From: an uncultured Bacteroidales bacterium
Lineage (GTDB): Bacteria; Bacteroidota; Bacteroidia; Bacteroidales; UBA11471
Length of the DNA: 64,000 bases
Direction of reading: 5' to 3'
Assembly: GCA_947625885.1 (NCBI GenBank)
Contig: CANQQA010000009.1
Span: 1-64,000 of the forward strand
Notes under the pieces: model-generated
Told to the model about the DNA's origin: nothing
Seen by the model: only the letters and a program-made list of their open reading frames with translations
The model's database searches: none
Translations under genes and position numbers: made by a program
Part shown: positions 1 to 64,000 of the stretch, piece after piece
How positions within the stretch are numbered: the first letter of the stretch is position 1
How the letters are laid out: each line of letters starts with the position of its first letter

Positions 1-171
1 AAACTCAACTTTAACTCCCCAAAAGAGTGTTTCTTCAATCTTTTTTTGTAATGTTGCACTTGCCGGTTGACTCTACCTTTCCGTAAAAATGCTTCCGTAT
101 CCGTTAAAAATTTCTTTTTTGCTTTTATTATTGGCAACGATTATCTACCTTTGCAAAATTATTTCGGCTAT

Positions 172-984
172 ATGGTAAAGAAGGCGATTTGTTACGGATT
201 GATTGTTTTGTTCTGCTGCTCGTGCAGCGAATATTACAAGGTACAGAAGAGCAACGATCCCGACGTAAAATTCCAATATGCGAAGATGTGCTTCGAGAAA
301 GGAAAATACAGCCGCGCCTATTCGCTGCTCGAAGACATCGTAACCTACTACAAGGGCACCGACAAAGCCGAAGAAACGCTTTACCTGTTAGCCCGCAGCC
401 ACTTCATGGCAAAAAACTACGACACGGCGGGCGAATACTTCGCCACCTATTACCGCAGCTATCCCAAAGGGCAATATACCGAAATGGCGCACTACTATTC
501 GGGATTGAGTTTCTACCGCGAAGCTCCCGACCCGCGCCTCGACCAAACCGATACGTATAAAGGTATCGACGAACTGCAAGCCTATCTCGACTACTATCCG
601 CAAGGTGAAAAGACGGACGAAGTGCGAGACATGATTTTCGAGATGCAGGAAAAACTCGCCCAAAAAGAACTTGAAAATGCGACACTCTACTACAACATCG
701 GCAACTATTTGGGTCGCAACTATTTCGAGTCGGCAGTCATCACCGCGCAAAATGCGCTGAAAACGTTTCCCTACACCGAAAAGAAAGAGGACTTTCTCAT
801 GCTGATTTTGCGGGCGCGATACAAGGAAGCCAAAGAGAGTATTCACGAAAGAAAAGGCGAACGCTATCGCAATGCCGTCGATGAATACTACGCATACATC
901 AACGAATATCCCGACGGCAAATACCGCAAAGAAGCCGACGGAATATTCAAAGACGCCAGCAAACAAATCAAAGACGAAGAATAA
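172..984 (+). CDS. bamD: Outer membrane protein assembly factor BamD-like lipoprotein (TPR repeats)
   Basis: ORF 67..984, internal ATG at 172 gives a lipoprotein signal (MVKKAICYGLIVLFCCSCS) and YfiO/BamD-like TPR sequence; TACCTTTG promoter box at 146-153 supports the start at 172. Confidence 0.85.
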   Translation: MVKKAICYGLIVLFCCSCSEYYKVQKSNDPDVKFQYAKMCFEKGKYSRAYSLLEDIVTYYKGTDKAEETLYLLARSHFMAKNYDTAGEYFATYYRSYPKGQYTEMAHYYSGLSFYREAPDPRLDQTDTYKGIDELQAYLDYYPQGEKTDEVRDMIFEMQEKLAQKELENATLYYNIGNYLGRNYFESAVITAQNALKTFPYTEKKEDFLMLILRARYKEAKESIHERKGERYRNAVDEYYAYINEYPDGKYRKEADGIFKDASKQIKDEE

Positions 985-1006
985 TAAAAAACTAAATAGA
1001 GACAAA

Positions 1007-1339
1007 ATGGACTACAAAAAAACCAATGCGCCGACAAATACGGTAACCCGTGACGTCATAGCTTTATCGAGCGATACCGGAAATGTGTACGAAACGATAC
1101 GCATCATCGGCAAACGCGCCAACCAGATAAGCGTGGAAATGAAAAACGACCTCGAAAAGAAACTGCAAGAATTTGCCTCTTACAACGACAATCTCGAAGA
1201 GGTGTTCGAGAATCGCGAACAGATAGAAATTTCCCGCTACTACGAGAAGCTGCCGAAACCGACGCTTATCGCTACGCAGGAATATGCCGAACACAAGGTT
1301 TATTATAAAAATCCGACAAAAGAAAAAGAGGAATTGTAA
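1007..1339 (+). CDS. rpoZ: DNA-directed RNA polymerase omega subunit-like protein (Bacteroidetes type)
   Basis: Start MDYKKTNAPTNTVTRDVIALSSDTGNVYETIRIIGKRANQIS; position directly after bamD. Confidence 0.75.
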   Translation: MDYKKTNAPTNTVTRDVIALSSDTGNVYETIRIIGKRANQISVEMKNDLEKKLQEFASYNDNLEEVFENREQIEISRYYEKLPKPTLIATQEYAEHKVYYKNPTKEKEEL

Positions 1340-1363
1340 TATCCCGATTTTCCATTCATACAG

Positions 1364-1396
1364 AGAAGCCGGCTGAAAAATTTTCAGCCGGCTTCT
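1364..1396. terminator. Bidirectional intrinsic terminator between rpoZ and the GHL10 gene
   Basis: Perfect 16-bp inverted repeat agaagccggctgaaaa-a-ttttcagccggcttct followed by gttttttcttt. Confidence 0.85.
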
Positions 1397-1428
1397 GTTT
1401 TTTCTTTACTTACTACCTGCCCGACAAA

Positions 1429-2922
1429 TCAAAGTCGGATTTTGAGGGAACGGGGTTCGCTTTCGTTGTGCATACGGTCTACGGCAGTTACGACATAGAC
1501 GCGGCGTTCCGCACCTTTTTTATAGTCGAGCCGGTAGCGCGGTTCGCGCACGATACCCACCAATGCGGCGGGATTTTCAATATCGACAGGCTCTTTTTCA
1601 TCGAAACAATAGACGCAATAATAGGCGGCTTTCTGCATGGCATCGCGGGTATCGTCGGCTTTCCATTCCAAATAGAATCCGTCGGGCATCCACCGTGTAT
1701 GCAGTTTGGATACTTTCTCGGGAGCCGCATCGTCGATAGCCGTGTAGGCAGGTATCAATACGGGTGTAGAAAAGAAATCCTCTCTTATCAGCGACTGTAT
1801 TCGGTCGTAATATTCCAAAAATTTATATCCCGACCAAAAACAGTTTCCCGATACGGAATCGAGATGCCGCGCCAAGAGCAGTTTGTAATTGAGCTGCGGC
1901 GAGGACACCCCTCCAATGGTGCAATCGACCGAACGCACGACATCTTGTCCGATATAGAGGTGGCAGGAGCTGCCGGCAAGGGCGTCGTTCCACCAATAAA
2001 TCAATTTTTCATAGCAGGCGGCACGGTGCCCGACCTCCCAATAGAGCTGCGGCACGAGGTAATCTATCCAACCGTTGCGCGCCCACAGGAGTACGTCGGC
2101 ATAGAGGTCGTCGTAATTTTGCAATCCGCGCGTATCGCTGCCTCCATCCCACGAAGATTTGTTACGATAGATACCGAAAGGACTGATGCCGAAACGCACC
2201 CATGGCTTCCGTTTCTTTATGAGGGCGCTTACTTTTTCTATCAACATATCGACGTTGTGGCGCCGCCAGTCGCCGCGCGGCATTCCGTTGCCGTAACGTT
2301 CGTAACTCGCATCGTCGGGAAAAGGTTTTCTGGCTATCGGATAGGGATAGAAATAGTCGTCCATGTGTATGGCATCGAGGTCGTAGCGGGTTACGAGGTC
2401 GTCGATGACCCGTGCTATAAATTCGCGCGACTCGGGCAGAGCCGGGTCGAAAAAGAGTTGATCGCCATAGGCAATGAACCATTCGGGGTGTCTGTTGTAA
2501 ATGTGCGACGGAGCCAGCTCGTCTTTGATGTCCATCTTCACCCGATAGGGATTCACCCACGCATGAAATTCGATGTTGCGTTCGTGGCAGCGGTCGATAA
2601 GATATGCCAAAGGGTCCCACAAGGGTTCCGGCGCACGCCCCTGCTCGCCGGTAAGATAGCGGCTCCACGGCTCTATTTCAGACGGGTAGAAGGCATCGGC
2701 TTCGGGGCGCACCTGAAAAATGAGGGCATTGATGCCCGCCTGCTGCAAACTGCCGACCAACGAATCGAAATAACAGCGCATCGCTGCCGGCTCCATGTCG
2801 GCATACTGCGACTGTTTGACGGTATGTATCCACGCTCCGCGAAATTCCCGTTTGGGCGGTTCCTGCGACGATAGCAACAGAAACGGCAGCAAAAAAAACA
2901 AAAGCAACGAAAAACGTTTCAT
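1429..2922 (-). CDS. Exported GHL10/DUF187 family glycoside hydrolase-like protein
   Basis: Signal peptide; EFRGAWIHTVKQSQYAD..., AGINALIFQVRPEADAFYPSEIEPWSRYLTG motifs typical of DUF187. Confidence 0.85.
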   Translation of the reverse strand: MKRFSLLLFFLLPFLLLSSQEPPKREFRGAWIHTVKQSQYADMEPAAMRCYFDSLVGSLQQAGINALIFQVRPEADAFYPSEIEPWSRYLTGEQGRAPEPLWDPLAYLIDRCHERNIEFHAWVNPYRVKMDIKDELAPSHIYNRHPEWFIAYGDQLFFDPALPESREFIARVIDDLVTRYDLDAIHMDDYFYPYPIARKPFPDDASYERYGNGMPRGDWRRHNVDMLIEKVSALIKKRKPWVRFGISPFGIYRNKSSWDGGSDTRGLQNYDDLYADVLLWARNGWIDYLVPQLYWEVGHRAACYEKLIYWWNDALAGSSCHLYIGQDVVRSVDCTIGGVSSPQLNYKLLLARHLDSVSGNCFWSGYKFLEYYDRIQSLIREDFFSTPVLIPAYTAIDDAAPEKVSKLHTRWMPDGFYLEWKADDTRDAMQKAAYYCVYCFDEKEPVDIENPAALVGIVREPRYRLDYKKGAERRVYVVTAVDRMHNESEPRSLKIRL

Positions 2923-2989
2923 ATCTCGGATTTACTAAAAGAGCATTTTTACAGGACAGCTATCGGGCGTTTCGCCCGATAACCGCAAA

Positions 2990-4393
2990 TCATTCGTAAC
3001 TCGTGCCGTCGAAACAGTGGGTACAGATGCACTCTTTCGGCAGCCCGATAGCTTTTACAAGCGTTTCGAGCGAGTTGAATTTCAGCGTGGTGATGTTCAA
3101 CTGCCGACGTATTTCTTCGACCATGCGCTTGTATTCGGGTGAATCGGTCTTGGTGTAGGTTTCGAGATTTTTGTCGTGTTCGCCCTCAAACTGCTGTATG
3201 ATGCGTCGGGTTATCAACTCCAATTCCGACTTGGAGGCAGTGAAATTGACGAAACGGCAGGGATAGACCAGCGGCGGACAGCTGATGCGCATATGCACCT
3301 CTTTGGCGCCGTAGCGGAAGAGGTCTTTCACGTTGTCGCGCAACTGCGTGCCGCGCACAATGGAGTCGTCGCAAAAGACGACTTTTTTATCCTTGATGAG
3401 TTCGGGGTTGGGAATCAGTTTCATTTTAGCTACCAGCTCGCGCAGCTCCTGCGTGGGCGGAGTGAAACTGCGGGGCCACGTGGGCGTGTATTTCACGATA
3501 CCGCGCTTGTAGGGTATGCGTTTGCCTACGGAATAGCCCAGCGCCATACCGATACCGGAATCGGGAATGGCGGAAACGAAATCGGCTTCGATGTCGTCTT
3601 TTTTACCCATGGCGCAACCGCACTCGAAACGCACGTGATCGACATTCGTTCCTTCGTACTCGCATACGGGGTAACCGTAATATACCCAAAGAAACGAACA
3701 TATCTGCATCTTCTTGTTCGGCTTGCGGAGTTGGGTAAAACCGTCGGCGGTAACCAGCACCACTTCGCCCGGACCGATGTTGTATTCGGTTTCGTATCCC
3801 AGATTGTGGAAACTGCACGACTCCGACGAAACGGCGTAGCACTCCTCTCCTTTTCCGATGAGTATCGGCGTGCGCCCGTACTTGTCGCGGGCGGCGATGA
3901 TGCCCTGCTCGGTAAGCAGAAGCATGGAACAGGAACCTTTGAGCTTCCGCTGCACATTTTCTATGCCATCGACATAATCTTTTCCTTCCGAAATAAGCGT
4001 GGCTATCAATTCGGTCTGGTTGGTGATGCCGTTGCTGTGTTCGCAAAAGTGGTGTCCGGCGTCGAGCAGCTCTTTTTCCAACTCGGGAAGGTTATTGACT
4101 TTCGCCACCGTTACGATGGCGAATTTTCCCAAATGGCAGCTGAATATGATAGGCTGCGCATCGGTGTCGCTGATGATGCCGATGCCGGAGTTTCCCCTGA
4201 ACGTGTGCAGGTCGTCCTCGAACTTCGTACGGAAATAGGAGCTTTCGATGTTATGTATCGAACGGGTGAAATAGCCGTTGTCGAACGTTACCATACCGCC
4301 GCGCTTCGTGCCGAGATGCGAATTGTAATCGACGCCGTAGAAAAGGTCGGCGACACAAGATGTTTTTTTAATGCTTCCGAAAAAACCGCCCAT
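2990..4393 (-). CDS. purF: Amidophosphoribosyltransferase-like protein (PurF paralogue without an N-terminal Cys)
   Basis: PRTase motif VVFCDDSIVRGTQLRDNV; Ntn-like N-terminus MGGFFGSIKKTSC. Confidence 0.8.
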   Translation of the reverse strand: MGGFFGSIKKTSCVADLFYGVDYNSHLGTKRGGMVTFDNGYFTRSIHNIESSYFRTKFEDDLHTFRGNSGIGIISDTDAQPIIFSCHLGKFAIVTVAKVNNLPELEKELLDAGHHFCEHSNGITNQTELIATLISEGKDYVDGIENVQRKLKGSCSMLLLTEQGIIAARDKYGRTPILIGKGEECYAVSSESCSFHNLGYETEYNIGPGEVVLVTADGFTQLRKPNKKMQICSFLWVYYGYPVCEYEGTNVDHVRFECGCAMGKKDDIEADFVSAIPDSGIGMALGYSVGKRIPYKRGIVKYTPTWPRSFTPPTQELRELVAKMKLIPNPELIKDKKVVFCDDSIVRGTQLRDNVKDLFRYGAKEVHMRISCPPLVYPCRFVNFTASKSELELITRRIIQQFEGEHDKNLETYTKTDSPEYKRMVEEIRRQLNITTLKFNSLETLVKAIGLPKECICTHCFDGTSYE

Positions 4394-4412
4394 AGTACTA
4401 TTAGGTGATGAA

Positions 4413-7400
4413 TTAACGTTTCAGATTTTCCACCCACTTGCGCGCATTGACAAAGGCTTCAATCCACGGAGCCACTTCGTCGGCAGCCTTGCGGTCGGCG
4501 GGATAATAAGCCCACTGCCACGGGAAAATAGCCCGTTCGAGGTGGGGCATCATCGCCAAATGGCGACCGTCGGCAGAGGCGATGCCCGCTACGGCGTAAG
4601 GCGAACCGTTGGGGTTGGCGGGATAAGCGTCGTAGCTGTACTGCGCCACCACATTGTAACGGCTTATCTCGTAGGGGAAACTGAATTTTCCCTCGCCGTG
4701 CGCCACCCATATTCCCAATTTCGAGCCGGAGAGCGAACCGAACATCACCGAATTGTTTTTCGGTATGGTAAGCCCTACGAATTCGGACTCGAACTTGTGC
4801 GAATCGTTGTGGAGCATACGCGGCTTCTCGGCATGCTCGGGTGTGAGCAAGCCCAATTCCACCATCAACTGGCAGCCGTTGCAGATGCCGAGACTGAGGG
4901 TGTCGGGGCGGGCGTAGAAGCGGGCGAGGGTTTTCTTCGCCTGTTCGTTCCAGAGGAATCCGCCCGCCCAGCCTTTGGCAGAGCCGAGCACGTCGGAGTT
5001 GGAGAATCCGCCGCAATAGACAATCATGTTCACCTCATCGAGGGTTTCGCGACCGCTGATAAGGTCGGTCATGTGGACGTCTTTCACATCGAATCCCGCC
5101 AAGTAGAGGGAGTATGCCATTTCACGGTCGCCGTTCACGCCTTTTTCGCGAATGATAGCGGCTTTCACGCCCGACGGTTTGCGTCGCTCCGGCGATATGC
5201 CGTACTGCGCCGCCGTTCCCGTAAATCCTTTCGGGAAAGCGAAATGCAGAGGCTGCTGCTTGTAGTTGAGGAAACGGGCTTTTGCCTGCGCTTCGCCGCT
5301 CTGTTTGCGGTCGAGCAGGTAGGACGAGGAATACCAGACATCGCGCAGATGGTCGATGCCGAACTGGTATTGCGCACCACCTTTGCTTACCAGCAAATGA
5401 CGTTCGCTGCACGGACGGGCAATGGCGGCATATCCTACACCGGCTTCGTCGAGAATCCGCTCGACGGCTTTGCGGTCTTTGACCTGAATCAATACGCACG
5501 GATTTTCGCTGAACAGTATTTTGATGAGGTCGGGTTCCGCTATCTTGTCGAAATCGACTTCGAGACCGCCTTCGACGTTGCCGAAATTCATTTCGAGCAA
5601 TGCCGTAATCATACCGCCTGCCGAAATATCGTGTCCCGCCAAAATGAGGTCGCGGGCTATCATTTCCTGTACGGCGCCGAAAGCGGCGGCAAAATATTCG
5701 CTGTCGCGCACGGTGGGCGCCACGCGACCTATCTTGTTGAGCGACTGGGCAAATGCCGAGCCGCCGAGTGCCAGCGCATCGAACGAGAAGTCGATGTAGT
5801 AAAGCGTCGTGCGGCTATCACGCACCAGCACGGGCGATACGACTTTCTTGACATCGCTTACCTCCGCTCCTGCCGAGATGATGACGGTGCCGGGCGAATA
5901 GACTTTTTCTTCGCCGTATTTCTGCGTCATCGAAAGGCTGTCTTTTCCGGTGGGAATGTTGATGCCCAACTCGCGGGCGAAACGGCTGCACGCCTCGACG
6001 GCTTTATAGAGGCGGGCATCCTCGCCCGGATTTTTGCAGGGCCACATCCAGTTGGCGCTCAGCGAAACGCTGTCGAGCCCTTCGGCAAGGGGCGCCCATA
6101 CAATGTTGGTCAAGGCTTCCGCCACAGCGAGCACGGAGCCGGCAGCGGGGTCGATCATCGCAGCTTGCGGGGCGTGCCCGATAGAGGTGGCGATGCCGGC
6201 TTTTCCGCGATAGTCGAGCGCCACGACGCCGCAGTCGCTCAACGGCAGCTGTATTTCACCCTGACACTGCTGGCGGGCAACCTTACCGGTTACCGAACGG
6301 TCGACCTTGTTGGTAAGCCAGTCTTTGCAGGCAACGGCTTCGAGCTGCAACACCCGTTCCACGTATTCGTGTATTTCGGCGGGATTATAAGTTACTTCCT
6401 GATAGGTTTCTTCTATCGTCTTGTCGTGCATGACGGTGCGGGGAGCTTTTCCGAACATATCGTCCATCGCCAAGTCGATGGGCTTCACGCCGTCTTTCTG
6501 CTCGAAGACGAAACGGTGGTCGTCGGTCGTTTCGCCGACGACGTACATGGGAGCGCGCTCGCGGTCGGCGATGCGGCGCACATAGTCGATGTCTTTTTCG
6601 GCGATGAGCATACCCATGCGCTCCTGACTTTCGTTCCCGACGATTTCTTTCGCCGAAAGTGTAGGGTCGCCTACGGGCAACTGCGCCATATCTATTTTAC
6701 CGCCGGTGGCTTCGACGAGTTCCGAAAGGGCGTTGAGGTGTCCGCCGGCACCGTGGTCGTGTATGGAGACAATGGGGTTGGCATCGCTCTCCGCCAACGC
6801 GCGGATAACGTTCGACACCCGTTTTTGCATTTCGGGGTTCGCGCGCTGCACGGCATTGAGTTCTATGGCATTGGCATATTCACCGGTCTCCACCGACGAA
6901 ACGGCGCCGCCGCCCATACCGATACGGTAATTGTCGCCGCCCATGACGACGACTTTTTCACCCGGAGCCGGCTCGCCTTTGAGGGCATCGCGCACGGTGC
7001 CGAAGCCCACGCCGCCTGCCAGCATGATGACTTTGTCGTAAGCGAATTTCTTGTAATTCTCGGCGTGTTCGAACGTGAGCAGCGAACCGCAAATCATCGG
7101 CTGCCCGAATTTGTTTCCGAAGTCGGAAGCGCCGTTAGAGGCTTTTATCAAAATCTGTTCGGGCGTCTGATAGAGCCATTTGCGGGGAGGCATGGCGTTT
7201 TCTTCCCACTCGCGCCCCTCTTCGCCGCGGGGGTACGAGGTCATATATACAGCCGTGCCGGCAATGGGCAGACTGGCTTTGCCGCCGCCCAGACGGTCGC
7301 GTATCTCGCCGCCCGTACCGGTCGCCGCGCCGTTGAACGGCTCGACGGTCGTGGGGAAATTGTGCGTCTCGGCTTTGAGCGAAATCACCGTGTCGATGTC

Positions 7401-8108
7401 TTTCACTTCAAAGAAGTCGGGGCGGTCTTGCGAGGCGGGAGCGAACTGCTCTACCACCGGACCTTTGTTGAAAGCTACATTATCTTTATATGCCGATACC
7501 AGACGGTTCGGATTTTCTTCGGAAGTTTTTTTGATGAGTTTGAACAGGGAGCTTTCTTTTTCTTCGCCGTCGATGACGAACACGCCGTTGAAAATCTTGT
7601 GGCGGCAATGTTCGGAATTTACCTGCGAGAAACCGAATACTTCGCTGTCGGTGAGTTTGCGACCGAGTTTGCGGCTCAGGTCGTTGAGGTAGTTCACTTC
7701 TTCGTCGCTCAACGCCAGTCCCTCCTGACGGTTGTATGCCACGATGTCGTCGATATAGACAATGGGATCGGGCTGTTTGTCGATTTCAAAAATTTTCTGG
7801 TCGAGACCGTTGTAGAGGCGTTGGAGCATGGGGTCATGTTCCGCCTTGTCGCCGGCGACGGGAAAATACTCTTCGATGCGGCGTATATCGGTAAAACCCA
7901 TGTTTTGCGTGATTTCCACCGCATTGGTGCTCCACGGAGTAATCATTTCGCGGCGCGGACCGACAAACCGACCGTCGAGGGCGGTGTCGGCAAGCAGCTC
8001 GGCTCCGCCGAAAAGCCAATTCAACTTTTCGGTTTCTGCGACAGAAAACCTACGGGAAGCATCAACGGCAATAATGTGTTGTTCAGGAGTTTTGAAAAAG
8101 AGAACCAT
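4413..8108 (-). CDS. purL: Phosphoribosylformylglycinamidine synthase (large single-chain form)
   Basis: 1231 aa; SLKAETHNFPTTVEPFNGAATGTGGEIRD, C-terminal glutaminase LGICNGCQLMVELGL. Confidence 0.97.
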   Translation of the reverse strand: MVLFFKTPEQHIIAVDASRRFSVAETEKLNWLFGGAELLADTALDGRFVGPRREMITPWSTNAVEITQNMGFTDIRRIEEYFPVAGDKAEHDPMLQRLYNGLDQKIFEIDKQPDPIVYIDDIVAYNRQEGLALSDEEVNYLNDLSRKLGRKLTDSEVFGFSQVNSEHCRHKIFNGVFVIDGEEKESSLFKLIKKTSEENPNRLVSAYKDNVAFNKGPVVEQFAPASQDRPDFFEVKDIDTVISLKAETHNFPTTVEPFNGAATGTGGEIRDRLGGGKASLPIAGTAVYMTSYPRGEEGREWEENAMPPRKWLYQTPEQILIKASNGASDFGNKFGQPMICGSLLTFEHAENYKKFAYDKVIMLAGGVGFGTVRDALKGEPAPGEKVVVMGGDNYRIGMGGGAVSSVETGEYANAIELNAVQRANPEMQKRVSNVIRALAESDANPIVSIHDHGAGGHLNALSELVEATGGKIDMAQLPVGDPTLSAKEIVGNESQERMGMLIAEKDIDYVRRIADRERAPMYVVGETTDDHRFVFEQKDGVKPIDLAMDDMFGKAPRTVMHDKTIEETYQEVTYNPAEIHEYVERVLQLEAVACKDWLTNKVDRSVTGKVARQQCQGEIQLPLSDCGVVALDYRGKAGIATSIGHAPQAAMIDPAAGSVLAVAEALTNIVWAPLAEGLDSVSLSANWMWPCKNPGEDARLYKAVEACSRFARELGINIPTGKDSLSMTQKYGEEKVYSPGTVIISAGAEVSDVKKVVSPVLVRDSRTTLYYIDFSFDALALGGSAFAQSLNKIGRVAPTVRDSEYFAAAFGAVQEMIARDLILAGHDISAGGMITALLEMNFGNVEGGLEVDFDKIAEPDLIKILFSENPCVLIQVKDRKAVERILDEAGVGYAAIARPCSERHLLVSKGGAQYQFGIDHLRDVWYSSSYLLDRKQSGEAQAKARFLNYKQQPLHFAFPKGFTGTAAQYGISPERRKPSGVKAAIIREKGVNGDREMAYSLYLAGFDVKDVHMTDLISGRETLDEVNMIVYCGGFSNSDVLGSAKGWAGGFLWNEQAKKTLARFYARPDTLSLGICNGCQLMVELGLLTPEHAEKPRMLHNDSHKFESEFVGLTIPKNNSVMFGSLSGSKLGIWVAHGEGKFSFPYEISRYNVVAQYSYDAYPANPNGSPYAVAGIASADGRHLAMMPHLERAIFPWQWAYYPADRKAADEVAPWIEAFVNARKWVENLKR

Positions 8109-8202
8109 TTGTTGTTATTATTTTGCAACGTTACAAAAAAGTTTCATTCCGCAAAGATAGTGAAAAGCGTCGGCATTCCGATAAAATAAAAAGAAAACTA
8201 TT

Positions 8203-8232
8203 TTGGAAAATTGAACAATTCCCTTACATTTG
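8203..8232 (+). promoter_or_regulatory. Bacteroidetes-type promoter for the LysE-family gene
   Basis: TTG (8203-8205), 19-nt spacer, TACATTTG (8225-8232). Confidence 0.6.
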
Positions 8233-8281
8233 CTCCCGAAAAAAAGAAAATTCGTTTCAATAAAAACTTCCATATATTGAT

Positions 8282-8935
8282 ATGAGCGTTTTGAGCTTGT
8301 TCATATATGTTATTATCAAAGGTTTTGTAATAGGACTCCTTGTATCAGCCCCTATGGGACCTATCGGGGTGTTGTGTATTCAGCGCACGCTCAACAAAGG
8401 TCGGCGGTCGGGAATTGCGACGGGGTTGGGAGCAGCGCTTTCGGATTTGTTCTATGCCATACTGACAGGTTTCGGAATGTCGATGATCATCGACTTCATC
8501 GAAACGAATGAGGCTATCATTCAGATTATCGGCAGCATCGTATTGGGAATATTCGGCATCTATCTTTTTCGCCAAAATCCGGCACGTAACATTCGCCGCC
8601 GCCTCAACCAGAAAAATACCTTTGCACAGGATTTCATCACCGCATTTCTCCTGACGCTCTCCAATCCGCTGATTCTCTTTTTTTTCATCGGACTGTTCGC
8701 CCGTCTCAACTTCTTCCTGCCTGAAATGAAATGGTTGCACTACTGTACGGGCTACCTCGCCATCATTGCGGGAGCACTCGGTTGGTGGCTCACCCTCACC
8801 TACATACTCTGCAAAGTTCGTGAACGGTTCACCTTGCGCACCCTATGGGTTATCAATCGCATTATCGGCGCCGTCATCATCATCATGTCGCTGGTAGGAT
8901 TGTGCACAGGAATCATCGAATACTTCACCCCATAA
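8282..8935 (+). CDS. LysE-family translocator/exporter
   Basis: Six-TM-like protein with GLLVSAPMGPIGVLCIQRTLNKGRRSGIATGLGAALSD. Confidence 0.85.
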   Translation: MSVLSLFIYVIIKGFVIGLLVSAPMGPIGVLCIQRTLNKGRRSGIATGLGAALSDLFYAILTGFGMSMIIDFIETNEAIIQIIGSIVLGIFGIYLFRQNPARNIRRRLNQKNTFAQDFITAFLLTLSNPLILFFFIGLFARLNFFLPEMKWLHYCTGYLAIIAGALGWWLTLTYILCKVRERFTLRTLWVINRIIGAVIIIMSLVGLCTGIIEYFTP

Positions 8936-9035
8936 AAATCATCGGCATAAACTTTTTTCCCACGTAATTTGTTTTTGCGATTGAATCTCGATATTAAACA
9001 TTAAACATATACAATAACTTAAAAAACGGAAAAAG

Positions 9036-9701
9036 ATGAAAAAGCTAACCCCACTTCTGTTCATTCTGCTTGCATCGGTTTCGTGTCAGAAAGACCCCGA
9101 TACATCGGAACTCAGCGCCAATTTCCTCGTATTCACCGACTACGATACGAGTGAAAACTTCAATGCTTTCAACACTTATTATCTTCCCGACAGTATTCTG
9201 ACCATCACGGGCGAGAAAAAACAATCGTTCATGAACGACACGCAAGCGTCGGAAATACTTAACACCGTCATCGCCAATATGAACGCTCGCGGCTATACGC
9301 TGAGCACCGATAAAGAGAGCGCCGATATAGGTTTGCAGCTAAGCTACATCGAAAGCACCTACTTCCTCACCGCATTTAGCGGCAGTCCCTATTGGGGCGG
9401 CGGATACTATCCGGGGTACTGGTACCCGTATTACTGGACACCGGGCTATTGGGGCTGGAACGGTTGGTACGACTGGTACTATCCCTACTCCGTATCGTAT
9501 AATTACACGACCGGTTCCTTAATAATGGAAATGATAAAGCTCAAAAAGAACGATACAAGCACTACAAGCACGAAGAAAATTCCCATCATCTGGGACGCTT
9601 ATATGTCGGGACTTCTTTATAGTTCGACCACCGTGAATGTCAATCTGGCTTGCGATGCTGTGGAGCAGGCTTTTGAACAATCGCCTTACCTGAAAAAATA
9701 A
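9036..9701 (+). CDS. DUF4136 domain lipoprotein
   Basis: Lipobox LLASVSC; DYDTSENFNAFNTYYLPD...; aromatic/Gly-rich segment typical of Bacteroidetes DUF4136 members. Confidence 0.75.
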   Translation: MKKLTPLLFILLASVSCQKDPDTSELSANFLVFTDYDTSENFNAFNTYYLPDSILTITGEKKQSFMNDTQASEILNTVIANMNARGYTLSTDKESADIGLQLSYIESTYFLTAFSGSPYWGGGYYPGYWYPYYWTPGYWGWNGWYDWYYPYSVSYNYTTGSLIMEMIKLKKNDTSTTSTKKIPIIWDAYMSGLLYSSTTVNVNLACDAVEQAFEQSPYLKK

Positions 9702-9728
9702 AGATGTATAAACGATTAAAACAATAAT

Positions 9729-10355
9729 ATGATGAAAGCTATGAATATCAATCGGATTATTGCTCTATGCGCCCTCGTGCTGCTGCCCGCAGCCGGCATG
9801 GCACAAAACGAAAAAAGAGGATTCGCCAACGTCGATTGGCAATTCAACATTCCTCTCAGCAACGGTTTTTCCGACAAAGCCAGCGGCTGGGGTATGAATA
9901 TCGAAGGCGGATACTATTTCGAGAACAATATCGGTATAGGTCTGTTCTTCGCCTACCATACCAACAACGAATACATCAGCATGCGGACATTGCAGTTGTC
10001 GGAATCGTCGAGTCTCACGACCGACCAGCAGCACTCGCTTTACCAACTGCCTTTCGGTGCAAGCATACGCTACCGCTTTATGCCCGATAAATTATTTGTC
10101 CCGTACGTGGCAATGAAAGTGGGTCCCGAATACAGCCGCGCCATTTCTTATTATAATGTGTATGACTCCTCGAAAGACAAATGGGGCTTTTTCCTCTCGC
10201 CCGAAATAGGCGCTACCATCTACCCCATGCGCAGCCGTGTGTTCGGTTTCCACATCGCTCTTTACTACGCTTATGCCACGAATCAAAACAAAGTGTTGAT
10301 TTACGACATGGACGGATTGAGCAATCTCGGTTTCAGAGTGGGTCTTGCTTTCTAA
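9729..10355 (+). CDS. Outer membrane beta-barrel protein (porin family-like)
   Basis: Signal peptide, alternating amphipathic strands, terminal aromatic (VGLAF). Confidence 0.75.
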   Translation: MMKAMNINRIIALCALVLLPAAGMAQNEKRGFANVDWQFNIPLSNGFSDKASGWGMNIEGGYYFENNIGIGLFFAYHTNNEYISMRTLQLSESSSLTTDQQHSLYQLPFGASIRYRFMPDKLFVPYVAMKVGPEYSRAISYYNVYDSSKDKWGFFLSPEIGATIYPMRSRVFGFHIALYYAYATNQNKVLIYDMDGLSNLGFRVGLAF

Positions 10356-10373
10356 AACCGAATTATATAAACG

Positions 10374-10405
10374 AAAAAGCCGGAAAAAATTTTTCCGGCT
10401 TTTTT
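10374..10405. terminator. Intrinsic terminator
   Basis: aaaaagccggaaaaaatttttccggctttttt self-complementary hairpin with T-run. Confidence 0.85.
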
Positions 10406-10429
10406 CTTATACTGCTGCTTACTCTGCTC

Positions 10430-12148
10430 CTACGGACGAATATCTTTTACTTGCAGTTGCAGCGCAACATTGCCTTTGTAATTGTTTTCTTCTATCGTAT
10501 AGCAAATATCGAAAGGCTTTCCTTTTTTTATAACGGCATAATGACCGGACATACCGAATGCGATGCCGCTACGCACCGCCCCCGTGCGCTTGTCGAAAAC
10601 GTCGAGTTTGAGGTGTTCCTGATTGTGCCCTACCGGTCGGGAGCCTTTGTCGCAGACGCCGCAGGTGGAAAATACGGGTTTGAGATTGCCCGGACCTACG
10701 GGGGCGAACTTCTTCAAATCGGCAAAAAATTCCGGTGTGATTTCGTCGAGGGGCAACTCCATGTCGATATCTATTTGCGGCACGGTCTGTTCTTGCAAAA
10801 TATTTTCCGCCACGTAGGCTTCGAATCGGGAAATGAACGTCTCTATATTCTCCTCTTTGAGCGACAAACCGGCGGCATAGGTGTGCCCGCCGAAGTTTTC
10901 GAGCAGGTCGCGGCACGACTCCACCGCTTTATATACGTCGAATCCCTGTACCGAACGGGCAGAGCCGGTCACCAATCCGTTGGAAAAGGTGAGCACGACG
11001 GAGGGGCGATAGTATAGCTCCGTGAGCCGCGAAGCAACGATGCCGATGATGCCCTTGTGCCACTCGGCGTTGTAAATGACAATGGATTTGCGCGCAGTAA
11101 AATCGGGCTGCTGTTCGAGTTCGTGACTCGCCTCTTCGGTAACTTTTTTATCGAGTTCTTTGCGGTCTTCGTTGTAGCGGTTGATGTCGCGGCTTTTCTC
11201 ACGGGCGACGGCAGCGTCTTTTGCGACCAGCAAATCCACCGCCTCTTTGCCCGACTGCATACGCCCCGACGCATTGATGCGGGGACCTATCTTGAAAACG
11301 ATGTCGCTGATGGTGATGTCTTTTCCGTGCAGCCCGCACACATTGATGATGCCTTGCAACCCGAGGCTCGGATTGGTATTGAGGCGTTTCAAGCCGTGAT
11401 AAGCGAGTATGCGGTTTTCGCCGGTAATGGGCACGATGTCGGAAGCGATGCTCACGGCAAGCAAATCGAGCAGGGGAAAGAGATGTTGCTCGATGTCGAT
11501 GCGGTTGTCGAGGGCAAATGCCTGCATGAATTTGAATCCCACTCCGCACCCCGACAGATGCTCGTAGGGATAGGTATCGTCGTCGCGCTTGGCATCGAGC
11601 ACTGCCACCGCCTGCGGCAGGCGCTCGTCGGGTACATGGTGGTCGCACACGATGAAGTCGATGCCTTTCTCTCGGGCATAGTCAATTTTTTCTACGGCTT
11701 TGATGCCGCAATCCAATGTTATGACCAACGTGAATCCGTTTTCGGCGGCATAGTCTATGCCTTTTACCGAAATGCCGTATCCCTCGTCGTAACGGTCGGG
11801 AATGTAGTAGTCGATGTTGGAGTAAAAATTGTTCAGAAACCGATATACCAATGCTACGGCAGTAGTGCCATCGACATCGTAATCACCGTAGATAAGGATT
11901 TTTTCTTTTGCGCCCATCGCTCGGTTGAGGCGGGCGACGGCTTTATCCATATCTTTCAACAAAAACGGGTCGTGGAGGTCTTCTAATCGGGGTCGGAAAA
12001 ATTTCTTAACTTGCTCTTCTGTTTTGATCCCCCGCTGCACAAGAAGCGTACATATGGCAGGGCTTATCGACAGGGCTTCTGCCAATCTCCTTGCTGTATG
12101 CTTTTCTTCTTCGGTAAGAGGGGACACATAGTTCCATTTGCTTACCAT
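10430..12148 (-). CDS. recJ: Single-stranded-DNA-specific exonuclease RecJ
   Basis: ILIYGDYDVDGTTAVAL, DHHVP, GRINASGRM-type motifs. Confidence 0.95.
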   Translation of the reverse strand: MVSKWNYVSPLTEEEKHTARRLAEALSISPAICTLLVQRGIKTEEQVKKFFRPRLEDLHDPFLLKDMDKAVARLNRAMGAKEKILIYGDYDVDGTTAVALVYRFLNNFYSNIDYYIPDRYDEGYGISVKGIDYAAENGFTLVITLDCGIKAVEKIDYAREKGIDFIVCDHHVPDERLPQAVAVLDAKRDDDTYPYEHLSGCGVGFKFMQAFALDNRIDIEQHLFPLLDLLAVSIASDIVPITGENRILAYHGLKRLNTNPSLGLQGIINVCGLHGKDITISDIVFKIGPRINASGRMQSGKEAVDLLVAKDAAVAREKSRDINRYNEDRKELDKKVTEEASHELEQQPDFTARKSIVIYNAEWHKGIIGIVASRLTELYYRPSVVLTFSNGLVTGSARSVQGFDVYKAVESCRDLLENFGGHTYAAGLSLKEENIETFISRFEAYVAENILQEQTVPQIDIDMELPLDEITPEFFADLKKFAPVGPGNLKPVFSTCGVCDKGSRPVGHNQEHLKLDVFDKRTGAVRSGIAFGMSGHYAVIKKGKPFDICYTIEENNYKGNVALQLQVKDIRP

Positions 12149-12447
12149 TTATATCTTTTTTTATTTTCATCGGAAACCGAAAGCGTGCAAAATGAAAGGA
12201 ACAAACCATCGTGTTACTCCTTCTTGTCGAAATGCACGCGACGCAAAAAAAGTTTTGCAGGTGTAAAGATAGGCATTCTTTCCCGAATAATATCCATGCC
12301 CGTTCATAAAAATGTAAAAAAGAAAATTCTTTCGCCTAAAAGTTTTTCTTATAAATAAAATTTAACGTATTAATTTATTTGATATACAAATAATAATCAA
12401 TTTTTATTTGTCCCATTTTTAAGAAAGAAAAAAAATTCGCAAGCGAT

Positions 12448-13473
12448 TCAACGGTCGAGACGCCGCAAGAGTTTTCCCGTCGGAGTTTCGGAGAGATGAA
12501 GGAGAAAAATGATTTCGCGCGGAAGGTAATAGGGATTTTCCAAAAGCTGCCGCAGACGGGTGCGAAGCGCGGCGATACGGCTCTCCACCCACTCCACGCC
12601 CTCGATTACAAGCACCAGCTTTTCGCCCAGACGGTCGTCGGGCAGCGAGGTAAAGAAAAATCGGGCGGGTATGCAGGAAGCCGCCTTTTCTTCCAAGACT
12701 TCGGGCTGAATCTTAATGCCGCCCGAGTTGATGATGCGGTCGTAACGCCCCGTCCAGCGAAAACGGGTGGCATCGGTAAGCTCCGCCATATCATTGGTTA
12801 CAAACCGTTTGCAGCGAAACTGCGGCGTGTTTATCACCAGACAGCCGCGTTCGTCGAGCGAAAATGTAACGTCGCCCAAAGCGTGAAAGTCGGGCGAAGC
12901 GCCGCCCAGCCGGCGCAACGCCACATGCGAAACAGTTTCGGTCATTCCGTAGGTGGCATAACAGGCGGTCGGCAGCGGCGACAATGCCGCTTCCAACTCC
13001 GGCGAAACAGGAGCCCCGCCGATGATAAGCCGGCGTATGGAAGCAAGGCGGGCGCGTCCGGCTTCGCTCTGCAAAAGGGTCTGCACCTGCATGGGCACCA
13101 TGGCGGCGAAGTCTATCGGCACGCCGGCGTGCTGCAACGGAGCCGATGCAGACGGTTCTACATAAAGACGTGCTCCCGATTCGAGGGTGCGCACCAGCAT
13201 CATTTTTCCGGCAATGTATTCGGGCGAAAGGCAAAGCAGCATCGTACTCTCCGCACCAAGTCCGAAGAATCGGCAGGTAAGCCGTGCCGACGCCCGCATA
13301 TCGTCTTTATAAAGATGTATCGCTTTCGGTGCACCGGTAGAGCCGGACGTGCGGGCTTCCACATAGTCGGCAGGCGAATGCCATTCCCGCAGAAAAGCAG
13401 CAACCGCAGCTCCTGCCGCGCGTTCGGCATCTTCAATAAATCGGCACTTTATATCATTGATAATTACTTCCAT
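12448..13473 (-). CDS. menE: o-succinylbenzoate--CoA ligase (AMP-binding enzyme)
   Basis: ARTSGSTGAPKAIHLYK AMP-binding motif, YATYGMTETVSHVA; follows menC with a 10-nt overlap. Confidence 0.85.
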   Translation of the reverse strand: MEVIINDIKCRFIEDAERAAGAAVAAFLREWHSPADYVEARTSGSTGAPKAIHLYKDDMRASARLTCRFFGLGAESTMLLCLSPEYIAGKMMLVRTLESGARLYVEPSASAPLQHAGVPIDFAAMVPMQVQTLLQSEAGRARLASIRRLIIGGAPVSPELEAALSPLPTACYATYGMTETVSHVALRRLGGASPDFHALGDVTFSLDERGCLVINTPQFRCKRFVTNDMAELTDATRFRWTGRYDRIINSGGIKIQPEVLEEKAASCIPARFFFTSLPDDRLGEKLVLVIEGVEWVESRIAALRTRLRQLLENPYYLPREIIFLLHLSETPTGKLLRRLDR

Positions 13474-14510
13474 ATTATTTTTGAAGTGTCCCAACTTTCG
13501 ACAGGGTCGTAAGATAATGTTTCCCCCTGCTGCCGCAAGGGTGAAGGTATGTTGTCGGTATAGAGGCGCCCCGTACCCAATCCTTGCGGCATTTCCGGAG
13601 AGAGGCTGCTCACCCACTGTGCAATGGCGTTAAGACCGATATTCGATTCCAACGCCGAAGTTACCCACCAGCCGATGCGGCGGGCAGCGGCGGCTTCTAT
13701 CCACGCAGCCGCGCCGCTGAATCCGCCCGTCAAAGCTGGTTTTAGTACGATGTACTGCGGACGTACGGCATCGAGCAGCGCCTCTTTTTCGGCGGGCGAC
13801 TCCACGCCTATCAACTCTTCATCGAGCGCAATGGGAACGGGCGTATCGCGGCAAAGCTCGGCGAGGGCTTGCCACTGCCCCGCGCGAATCGGCTGCTCGA
13901 CGGAGTGTATATCGTATCGGGCAAGGCGGTCGAGGTGTTTCCGCACATTGTCGGGCGTAAACGCACCGTTGGCATCGACCCGCAGTTCGACTTCACGCGA
14001 AGTGTATCGGGTGCGTATCTCCGCCAAGAGCTCCAACTCCGACCGAAAATCAATGGCGCCGATTTTCAGTTTGATGCAGTGGAATCCCGCCTGCAATTTT
14101 TCTTCGATACGGCGGTGCATGGTTTCTTTATCGCCCATCCATATCAAACCGTTGATGACGATACGTTCCTTTCCCTCGAAAAAAGGCGTAGGGAAAATGC
14201 GGCGCACACCGCCATGCCGCAAGTCGAGCAGCGCCGTCTCCACGCCGAAGCGAATCGAACTCCACCCCGATAGGTCGAGCGTATCTATCCGGTCGATGTC
14301 CGCGCACACCTCACGCAGCTTCTTTTCGTAGTCGGGGCGGTCGTCGGCGCTCAGCCCCCGAAACAGGGCGCATTCGCCTATGCCGCAGACGTCGGGTCGG
14401 TCGTCGTGCCACACCTTGATGAAATAGGTTTCCTTATGCGTAAGCACTCCGCGCGACGTTCCGGCAGGAAAGGCGAAGTGCAAATCGTAACGGGTGTATG
14501 CCGCTTTCAT
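13464..14510 (-). CDS. menC: o-succinylbenzoate synthase
   Basis: Enolase-superfamily motifs (CIKLKIGAIDF, ELRVDANGAF, ALDEELIG); men gene cluster context. Confidence 0.9.
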   Translation of the reverse strand: MKAAYTRYDLHFAFPAGTSRGVLTHKETYFIKVWHDDRPDVCGIGECALFRGLSADDRPDYEKKLREVCADIDRIDTLDLSGWSSIRFGVETALLDLRHGGVRRIFPTPFFEGKERIVINGLIWMGDKETMHRRIEEKLQAGFHCIKLKIGAIDFRSELELLAEIRTRYTSREVELRVDANGAFTPDNVRKHLDRLARYDIHSVEQPIRAGQWQALAELCRDTPVPIALDEELIGVESPAEKEALLDAVRPQYIVLKPALTGGFSGAAAWIEAAAARRIGWWVTSALESNIGLNAIAQWVSSLSPEMPQGLGTGRLYTDNIPSPLRQQGETLSYDPVESWDTSKIIWK

Positions 14511-14522
14511 GGCGTCGGCGGG

Positions 14523-15350
14523 CTAACCCGGAAACTTGGGAAATTTACTGAAATCGGGTTCGCGCTTTTCAAGGAAAGCATTCTTGCCCTCCTGCGCCTC
14601 GTCCATGAGATAGAACATGAGGGTGGCATCGCCTGCCAGCTCCATAAGTCCGTGCTGTCCGTCGAGTTCGGCGTTCAACGCCCGCTTTATCATGCGTATC
14701 GCCATAGGACTTCGACGCTGTATGGTCTTGCACCACTCCACTGTTTCGTCTTCGAGACGTTCGAGCGGAACGACTTTATTGACAAGCCCCATCGCCTCAG
14801 CTTCGTGCGCCGAGTACTGCCGGCAGAGAAACCATATCTCCCGCGCCTTTTTCTGTCCGACGCAGCGCGCCAGATACGAGGAACCGAAGCCGCCGTCGAA
14901 GCTCCCGACTTTGGGACCCGCCTGTCCGAAGCGGGCGTTTTCGGAAGCGATAGTCAGGTCGCACACCACGTGCAGCACATGTCCGCCGCCTATGGCGTAG
15001 CCATTGACCATAGCGATGACGGGCTTGGGCAGCGAACGTATCGCCTTGTGAAGGTCGAGCACGTTGAGACGCGGCACGCCGGCTTCGTCAAGGTAACCTC
15101 CCGCACCTTTCACCCGCTGGTCTCCGCCCGAACAAAACGCCTTGTCGCCGGCGCCCGTGAGCACGACCACGCTTATGTCCGCCCGTTCGCGGCAGACGGA
15201 CATGGCGTCGAGCATCTCGACGTTGGTCTGCGGTCGGAACGCATTATACACTTCCGGTCGGTTTATCGTAATTTTGGCGATGCCCTCGAACCACTCGAAC
15301 CGGATATCTTCATACTCCTTTATCGGAGTCCACTTCCGTGTTGCTGCCAT
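14523..15350 (-). CDS. menB: 1,4-dihydroxy-2-naphthoyl-CoA synthase
   Basis: Crotonase family; [53 protein letters not shown]. Confidence 0.95.
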
Positions 15351-15745
15351 ATTCGTAAATTTATTTAGCGTTTGTCGGGAAAAATTCCAGTGGTTAAAGA
15401 TACGGTTTCTCCGCCGAATAATCGGTTTTCACACCGAAAAATATCTTCATCGCCGAAAAAAACGAATGCCGGATTCGCACCCGGCACCGTTTCACACACA
15501 TATTATTAAAACCCAAATCCTATTATGCTGTATGATTTTTTCCGTACAGTGCAAAGATAGGGCGGCTTCTGCGCACAGGCAATACCGAAATGTTGTGATT
15601 TATGCCCCGCCGACTCCCCATTATTGTGTAGAAAACCAAAAAAACTTCGAGCAAACGATAACAAAAACAAAATCTTTTCCGACGGGTGAAATTCGGAATT
15701 TCAGAATAAAAACAAGAATTTTGTAAAAAAAATCGGGATTATTTG

Positions 15746-15775
15746 TTGCATTTATCTGTTTTATGCGTATATTTG
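15746..15775 (+). promoter_or_regulatory. Promoter of the trp operon
   Basis: TTG (15746-15748), exactly 19-nt spacer, TATATTTG (15768-15775). Confidence 0.75.
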
Positions 15776-15795
15776 CAGCAGCAAAACAAAAGAAG

Positions 15796-15858
15796 ATGAC
15801 AACGAATACACAACATAACTTTTGGTGGTGGCGCTGCTTACAACGTAAAATGTCGTAA
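15796..15858 (+). CDS. trpL: trp operon leader peptide MTTNTQHNFWWWRCLQRKMS
   Basis: 20-codon ORF with three consecutive TGG codons between the trp promoter and the attenuator hairpin. Confidence 0.9.
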   Translation: MTTNTQHNFWWWRCLQRKMS

Positions 15859-15882
15859 GGAGAGACGCCGCGTATATACATA

Positions 15883-15923
15883 TCGAAAAGGCTTGTCGTT
15901 ACTTACGGCAAGCCTTTTTCGAT
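15883..15923 (+). terminator. trp attenuator terminator
   Basis: tcgaaaaggcttgtcgt-tactt-acggcaagcctttttcga hairpin with T5, upstream of trpB. Confidence 0.85.
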
Positions 15924-15960
15924 GAAATAACCTTGATATAAACATTAAAAACAAAATAAG

Positions 15961-17145
15961 ATGAAAACTTTTCACGTCGATGCCGACGGTTATTACGGAC
16001 ATTTCGGGGGCGCATACATTCCCGAAATTCTACACCGCTGCGTCGAAGAACTGCAAAAAGCCTACATAGAGGTACTCGAAAGCGAATCGTTCAAACGGGA
16101 ATACGACGAATTGCTGCGTAATTACGTGGGACGCCCCTCGCCTCTCTATTTGGCAAAACGACTGTCGGAGAAATACGGCTGCAAAATCTACTTGAAACGG
16201 GAAGACCTCAACCATACGGGCGCCCACAAAATCAACAACACGATAGGGCAAATACTGCTCGCCCGCCGCATGGGCAAAACCCGCATCATCGCCGAAACGG
16301 GAGCCGGTCAGCACGGCGTGGCTACGGCTACGGTGTGCGCCCTGATGAACATGGAATGCGTGGTGTATATGGGAAAAACCGACGTGGAACGGCAGCACAT
16401 CAACGTAGAGAAAATGCGTATGCTGGGAGCGGAAGTACGCCCCGTAACGTCGGGCAACATGACCCTCAAAGATGCGACCAACGAGGCGATACGCGACTGG
16501 TGCTGCCACCCTGCCGACACCTACTACATCATCGGCTCGACGGTGGGACCGCACCCCTATCCCGACATGGTAGCCCGTCTGCAATCGGTCATCAGCGAAG
16601 AGATACGCCGGCAGCTGCAAGAGCAGGAAGGCCGCGACTACCCCGACTATCTGATGGCTTGTGTGGGCGGCGGCAGTAACGCAGCGGGTACGATATACCA
16701 TTACGTCGATGACGAACGGGTGAAAATCGTGCTCGCCGAAGCCGGCGGTCTCGGCGTAGAGAGCGGCAAGTCGGCAGCGACGATACAACTGGGTCGCGAA
16801 GGCATCATACACGGTTCACGCACGTTGGTGATACAGGACGAAGACGGACAGATACAGGAGCCGTACTCCATTTCCGCCGGATTGGACTATCCGGGCATCG
16901 GTCCGATACACGCCAACCTCGCCCGCGAAAAACGGGCGGCGGTACTCGCCATCAACGACGACGAAGCACTGGAAGCTGCTTACGAGCTGACGCGCTTGGA
17001 GGGCATCATTCCCGCCCTCGAATCGGCTCACGCTTTGGGCGCCCTGCGCAAAATAGACTTCAAGCCCTCCGACGTGGTGGTACTCACCGTATCGGGACGC
17101 GGCGACAAAGACATCGAAACTTACCTGAAAAATATGCCACGATGA
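15961..17145 (+). CDS. trpB: Tryptophan synthase beta chain
   Basis: [40 protein letters not shown]. Confidence 0.98.
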
Positions 17146-18542
17146 AAACATTCCGCTACAAAGCCCTGCACAAACTCCTGCTCGGCGACCTGCATACGCC
17201 GGTAGGCACTTATCTGAAAGTACGGGATTACTTTTCACAAAGCGCGCTGATGGAGAGTTCGGACTACCACGGCGGCGAAAACAACCGCTCGTTCATCGGG
17301 CTGCACCCGCTCGCTTCGGTAAGCATCGGACACGGCACGGCGACGCTGCGCTACCCCGACAACTCGACGACGGAACACGCCATCGCCGCCGACTACCGCT
17401 GCGAAGATGCCATTACCGAATTTCTGCAATCGTTCGAGGTCGAGGGCGAATACAAAAACTATTGCGGTCTCTACGGCTACACCTCGTTTAACGCGGTGCG
17501 CTACTTCGAGAACATTCCGGTAAAAGACAGCCGCGACCCGTTCAACGATGCCCCCGACATGCTCTACATTTTGTATAAATACATCATCGTATTCAACGAC
17601 TTCAAGCACGAAATGGTGTTAATAGAAATGGTGCCGGAAGAGGAAGAAAGCGGCATCGACTTCCTCGAAAAGGCGATAGCGAACCGGAATTTCACCTGCT
17701 ACGACTTCCACGCCGTAGGCAAGGCATACAGCACGCTCACCGACGAAGAACACAAAGCCAATATCCGGCGCGGCATCGCGCACTGCCTGCGGGGCGACGT
17801 GTTCCAAATCGTGCTGTCGCGGCGATTCGTGCAAGCCTATACGGGCGACGATTTCAAACTCTACCGCGCCCTGCGCAGTATCAATCCGTCGCCCTACCTT
17901 TTCTATTTCGACTTCGGCGGATTCCGCATCTTCGGCTCCTCGCCCGAGACGCACTGCCGCATCGAAAACGGTCGCGCCTACATCGACCCGATAGCCGGCA
18001 CGACCCGACGGACAGGCGACAACGAAAAAGACGCCGCACTGGCTGCCGCCCTGCTTGCCGACCCCAAAGAAAACGCCGAACACGTGATGCTCGTCGACCT
18101 TGCCCGTAACGACCTGAGCCGCAACTGCCACGACGTGAAAGTGGAATTTTACAAAGAGACGCAGTATTACAGCCACGTAATCCACCTCGTCAGCCGCGTC
18201 AGCGGACGGTTGAACGACGATGCCAACCCCATAAAGGCTTTCATCGACACTTTCCCCGCCGGCACCCTGTCGGGAGCGCCCAAAGTGCGGGCGATGCAGC
18301 TCATCAGCGAATACGAGCCGCACAATCGTGGCGCATACGGCGGGTGCATCGGATTCATCGGTCTGAACGGCAACCTCAACCAAGCCATCACCATACGCAC
18401 TTTCGTAAGCCGCAACAACGAATTGTGGTTCCAAGCCGGCGGCGGCATCGTAGCCCAAAGCAGCGAGGAATACGAATTGCAAGAGGTAAACAACAAACTC
18501 GGCGCCCTGCGCAAAGCCATCGACATAGCCGAACAACTCTAA
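17142..18542 (+). CDS. trpE: Anthranilate synthase component I
   Basis: Chorismate-binding domain ([41 protein letters not shown]); ATGA overlap with trpB. Confidence 0.97.
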
Positions 18543-18554
18543 TTGCACCCTATT

Positions 18555-19124
18555 ATGAAAATCACTATCATAGACAATTACGACTCGTTTACGTACAACC
18601 TCTTCCACATGGTAAGAGAAGCCGGTGCGGAAGTAACGGTAGTGCGCAACGACGCTTTCGACCTCGACGACCTCGAAGCCTGCGACAAAATCATACTCTC
18701 GCCCGGACCGGGCATTCCGTCGGAAGCCGGTCTGCTGCTCGACACGATACGCCGGTATGCCGGACGCAAACCCATACTCGGCGTGTGTCTCGGACATCAG
18801 GCGATAGGCGAAGTATTCGGCGGCAAACTCGTGAATCTGAGCCGCGTGTATCACGGCGTGCAAACGCCGATAAAACTGCTTGGCAACGACTATCTTTTCG
18901 AGGGTCTCGACAGCAGCATCGCCGTAGGTCGCTACCACTCGTGGGTGGTCGATGCCGACAGCCTGCCCGACTGTCTCGAAATCACCGCCCGCAGTGAAGA
19001 AGAGCTTGTCATGGCGCTGCGCCACAAGACGTTCGATATTCACGGCATACAGTTCCACCCCGAATCGGTATTGACACCGCAGGGAAAAATCATCATGGAA
19101 AACTTCTTAAAAGCAAACGTATGA
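18555..19124 (+). CDS. trpG: Anthranilate synthase component II (glutamine amidotransferase)
   Basis: IIDNYDSFTYNL, GVCLGHQAIGE, FHPESVLTPQG. Confidence 0.97.
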   Translation: MKITIIDNYDSFTYNLFHMVREAGAEVTVVRNDAFDLDDLEACDKIILSPGPGIPSEAGLLLDTIRRYAGRKPILGVCLGHQAIGEVFGGKLVNLSRVYHGVQTPIKLLGNDYLFEGLDSSIAVGRYHSWVVDADSLPDCLEITARSEEELVMALRHKTFDIHGIQFHPESVLTPQGKIIMENFLKANV

Positions 19125-20116
19125 AAAAGATTCTGACACGGCTTTTCAATCACGAAATACTCTCCCGACAAGAGGCGGAAAAAATCATGTCGGATATGAC
19201 GCGCGGCGTCTATAACGAAGTGCAAACAGCCTCGCTGCTCACCGTTTACAAAATGCGTTCCCCGTCGGTAGAGGAGCTTATCGGATTCCGCAACTCCCTG
19301 CTGGAAAGCCGTATACGCATAGATTTAAACGACTACAACGCTATCGACATCGTGGGGACGGGCGGCGACGGGAAAAACACGTTCAACATTTCGACCTGTG
19401 CCTGTTTCGTGGTGGCAGGTGCCGGCTACCGCGTGGCAAAACACGGCAACTACGGCGCCACCTCCGTGAGCGGTGCGAGCAACGTCATGGAACAGCACGG
19501 CGTGAAATTCACCAACGACGAAAGCCGGTTGCGCCGCTCGATTGAAGGGTGCGGTATGGCATACCTGCACGCCCCGCTTTTCAATCCGGCAATGAAGGCG
19601 GTCGCCCCCGTGCGCAAGGCGTTGCAGGTAAGCACGTTGTTCAATCTGCTGGGTCCATTGGTCAATCCGTCGCTGCCGGCAAACCAGCTGTTGGGCGTCG
19701 CCAATCTCGAACTGTTGCGCCTCTACGCCCAGACGTTCCAGACGTTAGGTTTGGAATTTGCCGTCGTAACCAGTTTAGACGGCTACGACGAAATATCGCT
19801 GACCGACTCGTTCAAAGTAATCATGAAGCATTACGAACGGATATACCGACCCGACGAACTGGGTTTGCCGCAGATACGGCAGGAAGAACTTTTCGGCGGC
19901 GACACGCCCGAAGAAGCCGCCCGCATTTTCGACAACGTACTGACGGGAAAAGCCACCGTCTCGCAGACGAACTGCGTACTCATAAACGCCGCTTTCGCCA
20001 TACAGATTTTGGAGCCGTCCAAGTCTATCGGCGAATGTTTGGAGACAGCCCGCGCATCGCTCGCCGGCGGAAAGGCTGCCGAGACACTGAAAAAATTCAT
20101 CGCTCTGAACAGTTGA
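19121..20116 (+). CDS. trpD: Anthranilate phosphoribosyltransferase
   Basis: DIVGTGGDGKNTFNIST, KHGNYGATSVSGASNVME; ATGA overlap with trpG. Confidence 0.97.
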   Translation: MKKILTRLFNHEILSRQEAEKIMSDMTRGVYNEVQTASLLTVYKMRSPSVEELIGFRNSLLESRIRIDLNDYNAIDIVGTGGDGKNTFNISTCACFVVAGAGYRVAKHGNYGATSVSGASNVMEQHGVKFTNDESRLRRSIEGCGMAYLHAPLFNPAMKAVAPVRKALQVSTLFNLLGPLVNPSLPANQLLGVANLELLRLYAQTFQTLGLEFAVVTSLDGYDEISLTDSFKVIMKHYERIYRPDELGLPQIRQEELFGGDTPEEAARIFDNVLTGKATVSQTNCVLINAAFAIQILEPSKSIGECLETARASLAGGKAAETLKKFIALNS

Positions 20117-20121
20117 ACACC

Positions 20122-20913
20122 ATGAAAGATATTTTAGACGAAATCATCGCCCGCAAACGGGAGGAAATCATGCAACAGAAACAGGCTGTAAGCATAGAGC
20201 TGTTACGCGAAAACGCCACGCAGAAAATGCAGGAACAGCGGAGTATGCGGGCGGCACTGACAGCATCGCCCTACGGCATCATTGCCGAATTCAAGCGCAA
20301 ATCGCCGTCGAAAGGGTGGATAAAAGAACTCGGTCGTGCCGACGAAATACCGCCTTCGTATGAAGCCAACGGTGCCGCCGCCCTCTCCATTCTCACCGAT
20401 ACGCCGTTTTTCGGCGGCTCGCTGCAAGACATCGCTGTCGCCCGTCCGCTTACGGGTCTGCCCGTACTGCGGAAAGATTTCATCATCGACGAATACCAGC
20501 TCTTTCAAGCCCGCATCGTGGGCGCCGACGCCGTGCTGCTTATCGCCGCCGCCCTGTCGCCGGAGGAGTGCCGGAAGTTGGCGGAAGAGGCGCACCGGCT
20601 CTGCCTCGAAGTGCTGCTGGAAATACATCGGGAAAGCGAACTCGACTACGTGAATGAGCATATCGACATGATAGGCGTGAACAACCGGAATTTAGGGAGC
20701 TTTCACACCGACGTGAAAAATTCGTTCCGGCTGGCAGAGAAGCTGCCTGCCGATTTTTTGAAAGTTTCGGAAAGCGGCATCTCCGACCCTGCGACGATAA
20801 AAGAGCTGCGGCAGGCGGGATTTCGCGGATTCCTCATCGGCGAGACTTTCATGAAAACCGAAAATCCGGGCGCGACGCTCCGTCAATTCATAAACGACCT
20901 GTCATGCTCGTAA
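20122..20913 (+). CDS. trpC: Indole-3-glycerol phosphate synthase
   Basis: IIAEFKRKSPSKGWI, LSILTDTPFFGGSLQDI, VSESGISDPA; true start inside ORF 19549..20913. Confidence 0.95.
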   Translation: MKDILDEIIARKREEIMQQKQAVSIELLRENATQKMQEQRSMRAALTASPYGIIAEFKRKSPSKGWIKELGRADEIPPSYEANGAAALSILTDTPFFGGSLQDIAVARPLTGLPVLRKDFIIDEYQLFQARIVGADAVLLIAAALSPEECRKLAEEAHRLCLEVLLEIHRESELDYVNEHIDMIGVNNRNLGSFHTDVKNSFRLAEKLPADFLKVSESGISDPATIKELRQAGFRGFLIGETFMKTENPGATLRQFINDLSCS

Positions 20914-21527
20914 AAGTGTGCGGTATGCGCGAGCCGGAAAACATTCGCGCCGCAGAGAAGTGCGACATCGACCTGATGGGTTTCATCTTCGCCCCGCGTT
21001 CGCCCCGCTGCGTAACGCAAATGCCGGCTTATCTGCCGGAAAAGGTGCGGCGCATCGGCGTGTTCGTCGATGCCGACAAAGCGACGATAGAACATCGCAT
21101 TGCCGACTACGGGCTGTACGGCGTGCAGCTGCACGGACACGAATCGCCCGAACTTTGCCACGCGCTGCACGCAAGCGGCGTGAAAGTCATCAAGGCATTC
21201 CAGATGCAAGACCGGACGTCGGCAGCGCAATGCCATGCCTACGAAAGCGTGTGCGACTGGTTTCTGTTCGACACGCCCTGCGCGACGGACGGCGGTTCGG
21301 GAAAAAAATTCGACTGGACGCTGTTGGAAAGCTATCGGGGCAGCACGCCGTTTCTGCTGAGCGGCGGTCTGTCGCCCGACTGTCTGACGGAGCTGCGCGG
21401 ATTTTCACACCCGCAATGGGCAGGCATCGACCTCAACAGCGGATTCGAAACCGCCCCCGCCCTAAAAGACATCGACAAACTGCGAAACTTCATAACCCTA
21501 TTCAGAAACGAAATAAAAAACAAATAA
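20904..21527 (+). CDS. trpF: Phosphoribosylanthranilate isomerase
   Basis: VKVCGMREPENI, LMGFIFAPRSPR, GVQLHGHE, DLNSGFE. Confidence 0.95.
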   Translation: MLVKVCGMREPENIRAAEKCDIDLMGFIFAPRSPRCVTQMPAYLPEKVRRIGVFVDADKATIEHRIADYGLYGVQLHGHESPELCHALHASGVKVIKAFQMQDRTSAAQCHAYESVCDWFLFDTPCATDGGSGKKFDWTLLESYRGSTPFLLSGGLSPDCLTELRGFSHPQWAGIDLNSGFETAPALKDIDKLRNFITLFRNEIKNK

Positions 21528-21528
21528 G

Positions 21529-22302
21529 ATGAATCGTATCAACCGACTTTTTCAAGAGAAGAAAAGAGACATTCTCTCCATTTATTTTTGTGCCGGACAC
21601 CCGACTTTCGAGGGCACGTGCGAAGTCATCAAAACGCTCGAATCCAAAGGCGTGGACATGATAGAGATAGGCATACCGTTCAGCGACCCGATGGCAGACG
21701 GTCCCGTGATACAGGAGGCTGCCACCCGCGCCCTGCGCAACGGCATGACCCTGCGCAAACTGTTCGGACAGCTTGCCGACATACGCAGCGACGTGCACAT
21801 TCCGTTGATACTCATGGGGTATCTGAATCCGATTCTGCAATACGGATTCGAGGCGTTCTGCCGCTCCTGCCAAGCATGCGGCATCGACGGCATCATCATT
21901 CCCGACCTGCCGTTCCGGGAATACATGGAAAATTACAAGGCAACCGCCGACCGCTACGACCTGCGGCTCATCATGCTCATCACGCCCGAAACGAGCGAGG
22001 AGCGCATACGCCTTATCGACGCGCATACCGATGGATTCATCTACATGGTATCGTCGGCTGCCATCACCGGCGCACAAAAAGATTTCAACGCCCAAAAGCT
22101 GGCATATTTCAAACGCATCGAGGCGATGCAGCTGCACAATCCCCGCATGATAGGATTCGGCATCTCCAACCGGCAGACGCACGAGGCGGCTTGCGACCAC
22201 GCCGCCGGCGCCATTATCGGCAGCAAATTCGTATCGCTGTTGCAGGAGGAGGGCGACGCCGGACGCGCTATCGACCGGCTTTTGCAGGCACTCCGAGAAT
22301 AA
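21529..22302 (+). CDS. trpA: Tryptophan synthase alpha chain
   Basis: DMIEIGIPFSDPMADGPVIQEA, GIIIPDLPF, GFGISNRQT. Confidence 0.97.
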   Translation: MNRINRLFQEKKRDILSIYFCAGHPTFEGTCEVIKTLESKGVDMIEIGIPFSDPMADGPVIQEAATRALRNGMTLRKLFGQLADIRSDVHIPLILMGYLNPILQYGFEAFCRSCQACGIDGIIIPDLPFREYMENYKATADRYDLRLIMLITPETSEERIRLIDAHTDGFIYMVSSAAITGAQKDFNAQKLAYFKRIEAMQLHNPRMIGFGISNRQTHEAACDHAAGAIIGSKFVSLLQEEGDAGRAIDRLLQALRE

Positions 22303-22304
22303 AT

Positions 22305-23264
22305 CTACATGCGGGCGCAGAAGCGGCTTACGGCAGCGGGAGGCACATCTTTGAGCAACACTTTTTTGTCGCTGTCGAGCAGGTAGAGCGAAGGCATGGC
22401 GCGCAACACATAGCGTTCACCGCCGTCGATAACGTCGTCGGCATCGAAGCCTGCCGTCCAATCAGCAGGTAAGAGAGCTCGCTGCCGCAACCACGTTTCG
22501 CGCGGGACATCGACGCACACCGCCAACACCCGCAAGCGTCCGCCGGCGGTGCGCAAGGAAATATAGACATCGTGCCGCAACTCGTCGATAATCTCCTTGC
22601 AATGGTCGCAGGTCGGGTCGTAAAAGAGCAGCAAGGTGTATTCGTCCGTCGTATCGTACAGCGTGTGCCGTTGTCCGTCCGGCGTTTCATAGATAAAATC
22701 GGCTGCCGGCGTTCCCACCCGATTTTTTCGAACGACCGCCAACTGTTGTTGCGGTCGTATCCGTTCGGATTTTTTCAACTGCTTCGAGCGTATTATTTCT
22801 TCGAGAAACCACGTATAATACGTTTCATTCATCAGGGGCGAACCGGCATCATACAAATAATGTTCCGCCAGCTCGACCAACAGGCGGTAAGCGGCGGCAT
22901 CGGTTTCCGCCCGACGCAAAAGACTCACGACAGAGGTGCGGCATACAGCCGTGTCGGCAAGAGGAAACAGCGAAATGTAATTGACAAAATTCTGTTCCAT
23001 GAAATCACGGTTGCGGCTGCGCGAAATATCCTCGAAATTCATCGCGTCCCAAAAATGTTCCACCACATAGGCGGCGCGCGATTCGGGCGACAACAAGAGC
23101 ACGGGCACTTCGGGCAAAGGCAGTTCGGGTGGCTGCGTCGTCTGCTCCGTCGAACAGGCAAACGGGTGGAGACAAACAAAAACGCCTCTCCCCGCTCCCG
23201 CAGCAACAGCCGCTGCCGCCCACCATACGACGGCAAAGAGTATTCTATTTTTGAGCAACGACAC
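22305..23264 (-). CDS. DUF5106-containing thioredoxin-like exported protein
   Basis: DUF5106-like N-terminal half; thioredoxin-like C-terminal half with LLFYDPTCDHCKEI (CxxC). Confidence 0.75.
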   Translation of the reverse strand: MSLLKNRILFAVVWWAAAAVAAGAGRGVFVCLHPFACSTEQTTQPPELPLPEVPVLLLSPESRAAYVVEHFWDAMNFEDISRSRNRDFMEQNFVNYISLFPLADTAVCRTSVVSLLRRAETDAAAYRLLVELAEHYLYDAGSPLMNETYYTWFLEEIIRSKQLKKSERIRPQQQLAVVRKNRVGTPAADFIYETPDGQRHTLYDTTDEYTLLLFYDPTCDHCKEIIDELRHDVYISLRTAGGRLRVLAVCVDVPRETWLRQRALLPADWTAGFDADDVIDGGERYVLRAMPSLYLLDSDKKVLLKDVPPAAVSRFCARM

Positions 23265-23310
23265 GATTTCGGCATTCGGTTATTTTCTTATAACAACCGA
23301 AACCGTTTTT

Positions 23311-24993
23311 TTATCGGGAAAAATAGGCTTTCAGCACGTCGGCATTGAGCAGGCGCGGCGTCTCAACCGCAAGAATTGCGACTCCTCCGGATTCTTGAAA
23401 GAAACGCGGCAGGATATCGCGCAGCGACACGGCATCGGCAACCCGATAGAAATCAATTCCACACAGACGTGCATACCCTTCGACATCGACGCGGCGGACG
23501 GTTTCGAAACAGGTTTCCGACTCGGGAAGTTCCGATGCCCCCACCAGCGTGCGGAATATGCCTCCGCCTCCGTTGCATATCACGACGATGCGGAGATTCG
23601 ACGGCAGGTCGCCCGTCGCCAACGCGGCGGCATCGTAAAGAAAACTCATATCGCCGATGATGCACACCGTAAACCTGTTCGAGGCGAACGCTGCACCGAC
23701 CGCTGTCGATAGCGAACCGTCGATGCCGCTCGTGCCGCGATTGCCGTCGGAACGGGAAACCTGCGGATACTCGAACAGTTGGGCATAACGCACCGTCATT
23801 CCGTTGGAAAGCTGCACGGCGGCACCTGCCGGCAAAGCGGGCATCAGCAAGGAAAAAGCGGCGAGGTCGCTCCACGCTGCCGACGACAAAAAGGCGTCGT
23901 GGCGACGGGTCGCCTCCTCGCGCAAAGCCCGCCAAAGGTCGCGGTAACCGCATGCCGCCGACTGCCAATAAGACGATATGGCAGCGAAAAAATCACTCGG
24001 GGCAAGACGAATATGACGGGTAAGCGACTGCATCGTATCGACGATATGTCCGCCCGTATCGAGGTGCCAATGTTCCTCCGGTCGGTTTTCGCGCAAAAAA
24101 TGTTTGAGTCGGCGCGACACCGGTGCACCGCCGAATGTAATAAGAATATCGGGGTGATACTCCTCCAACCGGTCGGCGGGCATGACAGAGAGTACACGGT
24201 CTACCGTAGGAATGGCGCCGGCGACAGGCAGATTGGCAAGGCTTTCTGTCAGCAGCACAACTTGCGAAAAATCCGCCGCACGTGTCAAAAGCGAAGCGAG
24301 CGCGGCATCGGGCGCAGCAAAAGAAGCGACTATCAAAACACGTTTTCCCGACGAAAGCATCGCCGCCAAACGGCGGGCTTCGGCATCGGGCAGTGTCGAT
24401 GCCACAGGTACTGCCTCAATCGAGCGCTCCGGCATCGGATAAGCCTTTACTCCGTAAAGCGGTTCGCGAAAAGGCACGTCGAGATGCACCGGTCCTTGCG
24501 GCGAAATCAGCGCGGTGTTGAGCGCGTCATTGACAAGGCGGTTGGCATACCAGCGCTCGTCGGCACACGAAAGTTCGGCAGGCAGGCGGTATGAGGCTTT
24601 GACAAACGGTGCAAGGGCGGCATACTGTCGTATGGTCTGGCTGTCGTCTTGGTCAATCCACTCCTCCGGACGGTCGGCAGAGATGACAATCAACGGCAGG
24701 CGTTGGTAAAAAGCCTCCGCCACCGCCGGCGCATAATTGAGCAGCGCCGTGCCCGACGTGCAAACAAGGGCAACCGCCTCGCCCGACTGCTGCGCCATAC
24801 CCACCGCCATATAGGCGGCGACACGCTCATCGAGAACAACACGACAGGAAAGTTCGCGGCGGCGTGTCAAGGAGATTATCAACGGGGCATTGCGGGAGCC
24901 GGGTGAAAGCAGAACGCGTCGCACCCCTTTCCGCACCAACAATTCCGTCAAAATCTTGGCAGTTTCTTTTTCGGAATAGAGATTATCATTCAT
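23311..24993 (-). CDS. menD: 2-succinyl-5-enolpyruvyl-6-hydroxy-3-cyclohexene-1-carboxylate synthase
   Basis: ThDP enzyme: LSPGSRNAPL, CTSGTALLNYAPAVAEA, RGTSGIDGSLSTAVGAA. Confidence 0.95.
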   Translation of the reverse strand: MNDNLYSEKETAKILTELLVRKGVRRVLLSPGSRNAPLIISLTRRRELSCRVVLDERVAAYMAVGMAQQSGEAVALVCTSGTALLNYAPAVAEAFYQRLPLIVISADRPEEWIDQDDSQTIRQYAALAPFVKASYRLPAELSCADERWYANRLVNDALNTALISPQGPVHLDVPFREPLYGVKAYPMPERSIEAVPVASTLPDAEARRLAAMLSSGKRVLIVASFAAPDAALASLLTRAADFSQVVLLTESLANLPVAGAIPTVDRVLSVMPADRLEEYHPDILITFGGAPVSRRLKHFLRENRPEEHWHLDTGGHIVDTMQSLTRHIRLAPSDFFAAISSYWQSAACGYRDLWRALREEATRRHDAFLSSAAWSDLAAFSLLMPALPAGAAVQLSNGMTVRYAQLFEYPQVSRSDGNRGTSGIDGSLSTAVGAAFASNRFTVCIIGDMSFLYDAAALATGDLPSNLRIVVICNGGGGIFRTLVGASELPESETCFETVRRVDVEGYARLCGIDFYRVADAVSLRDILPRFFQESGGVAILAVETPRLLNADVLKAYFSR

Positions 24994-26119
24994 CGTCGGT
25001 CAGTACACATTGTTTCACCACACGGAGCAGCGGCTCCGCTTTGAGAGAAGTTTCGTTCCACTCCGAGCGGGCATCGCTGCGGGCAGTAAGTCCTCCGCCT
25101 ACATGTATGTCGACACGGTCGGCATAAAGTTCCATTGAACGCAAATTTACAAATAAATCGTATTCGCCCGTACCGTCGAACATGCCTAAATATCCGGCAT
25201 AGCAGCGGCGGCTGTTTTTTTCGGTAGCAGCAATAGCGCGCAGCGCAGCTTCACGCGGACAGCCGCCCACCGCCGGCGTCGGGTGCAACCGTCGCACCAG
25301 CGCATCTGCCGCCTCATCGGGACAAGTGGTCGAAAGGGTCAACCGTGTGAAAAGGTGGCGCACATTGCCTGCCGCACAATCTTCCACGTCTCCGACATGC
25401 ACATCGCCGGCGACCGTCTGCCGGAAAACCTCGCGTATATAATCGGTAACGAGCTGCTGCTCCTCGCGCTCTTTTTCGCCCCACGCCGACGGGTCGCCGC
25501 ACCGCTTGGTAGCTGCCACCGAACAGGCGGAAAAGGTATTGCCCCGCCGTTGCAGAAAGAGTTCGGGCGACGCACCCAACCACAACGTCGTACCGGGCAG
25601 GTAAAAGAGAAAAACAAAAGCATCGGGAAATGCCTCGCACATCGCATCGAACAACGCCGCTACCCGCCGCTGCGGCGCACAGGGCACCGAAACGACCCGC
25701 GACAAAACGACCTTCTGCAAATTGTCCCGCAGCAAAGAAGCTATCAAGCGAGCGGCTTGCCGCTCGTAAACCGCCTGCGAGACAGCCGACAAAGCCGGTG
25801 CCGACGGCAATTTCACCGACGGACGAGCTGAGAGCGCGTCCCAGCCGCAGGCATCGTCGAGCGTCATTTCGGCAGCGATGAAACAGACGGGCAATTCCGT
25901 CTCATCGAAAGGGTGTACAAAAAAACCGCGCCGGCGGGACAACGCGGACAAAGAAACGTCTGCCGGCTTCACGGCGGAGAGCTGCGCGCCAAACTCGGGC
26001 TGCCCACCGCCCTGCCGGCGGCAAGCATAGAAAGGCACTCCTTTGTCGAGGCACAAGCGTATGGCGTCTTGCAATGATTTCATTTTTGAAGATTTGAGGC
26101 TCGCCGACCTATTTTCCAA
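24986..26119 (-). CDS. menF: Isochorismate synthase
   Basis: Chorismate-binding motifs (KVVLSRVV, HPTPAVGGCPREAAL, RCYAGYLG); 8-nt overlap with menD. Confidence 0.88.
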   Translation of the reverse strand: MENRSASLKSSKMKSLQDAIRLCLDKGVPFYACRRQGGGQPEFGAQLSAVKPADVSLSALSRRRGFFVHPFDETELPVCFIAAEMTLDDACGWDALSARPSVKLPSAPALSAVSQAVYERQAARLIASLLRDNLQKVVLSRVVSVPCAPQRRVAALFDAMCEAFPDAFVFLFYLPGTTLWLGASPELFLQRRGNTFSACSVAATKRCGDPSAWGEKEREEQQLVTDYIREVFRQTVAGDVHVGDVEDCAAGNVRHLFTRLTLSTTCPDEAADALVRRLHPTPAVGGCPREAALRAIAATEKNSRRCYAGYLGMFDGTGEYDLFVNLRSMELYADRVDIHVGGGLTARSDARSEWNETSLKAEPLLRVVKQCVLTDDE

Positions 26120-26121
26120 AA

Positions 26122-27417
26122 TTACTCGACAACGGCGAAAAGTTCAAAGGGTTGCGCCGATGTGATGCGCACCGTATAAAACTCACCGACCGTCAGGACG
26201 CGCGTCTTTTCGACCAACACTTCGGGATCGACTTCGGGCGAATCGTACTGCGTGCGCCCCACGTAATAGTCCGGCTCCTCGCGGTCGATAACGACCTGCA
26301 TACGATTGCCCGCCTTCGAGGCGGCAACATCGGCGGCAATCGCCTCCTGCGCCTCCATAAGGAGGTCGAGACGCCGCTGCTTCTCGGCGGCGGGGACATC
26401 GTCGGCATAGTGTTGCGCCGAATAAGTGCCCTCCTCTTCGGAATAGGCAAACGCCCCCATACGCTCGAAACGGGCTTCGCGCACGAAACGGAGCAGTTCG
26501 TCGAAAGCCTCCTCCGTCTCCCCGCAAAAGCCCACCATAAACGTGGTGCGCAGGTGTATGCCGGGCACTTCGCGGCGAATGCGCTCCAACAGCGCTTCCG
26601 TTTCTTTGCGGGTGATGTGGCGGCGCATACGGTGCAGCACGCCGTCGTCGATGTGCTGCAAGGCGATGTCGAGGTATTTGCAGATGTTGTCGTGGCGCGC
26701 CATGACGGGCAGCAAATCGAGCGGGAAATGGTCGGGATAAGCATAGTGCAGCCGCAGCCACTTCACACCGCGAACGGAAGCGATGCGCTCCACCAGTTCG
26801 GCGATGCGGTATTCGCCGTAAAGGTCTTTTCCGTAATAGGTAAGGTCTTGGGCGATAAGCTGAAATTCCTTGACGCCCTGCACCGCCAACGTTTCGACTT
26901 CGGCGACGATTTCGTCCATCGGGCGGGAAACGTAACGCCCCGTAATGAGGGGTATGGCACAATAGGCACACATACGGTCGCACCCTTCGGCTATTTTTAC
27001 ATAGGCATAGTGCGGCGGGGTGGTCAGTTCGCGCTGCAAGCGAAACTCGTCGCGGTAGGCTTTACCCAATTCTTCAAGCAGACGGGGATAATCGAATTTG
27101 CCGTAAAACTTATCGACTTCGGGAATTTCGCCCGCCAGCTCCTCCATGTAACGCTGCGAGAGGCAGCCCATGACATAGAGGCGGCGTATCCGGCGCTGTT
27201 TTTTCGCCTGCGCAAAAGTGAGTATCATCTCGATGGATTCTTCTTTGGCATCGCCGATGAATCCGCAGGTGTTGATGACGACGATTTCACCCCTGACTTC
27301 GGCGGCATCGTGGTACACCTCGTAGCCGGCGGCCCGAAACTGCTTCATCAGCCGTTCCGAATCGACCAAATTTTTGGAGCACCCGAGCGTGATGACGTCG
27401 ATACGATTTTTGACCAT
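26122..27417 (-). CDS. rimO: Ribosomal protein S12 methylthiotransferase RimO
   Basis: VITLGCSKNLVDSERL; radical SAM EGCDRMCAYCAIP; C-terminal TRAM-like domain; start at MVKNR within ORF 26122..27591. Confidence 0.95.
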   Translation of the reverse strand: MVKNRIDVITLGCSKNLVDSERLMKQFRAAGYEVYHDAAEVRGEIVVINTCGFIGDAKEESIEMILTFAQAKKQRRIRRLYVMGCLSQRYMEELAGEIPEVDKFYGKFDYPRLLEELGKAYRDEFRLQRELTTPPHYAYVKIAEGCDRMCAYCAIPLITGRYVSRPMDEIVAEVETLAVQGVKEFQLIAQDLTYYGKDLYGEYRIAELVERIASVRGVKWLRLHYAYPDHFPLDLLPVMARHDNICKYLDIALQHIDDGVLHRMRRHITRKETEALLERIRREVPGIHLRTTFMVGFCGETEEAFDELLRFVREARFERMGAFAYSEEEGTYSAQHYADDVPAAEKQRRLDLLMEAQEAIAADVAASKAGNRMQVVIDREEPDYYVGRTQYDSPEVDPEVLVEKTRVLTVGEFYTVRITSAQPFELFAVVE

Positions 27418-27421
27418 CGGG

Positions 27422-28381
27422 TTAATTTTCGCTGAACAACGATTCGACAAACTCGCGGCGGCGGAAAGGCTGCAAATCTTCCATGCCTTCGCCAAGCCCG
27501 ATGTATTTGACCGGCGTTTTGAACTGGTCGGATATGCCGATGACGACGCCGCCCTTGGCGGTGCCGTCGAGTTTGGTGATGGCGAGGGCATTGACTTCGG
27601 TGGCGGCGGTAAACTGCCGAGCCTGCTCGAAAGCGTTTTGCCCCGTAGAGCCGTCGAGCACGAGCAGCACCTCCTGCGGCGCGCCGGGCACGACTTTATC
27701 CATGACTTTTTTGATTTTCGTAAGTTCGTTCATCAGCCCGATTTTGTTGTGCAGACGTCCGGCGGTGTCGATAATCGCCACATCGGCGCCGGCAGCTTTT
27801 GCCGCGCTAAGGGTGTCGAAAGCGACCGACGCAGGGTCGGCGCCCATTTTCTGCTTGACGACGGGTACTCCCACCCGCTCGCCCCAAATGACAATCTGCT
27901 CTACGGCGGCGGCGCGGAAAGTGTCGGCAGCGCCGAGATACACTTTCAATCCGTTTTTCTTGTACTGGTAAGCGAGTTTTCCGATAGTGGTGGTTTTGCC
28001 CACCCCGTTCACGCCGACGACCATAATGACGTATGGGGTCGTAACATTCTGCGGCACAACGAAATCTGTCTCGTCGCCCGTATGGTTTTCGGCAAGCAGC
28101 GCCACGATTTCTTCGCGGAGGATATTTTTCAATTCGCCGGTCGACAGATATTTGTCGCGTGCCACGCGGCGTTCGATGCGCTCGATGATGCGCAACGTGG
28201 TTTCGACGCCCACGTCGGAGGTTATCAATATCTCTTCGAGGTCGTCGAGCACGGCATCATCGACGGTGGATTTGCCGGCGACCGCGCGGGTGATTTTCGT
28301 GAACATTCCCTCTTTGGTCTTTGCCAGCCCTTTGTCGAGCGTCTCTTTTTTTTCTTTCTGGAAGAAATCGAAAAATCCCAT
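27422..28381 (-). CDS. ftsY: Signal recognition particle receptor FtsY
   Basis: VVGVNGVGKTTTIGKLA, DTAGRLHNK, TKLDGTAKGG. Confidence 0.97.
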   Translation of the reverse strand: MGFFDFFQKEKKETLDKGLAKTKEGMFTKITRAVAGKSTVDDAVLDDLEEILITSDVGVETTLRIIERIERRVARDKYLSTGELKNILREEIVALLAENHTGDETDFVVPQNVTTPYVIMVVGVNGVGKTTTIGKLAYQYKKNGLKVYLGAADTFRAAAVEQIVIWGERVGVPVVKQKMGADPASVAFDTLSAAKAAGADVAIIDTAGRLHNKIGLMNELTKIKKVMDKVVPGAPQEVLLVLDGSTGQNAFEQARQFTAATEVNALAITKLDGTAKGGVVIGISDQFKTPVKYIGLGEGMEDLQPFRRREFVESLFSEN

Positions 28382-28420
28382 ATATCTCTGTTGTTTTAGC
28401 GAATTATAAAATCCTGTTAT

Positions 28421-30853
28421 TTAATCGAATATGCCTTCGATAGCCTCCTCCTCGATGTTTATCGGAGGCACCGTCTTCCCTGCATTGTCGGGCAGTTTGC
28501 CGACAACGCCGTCGCACGGAAGGAAAATGACGGAATCGACGGCAAAAGTATCTGCCGGCGTGTACAGCAAGGTGCTGTCGGCATATACTTTCTGTATGTA
28601 GTGCGCATAAATGGGGAGCGCAGTATTGGCGCCCTGCCCGTCGGCAATCTGGTCGAAGTGTATCGAACGCTCCTCACCGCCTACCCACACGCCGGTTACC
28701 AAGGCGGGGGTGAATCCCATGAACCAGCCGTCGGAATTGTTGTTGGTCGTTCCGGTTTTTCCGCCCATCTGCGCGTCGATTTTATAACGGAGGCGCAGGC
28801 GTATGCCGGTGCCTTTGTCGATGACATCGCACAACATGGGAAGCATTTTCAGATAGGTCGACTCGCTGAACACTTCGGAAATCTGCGGCACAAAATCGGC
28901 AATGGCGTTCCCGTAACAGTCTTCGATGCGGGAGACGTAAATGGGATCGACCCGCAGACCGTAATTGGAAAACGCCGTATAGGCGGTAACCATTTCTTCG
29001 ACGGAAACATCGGCGACACCGAGGCAAAGGGAGATGACGGGGTCTATCTGTCCGTGTATGCCGAACGAGTTCATCAGCTGTACCAACGACTGCGGCGAAA
29101 GGCGGTTCATCAGGTAAGCCGAAATCCAGTTGTTCGACTTGGAAAGCGCCCAGCGCAGCGTTACGTTCTCGCCCACCCGCTCGGACGAGGCATTTCGGGG
29201 CGACCACACTTCGCCGCTCGCGCGGTCGAAGATATTGGGTTGTACATTGGGTGCGAGGTCGCAGGGCGAATAACCCTCCTCCATTGCCAGCGTGTAAAGG
29301 AAGGGTTTTATCGTAGAGCCGACCTGACGCCGCCCGCCCGACACCATATCGTATTTGAAGTTACGGAAGTCGATGCCGCCTACATAGGCTTTGACATGAC
29401 CGTTGCGGCTGTCGACAGACATGAATCCGGTGCGCAGCAGCGTCTTGCAGTAGCGTATGGAATCGAAAGGCGTCATGACCGTATCGAGAGGTCCGTTCCA
29501 CGAAAAGAGGCGCATCGGCACAGGAGTAGCGAATGCCTCATCAATTTCGTCGCTGCTCGCACCGTTTTGTTTCATGGTGCGATAGCGGTCGCTCTGTTCT
29601 TTTGCCCGCGTCATGATTTCTTTCACCTCTTCGGGCAAGAGGTCTTTGGAGAAAGGAGCATATTCTTTGCCGCGCTTTTCGTCTTCGAAACGGGGTTGTA
29701 TGTATCCGCCCAGATATTCGGCAACTGCCTCCTCGGCATAGCGTTGCATACGGGTGTCGAGGGTCGTATAGATTTTCAGCCCGTCGGTATAAATGTTGTA
29801 CGGCGAACCGTCGGCTTTGCGATTTTTCCGACACCAGCCGTAAAGGGGATTCGTCGCCCACGCAATGGAGTCGTCGATATACTGCTGCCGCTGCCAGCCG
29901 CGGTAGTTGCGCCTATCGGGCTTATCTGCCATCATGACCAGCCGGATATGCTCCCGAAAATAGGGGGCTATACCCGTTTCGTGATTGACGCGGCGGAAGC
30001 AGGTCTTTATGGGCAGTCTTTTGAGGGAGTCGCACTCGAACGCCGTCAGGTAGCCGGCTTTGCACATCTGGTCGAGTACGGTATTGCGCCGTTCCAACGA
30101 GCGGTCGGGATAGAGTATGGGATTGTACAGACGGGGGTTCTTGCACATTCCCACCAAGACGGCAGCCTCCTCCACTTTCAAATTCTTCGGTTCGGTATCG
30201 AAATAAATGTTTGCCGCCGACTGCAAGCCTACGGCATCGAACAGGAAATCGAATTTGTTGAGATACATATTCACGATTTCCTCTTTCGTGTAAAAATGTT
30301 CCAACTGCACGGCAATGACCCACTCGATGGGCTTTTGGAAAAGGCGTTCTTTCACATTGCCCGCCGTCGGCGAGTAGAGCAGTTTCGCCAACTGCTGGGT
30401 GATGGTACTGCCGCCGCCCGCGCTTTTCTGTCCCAAAAATCCGCGCTTCACAATGGCGCGCATGAGCGCCTTGAAGTCGATGCCCGAATGTTCGTAGAAA
30501 CGGACGTCTTCGGTGGCAAGCAAGGCTTCGAGCATCGTTTGGGATATTTGGTCGTAGTCGATGGATATGCGGTTGCCCTGCGCCAAATAGAAACGTCCTA
30601 TCGGCTGCATATCGGCGGAATAGATTTCCGATGCCAGTTTGTCTTTCGGATTCTGCAACTCCTCTATGGGGGGCATATATCCGATACGCCCTTCGGCTAT
30701 GGAATAAAAGAGCCACCACACGCCGCCGGCGACCAACACCAGCAGCGTCCACAACGAAAGGACAATCCAGAGGGTAATGTCCCGCTTCGGCTTCGCAGGG
30801 TGTTTGGATTCAGTCGGAGCATTCTTTTTTTTCGACGAAAACAACGCGCACAT
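28421..30853 (-). CDS. Penicillin-binding protein 1A (bifunctional transglycosylase/transpeptidase)
   Basis: TEDVRFYEHSGID, GGGSTITQQLAKLL, SxxK region GSTIKPFLYT, KTGTTNNNSDGWF. Confidence 0.95.
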   Translation of the reverse strand: MCALFSSKKKNAPTESKHPAKPKRDITLWIVLSLWTLLVLVAGGVWWLFYSIAEGRIGYMPPIEELQNPKDKLASEIYSADMQPIGRFYLAQGNRISIDYDQISQTMLEALLATEDVRFYEHSGIDFKALMRAIVKRGFLGQKSAGGGSTITQQLAKLLYSPTAGNVKERLFQKPIEWVIAVQLEHFYTKEEIVNMYLNKFDFLFDAVGLQSAANIYFDTEPKNLKVEEAAVLVGMCKNPRLYNPILYPDRSLERRNTVLDQMCKAGYLTAFECDSLKRLPIKTCFRRVNHETGIAPYFREHIRLVMMADKPDRRNYRGWQRQQYIDDSIAWATNPLYGWCRKNRKADGSPYNIYTDGLKIYTTLDTRMQRYAEEAVAEYLGGYIQPRFEDEKRGKEYAPFSKDLLPEEVKEIMTRAKEQSDRYRTMKQNGASSDEIDEAFATPVPMRLFSWNGPLDTVMTPFDSIRYCKTLLRTGFMSVDSRNGHVKAYVGGIDFRNFKYDMVSGGRRQVGSTIKPFLYTLAMEEGYSPCDLAPNVQPNIFDRASGEVWSPRNASSERVGENVTLRWALSKSNNWISAYLMNRLSPQSLVQLMNSFGIHGQIDPVISLCLGVADVSVEEMVTAYTAFSNYGLRVDPIYVSRIEDCYGNAIADFVPQISEVFSESTYLKMLPMLCDVIDKGTGIRLRLRYKIDAQMGGKTGTTNNNSDGWFMGFTPALVTGVWVGGEERSIHFDQIADGQGANTALPIYAHYIQKVYADSTLLYTPADTFAVDSVIFLPCDGVVGKLPDNAGKTVPPINIEEEAIEGIFD

Positions 30854-31047
30854 ATATCGTCATGAAAATATTCGACAATTTTTTACGGAACGGAACGGCT
30901 CGCCGCCGCACATATCCGCTTCAAAGGTAATGCAAATTTTTCATATCCGCTACTTTTCGGAGCCAAGAATTTCCCTGCACAGAAAAGAGAATCGGGAGGC
31001 GGTATCTTTTCCGAAATATTCCGTCCGTACTTTTCGGTGGAAAAATA

Positions 31048-31075
31048 CCGCCCCGCCATTCACATGGCAGGGCGG
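31048..31075 (-). terminator. Intrinsic terminator downstream of the giant LRR gene
   Basis: Minus-strand CCGCCCTGCCAT-GTGA-ATGGCGGGGCGG then TATTTTT. Confidence 0.8.
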
Positions 31076-31141
31076 CGGGTCAAAAACTATCTATTCAGGA
31101 AATTCTTCATTCTATTGTCTTTCGCAATCATATTTATTTGT

Positions 31142-34100
31142 TTATCGGGTGATAATCATTTTCTTGCCGTTCACGATGTAAGCGCCGGCAGGCAGCGTGC
31201 GGAGGGCGGCGGCATCGTTCGTCTCGAGCACCGGTACGCCTTGCAGGGTATACACGGTCAAGTGTTCGGCATCTGCCTGCGCCTCCGTTACCGACGACGG
31301 GGTGTCGGGTACATCGGGTTTGTCGGGCTCGATTGGTTCATCGGGCTCGTCCGGATTTTCGGGAACGTCCGGTACGTCAGGTACGTCAGGTGTGTCGGGA
31401 GTATCCGGATTTTCCGATTCGTTAGGATCATCGGGTACGTCGGGCACATCGGGCTCAGCACCACCCATCGACAATACAAAAAACTTTTTCCACCCGTCGG
31501 CAGCTTTATAGGCATCTACCGAACCCGCAGGTACATACAGTTTACAGGTTTCATAATCCACCCCATCGAAAACGGAAGTCCCGTAATAAACTATTTTTAC
31601 CGGCGTCGGGTTGTAAACGGTTACCGACTGCAAATTACTGCAACCGAAAAAAGCATAACTACCGATAGAGGCAACACTATTAGGTATTGTTATTTCTTCT
31701 AAACCAACGCAATCTTCAAAAGCCCCGCCCGGAATAGATTTTACATTTTCTCCGATATGTACCGTTGTCAAGGAGGTACATTCCTCAAAAACAGAATTCA
31801 TCTCAGTACAGGAATCGGCATTGAAATAAACATCCGTCAATCCCGTGCAATCGTAAAAAGCAGACCCGCCGATTGATGTAACATTCTTGGGTATCGTTAC
31901 CGATATCAAGCTCGTGCAACCGGAAAAAGCATAATGGGGAATGTGTTTGACATTCTCCCCGATATGCACCGTCGCCAATGCCGAACAATTGGAGAAGCCT
32001 CCGCTTATACAAGAATCGGCATTAAACCAAACCTCTTTTAAGCTCTCGCAACCGGAAAAAGCATAACTACCGATAGTAGCAACACTTCTGCCGAGTGTTA
32101 CCGACGTCAAGTCGTGGCATTCCTGAAAAGCAAAGTTGCCGATAGTGGCAACACTATTAGGTATTGTAACCTCTTCTAAACCACCGCAATTTTCAAAAGC
32201 CCCGCCCGGAATAGATTTTACATTTTCTCCGATATGTACCGTTGTCAAAGAGGTACAACCCGAAAAAACAGAAATCATAGAGGTACAAGAATCGGCATTG
32301 AAATAAACATCCGTTAAGCCCGTACAATCGTTAAATGCTCCATTGTTAATAGTGGTAACACTCCTCCCTATCATTACAGACGTCAAGCCACTGCAACCTG
32401 AAAAAGCATTGTAGCCGATAGAAGTAATACTATTAGGTATCGTTATTGATGTCAAATTCTCGCAATTGTAAAAAGCACTATTGGCAATAGAGGTGATATT
32501 CGGAGAAAATTCAATGGAACTCAAATCTTGTCGTCCCCTGAAAATCGAGGGAAAATGGCGTACATTTTTCCCAATATGAATACCGGAAATAGGTATTGTT
32601 GTATCGAAACTATAATCGCTAAGATTACAAGAATCGGCATTGAAATAAATCTCTTTCAAACCCACGCACTTGGAAAAAGCGCTACTTCCGATAAATGTAA
32701 CACTCTCGGGTATCGTAATCTCTTCTAAACCAACACAATCTTCAAAAGCCCAGCCCGGAATAGATTTTACATTTTCTCCGATATGTACTGTTGTCAAAGA
32801 GGTACATCCCTTAAAAACAGAACTCATATTGGTGCAGGAATCGGCATTAAACCATACCTCTTTCAAGCTCGTGCAACCGATAAAAGCTACCACAGGAAGA
32901 CATTTGACATTTTTCCCGATATGTATCGTCGTCAAAGAGGTACATCCCTTAAAAACAAAATGATTCATATATCCGCAGGAATCGGCATTGAAATAAACCT
33001 CTGTCAATCCCGTGCAATTCTCAAAAGCACAGTCATCAATAGAGGTAACACTCTCGGGTATCGTTACCGATGTCAAACTGCTGCAACCGGAAAAAGCTCT
33101 GTTGGGAATAAGTTTTACATTCTCTCCGATATGTACCGTTGTTAAAAAGATACAACCCGAAAAAACAAAACTTATAGGGGAGGTGGTACAGGAATCGGCA
33201 TTGAACCACACTTCTTCCAAGCCTCTACAATCGGAAAAAGCACGGTCGCCGATAGAGGTAACATTCTTGGGTATGGTCATCGAAGTCAAGCCATTACAAT
33301 CGGAAAAAGCATAACTGCCGATAGTTGCAACATTTCTGCCGAGCGTTACCGACGTCAAACCTCTACAATCGGAAAAAGCACGGTCGCCGATAGTGGTAAC
33401 ACCCTCCGGTATGGTTATCGAAGTCAAGCCCGTACAACCGGAAAAAGCACGGTCGCCGATAGAGGTAACATTCTTGGGTATGGTCATCGAAGTCAAGCCC
33501 GTACAACCGTAAAAAACATACTTGCCGATAGTAGTAACACCCTCGTGTATGGTTATCGACTTCAAGCCCGTACAAGCGGAAAAAGCATAGTCACCGATAG
33601 AGGTAACATTCTCGGGTATCGTTACCGATGTTATACCTTTGCAACCGGAAAAAGCATAGTCACCGATAGAGGTAACATTCTCGGGTATCGTTACCGATGT
33701 TATACCTTTGCAACCGGAAAAAGCACGGTCCGGAATCCGCTTTACATTCTCTCCGATATGCACCGTGGTCAATGCCTCACAATCGGAGAAGCCTCCGCTT
33801 ATACAGGAATCGGCATTGAAATAAACCTCTGTCAATCCCGTGCAATCGTAAAAAGCAGACCCGCCGATCGATGTAACATTCTTGGGTATCGTTACCGATG
33901 TCAAACCCGTGCAATCGTAAAAAGCCTTTTTGCCAATAGTGGTAACGCTCTCAGATATCGTTACCGACGTCAAGCTCGTACGGGAAAAAGCATAGTCGGG
34001 AATATATTTGACATTTTCCCCGATATGCACCGTGGTCAAGGAGGTACGATCCGAAAAAACAGAACTCATAGAGGTGCAGGAATCGGCATTGAAATAAACA

Positions 34101-37100
34101 TCCGTTAAGCCCGTACAATACCGAAATGCTCCATAGCCAATAGTGGTAACATTTTCAGGTATCGTTACCGACGTCAAACCCGTACAATTCTCAAAAGCCT
34201 CGTCGCCGATAGAAGTAACACTTTCGGGTATCGTTATTGACGTCAAGCCTCTGCAACCGGAAAAGGCACATTCAGCAATAGAGGTGATATTCGGAGAAAA
34301 TTCAATGGAACTCAAATCTTGTCGTCCCCTGAAAATCGAGGGAAAATGGCGTACATTTTTCCCAATATGAATACCGGAAATAGGTATTGTTGTATCGAAA
34401 ACATAACTATAATTGCTAAGATTACAAGAATCGGCATTGAAATAAACATCCGTTAAGCCTGTGCAACCTTTAAAAGCACTGTGGTCGATATAGGTAACAC
34501 TCTCGGGTATCGTTACCGACGTCAAGCCTCTGCAACCGGAAAAAGCATGGTAGCCGATAGAAGTAACACTTCCGGGTATCGTTACCGATGTCAAACTGCT
34601 GCAATCGTAAAAAGCCATTTCGCCAATAGTGGTAACGCTCTCAGATATCGTTATTGACGTCAAGCCCGTACAATTATCAAAAGCACCGTCACCGATAGAA
34701 GTAACACTGTTAGGAATCGTTACCGACGTCAAACCGCTGCAATTGTAAAAAGCATAGTCACCGATAGTGATAAGCCCGTTCTGTATTATTACTTCCTTCA
34801 AGCCGCTGCAATTGTAAAAAGCCCTGTAGATAGAAGTAACGCCCTTGGGTATCGTTACCGACGTTAACCCCGTGCACTTAGCGAAAGCCTCTCCGCCAAT
34901 GGTCGTAACGGTCTCAGGTATCAATATAGACGTCAAGCCGCTACATTCGTAAAAAGCGCCGACTCCGATAGAGGTAACACTCTCGGGTATGGTTATCGAC
35001 GTCAAACCCGTACAACCGTAAAAAGCCTCGTTGCCGATAGTGGTAACGCTCTCGGGTATCGTTACTGTCGTCAAATTCCTGCAACTGGAAAAAGCATAGT
35101 CGGGAATATGTTTTACATTTTCCCCGATGTGGAGGTTTTTTACGGCAGTATTGTAAAAAACATAGCCTCTAATAACGTCCGGCTCTCCCATCTGTCCCAT
35201 CGGATATCTAACTTCAATTCCTCCCATATAGCCGCAGGAATCGGCATTGAAATAGACGTCCTGTAAAGCCGTGCAGTGGTCAAATGCATTGACGCCAATA
35301 GAAGTAATATTTTTGGGTATTGTAATCGACGTCAAGCCCGTACAACCGTAAAAAGCCGAATCGCCAATAGCGGTAACGCTTTCAGGTATCGTTACCGACG
35401 TCAAACTTGTCCATCCGGAAAATACAGAATTACCGATGGTCGTAAAGTTTTCAGGTATGACAAACTCTGTAAGCGGCTTATTATCCAAATAGAGTGTGGC
35501 TCCGTACAAAAGCGGATTCCCTTTGCTTCCAAATGAAATCCGAAGCCACGCTTCCATATTCGAAATATAGACGGATTTCACATGGCTTCCCTCAAAAGCA
35601 TTATCACCTATGGTCGCAATACTCTCGGGTATCGTTATCGATGTTAAACTGCTGCAATACTGAAAAGTACCGACACCGATAGCGGTAACCCCATTGCCTA
35701 TCGTTACCGACTTCAAAGCGTTGCAACAATAAAAAGTTGAGTCGCCTATCGAAGTAACACTCCCGGGTATCGTTACCGATGTTATACCTTTGCAACCGTA
35801 AAAAGCATAATCGCTGATTGTTGTAACGCCTTCCGGTATTTTCAGGTCGGTTTCCGGTTTGCCGTTCACATAAACGTTTTTGGCATTAGCTAACGGATTG
35901 GCGTCTTGCCATTCAAAAGAAATCCGGCACCATGTTGCCAAATCCGGGATATACACATTTTCCAGATAACAAGACCAAAATGCTCCTCCACCGATAGTTT
36001 GAATTCCATTACCTATCGTTACCGACTTCAAACCGCGGCAGAAACCAAAAGCACTGCGCCCGATAAAGGAAACGCTATTGGGTATCGTTATTGACGTCAA
36101 ACCGCTGCAATAATAAAAAGCACCGTCACCGATAGAAGTAACACTGTTAGGAATCGTTACCGACGTTAAATCGACGCAACTGTGAAAAGCTTCTTCGCCA
36201 ATGACCTTAACGCCATTGGGTATTATTACCGATGTTATACCTTTGCAGTCGAAAAAAGTATAATTTCCGATTGTGTCGATTCCTTCGGGAATCGACAATT
36301 CGCCGGAAAGCGGTTCTCCTTTTACATAAAGAGTACTGCCACCATATAGGGGGTTAGAGCCTTGCTCCACAAACAGAATTTGAAGCCATTTCGCTATATC
36401 ATGAATATGTACAGATTTCGAATTAGTTTGACTAAAAGCATACTCACCGATAGTCTGAACACTCTCGGGTATCGTTACCGACGTCAAACCGCTGCAATCA
36501 TAAAAAGCATACTCACCGATAGAAGTAACACCGTCCGGTATTGTTAGCGATGTTAAGCTGCTGCAAGAGCGAAAAGCACCGGCTCCGATAGATGTAACAC
36601 CCTGGGGTATGGTTATCGACTTCAAACTGTTGCAATATTCAAACAAACCGATGCTGATGGTCGTAATACTCTCGGGTATCGTTACCAACGTCAAGTTACG
36701 GCAATGGTTAAAAGCATAGCGTCCGATAGAGGTAACGCTCTCGGGTATCGTTACCTCTTTCAACCACGTGCAACCGGAAAAAGCAAACTCACCGATAGTC
36801 GTAACACTCTCGGGTATCGTTACCGACTTCAAACCCGTGCAACCGGAAAAAGCAGACCCGCAGATAGAGGTAACTTGTTTGCCAATAGTCAATGAAACAA
36901 GACTTGTTTTATACCCGAACGGGGAGAGTGCGGCTGAATAAGAGATATTCCGTCCCAAATACACCGTATCCAACGGACAAAAGTCAAACATATATTCTGT
37001 CTCGGGAAAGTTCAATGTTTCCGTGCCGTCCTCTATTCGGAAATTCTTTAAGTGCGAGCAATATTCAAAAGCATGCTCTCCGATAGAGGTAACGCTTTTG

Positions 37101-37567
37101 GGTATTGTTATTGATGTCAAGGCACTGCAACCGTTAAAAGCCCAGTCGCCGATAGAGGTAACACTCTCGGGTATCGTTACCGACGTTAAACTGCTGCAAG
37201 ATTGAAAAACCCCGTAGTCGATAATGGTAACACTATTGGGTATCGTTACCGACGTCAAGTCGCGGCAAGACCGAAAAGCTCCGTCGCTGATAGAGGTAAC
37301 GCTCTCGGGTATTGTTATTGACGTCAAACCACTGCAACCGTAAAAAGCATGGTAGCCGATAGAAATAACACTATATTGAGTATCTTTATACATTACCTTT
37401 ACAGGAATGGTTACATCGCCTGAATAGCTACCTCCCGTAACCTCAACCGTCTTGTCGTCCAACGAAATAATGTTGTAATAGATACCGTCTGCTTCAAAGT
37501 CATATGCCCACGCGGCGGGGGCGAACAGCCATGCAGACAGCAACATAAAAAACAGTGTACGTTTCAT
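31142..37567 (-). CDS. BspA-like leucine-rich-repeat (LRR_5) surface/secreted protein, 2141 aa, with Pro/Asp-rich linker and C-terminal sorting-like domain
   Basis: Signal peptide [21 protein letters not shown]; dozens of ~23-aa [23 protein letters not shown] units; tail [17 protein letters not shown]. Confidence 0.95.
31600..37440 (-). repeat. Coding tandem repeat array, ~69-nt (23-codon) LRR_5 period
   Basis: Repeating core acc-gat-aga-ggt-aac-act-ctc-ggg-tat-cgt-tac-cga; approximate boundaries. Confidence 0.9.
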
Positions 37568-37663
37568 TTTGTCGGAATTTAATGGTTAATAAACATTTTG
37601 CAAAAATAGCTTCAAAATACAAATTTTCAAAACTTTCCGTTAAAAATTTTTGGTTTTATTCTC

Positions 37664-37700
37664 GAAGCGAAACGGCATCAGAAGGGATAGCCGATAGCCA
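37664..37700. repeat. Left copy of 37-bp direct repeat flanking the ART cassette
   Basis: gaagcgaaacggcatcagaagggatagccgatagcca, identical to 38636..38672. Confidence 0.95.
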
Positions 37701-37841
37701 TACCCGGCTACGTTCTAATAATGATTTGCATTTCAGTTGATTATAAGTAAACAACAGTTAATTATATCCTCAAAAACCTATAAATATTTGTGCATATCAA
37801 AAACTATTTGTTATTTTGGTGTCTAATAAAACACACGCACG

Positions 37842-38036
37842 ATGCCTAAACAGACAATACGTCGAGTCCTGACATGGGACGGAAACAGTACGAAAACAAC
37901 GATTTCATTGGAGGATTATATCTCAAAAATGAAAGCGTATGGCGCTTTGAAAGCAAAAAACGTAAGGACATCTCGCAACTATCTGCGAAATATGGGTCTG
38001 AACATTAATACGAAAGGAGAAATCTTAGCAAAATAA
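37842..38036 (+). CDS. Small protein (64 aa), putative antitoxin/partner of the downstream ART-like ORF
   Basis: MPKQTIRRVLTWDGNSTKTTISLEDYISKMKAYGALKAKNVRTSRNYLRNMGLNINTKGEILAK; 1-nt gap to next ATG. Confidence 0.65.
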   Translation: MPKQTIRRVLTWDGNSTKTTISLEDYISKMKAYGALKAKNVRTSRNYLRNMGLNINTKGEILAK

Positions 38037-38037
38037 T

Positions 38038-38603
38038 ATGCGGGATTTTCAACCCAACATCATTCTCGGTTTTCACGGTTGCACAAAAGAAATCGGCGAA
38101 AAAGTCATAGAGGGAAAAGAAGAGCTTAACCCGAACCATAACCCATACGACTGGTTAGGAGAAGGTGTATATTTCTGGGAAAACGACTACGACAGAGCAC
38201 GAGAATTTGCCGAAGAAAAGGGGAAAAACGAGCCATTTGTCATAGGTGCGGTCATATATCTCGGGCATTGTCTGGATTTAACGCAACAAAAAACATTCGT
38301 ATAGTAAAAGCGGCTTATACTAACTTAATTGCAGAGAGTGTAAAGAAAGGCGTGAAAAACACACCCGGAAAATACGGCGGCATAACGGGCGACCTGCTTA
38401 ACAGACAATTGGACTGCGCGGTTATCAATGCCATACATGAATTTAATGCCGGACACGGGATTCAAGAATATGACTCCGTAAGAGCGGCTTTTTGGGAAGG
38501 GGAAGAACTTTACGAAACAGCGGGATTCAGAGAAAAGAATCATATTCAAATCTGTGTGAGAAATCCGCAGTGCATCATCGGATATTTTTTACCGAGAATC
38601 TAA
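38038..38603 (+). pseudogene. PARP/ADP-ribosyltransferase-like protein split by a 1-nt frameshift (ORFs 38038..38304 and 38268..38603)
   Basis: IILGFHGCTKEIGEKVIEG...YDWLGEGVYFWENDYDRAREFA then, in frame -1, NIRIVKAAY...LDCAVINAIHEFN...HIQICVRNPQCIIGYFLPRI; adding one A at 38288-38293 makes one 188-aa ORF. Confidence 0.65.
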
Positions 38604-38635
38604 ATTCTTATTTTATCGTCAAGTTTTTTGTCTGT

Positions 38636-38672
38636 GAAGCGAAACGGCATCAGAAGGGATAGCCGATAGCCA
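38636..38672. repeat. Right copy of 37-bp direct repeat (overlaps tamA-like stop codon)
   Basis: gaagcgaaacggcatcagaagggatagccgatagcca. Confidence 0.95.
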
Positions 38673-40956
38673 AGTGGAAAGAGAGGCTGCGCCCGAAGCT
38701 CTCCATGTTGTAGTAGTGCGGACGGTCGTTGCGGGAGGGGTCGTGCAGCCCGATGCCCATGTCGAGGCGGATAACGAGGAATGAGAGGTCGTAGCGCAAT
38801 CCGACGCCCGTGCCGAGTGCCATGTCTTTTCCGAAAGTTTTCATGTCGAGGGTGCCGCCCGGGCGATTCTCGTCGGCGCGCAGCAGCCAGATGTTTCCGG
38901 CATCGAGGAACATGGCGCCGTGCAGGTCGCCGATGATGGGGAAGCGCCATTCGGCATTCATTTCCATTTTGAAATCGCCGGTCTGGTCGAGGTACGAATC
39001 GACCTTGTCGGCAGGCGGGGCGTAGCTGCCGGGACCTACCGAGCGTATGGTGAAGGCTCTGATGCTGTTGGCGCCGCCGATGTAGAACTGCTCGCTGTAC
39101 GGGAGTACCGACGAATTGCCGTAAGCCCACCCCGCTCCCACCATGAAGCGGGTCGCCAGCCACGAATCGCCCCACAAGCGGCGATAGTAGCGGAAATCGA
39201 GCGTCGGTTTGACAAATTGCGAAAAGGGTATTCCGAGAAATTTTTTGCTGCCCTCGCTGCCGGATACGACGGCATTCATCAGGTTGCCGGCAGTGGAGAG
39301 GGTTGCCTGCCAGAAAATGCGGTTAGCCGCTTTGTAGCCGAAAGAGCGATCGTAGCGGTAGGTGTAACCCAAAACGGGTATGAGCTGGTTGCGGAAACTG
39401 AGGGCTATGGCGGGATTGGCGGCAAGCGTGCTGTCGAACTCCGCCGTAGAGTTGAAAAGATAATCGTAGCTGAGCTTGGGCAAATGGAAGGTATGGAAGC
39501 TGTACCGCGACGACTGGAAGTCGAGCGCGATGGCGAGGTTGAGCGAGAGCATGCGGAAATAGCGCGGACGATTCATCAGGTCGGCACCCAGCGAGAATGT
39601 GGTTTTCCCGCCGTAGCGGTGTTCGATGCGGGTATCCCAAAACAGCGACGAGGGGAGCAGGCGCGGAAATGTCAAAGAGGCATTCACGCCAAATTCGTAG
39701 GAGTTGAGCAGGGAGCGTTTTTCGCCCGCACGTCTTTTTCCGGTCTGCCATTCGTAGGAGCCGGACAATTCGAGGGAGAGTCGCTCCCCGCCCCCGAAAA
39801 TATTTTTGTGCGCCAGCCCGAAGATGACGCCCGGACCGATGAAACTGCTGGTCGAGGAGGTAACATTCGCCTCGAACCACGCCTCCATCGGGGTATCCAT
39901 CGACGCCTCGAAAGTGATGTCGAGAAGGTCGGAAACGCCGCTCGTGTCGTGCGGGGCGACCGAAAGATTGACGTAACGGAACACACCCATGCGCATCAGG
40001 CTGTTGAGCGACTCCTCCTGCCGGTCGAGGGTGTAGAGGTCGCCCGGATAAAGGGTGATATTGCGTTCGAGAAAACGAAGGCGCACCTTGTGCGGTCGCT
40101 GGTAAAAGAGGGTCAGGTGCGACAGGCGCATCGTATCGACAACGCCCTGCCCCGTAAGGCTTTTCAATTCAAAGGCGACGTTTCCCACCCGATAGGTGCG
40201 GCGGGCATCTGCCGGTATGTTGGGGCGCACCTGCATACGCAAGGCGACCGAATAGGGAAGCAGGGTCGTATCGGCAAAATATGCCAGATAGTCGGGGCGG
40301 AAATAGTAATATCCCTTGTTGCGGAGGTCGCGGGTGATGCGGTTGCGCTCGGCGGAAAGGGTGGCGGCGTTGTAGATGTTGCCCACGTGCAGAAGCGTGG
40401 CTGTGCACGACGAATCGACAAGGGCGGTTATCGGGTCGGTCGGTCGCGGAAACTCTATCGACGAATAGCGATAGGGCGTGCCGTACACGACGCGGTAGTC
40501 GATGCGGGCTTTCTTGGGGTTGCGCCGGTTGTAGAGCAGTTCGTAAGTCGCCGACGAACCGAAATAGCCGTAATTGTCCAAAATCTGCGGCACGACGGCG
40601 ACCCGCAAATCGGGTTGCGCGGTGGAAATGAGTACGGGCGTCTTGGCGAAGCGTTCGTAGAACCAATGTTTGAAACCTTTGTCGCGGGTGGGGGTAACGT
40701 GGTTATAGACCCACAGACCGAAGGGGAAGGGCCACCGTACGTAGGGCGAAAACAAGGCGTTGTTGGGCTTCACCGAAAGGGCTTCTTTCACGGCGCTCTC
40801 GGCATCGCTTTCTATCTTCTCGCCTTTCTGCTCGGGCTCCATGCGTATCTTTTTCACGCCGGTGTACAAGACTTCGCCCTCTCCTATCCGGCTCGTGGTG
40901 TCGCAGGCGGAGAAACATACCGATATGAGTAATATGCAAAGGTATATCTTTTTCAC
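38650..40956 (-). CDS. tamA: BamA/TamA-family outer membrane protein
   Basis: Lipoprotein-type signal, POTRA-like region, beta-barrel with QFYIGGANSIRAFTIRSVGPGSY and C-terminal GYPF. Confidence 0.9.
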   Translation of the reverse strand: MKKIYLCILLISVCFSACDTTSRIGEGEVLYTGVKKIRMEPEQKGEKIESDAESAVKEALSVKPNNALFSPYVRWPFPFGLWVYNHVTPTRDKGFKHWFYERFAKTPVLISTAQPDLRVAVVPQILDNYGYFGSSATYELLYNRRNPKKARIDYRVVYGTPYRYSSIEFPRPTDPITALVDSSCTATLLHVGNIYNAATLSAERNRITRDLRNKGYYYFRPDYLAYFADTTLLPYSVALRMQVRPNIPADARRTYRVGNVAFELKSLTGQGVVDTMRLSHLTLFYQRPHKVRLRFLERNITLYPGDLYTLDRQEESLNSLMRMGVFRYVNLSVAPHDTSGVSDLLDITFEASMDTPMEAWFEANVTSSTSSFIGPGVIFGLAHKNIFGGGERLSLELSGSYEWQTGKRRAGEKRSLLNSYEFGVNASLTFPRLLPSSLFWDTRIEHRYGGKTTFSLGADLMNRPRYFRMLSLNLAIALDFQSSRYSFHTFHLPKLSYDYLFNSTAEFDSTLAANPAIALSFRNQLIPVLGYTYRYDRSFGYKAANRIFWQATLSTAGNLMNAVVSGSEGSKKFLGIPFSQFVKPTLDFRYYRRLWGDSWLATRFMVGAGWAYGNSSVLPYSEQFYIGGANSIRAFTIRSVGPGSYAPPADKVDSYLDQTGDFKMEMNAEWRFPIIGDLHGAMFLDAGNIWLLRADENRPGGTLDMKTFGKDMALGTGVGLRYDLSFLVIRLDMGIGLHDPSRNDRPHYYNMESFGRSLSFHLAIGYPF

Positions 40957-43900
40957 GGCTTCTGTTTTTCTTTTTCTGCGGCTTGTTTTTTACGCGCCGA
41001 ACGACGGAACAACGCTTTCAAATGCGCCAGTTTTTTCTTTACGGCAAAACCGACGCCCGTTTTCGTTACTTCGCCTTCGAGTATGCTCTCCTGTCCCGTA
41101 TGGCGGAACAGTTTCACCAACATATTATCGCGCTTGTCGAGGTAATATTCCAGCGCAATGTCCTCGATAAGGTTTTGCTTCAAATTGTCGGACGAATTGT
41201 CGTCGGGACTGTAACTGCCGCCGATGACGATGCGCACGCGGTCGTTGAACAATTTTTTGGAGAGCTGGTAGGAATAGTCGGTGCGGGTGGTGCCGTCGGC
41301 TTCTTCCTGACTGTCGATGCCGAAACTGAGTTCGACGTTTTTCAGATTGTTGCGCGACCATTTATTCAGTTCGTTCTGCAAAAACTGGTTCAGCGGATTT
41401 CCGGAAAAGAGACTTCCCTGCGAAGACGACGGACCGGTGTACATATTGTAAACCAGCAGCCCCATTGCCTGCGTGGCACGCTGCTCGGCGGTCATGGACG
41501 AAAGTTCGTTCTGTATGGTAAGGTCGTTCGGAGCAGCCACATCGAAAACGATAGAGAGGTCTTCGAGACTGTTCGCCAACGTAATGGAGACATCAAACTG
41601 CACCGTGCGCGAGGTGTTCCCCGATGATACCGACACCTGTATTTTGTCGGTTGCCGTAATGTCGAGTACGGGTGCGGCGATGTCGCCCGCCCATGCCACC
41701 GAGCTGCCGTCTTTTATTGTAAAGAGCTTGTCGCCTATCAGCGGAATGGAGTAGCACACCGTACCGCCCGACAATTCGTATCGTCCGGTGAAGCGGCTGT
41801 CGCCCAACGCGTTCATGGTATAGGTAAGGCTGCCGCCTCCCTGCAAATCGACGTAGCTGTTTCCGTCGGGAGTAAGCTCCACCGAGAGGGCTACGGCATT
41901 GCCTATGTCGATATTCACCTGCATATCCATGCCCGAAACTTTCCGGAGAGGCAGCAACGAATCGACTTCGAGAGTGTCGGCAAAAACGGTGAAAGTTACC
42001 ATATCGCCGTAATCGCTCACGCCGGGCAGGGAATTGTTGTCGCGCAAGACGTAGGTGGCTTCGGTGCCGTTGAGCAGTTCGACGTTGCCGCGCAACACCA
42101 GCGCATCGGTGTAGCCGCGCGCCGAAATATCTATATCGGCATCGGCTACACCGTAGAGCATGGAGGTTTTGTTTTTCGGCGTTTCAAAGAGACGGAAATT
42201 TTTTCCGATAACTTCCGCATCGAGATACGGACGGGACAAGTCGGAAATATCTGCCGAGCCTTTTATCGAAAGGGGTCTGTTGTTGGTACCGTATATCAAA
42301 AGCGAATCGACGAAAGCCTTGTCGTCGCGGAAAGAGAGTTCGACCGGCTCTAACCGGAAACGGCTGCCCGTCATCGGGACCTCGACCCTGCCGCCAGTCA
42401 AAGAGAGCGCACCCGTCAGATGCGGCGCGTCGAAAGCGCCTTTCATGGATATGTCTCCATGCAGCAGCCCTTCGACTTTGAGCATATCGTCGGAAACAAA
42501 AGCATTTGCCAAACGCACGGGAAAATCGGAGATGTGCACCTCGGCGGCAACGGGTGCCGGCGAAAGCGTATCGGTGTCGTAACGGAGAGCTGCCGTCAAT
42601 GTCTCGACACTATCGACCGACAGCTCAGCCGACGCCTCCATCACCGATGCCGACGGCTGCCGGTATGCCGCTACAAGCCCCAGATTACCAAGATAATTGC
42701 CGTCGTATTGCGTGGAATCGAAACGAAGAGCGGCATCGAGAAGAGGATATCCGTCCGCGAATCCGGCAGAAATATCCGCCGAAAGATGCGTATCGACAGG
42801 GGGCGCAGAGGGGACGAGCGCCAAAACGGGTGCCACATCGAAATTGCGAATATCGAGCGATACGCCCTTTCCGCCGAGAGCTTCGTCGGAATGCAAGGCA
42901 AACCGCTGCAACTCACGTTCCAACAAGAGGTCGGCAGCCAGATGTCCGTCGAAAAACCATTCGATGTAATTGCCGGTGTTCAGCGTCCAACCCGCTACGC
43001 CCAAAACGGGGTGTTCGGGCGCCAGCGAAACGCGCACCGTCGTATCGGACAGGAAAGCGTCCATATCGAGCATCAGACTTTGCACACCTTCCTGATTCCG
43101 CTGCCGCAGCGCCGCAAAAAATTCCTGCGGGGCAATATAGCCCCCGATGCCCGCCGACGCCAGCATTTCCGACGTTTCCGGCGTATTGCCCATGTGCAGA
43201 GCGTAATGCAGCGTATCGGCATTTTGTTGCAGCGCGATTTTCAGGGTATCGGCTTTCAGCGATGAAAGAGAGGAGCCGACGACTTCGGCATCGAAAAAGA
43301 GCGGTGTCGCATCGCCGTGTCCGGCAGCAAGGTCGAATGTCGAGAGCTGTACATCATTCATACGGAGCAGCTTCTCCACTGCCTGTTCTGGCACGATGCG
43401 CCCCTGTAAGGCAAACGAAGGCAGGGCATCGCACAAAACCGCCGGTGCGATTTTTTTCGCATCGACGGCATACGACAACGTATCGACGAACGTCATTACG
43501 GAAGCAAGGAACGTATCAATGCCTGCGGGTGCGGCAAACGCAAAATTCACGCCCGGCAGACCGAGACGGGCATCGAGCGAGTCGCGCCACATGCCGGCGG
43601 CGACCGCCAGCGAATCAAGCGCAAAATCGGTATCGAGCAGACGAAACGCCGTACTGTCCAGCCGGAGTTTCATCGTATATTCGTCGGAAGCATTCATCGT
43701 TGCCGCCACATCGAGCGACGAGGCAAAAGTAATGGAATCGGTAGTGAATCGCAAGGTTTTCAAGTCGATACGGTCGATTGTACCCGAAAGGCGAGCACGG
43801 CTCTCGCCGGCAGTAAGACGTCCCTGCAAAGCCATATCGAAACGCATCGCCTCCGCCTCGCTCTGCAAATGTCCGGAAAGTGCTTGGGTGTCGAGAGCCA

Positions 43901-45677
43901 GCGCGACAGATAAATTTTCATAACGGTAACCGCCGTAATCGAGCGTATCGACTTGCACGTCAAGTACGGCTTCCATATCGGGAGAAAAGGGGTCGAAGCG
44001 GCAACCTTCGGCAGCGAGCGACATCGAGAGCAGCCCCAAACTGTCGTGCGGCAGAAATTCGGACAGCGGAAAAGCAGAAAATTCCACCGCCGCCCGATAT
44101 GCCGTATCGGGGAACAGATAGCCGGCATCGAGCGACAGCTCCCCGTCGGAGACCGTCCACCCCAAATGAGCGGACGCCGACCTGCCGTTACTGAAATCGG
44201 CTTGCGCCGACAGACGCATCGAGTCGGGAATCACCACGCGCGCACGCAACGAGCTGTCGAACAGTGCAGGGACGAAAGAGAGTTTGTCCAAACGGGCGGA
44301 GATATCGACATGTGCCGCCAAACTGTCGGTAAAGGTAAGCGACTTTACTTCGCCGCTCAGCAACATATCGGCGCAGTGCGGCAGCTCGGCGGAAAGGCGG
44401 TGCAGGCGCAAATCGTCGAGTGCACCGTCGAGCGAGAGTTCGAGCAAGAGCGATTCAAAAGGCAGCTCCGCCGCAGTCGCTGCCAACGAGGGGTCGAACA
44501 GCACGGCATCGGCAATGCCCACCGCCGCTGCCAACTCCGCCGAAAGATTCGCCGAATCGTCCATCGACAGCACGGAACCGTCGGCATCGACCTCTGCCGA
44601 CACCATCGAATGCTCCGTTGCCAGTTGCAGCGCCGCCACTTTCACGGCTGCGGAGTCCATCGAAAAAGCCGCCTCGCCGCGACAAACACGCAGTCCCGAA
44701 CGCTCCTGCAACGAAAGCGCCCGCAGCTGCGCCGCCACTGCGCTGCCGCAATTGTAAACGGATTCGAGCGAAAGGGTTACATCGGAAAGCTGTATGCAGT
44801 CGGCATCGAAACCGTCGTGCGGGGAGTAATCTTTTCGGGCATATTTCACCTGCGTATCGTCGAGCCGCAGGGCAAGCGCGCGTATCGTCCACGGCAGAGA
44901 CGCCGTATCGGATTCGGCAGAGGGTTCCGGTTCGACCACCGCAGGCACCGCCGCATCGGGGTCGGTCAGGTATTCCACCTCTCCGGCGTGGAGCTGCAAC
45001 AGCGCCACATCGACCGACTGCCGTCCCAAATCGACAGCCACACCGTCAATTCCGATTTTTCCGGCAGCCGCCGACAAAAACGACTCGTCGTATGCCCCCT
45101 CCATACCATAAACGATACGGTCGATTGCAGCTTGCCGCACGGCAAGACGCCACGCCAACGGCTCCGAAGCAGCCGTATCGGCAGGTGCCGGCTCCGATGC
45201 GGGACGCCCCAGACGCATCGACACCGACCCATCGGCAAGCCGCAAAAAGGCGGCATCAACCGTTTCGGCGCGGAGGCGCGCCTCCGTATGCAGCAAAGCG
45301 GCTTCGCCGAGCTTTACCCGCAACGAAAATCCGGTCGTGTCGGCATAGTTGAAACAAACATCGCGCAGCGACAATTCCGGTATGACGGCAGCCAAGCGCA
45401 ACAGCGGCAGAGCTTCGATTTCGACGTGTCCCCGACCAAGCGCGCACAACGTATCGCCCTCCGACAAAACGACGACACCACCGAGATCGAGAGTAAGCGG
45501 GAAACGCAAACGGAAATCATCGACCGACACTTGCAGCGTATCGTCGGAAACGGCGTTGCAAACCTGTCGCACGGCAAACCGCTGCACGGGCGGAATATAA
45601 AGCAATGCCGCGACCAGCAGGAGAATGCCCATCGGCACGGCAAGTATTATCGCGCCATATTTCAGAACAAGTTTCAT
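40953..45677 (-). CDS. tamB: Translocation/assembly module TamB-domain (DUF490) protein, 1574 aa
   Basis: N-terminal TM, long AsmA/TamB-like beta repeats, C-terminal DUF490 (NPLNQFLQNELNKWSRNNLKNVELSFGI); 4-nt overlap with tamA. Confidence 0.9.
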   Translation of the reverse strand: MKLVLKYGAIILAVPMGILLLVAALLYIPPVQRFAVRQVCNAVSDDTLQVSVDDFRLRFPLTLDLGGVVVLSEGDTLCALGRGHVEIEALPLLRLAAVIPELSLRDVCFNYADTTGFSLRVKLGEAALLHTEARLRAETVDAAFLRLADGSVSMRLGRPASEPAPADTAASEPLAWRLAVRQAAIDRIVYGMEGAYDESFLSAAAGKIGIDGVAVDLGRQSVDVALLQLHAGEVEYLTDPDAAVPAVVEPEPSAESDTASLPWTIRALALRLDDTQVKYARKDYSPHDGFDADCIQLSDVTLSLESVYNCGSAVAAQLRALSLQERSGLRVCRGEAAFSMDSAAVKVAALQLATEHSMVSAEVDADGSVLSMDDSANLSAELAAAVGIADAVLFDPSLAATAAELPFESLLLELSLDGALDDLRLHRLSAELPHCADMLLSGEVKSLTFTDSLAAHVDISARLDKLSFVPALFDSSLRARVVIPDSMRLSAQADFSNGRSASAHLGWTVSDGELSLDAGYLFPDTAYRAAVEFSAFPLSEFLPHDSLGLLSMSLAAEGCRFDPFSPDMEAVLDVQVDTLDYGGYRYENLSVALALDTQALSGHLQSEAEAMRFDMALQGRLTAGESRARLSGTIDRIDLKTLRFTTDSITFASSLDVAATMNASDEYTMKLRLDSTAFRLLDTDFALDSLAVAAGMWRDSLDARLGLPGVNFAFAAPAGIDTFLASVMTFVDTLSYAVDAKKIAPAVLCDALPSFALQGRIVPEQAVEKLLRMNDVQLSTFDLAAGHGDATPLFFDAEVVGSSLSSLKADTLKIALQQNADTLHYALHMGNTPETSEMLASAGIGGYIAPQEFFAALRQRNQEGVQSLMLDMDAFLSDTTVRVSLAPEHPVLGVAGWTLNTGNYIEWFFDGHLAADLLLERELQRFALHSDEALGGKGVSLDIRNFDVAPVLALVPSAPPVDTHLSADISAGFADGYPLLDAALRFDSTQYDGNYLGNLGLVAAYRQPSASVMEASAELSVDSVETLTAALRYDTDTLSPAPVAAEVHISDFPVRLANAFVSDDMLKVEGLLHGDISMKGAFDAPHLTGALSLTGGRVEVPMTGSRFRLEPVELSFRDDKAFVDSLLIYGTNNRPLSIKGSADISDLSRPYLDAEVIGKNFRLFETPKNKTSMLYGVADADIDISARGYTDALVLRGNVELLNGTEATYVLRDNNSLPGVSDYGDMVTFTVFADTLEVDSLLPLRKVSGMDMQVNIDIGNAVALSVELTPDGNSYVDLQGGGSLTYTMNALGDSRFTGRYELSGGTVCYSIPLIGDKLFTIKDGSSVAWAGDIAAPVLDITATDKIQVSVSSGNTSRTVQFDVSITLANSLEDLSIVFDVAAPNDLTIQNELSSMTAEQRATQAMGLLVYNMYTGPSSSQGSLFSGNPLNQFLQNELNKWSRNNLKNVELSFGIDSQEEADGTTRTDYSYQLSKKLFNDRVRIVIGGSYSPDDNSSDNLKQNLIEDIALEYYLDKRDNMLVKLFRHTGQESILEGEVTKTGVGFAVKKKLAHLKALFRRSARKKQAAEKEKQKP

Positions 45678-45850
45678 TCGTCGTTCGATGCTCCGACACG
45701 GAGATGCCGGAAAATCCGTTTGTTTCGATAACGTGTTTTTTCAACAGATGCCGCCGCCGTTTGTTTCTGCAAACCGATAAAAAACGGACGACAGCTCTGC
45801 CGTATCCTTTTGCCGGAATGGGAACAGCGTCCGTGCCGGCTTATCATAAT

Positions 45851-45882
45851 AAGGGCAGGTCGGGAAATGCCGACCTGCCCTT
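45851..45882. terminator. Hairpin/terminator between tamB upstream region and phosphoglucomutase
   Basis: aagggcaggtcgg...ccgacctgccctt inverted repeat. Confidence 0.65.
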
Positions 45883-45898
45883 GTTTACCCTAAGCAGA

Positions 45899-47647
45899 TT
45901 ATACGCCGAGAGAAGCGGCAACCGCTTTGATTTTTTCTTCGGCGGCAGCCACCGTCTTGTCGTAGTCGGCGCGCGATTTGAGTTCGCCGCTCACTTCGAC
46001 ATAGAATTTGATTTTCGGCTCGGTGCCCGAAGGACGTATCGACACTTTCGTGCCGTCTTCGGTGAAGTATTGCAGCACGTTCGAGGTCGTCGGCATGTTG
46101 AGAGTATATTTCTCGCCAGCCGTGAAATCCTGAGCCACGAGGGTGGCATAGTCTTTTGCCAATACGACTTTGGAACCGGCAATTTCGGTAATGGGGTTCG
46201 CACGGTAATTCTTCATCATGGCTTCGATTTCTTCGGCACCCGATTTTCCCTTGCGCACCACCGAAATACCTTTTTCTTTGGAGAATCCGTATTCCACGTA
46301 GATGTCCTGCAACATTTCGTACATGGTCTTGCCGTTGTCCTTCGCCCAAGCGGCTATTTCCGCCATGAGGGCGCACGACGACACGGCATCTTTGTCGCGC
46401 ACGAAATCTTCGGGCAGAAAACCGTAGCTCTCCTCGCCGCCGCCTATATACTGACGTTTGCCTTCGAGTTCGCGTATCACGGCGGCAATCCATTTGAAGC
46501 CGGTATATACGTCGAAGCATTCGATGCCGTTGCGGTCGGCTATCTTCTTGATAAGCTCGGTGGTAACGATGGTTTTCACCATGTACTCGCCGCCTTTGAG
46601 ACGGCCGGTGGCTTTGTATTGCGAAATGAGGTAGTTGGTAAAGAGCATGGCGTTCTGGTTACCGTTTACGAGAATCCACTCGCCTTTGTCGTTTTTCAGA
46701 GCGATGCCCATGCGGTCGGCATCGGGGTCGGACGCCATGACGATGTCGGCATCGACTTCTTTGGCTTTGCGTATGGCGAGGTCGAGGGCGGCAGGCTCTT
46801 CGGGGTTGGGCGACTTCACGGTGGGGAAATCGCCGCTGATAACGTCTTGTTCGGGCACGTGGATAATGTTGGTGAATCCGTATGCCGCCAATGCCATCGG
46901 CACGAGTTTCACGCCGGTACCGTGTATGGGAGTGTATACGATTTTGAGGTCTTTGTGGCGGGCGATGATTTCGGGGTTGAGCGAAAGTCCTTTGATGCGG
47001 GAAATGAATTTGCGGTCGATTTCGTCGCCGATGATTTCAATCAACGCCTTGTTGCCTTTGAAATTGATATCGGAAACGGAACGGATTTTATTCACTTCGG
47101 AAATGGTGTTTTTGTCGTGCGGCGACACCATCTGCGCACCGTCGTCCCAATAGGCTTTATAGCCGTTGTATTCTTTGGGGTTGTGCGATGCGGTGAGAAT
47201 GATACCGCTCTGGCAGCCCAATTCGCGAATGGCGAACGACATTTCGGGTGTGGGGCGCAGTGCGTCGAACAGATATACTTTGATGCCGTTTGCCGAGAAA
47301 ATATCTGCCGATATTTCTGCGAACCTGCGGCTGTTGTTGCGGCAGTCGTGCCCGATGACGACTTTTATCTGCGGCAGCGATGCAAACTCTTTTTTCAGAT
47401 AGTTTGCCAATCCCTGCGTAGCGGCGCCCACCGTGTAGATATTCATGCGGTTGGTGCCTACGCCCATGATACCGCGCAAGCCGCCGGTACCGAATTCGAG
47501 GTCTTTGTAGAAGGCTTCGATAAGGTCTGTTTTGTCTTCGTTGTCGAGCAGACGGCGCACTTCGGCGCGCGTTTCGGCGTCGTAACCTTCGCCGAGCCAT
47601 ACCTGCGCACGGGCGGTTACTTCTTTTAATAATGCTTCGTTTTCCAT
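45899..47647 (-). CDS. Phosphoglucomutase/phosphomannomutase family protein
   Basis: ILTASHNPKEYNGYKAYWDDGAQ, DPDADRMGIA, GGGEESYGF, RPSGTEPKIKFY. Confidence 0.95.
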   Translation of the reverse strand: MENEALLKEVTARAQVWLGEGYDAETRAEVRRLLDNEDKTDLIEAFYKDLEFGTGGLRGIMGVGTNRMNIYTVGAATQGLANYLKKEFASLPQIKVVIGHDCRNNSRRFAEISADIFSANGIKVYLFDALRPTPEMSFAIRELGCQSGIILTASHNPKEYNGYKAYWDDGAQMVSPHDKNTISEVNKIRSVSDINFKGNKALIEIIGDEIDRKFISRIKGLSLNPEIIARHKDLKIVYTPIHGTGVKLVPMALAAYGFTNIIHVPEQDVISGDFPTVKSPNPEEPAALDLAIRKAKEVDADIVMASDPDADRMGIALKNDKGEWILVNGNQNAMLFTNYLISQYKATGRLKGGEYMVKTIVTTELIKKIADRNGIECFDVYTGFKWIAAVIRELEGKRQYIGGGEESYGFLPEDFVRDKDAVSSCALMAEIAAWAKDNGKTMYEMLQDIYVEYGFSKEKGISVVRKGKSGAEEIEAMMKNYRANPITEIAGSKVVLAKDYATLVAQDFTAGEKYTLNMPTTSNVLQYFTEDGTKVSIRPSGTEPKIKFYVEVSGELKSRADYDKTVAAAEEKIKAVAASLGV

Positions 47648-47742
47648 GTTATTGAGGTTTAATGTTTTTGCAAACTTATGTTACAAATATATAACATTTT
47701 TTCGATATTATCAAACGTGCGGTCGAAAAAAAGCAGCAGGCA

Positions 47743-49377
47743 TCAAAATGTTACTTTCAAGCGTTCGCCGGCATCTTTTGCAACAGCACGGTAATACTCT
47801 TCGGAATATCCGGGAAACTCCGGCTCGGCAGGTGCCCCGTAGGGATTGTAAAGAAATTGCCCGTCTTTCTCACGCTTGCGGTTGCCGTCGAGGTATTTCA
47901 CCAAGAGGTATTCGCCCAATTCGCGCCAGCGTGCGGTCGTGGAATCGGCTTGCGTACGGCTGTAACGGTCGAGTGCGGCAAGGGCATCGGCTTGCCGGTC
48001 GTAGAATATGGCAAGCACCTCTTTTTCGAGTTGCGGCTGGCGTTCGTTGAATGCGGTTTCCAATTGCTGCTGCAAGGGGCGTATGTCTTCAATCATCAGG
48101 CTGTAACGCCCGTATGCCATATTGGCGACCCAGTTGTAGACCCAAAACGCCGACGTCCACGACACCTTGTACAGCGAGCCGTTTCCTTCGCGGAAACAGA
48201 GAGGCGATTCGGTGAGCGCACCGACGTAGAGGGGTACATAGACCGACGTATTGGCATCATCGACCCCGAACCACAGCACACCGCCGATAGCATCGGGCAG
48301 CCACGAACGCAGCTGGGCGACCAACGAAAATCCGGTCTGCTGGGTGGCGATAGCCCGTTCGTTGATATACTCCTCGCCATCGACCTCGAAGGTCATGGGA
48401 CGAAAACGATACGGCACCTTGAATGCGCCTGCACCGGCATCTTTGGTCATGTCGAAAGGCGTGTTCTCGAAGTGGTCGCGCATGGCATCTTTCATATCCT
48501 GCACCGAAAGGCGGCGGGAGGGCTTGATGTAAAGCGGCAGCGGCTTGTCGGACTTACCATATATATAAGGAAGATACTCGTTCATCGTGTCGCTGTATTT
48601 GTTGTAGAAGCTCCACACACGCGCCTCGCATGCCCGCAGCTCCTCAAATCCTGCCGGCGCATAGGCTTTGGAAAAACTGAATTCGCTGTTCAGACCGTCG
48701 AAATATTTCCGCTCCCGCGCAAAGGATATGACATCGGGCGAATAGAGGCAGTTTTCGGGGTCGTCGAGCGGGAAGGTGTGTATGCGGGAATGGTTGGCAT
48801 GAGCGGCAATGCAGTCGTCGGGAATGCGCACGGCGACCCACACAGCGCCTTTGGAATAGCGTCCCTTCCCTATCATTTCCAATATCCAGACTTCATCGGG
48901 GTCGGCTATCGAAAAACTCTCGCCTTCACTGTAATAGCCGTATTTTTTCACCAGCGAAGTCATTACATTTATCGCTTCGCGCGCCGTCTGCGAGCGTTGC
49001 AATGCCAACGTCATCAACGAACCGTAGTCGATAAGCCCCGTCGTATCCACCAATTCGTGGCGTCCGCCGAAAGTCGTTTCGGTAATCGCTACCTGAAATT
49101 CGTTCATATGCCCGACCACTTTATAGGTATGGGCTGCCTGCGCAATTTTGCCCAACGGCTTGTTCGTGTCGCAATCGCGTATTTCCACCATCGTGCCTTT
49201 CGGATAGTCGGCGGCGGGAAAGAATGCCAGCGTGCCGTAATGGGTGTGCGAATCGGCGGCATAGGTGATAAGCGTAGAGCCGTCGGTCGTGGCTTTGCGA
49301 CCCGCCAATAGGCTGGTGCAGGCAAATGCCGATGCGGCGGCAAAGAAAAACAGCGTGGCAAACAGTGTTTTTTTCAT
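47743..49377 (-). CDS. C69-family dipeptidase
   Basis: Signal peptide then ACTSLLAGRKATTDGSTLITYAADSHTHYG. Confidence 0.92.
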   Translation of the reverse strand: MKKTLFATLFFFAAASAFACTSLLAGRKATTDGSTLITYAADSHTHYGTLAFFPAADYPKGTMVEIRDCDTNKPLGKIAQAAHTYKVVGHMNEFQVAITETTFGGRHELVDTTGLIDYGSLMTLALQRSQTAREAINVMTSLVKKYGYYSEGESFSIADPDEVWILEMIGKGRYSKGAVWVAVRIPDDCIAAHANHSRIHTFPLDDPENCLYSPDVISFARERKYFDGLNSEFSFSKAYAPAGFEELRACEARVWSFYNKYSDTMNEYLPYIYGKSDKPLPLYIKPSRRLSVQDMKDAMRDHFENTPFDMTKDAGAGAFKVPYRFRPMTFEVDGEEYINERAIATQQTGFSLVAQLRSWLPDAIGGVLWFGVDDANTSVYVPLYVGALTESPLCFREGNGSLYKVSWTSAFWVYNWVANMAYGRYSLMIEDIRPLQQQLETAFNERQPQLEKEVLAIFYDRQADALAALDRYSRTQADSTTARWRELGEYLLVKYLDGNRKREKDGQFLYNPYGAPAEPEFPGYSEEYYRAVAKDAGERLKVTF

Positions 49378-49566
49378 ATTGTCATTGTTAGTAATATTTG
49401 TACGGTAAAGGTAACTCTTTTCTTTGAATCTGCGGCTCTCCGTCGGAAAATTTTTCCATATCTCTTTTTGCCGAAAATTTTTCCGTCGGAAACAATGTCG
49501 ATTCTCAAATTTCTTTTTTCAACAAAAAACAAAAACGCATAAAACTAAAATTTTCATATTATTTTA

Positions 49567-49596
49567 TTGGTATATCCGAATATATTCATATATTTG
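49567..49596 (+). promoter_or_regulatory. Promoter of the structured ncRNA
   Basis: TTG (49567-49569), 19-nt spacer, TATATTTG (49589-49596). Confidence 0.65.
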
Positions 49597-49601
49597 TGCA
49601 T

Positions 49602-49801
49602 TGAAACGCTTCTCCGTGATTTTTTCACGCGACGTAACATTTCCCGAAAAAGGCGCGTGCCCCGACATTCTCATGCAGGGACACGCTAATCAAAAAGGAA
49701 ATGTTTGCGATTAGCTTCCGTATCGGGACTTCTCATATTCCGGCATTCGGAATAAGGGTCGCTCCACGGAAGTTATATAGAGACGTTACAAAGCGTTTTT
49801 C
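49602..49801 (+). ncRNA. Structured ~200-nt RNA of unknown class (6S-RNA-sized)
   Basis: 5'/3' closing stem AAACGCTT/AAGCGTTT, several internal helices, T5 run at the 3' end, no ORF. Confidence 0.55.
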
Positions 49802-50065
49802 TAACACTGTCGTACAAGTGAATTAATGCAGATTTTAATTCGCGGGTAAAGTTATATATTTTACATCACATTCCAAACTTTTTATTCATATTTTTCATTT
49901 TTTCTTTACAGGCTTTCCGATTGAAAATTTCCACTACACGATTCATAATCAGCAGATACACAATAGCGAATAAAGGAGCATGGGATTGTTTAGAGTTTTT
50001 TTTCTGCAAATTTTCGGCAGTCCGCCGAACAAACACATTCGACTTATTTATCTTCCAATAAGGTC

Positions 50066-50136
50066 AAAAAAAAATTGATTGCCTCCCGGCAACCAATCTT
50101 TATAAACCTTAAATCTAATACCATGAAAAACACGGT
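50066..50136 (-). ncRNA. Short (~70 nt) intrinsically terminated sRNA
   Basis: Minus strand: TATCTTTG box (50145-50138), then CACCGTGTTTTTCATGGTATTAGATTTAAGG, 10-bp hairpin ATTGGTTGCC-GGGA-GGCAATCAAT, T-run. Confidence 0.55.
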
Positions 50137-50262
50137 GCAAAGATAAAGGGTTTATGTTATAAAACATAATTTTTAAACAGAAAAATTATACGTGTTTAGA
50201 TTATTTAACCTTTTGGCAAAAAACAGCCCAAATAGATTTTTCCATAATACGCATACTATCTG

Positions 50263-50520
50263 TTATTTATATCCGTCGTACTCTTCTTGATTGGGGAAAA
50301 TACTGTCCCAAATATTGTCTTCGCGCGAAACATAATCCTGATAAAAGAGGGTAAAAGCTCTTTTCTCATTGTATCCCTTAGCAATGCACCACTCGCTGTA
50401 ATTGCTTTTCAATTCCTCATCGGCATTCAAAAGCGCATTCCACTGTTCTTCGGCAACCTCCACGTCGGGATATTTCTGTATCAAATCTTCCAGCAGTTCC
50501 TCTATATCCATGTAATCCAT
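50263..50520 (-). CDS. Hypothetical acidic 85-aa protein
   Basis: ORF MDYMDIEELLEDLIQKYPDVEVAEEQWNALL...; coding-like composition. Confidence 0.55.
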   Translation of the reverse strand: MDYMDIEELLEDLIQKYPDVEVAEEQWNALLNADEELKSNYSEWCIAKGYNEKRAFTLFYQDYVSREDNIWDSIFPNQEEYDGYK

Positions 50521-50755
50521 ACATAAAAAATTTTAAGGTTTCCTGTTTTTCAAAGCTCAATTTCCAATTTTTCCGAATAAACGTTTTGTCTGTGTTTTTG
50601 TTCGGAAAAACATCGTTTCGATGTTCAAATATATAAAATTTCATTTATCAAGCGCAAATTATTGGCAAAAAGTTATCAACAGATGTAAACGCAAAGCAGC
50701 CGGCAGAGTCGCCGCCGCTTTATTCATCGGCGTTTCAAGGGCGAACAAATTTTGT

Positions 50756-51715
50756 TTACTTCGCAGATTCGTCGTCGTGATGCAGGAACGTTTCGACATT
50801 GTATCGGGGTCGGCGTTTTACCTCGACATAAATTTTTCCGATGTATTCGCCTATCGTGCCGATAGCTATCAGTATCACGCTGCCCAAAAACCAAAGCGAG
50901 AGCATGAGCGACGCCCACCCCTCGACCGTCTCGCCGCAGAAAAACGACACCAACGTATAGCCCGCCATGATGAGCGTAATGAAAAGTATGATAAATCCCA
51001 TCGAGGAGATAAGCCGAATGGGCTTTACCGAAAACGAGGTGATGCCATCAATGGCGAAATTGAGCATTTTGAAAAGGGGATATTTCGACTCGCCGGCGAA
51101 ACGCTCGTGCCGATCGTAAAAGACCGTTGCGGTTTTGTAGCCTATCGTGGGAATGATGCCGCGCAGGAACAGGTTACGCTCGGGATATTCGGCGAGTTGC
51201 CGCAGCGCCCGACGGCTCATCAGCCGGAAATCGGCATGATTATAGACCGTGCGCACGCCGAACAACGACATCAGCCGGTAAAATGCCTGCGCTGTCGTCC
51301 GCTTGAAGAAAGTATCGCTCTTGCGGGTGCGGCGCACGCCATAGACAATATCGGCACCGGCGGCGAAAGCATCGACCATATTTTCGATGACGGCGATATC
51401 GTCCTGCAAATCGGCGTCGATAGAGACGGCAGCATCGCACCGTTCCGTAACCGTTGCCAGTCCCGCCATAAGGGCGTTTTGATGTCCGCTGTTCTGCGCC
51501 AGACTCAGTCCGCAAATATGCGGGTCGGCAACATAAAGGCGTTCGATGATAGACCACGTGGCATCGCAACTTCCGTCGTTCACGAACAGAATGAAGCTGT
51601 CGGAAGCGATTTTCCGCTTCTCCACCAACGTGTCCAAGACGGCACGCAAGCGGCGGGCAGTTTCCTCCACTACTTTTTCTTCATTGTAACAGGGAACGAC
51701 AATCGACAGTTTCAT
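50756..51715 (-). CDS. Family 2 glycosyltransferase (DPM1/GtrB-like) with C-terminal TM helices
   Basis: MKLSIVVPCYNEEKVVEETARRL, SIDADLQDD, two C-terminal TM segments. Confidence 0.92.
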   Translation of the reverse strand: MKLSIVVPCYNEEKVVEETARRLRAVLDTLVEKRKIASDSFILFVNDGSCDATWSIIERLYVADPHICGLSLAQNSGHQNALMAGLATVTERCDAAVSIDADLQDDIAVIENMVDAFAAGADIVYGVRRTRKSDTFFKRTTAQAFYRLMSLFGVRTVYNHADFRLMSRRALRQLAEYPERNLFLRGIIPTIGYKTATVFYDRHERFAGESKYPLFKMLNFAIDGITSFSVKPIRLISSMGFIILFITLIMAGYTLVSFFCGETVEGWASLMLSLWFLGSVILIAIGTIGEYIGKIYVEVKRRPRYNVETFLHHDDESAK

Positions 51716-51915
51716 CGGCAAAACATATTTTACGGACGTACAAAAGTATAAAAAATTCATTCTCCTCGCGAAAGTTCTCTTTATAAATTTTATAACCGTT
51801 TCAAGAAGCACTACTGCCTAACCGTCATCGCGGCAAAAAGGCTGTTACAATTCCGTTACAATCGGGCGGGAAAGGTTTGATGAAAAATTTTCCGTCAATC
51901 GGCACAAAATAAATT

Positions 51916-51946
51916 TTGTACGGGCGGCGATTTTACATTATCTTTG
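51916..51946 (+). promoter_or_regulatory. Promoter of the DUF2148-aguA-aguB operon
   Basis: TTG (51916-51918), 20-nt spacer, TATCTTTG (51939-51946). Confidence 0.5.
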
Positions 51947-51967
51947 TAACATAAAATAAATAAAACC

Positions 51968-52507
51968 ATGATTATCGACGAACGAAAAGCTCGCAAAGAG
52001 TTTATGACGGAAGTTGCCAAACAGATGATGACAGCCGCCCGCACCGCCCCCAAAGGCAAGGGCATCGACATCATCGAAATCGTAACGCTCACCGACGACG
52101 ACATCGCCGCCGTGTCGCAACAGATGTTGCAAATGGCGGAGGAAACTGGTATGAAGTTCCTCATCAGGGACAGCGAAAACATACGGCAAGCCGACGCCAT
52201 GATAGTCATCGGCACGCGCCAAGCCGTGCAGGGGCTCAACTGCGCCTACTGCGGATATGCCACCTGCGAGGCGAAACCGCAAGCCGTACCGTGCGCCATC
52301 AACGCCATAGACGTGGGTATAGCCGTAGGCTCGGCTTGCGCCAAGGCTGCCGACCTGCGGGTCGACAGCCGCGTGATGTTCTCGGCAGGCTGGGCGGCAG
52401 AAAAGGCGGGCATTCTCAAAGGGTGCCGCCAGTGTATCGCCATACCTATCAGCGCTTCGTCGAAAAATCCGTTCTTCGACCGCAAGCCCAAAGAGGAGAA
52501 AAAATGA
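51968..52507 (+). CDS. DUF2148 ferredoxin-domain protein
   Basis: LNCAYCGYATCEAK Cys cluster. Confidence 0.85.
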   Translation: MIIDERKARKEFMTEVAKQMMTAARTAPKGKGIDIIEIVTLTDDDIAAVSQQMLQMAEETGMKFLIRDSENIRQADAMIVIGTRQAVQGLNCAYCGYATCEAKPQAVPCAINAIDVGIAVGSACAKAADLRVDSRVMFSAGWAAEKAGILKGCRQCIAIPISASSKNPFFDRKPKEEKK

Positions 52508-53535
52508 ACGACTATCTGCTGCCGGCGGAATGGGCACCGCAGTCGGGCGTGCAGCTTACATGGTCGCACGAAGATACCGATTGGCGCGATATGCTCGATG
52601 AAGTGGAGGCGTGCTTCACTGCCATTGCGCGTGAAATCGCGGCACGGGAACGGTTGCTGATTGTCGCGCCGGAACCCGAACAGGTGCGCCGGTGCATCGC
52701 GGGTGAAGTGAATCTCGAAAACGTGCGCTTCGCCGCCTGCCCCACCAACGACACGTGGGCGCGCGACCATGCGGGCATCACGCTCGTGAACAAGGGCAGT
52801 GGGAAATGCCGGCTGCTCGATTTCTGCTTCAACGGCTGGGGGCTGAAATTCGCCGCCGACCGCGACAACCGCATCACCCGCCGCTGCTGCGACAACGGCA
52901 TTTTCCATGCGGAATATGAAAATCGCCTGAACTTCGTACTGGAAGGCGGCTCTATCGACTCCGACGGGAAAGGCTCGCTGCTCACCACGTCGGAATGCCT
53001 GCTCTCGCCCAACCGCAACGGCGAATGGGACAAGCCCCGCATAGAGGCGTATCTCAAAGAGACGTTCGGCATGCGGCAGGTGCTGTGGGTGGATTACGGC
53101 TCTTTGGAGGGCGACGACACCGACAGCCACATCGACACGCTGGCGCGTTTCTGCCCCGACGACACCATTGCCTATGTGCAATGTTCCGACCCCGCCGACC
53201 GACACTTCGCGGCACTGCAACAAATGGAAAAGCAGCTGCGCACGTTCCGTACAACCGACGGACGACCGTTCCGCCTCCTCCCCTTGCCTATGGCGGACGC
53301 CATATACCACAAAGGGGAGCGGCTGCCGGCGACGTATGCCAACTTTCTCGTCGTGAACGGGGCTGTACTCTATCCCACCTACGGACAGAGCCGGAACGAC
53401 CGAGAGGCGGCGGAAGTGCTGCAACAAGCCTTTCCTCACCGCGAAATCGTAGGCATCGACTGCCGGGCATTAATCAGGCAGCACGGTTCGCTGCACTGCG
53501 TTACGATGCAATATCCCGAAGGGGTACTTATATAA
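52504..53535 (+). CDS. aguA: Agmatine deiminase
   Basis: LPAEWAPQSGVQLTWSHEDTDW, NDTWARDHAGI, EGGSIDSDGKG; ATGA overlap with DUF2148 gene. Confidence 0.92.
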   Translation: MNDYLLPAEWAPQSGVQLTWSHEDTDWRDMLDEVEACFTAIAREIAARERLLIVAPEPEQVRRCIAGEVNLENVRFAACPTNDTWARDHAGITLVNKGSGKCRLLDFCFNGWGLKFAADRDNRITRRCCDNGIFHAEYENRLNFVLEGGSIDSDGKGSLLTTSECLLSPNRNGEWDKPRIEAYLKETFGMRQVLWVDYGSLEGDDTDSHIDTLARFCPDDTIAYVQCSDPADRHFAALQQMEKQLRTFRTTDGRPFRLLPLPMADAIYHKGERLPATYANFLVVNGAVLYPTYGQSRNDREAAEVLQQAFPHREIVGIDCRALIRQHGSLHCVTMQYPEGVLI

Positions 53536-53541
53536 TAGAAT

Positions 53542-54429
53542 ATGGAAAAGAAAATCCGCGTCGGCATCGTGCAGCAAGCCAATACCGACAACATAAAAGA
53601 GAATATGCAGCGGCTCAAAGCCGGCATCGAAGCCTGCGCCCGACAGGGCGCACAACTCGTCGTGCTGCAAGAGCTGCACAACACGCTCTACTTCTGCCAG
53701 ACGGAAAACACGACGTGCTTCGACTTGGCGGAGAGCATTCCGGGCGCATCGACCGACTTCTACGGCGATATAGCCCGTACGGCAGGCGTCGTGCTGGTAA
53801 CGTCGCTTTTCGAGCGGCGGACGGCAGGGGTGTATCACAATACCGCCGTAGTATTCGAGCGCGACGGCTCCATTGCCGGAAAATACCGTAAGATGCACAT
53901 TCCAGACGACCCCGCCTATTACGAGAAATTCTATTTCACGCCGGGCGATACGGGATTTCGACCGATAACGACTTCCGTCGGCAAACTCGGCGTACTGGTG
54001 TGCTGGGACCAATGGTACCCCGAAGCTGCCCGCATGATGGCGCTGCAAGGCGCCGACCTGCTCATCTACCCGACCGCCATAGGCTGGGAAAGCAGCGACA
54101 CGCCCGAAGAACAGACGCGGCAGCGCGAGGCGTGGATTACCGTGCAGCGGGGACACGCCATTGCCAACGGGCTGCCCGTAGTTGCCGTCAATCGGGTGGG
54201 ACACGAAAGCGACCCGTCGGGACAGACAAACGGCATACAGTTCTGGGGCAGCTCTTTCATAGCCGGAGCACAGGGCGAAATGGTGTGGCAGGCTTCCGAC
54301 CGCGAGGAGTGCGTGCACGTGGCGGACATAGACCTCGCCCGCTCGGAGCAGGTGCGCCGCTGGTGGCCCTTCCTGCGCGACCGCCGCGTCGACGCTTACA
54401 AAAAAATAACCGAACGTTTTATCGACTAA
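53542..54429 (+). CDS. aguB: N-carbamoylputrescine amidase (nitrilase family)
   Basis: QLVVLQELHNTLYFCQ, RKMHIPDDPAYYEKFYFTPGD, VCWDQWYPEAARMMAL. Confidence 0.93.
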   Translation: MEKKIRVGIVQQANTDNIKENMQRLKAGIEACARQGAQLVVLQELHNTLYFCQTENTTCFDLAESIPGASTDFYGDIARTAGVVLVTSLFERRTAGVYHNTAVVFERDGSIAGKYRKMHIPDDPAYYEKFYFTPGDTGFRPITTSVGKLGVLVCWDQWYPEAARMMALQGADLLIYPTAIGWESSDTPEEQTRQREAWITVQRGHAIANGLPVVAVNRVGHESDPSGQTNGIQFWGSSFIAGAQGEMVWQASDREECVHVADIDLARSEQVRRWWPFLRDRRVDAYKKITERFID

Positions 54430-54442
54430 ATTTTTACATATC

Positions 54443-55627
54443 ATGTATCAAGAAATTAAAAAACATATTTTTTACGTCGGCGTAAACGACCGTGTAACCC
54501 GAAAATTCGAGGCTTTGTGGCCGCTTCCTTACGGCGTTTCGTACAACAGTTATCTGATTGCCGATAAAAAAACGGCTCTCGTCGATACCGTCGAAGCCGG
54601 ATTCACCGAAACTTTTTTGGCGAATATCCGTGAAATTTTAGGAGACAAGCCTCTCGATTATTTGGTAATCAACCACATGGAGCCGGATCATTCGGCGTCG
54701 ATAGCCGCCGTCAGACGAGCATATCCCGATGTGCAAATCGTGGGCAACGCCAAGACGGTGGAAATGATAAAAGGTTTCTACGGCATCGACGAAAAGACGT
54801 TGAGCATTAAAGACGGCGACGTTCTGCCGCTCGGAGCGCATGAACTCGTGTTCTACATCACGCCCATGGTGCACTGGCCGGAAACGATGATGAGCTACTG
54901 CCCGCAGGAAAAACTGCTGTTCTCGGGCGACGCTTTCGGCTGCTTCGGCGCACTCGACGGCGGCGTGGTCGATACGCAGCTCGACTGCGAAATCTATTGG
55001 GACGAAATGTATCGCTACTATGCCAACATCGTGGGGAAATACGGCGTTCCCGTGCAGCGGGCATTGGAAAAACTGAAAAACGTGCCTATCGACATGATTT
55101 GTTCGACACACGGTCCCGTATGGAAGGAACAGGTGGGAAAAGTCGGCGGCATCTACAACAGCCTGAGCCGCTACGAAGCCGAAGAGGGCGTTACGGTGGT
55201 GTATGGCAGTATGTACGGCAACACAGCCCGCATGGCGGAAGAAATCGCCGCCGAGCTGTCGGCACAGGGCATACGCCGCATTGCGGTACACAATGTTTCG
55301 GTGTCGGAAAAGTCGTATATCCTGCGCGATATTTTCCGCTACAAAGGAGTCGTCATCGGCAGTCCGACCTACAACCTGCAACTGTTTCCCGATGTGGAGG
55401 CGGTGGTGTCGGCGCTGCGCAACCGCGAAATCAAGTCGAGAATATACGGCTGCTTCGGCTCCTATACGTGGACAAGCCGCGCGGTAAAAGAACTGACCGC
55501 CTTCGGCGAACAGATGCAATGGGAAATGCCCGCCGAAGCCGTAGAAATGAAACAGGGTTTCACCGAAACGACGGCAGAGCAGTGCCGCACACTGGCACGC
55601 GCCATGGCTGCGGCTTTGAAAAAATAA
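54443..55627 (+). CDS. Flavodiiron protein (FprA-like A-type flavoprotein)
   Basis: INHMEPDHSAS metallo-beta-lactamase-like diiron motif; C-terminal flavodoxin YGSMYGNTARMAEEI. Confidence 0.93.
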   Translation: MYQEIKKHIFYVGVNDRVTRKFEALWPLPYGVSYNSYLIADKKTALVDTVEAGFTETFLANIREILGDKPLDYLVINHMEPDHSASIAAVRRAYPDVQIVGNAKTVEMIKGFYGIDEKTLSIKDGDVLPLGAHELVFYITPMVHWPETMMSYCPQEKLLFSGDAFGCFGALDGGVVDTQLDCEIYWDEMYRYYANIVGKYGVPVQRALEKLKNVPIDMICSTHGPVWKEQVGKVGGIYNSLSRYEAEEGVTVVYGSMYGNTARMAEEIAAELSAQGIRRIAVHNVSVSEKSYILRDIFRYKGVVIGSPTYNLQLFPDVEAVVSALRNREIKSRIYGCFGSYTWTSRAVKELTAFGEQMQWEMPAEAVEMKQGFTETTAEQCRTLARAMAAALKK

Positions 55628-55646
55628 CACATAAACTGAAAACGAG

Positions 55647-58124
55647 ATGAGGATAACACGATTCCTATGGACAGTATTGCTGGGAGTGGCTGTCGTCGCA
55701 CCGCTTCATGCCGACAACACGATGAAACTGCAATACGACCGTCCCGCCGCGCGCTGGGTGGAAGCCCTCCCGTTAGGAAACGGCAGATTAGGCGCCATGG
55801 TGTACGGCGACCCCGTGCACGAACAGTTCCAACTCAATGAAGAAACGGTGTGGGGCGGGTCGCCCTACAACAACACCAACCCGAAAGCCAAGGAGGCTCT
55901 GGCGGAAATACGCCGCTTGATTTTCGAGGGGAAAAACCGCGAGGCGCAAGAGTTGTGCGGACCAACCATCTGCACGCCGAACGGCGCAAACGGAATGCCT
56001 TATCAGACTGTCGGCTCGCTCTTGCTCGACTTCGACGGCGTAACCGACTACACCGATTATCATCGGGAACTCGACATCGCCCGCGCGGTATCGACCACCC
56101 GATTCCGCAGTGGCGACGTAACCTATACCCGCGAAGCGTTCACCTCGTTTCCCGACCAACTCTTAATCATACGGCTGACGGCATCGGAACGGGGAAAAAT
56201 ATCGTTTACAGCCCGCTACGGCACACCCTACGCCACCGCTCACATCGGCACGCCGGCGCGAAACCTGCTGCGCCTCGACGGGAAAGCCGACGACCACGAA
56301 GGCATCGAAGGGAAAATACATTTCACCACCCTGACCCGCATCGACCGGAAAGGCGGAAAAACCGTATCGGTGGGCGACACGCTGCTGCGGGTGTCGAATG
56401 CCGATGAAGTAACGCTGTACGTGTCGATAGGGACGAACTTCGTCGATTACAAAGATGTATCGGGCGATGCCCTCCGCCGAGCCGAATCGTATCTGAAAAA
56501 TGCCGGTAAGGATTATCGGAAAGCCCGGCAGGCGCACGAAGCGGCATACGGCAGTTACTTTCGTCGGGTGTCGCTCGACTTGGGCGAAAACGAACAGACC
56601 GCCAAACCCACCGACGTGCGGTTGCAGGAGTTTGCCACGACATTCGACCCACAGCTGGCAGCGCTCTACTTCCAATACGGACGCTATCTGTTGATATGCA
56701 GCTCGCAGCCGGGCGGACAGGCGGCAAACCTGCAAGGCATCTGGAACTATCAGCTGCGGGCGCCGTGGGACGGCAAATACACGACCGACATCAACGTGGA
56801 AATGAATTACTGGCCGGCAGAGGTAACGAATCTCGCCGAGATGCACGAACCGTTCCTCACCTTAGTAAAAGAGTGCGCCGAACAGGGAAAAGAAGCGGCT
56901 GCCATGTACGGCTGCCGCGGGTGGACGCTGCACCACAACACCGACATCTGGCGCTCGACGGGTGCCGTCGATGGGGCAAGGTACGGCGTATGGCCTACCT
57001 GTAACGCTTGGTTTTGCCAGCACGTATGGGACCGCTACCTCTTTTCCGGCGACAAGGAATACCTGCGCGACACCTATCCGCTGCTGAAAGAGGCGTGCCG
57101 ATTCTATCTCGACTTTCTGGTGCGCGAACCGAAAAACGGGTGGTGGGTGGTCGCTCCCTCCTATTCGCCCGAAAATGCGCCGTCGGTCGGCGGCAAACGC
57201 TCGTTCGTCATCGTCGCCGGCACGACGATGGATAATCAAATGGTAGCAGACCTCTTCCATAATACGATAGAAGCCGCCCGCCTGCTCGACGAGGAAGCCA
57301 CGTTCATCGACAGCCTGCAACAGGTGGTCGATAACCTGCCGCCGATGCAAGTGGGCCGATGGGGACAACTGCAAGAGTGGCTCGAAGATTGGGACGACCC
57401 GAAAGACAACCACCGCCACACCTCGCACCTGTGGGGGCTCTATCCGGGACGCCAAATCACCGCCGGCACGCCGGTGCTGATGGCGGCTGCCAAGAAAACG
57501 TTGTTCGGACGCGGCGACCACTCCACCGGCTGGTCTATGGGGTGGAAAGTGTGCTTCTGGGCACGGCTGCTCGACGGCAATCACGCCTACAAACTCATCT
57601 GTGAACAACTAACCCCCATAAGCGCCGAAAAAGAACACAACGGCGGCACCTATCCCAACTTGTTCGACGCGCACCCGCCGTTCCAAATCGACGGCAACTT
57701 CGGCTGCACGGCAGGCATCGCCGAGATGCTGGTGCAGAGCCATGCCGGCGCGATACACCTGCTGCCCGCCCTGCCCGACGTATGGAAAGAGGGTACGGTG
57801 AAAGGGCTGCGCTGTCGGGGAGGTTTCCGACTCGAAGAATTGACGTGGAAAGAGGGAGAAGTAAAAGAGGTCATCGTTTTATCAACCGTCGGCGGCACCC
57901 TGCGCCTCCGCTCGGCTGTACCGTTAGCCATGAACGGGCAGAAACTTTCGCCGGCGACCGAAACGGAAGTGCCTAACCCGCTGCTGAAAACGCAGCCCGT
58001 GCGTCGCCCCCTGATAGCCGCCGAGGCTCCCATTAACAGCGAAACCGCCACGACCGACACTTATCTGTACGACATAGAAACCGTTGCGGGCGAGACTTAC
58101 CGGCTGACGGCAGCAAAAGAGTGA
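55647..58124 (+). CDS. Glycoside hydrolase family 95 (alpha-L-fucosidase-type)
   Basis: Signal peptide; [62 protein letters not shown]. Confidence 0.92.
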
Positions 58125-58185
58125 ACCATTTTTGCGAAACGGATTTTTCGGAAAACGTCCGTCCGTTTCGCCTTATCCGTAAAAG

Positions 58186-58211
58186 AAAAGCCGCTTTGCA
58201 AAGCGGCTTTT
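58186..58211. terminator. Bidirectional terminator between the GH95 and nucleotidyltransferase genes
   Basis: aaaagccgctttgcaaagcggctttt. Confidence 0.8.
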
Positions 58212-58222
58212 CCCGTATTCGG

Positions 58223-59359
58223 TCAATCCCGACGAATATGTATCTGTATGGCGTTTTTCACGGGCTTTTCGCTAACAAACATCAAATACCCTCCACCGCC
58301 GGCGCCGCTCAGTTTCCAACCGAAAACGGAATCGCGATACCGATCTATCTGCTCCCGAATATCGTCGTACACCATATTGGGAAATATGGCTATCTGCGCC
58401 TCGAACGACTTGCGCACCTGCTCGCCGAAAGCCTCCGTGTCGCGGGCAATGATGGCGTCCCAGCAAGCCCGTGCCGCATCGCTCAACGCTTTTACGTTTT
58501 CGGGCGTAACGTGCGTATTCGCCATGACATCGTAAGAAGCGCGGCGCGGATAAAGCGGATAGAGCCAGATGCGTTCTTCTATCCATTTCAACAGTTCGGG
58601 GTCGGTATTGCTCTCGATGCTTTCAGGCCAATAATCGCCATTGTATTCCAATTTGTTCAGTCCGGGCAAGACGATTCCCAACGAATCCTGCGAGCCGCTG
58701 ATGTATTTCGTTCCGGGAGGATTCTCGAAACAGAAAAGGGTCTTCGCCAATTTTTCCTTGTCGCCTTCGGGAATATCGGTTTGCCACAACTCCACCGCCT
58801 TTTTGCGGGAGGAGGTCGCCATGCCGCTGCGGTCGTTAAACTCGTATTCCGGCTCAATGGAAATCGTCAGCACGGGTCCCGCACAACAAGCGGAGACAAA
58901 CGACTGGTCGAGCCAGCCGCCCGCCAAGTCGATGCGGTACGGTATGCGGCACTCTTTGCGCAGCATCGTCGTGGAACGTACCGGCAGACCGTTGTGCGGG
59001 AGGCGCTTGCTCACCACGTATTCGATGCCTAACTCTTTGCAAAGCTGTTCTTTCAACGGCGTACTTCCGTCGCTGTTCACGAAGAAAATATCGGGTTTGA
59101 GCGCTTTCAGCTCCTCCACGAAATCGAGCACGCCGCTACCGCTGTTCACCCACGCATCTTTCACGACTTTGAGGGCTTTCACCATATAGAGGCGTTCGGC
59201 TTCGGTATTGATGGTCTTGCGCGCTTTCAGTTCATAAACGGTTTTATCGGAGCCGATACCCACGTAAAGGTCGCCATACGAGGCAGCCTCCTCGAAAAAC
59301 GCCACGTGCCCGCTATGAAGCATATCGTAACAGCCCGACACAAAAACTTTTTTCTTCAT
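58223..59359 (-). CDS. Fused cytidylyltransferase-like (HxGH) / GHMP kinase-like protein
   Basis: N-term KKVFVSGCYDMLHSGHVAFFEEA; C-term PYRIDLAGGWLDQ, SGMATSSRKKA, KLSGAGGGGYLMF. Confidence 0.8.
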   Translation of the reverse strand: MKKKVFVSGCYDMLHSGHVAFFEEAASYGDLYVGIGSDKTVYELKARKTINTEAERLYMVKALKVVKDAWVNSGSGVLDFVEELKALKPDIFFVNSDGSTPLKEQLCKELGIEYVVSKRLPHNGLPVRSTTMLRKECRIPYRIDLAGGWLDQSFVSACCAGPVLTISIEPEYEFNDRSGMATSSRKKAVELWQTDIPEGDKEKLAKTLFCFENPPGTKYISGSQDSLGIVLPGLNKLEYNGDYWPESIESNTDPELLKWIEERIWLYPLYPRRASYDVMANTHVTPENVKALSDAARACWDAIIARDTEAFGEQVRKSFEAQIAIFPNMVYDDIREQIDRYRDSVFGWKLSGAGGGGYLMFVSEKPVKNAIQIHIRRD

Positions 59360-59375
59360 TCTATTATGCCATTAT

Positions 59376-60428
59376 TTATTTGGAAAATTCTTTGATGCGC
59401 TGCTCGTCGGCGAGGCGGCAAATGAGCAACGTGCCGTTTTTCTCCGCCACGATGCAGCCGTCGAGCCCCTGCACGACGACCCGTTTGCCTGCCGGCATAT
59501 TCACGATGCAGTGCGACGACTCTATCATCTTCACGCCGTCGCCCACACAGGCATTGTCGTTTTCGTCTTTGGGCAGCAGCGTGTGCAGCGAGCCCCACGT
59601 GCCCAAGTCCGACCAACCGAAGTCGGCGGGAAATACATAGATATCGTCGGCTTTCTCCATGACGGCGTAGTCGATGGAAATGTTTTCGCAGGTGGGGAAA
59701 AGGCGGTTCACCGCCTCCTGTTCGCCCTTCGTATAGAAGAGAGGCGACAGCTCGTCGAATATGGCGGCGATGCCCGGACAGTAGGTGCGAAACGAGCGTT
59801 CGAGCGTCACTACGTTCCAGATGAACAGCCCCGAATTCCAAAAATAATTTCCGGCAGCCAGATACTCTACGGCTTTGTCGAGCGAGGGTTTTTCGCGGAA
59901 CGACTCCACCGGATTTATTTCACCGGCAACCGTGCGGGAGCGGTCGGCGGCAATGTAGCCGTATCCCGTTTCGGGGCGGGTGGGTCGCATGCCCAACGTG
60001 AGTATCGACGGCGAATCCTGCACGAAATCGAGCGATTTGGCGATGACGCGCCGAAACTCGGCGACATCGGTTACCACATGGTCGGCAGGGGTAACGACTA
60101 CGGAGGCATCGGGGTCGGCGGCTTTGATTTTCCAGCCGGCATAGGCGATGCAGGGCGCCGTGTTGCGCATACAGGGTTCCTGCAAGATGTGCGATTCGGG
60201 CACGGCGGGCAGCTGTTCGCGCACCAAGTCGCGATAGCGTGCCGACGTTACCACCCACACGTTTTCGGGTGCGACGACGGAGGAAAAGCGGTCGGCGGTA
60301 AGCTGTATCAGCGTCCGCCCGCAACCGGTGATGTCGATAAACTGCTTCGGCGTATCGGGGGTGCTCATAGGCCAAAAACGGCTGCCCACGCCGCCTGCCA
60401 TGATGACAAGATGTGTCGGTCGTTTCAT
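59376..60428 (-). CDS. manC: Mannose-1-phosphate guanylyltransferase
   Basis: VIMAGGVGSRFWPMSTPDTPKQF; start MKRPTHL inside ORF 59376..60473. Confidence 0.93.
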   Translation of the reverse strand: MKRPTHLVIMAGGVGSRFWPMSTPDTPKQFIDITGCGRTLIQLTADRFSSVVAPENVWVVTSARYRDLVREQLPAVPESHILQEPCMRNTAPCIAYAGWKIKAADPDASVVVTPADHVVTDVAEFRRVIAKSLDFVQDSPSILTLGMRPTRPETGYGYIAADRSRTVAGEINPVESFREKPSLDKAVEYLAAGNYFWNSGLFIWNVVTLERSFRTYCPGIAAIFDELSPLFYTKGEQEAVNRLFPTCENISIDYAVMEKADDIYVFPADFGWSDLGTWGSLHTLLPKDENDNACVGDGVKMIESSHCIVNMPAGKRVVVQGLDGCIVAEKNGTLLICRLADEQRIKEFSK

Positions 60429-60608
60429 AAAATTTTGTTTTTCGACGGCTAAGATAACGATTTTTTTACACAAGACAAAAACAAGGTATCATCATTGGCG
60501 GCAGAGAATTTTTTTCGATTTTATAATCTGTTGATAATAAGAAATGAATACGGAAAAATGTCCGCATTAACGATTTTTTCTGTAAAAAGAGGTGGAAAAT
60601 TGTGCTGT

Positions 60609-60642
60609 TTTTTGCACAAAAGAGGCTATATTTGTGCAAAAA
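60609..60642. promoter_or_regulatory. Palindromic operator-like site overlapping the acyl-CoA ligase promoter
   Basis: Perfect 12-bp inverted repeat TTTTTGCACAAA-N10-TTTGTGCAAAAA; TATATTTG box at 60627-60634 lies inside. Confidence 0.55.
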
Positions 60643-60667
60643 TTTTATCCACGAAATTCACAAACAA

Positions 60668-62335
60668 ATGCAAACGACAGAAATTTCGGACAAAAGTTTC
60701 AACATATATATCGAGAACTCCATTCGGGAAAACTGGGAACTGACTGCCCTAAGCGACTTCAAGGGGGTGTCGTACAGCTACAAGGACATCGCCCGTAAAA
60801 TCGAAAAAATGCACATACTGATGGAAGCCGCCGGCATAGAGAAGGGCGACAAAATAGCCATCTGCGGGCGCAATTCGGCGCACTGGGCGGTGGCTTTTTT
60901 TGCAACGCTTACCTACGGCGCCGTGGCGGTGCCCATACTGCACGAATTCAAGCCGGACAATGTGCACCACATCGTCAACCACTCCGAAGCGAAGCTGCTT
61001 TTCGTGGGCGACGTCGTGTATGAAAATCTCGACAAGAGCAAAATGCCGAATCTCACGGGCATCATTCTCATCAACGACTTTTCGCTGCTGTACAGCGTAA
61101 GCGACAAGCTGTCGGACGCCCGCCACCACCTGAACCAGTATTTCGGCGACAAATTTCCCGAACGTTTCCGCAAAGAAGACGTATCGTACCACAAAGACAG
61201 CCCCGAAGAACTGGCGCTGATCAACTACACTTCCGGCTCGACCGGCTTCTCGAAAGGAGTCATGCTCCCCTACCGCAGCTTGTGGAACAATCTGAAATTC
61301 TGCTACGAAAATCTGGACTTCCTGCACGCCGGCGATCCGGTGGTCTCGATGCTGCCCATGGCGCACATGTACGGTCTGATGGTGGAGATATGCACCTGCT
61401 TCGCGCGCGGGTGTCATATACATTTCCTCACGCGGGTGCCGTCGCCGAAAGTCATCATGGACGCATTCGCCGAAGTAAAGCCGCGCGTGGTCATCGCCGT
61501 GCCGCTGATTATCGAAAAGGTAATCCGCAGCAAGGTGTTCCCGCTGCTCGAAAAACCGCTCATGCAGGTGCTGATGAAAATTCCCGTCATCAACACGCAA
61601 CTGCAACAGCAGATACGCGCCAAGCTCGAAGAGGCATTCGGCGGGAACATGTACGAAATCATTATCGGCGGCGCCGCGCTCAACGGCGAAGTCGAGGTGT
61701 TCCTCCACAAAATCGGATTCCCCTACACCGTAGGCTACGGCATGACCGAATGCGCCCCGCTTATCTCCTACGCATCGTGGCAGGAGGCGCGGCTCATGGG
61801 CTGCGGCAAACTGATAGACCGCACGGAGGCACGCATCGAATCGCCCGACCCCGCCAACATCGTGGGCGAACTCTATGTGAAAGGCGACAGCGTGATGCTG
61901 GGCTATTACAAAAATCAAGAAGCCACCGACGCCGTACTCAAAGACGGGTGGCTCAACACCGGCGACCTCGCCCTGCTCGACGCCGACAACTTTCTCTACA
62001 TCAAAGGGCGCAGCAAGAGCCTGATTCTCGGTCCGTCGGGGCAGAACATCTACCCCGAAGAAATAGAGGCGCGCATCAACAACCTGCCCTACGTTACCGA
62101 GTCGATTGTCGTCGAAAAAGAGGGCAAACTCATCGCGCTCATCTATCCCGACTTCGAGAATGCCGAGAAAGAGGGACTTTCGGGTCAAATCGAGGAGTTG
62201 ATGGAAGAAAACCGCATCGCCGTGAACAAGACGCTCCCCGCTTACAGCCAGATAGCCAAAGTGAAAATCTACTACGAGGAGTTTGAGAAAACACCGAAAC
62301 GAAGCATCAAACGCTACCTCTACCAAAGCCACTGA
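60668..62335 (+). CDS. AMP-dependent long-chain acyl-CoA synthetase/ligase
   Basis: INYTSGSTGFSKGVMLPY, GYGMTECAPLISYA, GWLNTGDLALLDADNFLYIKGRSKSLIL. Confidence 0.93.
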   Translation: MQTTEISDKSFNIYIENSIRENWELTALSDFKGVSYSYKDIARKIEKMHILMEAAGIEKGDKIAICGRNSAHWAVAFFATLTYGAVAVPILHEFKPDNVHHIVNHSEAKLLFVGDVVYENLDKSKMPNLTGIILINDFSLLYSVSDKLSDARHHLNQYFGDKFPERFRKEDVSYHKDSPEELALINYTSGSTGFSKGVMLPYRSLWNNLKFCYENLDFLHAGDPVVSMLPMAHMYGLMVEICTCFARGCHIHFLTRVPSPKVIMDAFAEVKPRVVIAVPLIIEKVIRSKVFPLLEKPLMQVLMKIPVINTQLQQQIRAKLEEAFGGNMYEIIIGGAALNGEVEVFLHKIGFPYTVGYGMTECAPLISYASWQEARLMGCGKLIDRTEARIESPDPANIVGELYVKGDSVMLGYYKNQEATDAVLKDGWLNTGDLALLDADNFLYIKGRSKSLILGPSGQNIYPEEIEARINNLPYVTESIVVEKEGKLIALIYPDFENAEKEGLSGQIEELMEENRIAVNKTLPAYSQIAKVKIYYEEFEKTPKRSIKRYLYQSH

Positions 62336-62525
62336 TTCCGTCCTGACGCAAGATTTCCTGAATCAGATAGCGGGGGGGGGTAGCTTCGATTCCTTTCACC
62401 ACATTGTGATAGTTGGCGCGAACCGGAACGTTACGAAATCACCCATAACCGGTTGAAACTTATTTTTCTTTTGAAAATGATTCGAAAAAGGTTGTGTAAG
62501 TACAACCTTTTCGAATGTTTTTTGT

Positions 62526-62666
62526 ATATTGACGCTTGCAGACATGAAAAAGGAAACCGGCATCAGTATGACAGCTATACAGAAACTGGTGGATCAACTG
62601 ATTTCCAAGAAGCATGTAGAGCGCGGAGAAAAAGATGGAAGTTGGAGAGTCTTCGTAACGCAGTAA
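62526..62666 (+). pseudogene. Remnant of a winged-HTH C-terminal domain (AAA_4/ATP-binding regulator-like)
   Basis: In-frame ILTLADMKKETGISMTAIQKLVDQLISKKHVERGEKDGSWRVFVTQ* with no N-terminal domain upstream. Confidence 0.5.
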
Positions 62667-62685
62667 AGACTCCGGAAGCACGCTT

Positions 62686-62825
62686 AACCACAAATCTGAA
62701 CTTATCTGCCATTTTATCGGAGATAAATTCAGTTTTGTGGTTTTGAGTTATGGCAGCACTGTTTTGCGAACCACAGAACTGTATTTATGTCATAAAAAAT
62801 CATAGATAAATACAGTTTTGTGGTT
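62686..62825. repeat. Four copies of a 22-nt motif (aaccacaaaactgtatttatct-like) in +,-,+,- orientation forming two hairpins
   Basis: Copies at 62686-62707(+), 62721-62742(-), 62769-62790(+), 62804-62825(-). Confidence 0.8.
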
Positions 62826-62880
62826 TTTATTTTTGACTGTTCAATTGCAAATGATTATTTTTGCGTCAAAATCATGAGAT

Positions 62881-64000
62881 ATGAACAAACTTATCGGACG
62901 CGACAAAGAATATGCGGAATTAGAGCGATGTCTGAACTCGGACAGGTCGGAATTGGTTATCGTTCACGGCAGACGACGTATCGGAAAAACATTCCTGATT
63001 GAAGAATTCTTCCATCAACAGTTCGATTTCAAATATGTCGGCGCACACGGCATGACCACCCGACGGCAGTTGAACAACTTTTTGAGAGTACTTAACGGAT
63101 ATTCGACAAAGCAGTTCGGCAATCTGCACAATTGGGACGAAGCGTTCTATGCCCTTGAAGAGTATTTGTCTACTTTGCCTGCCGATCGCAAAAGAATTGT
63201 TTTTATAGACGAAATGCCTTGGATGGATTCCGGGAGGTCAATCTTTGTATCTGCCCTTGAAAACTTCTGGAACGGTTGGGCTATGTCGCAGCGGAACATT
63301 ATGCTTATCGCTACCGGTTCGGCTACATCGTGGATGAAAGACAAGATTGTCGCCAACAAAGGCGGTCTGCATGCCCGAATAACCTGTAATCTGCATCTGG
63401 CGCCGTTTACATTGAATGAAACAGAGCGATATCTTGCCACCAAAGGCATAGAATGGGACCGCTATCAATTAACCCAAACATATATGGTACTCGGCGGTGT
63501 TCCATTTTATTACAGCCTACTTGACTCTGAATTGAGTTTCACGCAAAATATCGACCGGCTTTTCTTTAATGACGGCGCACTTCTAAAATTGGAGTTCGAC
63601 GAATTGTATCATGCCCTTTTCGATAATGCCGATTTGTACACTGCCGTCGTTCAACTGCTCAGTGAGCATGAATCCGGACTGACGAGAGGTGATATAATCA
63701 AATCACTACCCCTGAAAAGCAGCAATATCACCAAAGTCATCAAGAATCTTGAACGGTCTGATATGATTGAGAAGTGGCTGCAATATGGCAATAAGCGTCG
63801 CGGAGCGGTTTACAGACTTACCGATTTCTTTTCGCTGTTCTACTTTCGGTTCCTTGCCGATAATCTTTCGCATGACGAGGAGTGGTGGAGCAACCATCGC
63901 GACTCAGGTCGTGTATTCGATTGGATGGGCAGCAGCTTTGAACTTGTCTGCATGAGGCATCACAAACAGATTAAATCCGCATTGGGAATAAGAGGTATTG
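62881..64000 (+). CDS. ATP-binding protein (archaeal-type AAA ATPase with DUF234-like C-terminus), truncated by window end
   Basis: MNKLIGRDKEYAELERCLNSDRSELVIVHGRRRIGKTFLIEEFF (Walker A), RKRIVFIDEMPW (Walker B); frame open to the edge, so absent from the ORF track. Confidence 0.88.
   Translation, partial: MNKLIGRDKEYAELERCLNSDRSELVIVHGRRRIGKTFLIEEFFHQQFDFKYVGAHGMTTRRQLNNFLRVLNGYSTKQFGNLHNWDEAFYALEEYLSTLPADRKRIVFIDEMPWMDSGRSIFVSALENFWNGWAMSQRNIMLIATGSATSWMKDKIVANKGGLHARITCNLHLAPFTLNETERYLATKGIEWDRYQLTQTYMVLGGVPFYYSLLDSELSFTQNIDRLFFNDGALLKLEFDELYHALFDNADLYTAVVQLLSEHESGLTRGDIIKSLPLKSSNITKVIKNLERSDMIEKWLQYGNKRRGAVYRLTDFFSLFYFRFLADNLSHDEEWWSNHRDSGRVFDWMGSSFELVCMRHHKQIKSALGIRGI

What the first reader, a model, noticed from the sequence alone, without database searches (positions are those of the whole stretch)
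37664..38672. Small two-gene cassette bounded by perfect 37-bp direct repeats that duplicate the 3' end of the tamA-like gene
gaagcgaaacggcatcagaagggatagccgatagcca occurs at 37664-37700 and 38636-38672. The right copy is the native end of the tamA-like CDS (it encodes ...GYPF-stop); the left copy lies in the intergenic region upstream of the LRR gene. The 935 bp between them carries only a 64-aa ORF and an ART-like ORF. A 3'-gene-end target plus an att-like repeat is the geometry left by site-specific integration that restores the target gene, yet no recombinase is present. This could be a trans-mobilised toxin-antitoxin or defence cassette.
Basis: partly seen in the sequence, partly recalled or inferred. 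Interest (0 to 1): 0.8.

Follow-up and report, generated by a model that had tools for sequence, protein, structure and literature searches.

The report
Toxin-type gene cassette beside tamA
A gut bacterium carries a 1-kilobase insert with a toxin-antitoxin-like gene pair, placed so that it copies the tail of the neighbouring gene instead of breaking it; unrelated bacteria carry similar gene-sized inserts at other gene ends, with no enzyme of their own to move them, which hints at an overlooked way for small defence-type genes to spread.

Summary
A perfect 37-bp repeat (37664-37700, 38636-38672) duplicates the 3' end of a tamA/Omp85-type gene and brackets 935 bp; there is no third copy in the genome. 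The insert is a conserved two-gene module: a 64-aa protein and a PARP/CmdT-like ADP-ribosyltransferase (ART), here broken by a frameshift but intact in a relative. Three related species share it with tamA-like divergence, so it is an old, vertically inherited insertion; four other congeners lack it.

Related ART pairs sit between unrelated direct repeats at other gene 3' ends (tRNA-Arg, tRNA-Glu, CDS ends, terminators). For one, in Mucilaginibacter, empty sites exist: 111 of 129 further loci have the two flanking genes within 60 bp. Five of the 129 hold other recombinase-free, gene-sized inserts (four kinds of cargo, one a HepT/MntA pair), one of them between near-perfect copies of the gene end.

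Best reading: a recombinase-less, attL/attR-type cassette with toxin-antitoxin cargo. How it moved (recombinase in trans, lost integrase, or host recombination) is not shown. New variant of a known kind (compare the E. coli microcin H47 island).

The parts
37664..37700 (+). left (distal) 37-bp repeat: displaced copy of the tamA 3' end
37701..37841 (.). cassette leader upstream of the small ORF
   Evidence: alignment of three species
37842..38036 (+). 64-aa ORF, putative antitoxin/partner; family found upstream of the ART in 100 of 105 loci
38038..38304 (+). ART gene, first part (88 aa), contains the conserved H and Y; frame broken near 38290
38268..38603 (+). ART gene, second part in another frame, contains the conserved E
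38604..38635 (.). cassette tail between the ART stop codon and the right repeat
38636..38672 (+). right 37-bp repeat: 14 nt downstream of tamA plus the last 23 nt of its CDS
38650..40956 (-). tamA-type gene (Omp85/POTRA, 768 aa), the target whose 3' end is duplicated

Best explanation
The 935-bp segment is an inserted gene cassette: an ART toxin plus a small partner, most likely a two-gene toxin-antitoxin/defence module. It entered at the 3' end of tamA by an attB x attP-type (Campbell-like) crossover that restored the tamA end on one side and left a displaced copy on the other. Shown: the insert and its repeats; its absence from the tamA loci of four congeners; no recombinase in it or nearby; the same arrangement around related ART pairs at unrelated gene 3' ends; and, at one of those ends, empty sites and other cargo. 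Inferred: that the crossover was catalysed by a recombinase supplied in trans (for example a tyrosine integrase of another element) or by the host, because these cassettes encode none. In this lineage the insertion predates the split of three species, and the toxin frame is now broken in two of them.
For: Perfect repeats that complete the tamA end. Same cassette in G005 and G006, absent from G001-G004. Two-gene module conserved in 100 of 105 loci; ART fold and invariant H-Y-E. Other ART pairs between unrelated repeats of gene 3' ends: tRNA-Arg (L057), tRNA-Glu (L089), CDS ends (L116, L129), terminator regions (L083, L069). At the L116 target 111 of 129 congeneric loci are empty-sized and five carry other gene-sized inserts. 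No tyrosine recombinase in any of these inserts.
Against: No empty site with the same outer flank and no alternative cargo were found at the tamA site itself; only seven congeners are held. Cassette and tamA divergence are alike, so nothing shows present mobility. Repeat enrichment around ART genes over control ORFs is modest (8/102 vs 15/562, p = 0.016). A few ART loci have an integrase next to them, so an integrase may simply have been lost.
Confidence: 0.6

Rival explanations
1. Remnant: a larger integrative element with its own integrase entered the tamA 3' end and then lost everything but the addictive toxin-antitoxin pair between attL and attR.
For: Four ART loci have a tyrosine recombinase 39-214 bp from the ART gene (L110, L075, L112, L121); L121 lies next to a tRNA-Ala and L112 next to a gene I read as guaA. 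The insertion at tamA is old.
Against: The inserts are repeatedly trimmed to gene size (mostly 953-1171 bp around the pair) in different phyla. At gldG-dnaN six inserts with five kinds of cargo are all gene-sized and no integrase-bearing element was seen in the loci read.
Confidence: 0.22
2. Host-driven movement: no dedicated recombinase is involved; cassettes leave by RecA-independent or RecA-dependent recombination between the repeats and re-enter by homology to the same gene end in another cell.
For: Direct precedent in the microcin H47 island, which has imperfect repeats, no recombinase, and excises in E. coli K12 mutants lacking each known site-specific recombinase (PMC3191183, PMC5426353). 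Cassettes at one target share no end sequences, as expected without arm sites. Repeat ends vary between cases.
Against: It explains loss and exchange, but not how new cargo first acquires a copy of the target gene end. tRNA and CDS 3' ends are the classical targets of tyrosine recombinases.
Confidence: 0.2
3. Chance rearrangement: the repeat is a by-product of local duplication or genome shuffling at the variable tamA downstream region, unrelated to cassette mobility.
For: The tamA downstream neighbourhood differs among congeners, and G005's left flank differs, so the region rearranges.
Against: The arrangement recurs around related pairs at unrelated targets in several phyla, and at one site with different cargo and many empty sites.
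Confidence: 0.08

Closest known systems
Microcin H47 genomic island of E. coli (PMC3191183, PMC5426353)
   Same: Flanked by direct repeats acting as attL/attR, encodes no recombinase, needs functions from outside.
   Different: 13 kb with many genes, repeats of 144/148 bp at 76% identity, a single island in one species; excision was shown by experiment there and not here.
Tyrosine-integrase genomic islands / IMEs at tRNA and CDS 3' ends (PMC5704250, PMC8409611)
   Same: Duplicated 3' end of the target gene, which is restored; tRNA ends among the targets.
   Different: No integrase; insert limited to one or two genes.
dif/pdif modules of Acinetobacter plasmids (PMC13141974, PMC6449649)
   Same: Small modules, often toxin-antitoxin, without their own recombinase, moved in trans (by host XerC/XerD).
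   Different: pdif sites are one conserved sequence; here each target has its own unrelated repeat, taken from the neighbouring gene. A dif-like sequence was not evident by eye; no formal scan was made.
CmdTAC / PD-T4-9 defence system (PMC9519451, PMC11618068)
   Same: ART toxin with an H-Y-E type triad; PADLOC PD-T4-9_A match, E 2e-6 to 8e-6.
   Different: No SecB-like chaperone gene; a different small partner; the match covers only about 55 residues.
Integron gene cassettes
   Same: Gene-sized mobile units, toxin-antitoxin cargo common (general knowledge).
   Different: No attC or integron integrase identified (not formally scanned); insertion of a cassette does not duplicate 37-66 bp of a target gene.

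Membership tests
Tyrosine-integrase genomic island / IME | direct repeats with one copy completing the 3' end of the target gene | tested here: met
Tyrosine-integrase genomic island / IME | integrase gene inside the element | tested here: not met
   only the small and ART genes lie between the repeats; no recombinase in the window by profile search
Tyrosine-integrase genomic island / IME | empty target site in relatives | tested here: inconclusive
   tamA site: absent from four congeners but with other flanks; analogous gldG-dnaN site: met
Tyrosine-integrase genomic island / IME | excised circular form | not testable with these tools
   needs PCR or raw reads
Recombinase-less DR-flanked island (MccH47 type) | flanking repeats and no recombinase | tested here: met
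Recombinase-less DR-flanked island (MccH47 type) | demonstrated excision or integration | not testable with these tools
   needs experiment
CmdTAC (PD-T4-9) | CmdT-like ART | tested here: inconclusive
   partial profile match; PARP-like predicted fold
CmdTAC (PD-T4-9) | SecB-like chaperone as third gene | tested here: not met
   no third gene between the repeats; next genes are tamA and the LRR gene
Two-gene toxin-antitoxin module | conserved adjacent small partner and toxin-type enzyme | tested here: met
   100 of 105 loci; also on plasmids
Two-gene toxin-antitoxin module | toxicity neutralised by the partner | not testable with these tools
   needs expression assay
pdif (Xer) module | dif-like XerC/XerD sites at the ends | not tested
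   the 37-mer does not look dif-like by eye; no formal scan was made

The most novel reading that the evidence does not exclude
Gene-sized, recombinase-less cassettes carrying single toxin-antitoxin or defence modules are a widespread class of mobile DNA. They insert at gene 3' ends (tRNA, CDS, terminators) with a duplication of about 30-130 bp that keeps the target intact, exchange cargo at fixed sites such as gldG-dnaN, and are moved by a common trans-acting or host process not yet recognised.
Probability: 0.3. Interest if true: 0.85.

Novelty: new variant of a known kind. Interest (0 to 1): 0.6.

Why it matters
Small defence and toxin-antitoxin genes move between bacteria faster than known vehicles easily explain. 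If gene-sized cassettes can settle at gene ends with only a duplicated target end and borrowed recombination, many isolated TA or defence genes now scored as chromosomal singletons are mobile units with definable boundaries. The gldG-dnaN site, with many empty sites and several different inserts within one genus that has cultured members, makes this directly testable.

Tried and rejected
Dispersed repeat: rejected, only two copies in the genome. Phage carrying the tamA att core: an exact 27-mer had no match in IMG/VR. ART relatives in phages and plasmids: two partial phage records and 64 plasmids; two Acinetobacter plasmids were opened but not tested for Xer sites. Recent transfer among the three species: not supported. 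Counting every flanking repeat as evidence: repeats in L143, L103, L102, L052 and L078 are dispersed or multi-copy and were set aside. Enrichment statistics alone: weak and partly post hoc. G005's different left flank: a fimbrillin cluster lies between tamA and the PBP gene in G005 and beside the PBP gene in G006, but G006 contigs break before the link, so the order of events is unresolved. Integrase-bearing ART loci (L110, L075, L112, L121): no repeats found around the gene block within the fetched flanks. Literature searches for known mini-islands returned MccH47, dif modules and standard islands; the library is incomplete.

Full report
OBSERVATION. The 37-mer occurs at 37664-37700 and 38636-38672 without mismatch and nowhere else in the window or the 2.3-Mb genome, even with three mismatches. 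The right copy is the end of a 768-aa Omp85/POTRA (tamA-type) gene on the minus strand: 23 nt ending in the stop codon plus 14 nt beyond. The 935 bp between the copies hold a 64-aa ORF and an ART-like gene. One relative (G006) has an intact 188-aa gene; a second (G005) is frameshifted at the same tract.

CARGO. The small ORF belongs to a family found directly upstream of the ART in 100 of 105 ART loci from many phyla (loci). The ART matches the PADLOC PD-T4-9_A models, that is CmdT, over about 55 residues, and one PHROG of unknown function along its whole length. Pfam gives nothing over its cut-offs. In 42 homologues H13, Y45 and E154 are invariant. A predicted model (mean pLDDT 87) has PARP catalytic domains as its best structural matches, with E about 1e-3 and modest TM-scores. 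A two-gene ART toxin-antitoxin module is the natural reading (inference). It is not CmdTAC, because there is no chaperone gene. CmdT itself is an mRNA ADP-ribosyltransferase used in abortive defence (PMC11618068); whether this relative shares that target is unknown.

THE SITE IN RELATIVES. Seven genomes of the genus are held, the window's own included. G005 and G006, whose tamA proteins are 97% identical, have the same cassette at the same place; the record titles behind these two name them as uncultured Bacteroidales bins 'Lapin', presumably rabbit gut. Cassette and tamA have diverged alike (ART about 95%, tamA about 96% nucleotide identity; the small gene 99.5-100%), so the insertion is old and vertically inherited. 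In the other four (tamA 70-74%) there is no repeat and no cassette, and tamA is followed by other sequence. In G005 the DNA left of the distal repeat is different: a fimbrillin-type gene (my reading) whose stop codon abuts the repeat, in place of the LRR gene. The repeat is therefore also the point where left flanks diverge. The order of those events could not be reconstructed.

THE SAME ARRANGEMENT ELSEWHERE. I looked for direct repeats bracketing the pair in 104 related ART loci. Clear cases, all with unrelated repeat sequences: L057, 45 bp from the 3' part of a tRNA-Arg gene; L089, a tRNA-Glu 3' end, 2.2 kb holding the ART pair and a second pair that I read as acetyltransferase toxin plus antitoxin; L116, 66 bp, the 3' end of a CDS; L129, 69 bp, the 3' end of a CDS, diverged; L083, 38 bp, a terminator-like hairpin 28 nt after a gene; L069, 132 bp, diverged, a terminator region. 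Spacings are 953, 965, 972 (window), 973, 1128 and 1171 bp, and 2231 bp for L089. The excess over control ORFs is modest (8/102 vs 15/562, Fisher p = 0.016 at score 25, 0.004 at 35). Many control hits are gene duplications or dispersed repeats. I rely on the anatomy more than on this number.

EMPTY SITES AND OTHER CARGO. L116 is a Mucilaginibacter bin. Its target gene (gldG-like by my reading) is followed by dnaN (my reading). Of 150 genomes of that genus searched I read 129 loci besides L116. In 111 the gap between the two genes is 60 bp or less, typically 33-38 bp, with a single copy of the gene end. Five of the 129 carry gene-sized inserts: a HepT/MntA pair (gap 844 bp; Pfam), a 200-aa plus a 45-aa ORF (951), a 247-aa ORF (806), and 132- and 122-aa relatives of one another (538 each). 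With the ART pair of L116 (gap 1002) that is six inserts with five kinds of cargo. In L283 the gene end is duplicated with one mismatch in 59 bp, in L116 with three in 66 bp, in L164 with more changes; in L172 the second copy is badly decayed, and in L258 and L265 it is not recognisable by alignment beyond the promoter side. Eight more loci have short inserts of about 80-130 bp (gaps 114-164 bp), in part palindromic repeats. The remaining five are undetermined or gapped (contig ends, a run of N, one gene end missed by the script). None of the gene-sized inserts has a tyrosine recombinase.

RECOMBINASES. A profile built from 20 tyrosine recombinases of the host genomes finds none in the window or in the fetched flanks of L057, L083, L089, L116, L069 and L129, although each of the six host genomes tested holds 2-9 such genes. 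Four ART loci do have an adjacent tyrosine recombinase (L110, L075, L112, L121); L121 has a tRNA-Ala upstream and L112 lies next to a gene I read as guaA. The ART pair therefore also travels with integrases, which keeps the remnant hypothesis alive.

MECHANISM. Shown: insertion-type anatomy, restored target end, TA-like cargo, no recombinase, recurrence at unrelated targets, empty sites and cargo diversity at one target. Inferred: an attB x attP-type crossover by a recombinase in trans. Alternatives are loss of an integrase after insertion, or host recombination between repeats, for which the microcin H47 island is the experimental precedent (PMC3191183, PMC5426353). Gene-sized inserts only, at a site read in 130 genomes, speak against simple decay. 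The lack of common sequence at cassette ends (by eye) speaks against one dedicated integrase with arm-type sites.

VERDICT. The finding is real and better than ordinary, but at the tamA site itself it is an old insertion with a damaged toxin gene. Its value is as one instance of a recurrent, little-described arrangement. I file it as a new variant of a known kind (recombinase-less islands between direct repeats). I do not file it as a member of the integrase-island class, because the defining recombinase was looked for and is absent.

Noticed in passing
window 38285-38300: The ART frame breaks at an A-run; G005 is also frameshifted at the same tract while G006 is intact, so the tract may be phase-variable or decaying.
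   Followed up: partly
window 31142-37567: A 2141-aa leucine-rich-repeat (BspA-like by my reading) gene with 69-nt repeat units lies next to the left repeat; G005 has a fimbrillin-type cluster there instead.
   Followed up: partly
L283 (G193:C1:494500-496825): Freshest-looking gldG-dnaN insert: a 200-aa, probably membrane, protein and a 45-aa ORF without Pfam match, between copies differing at one of 59 bp; a candidate unknown defence gene.
   Followed up: partly
L265 (G230:C79:72717-75000): HepT/MntA-type toxin-antitoxin pair inserted between gldG-like and dnaN in a Mucilaginibacter genome, with the second copy of the gene end mostly decayed.
   Followed up: partly
L089:5592-7842: Between tRNA-Glu 3' end repeats lie the ART pair and a second pair that looks like a GNAT toxin with a DUF1778-type antitoxin, and no integrase: a 2.2-kb two-module island.
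   Followed up: no
L112:5723-9539: ART pair directly followed by a full-length tyrosine recombinase next to a guaA-like gene; a possible autonomous counterpart of the cassette.
   Followed up: partly
L158, L188, L231, L239, L244, L269, L270, L274: Gaps of 114-164 bp between gldG-like and dnaN in eight Mucilaginibacter genomes, in several cases filled by palindromic repeat-type sequence.
   Followed up: no
L078:554-3170: A Prevotella ART gene lies in an array with three copies of a Crp-like gene 3' end/terminator sequence; possibly tandem cassettes.
   Followed up: no
G006 contigs C18 and C30 (L018/L214, L213): Two contigs of one assembly are 99.9% identical over 17 kb around tamA; probably strain variants or an assembly duplicate.
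   Followed up: yes
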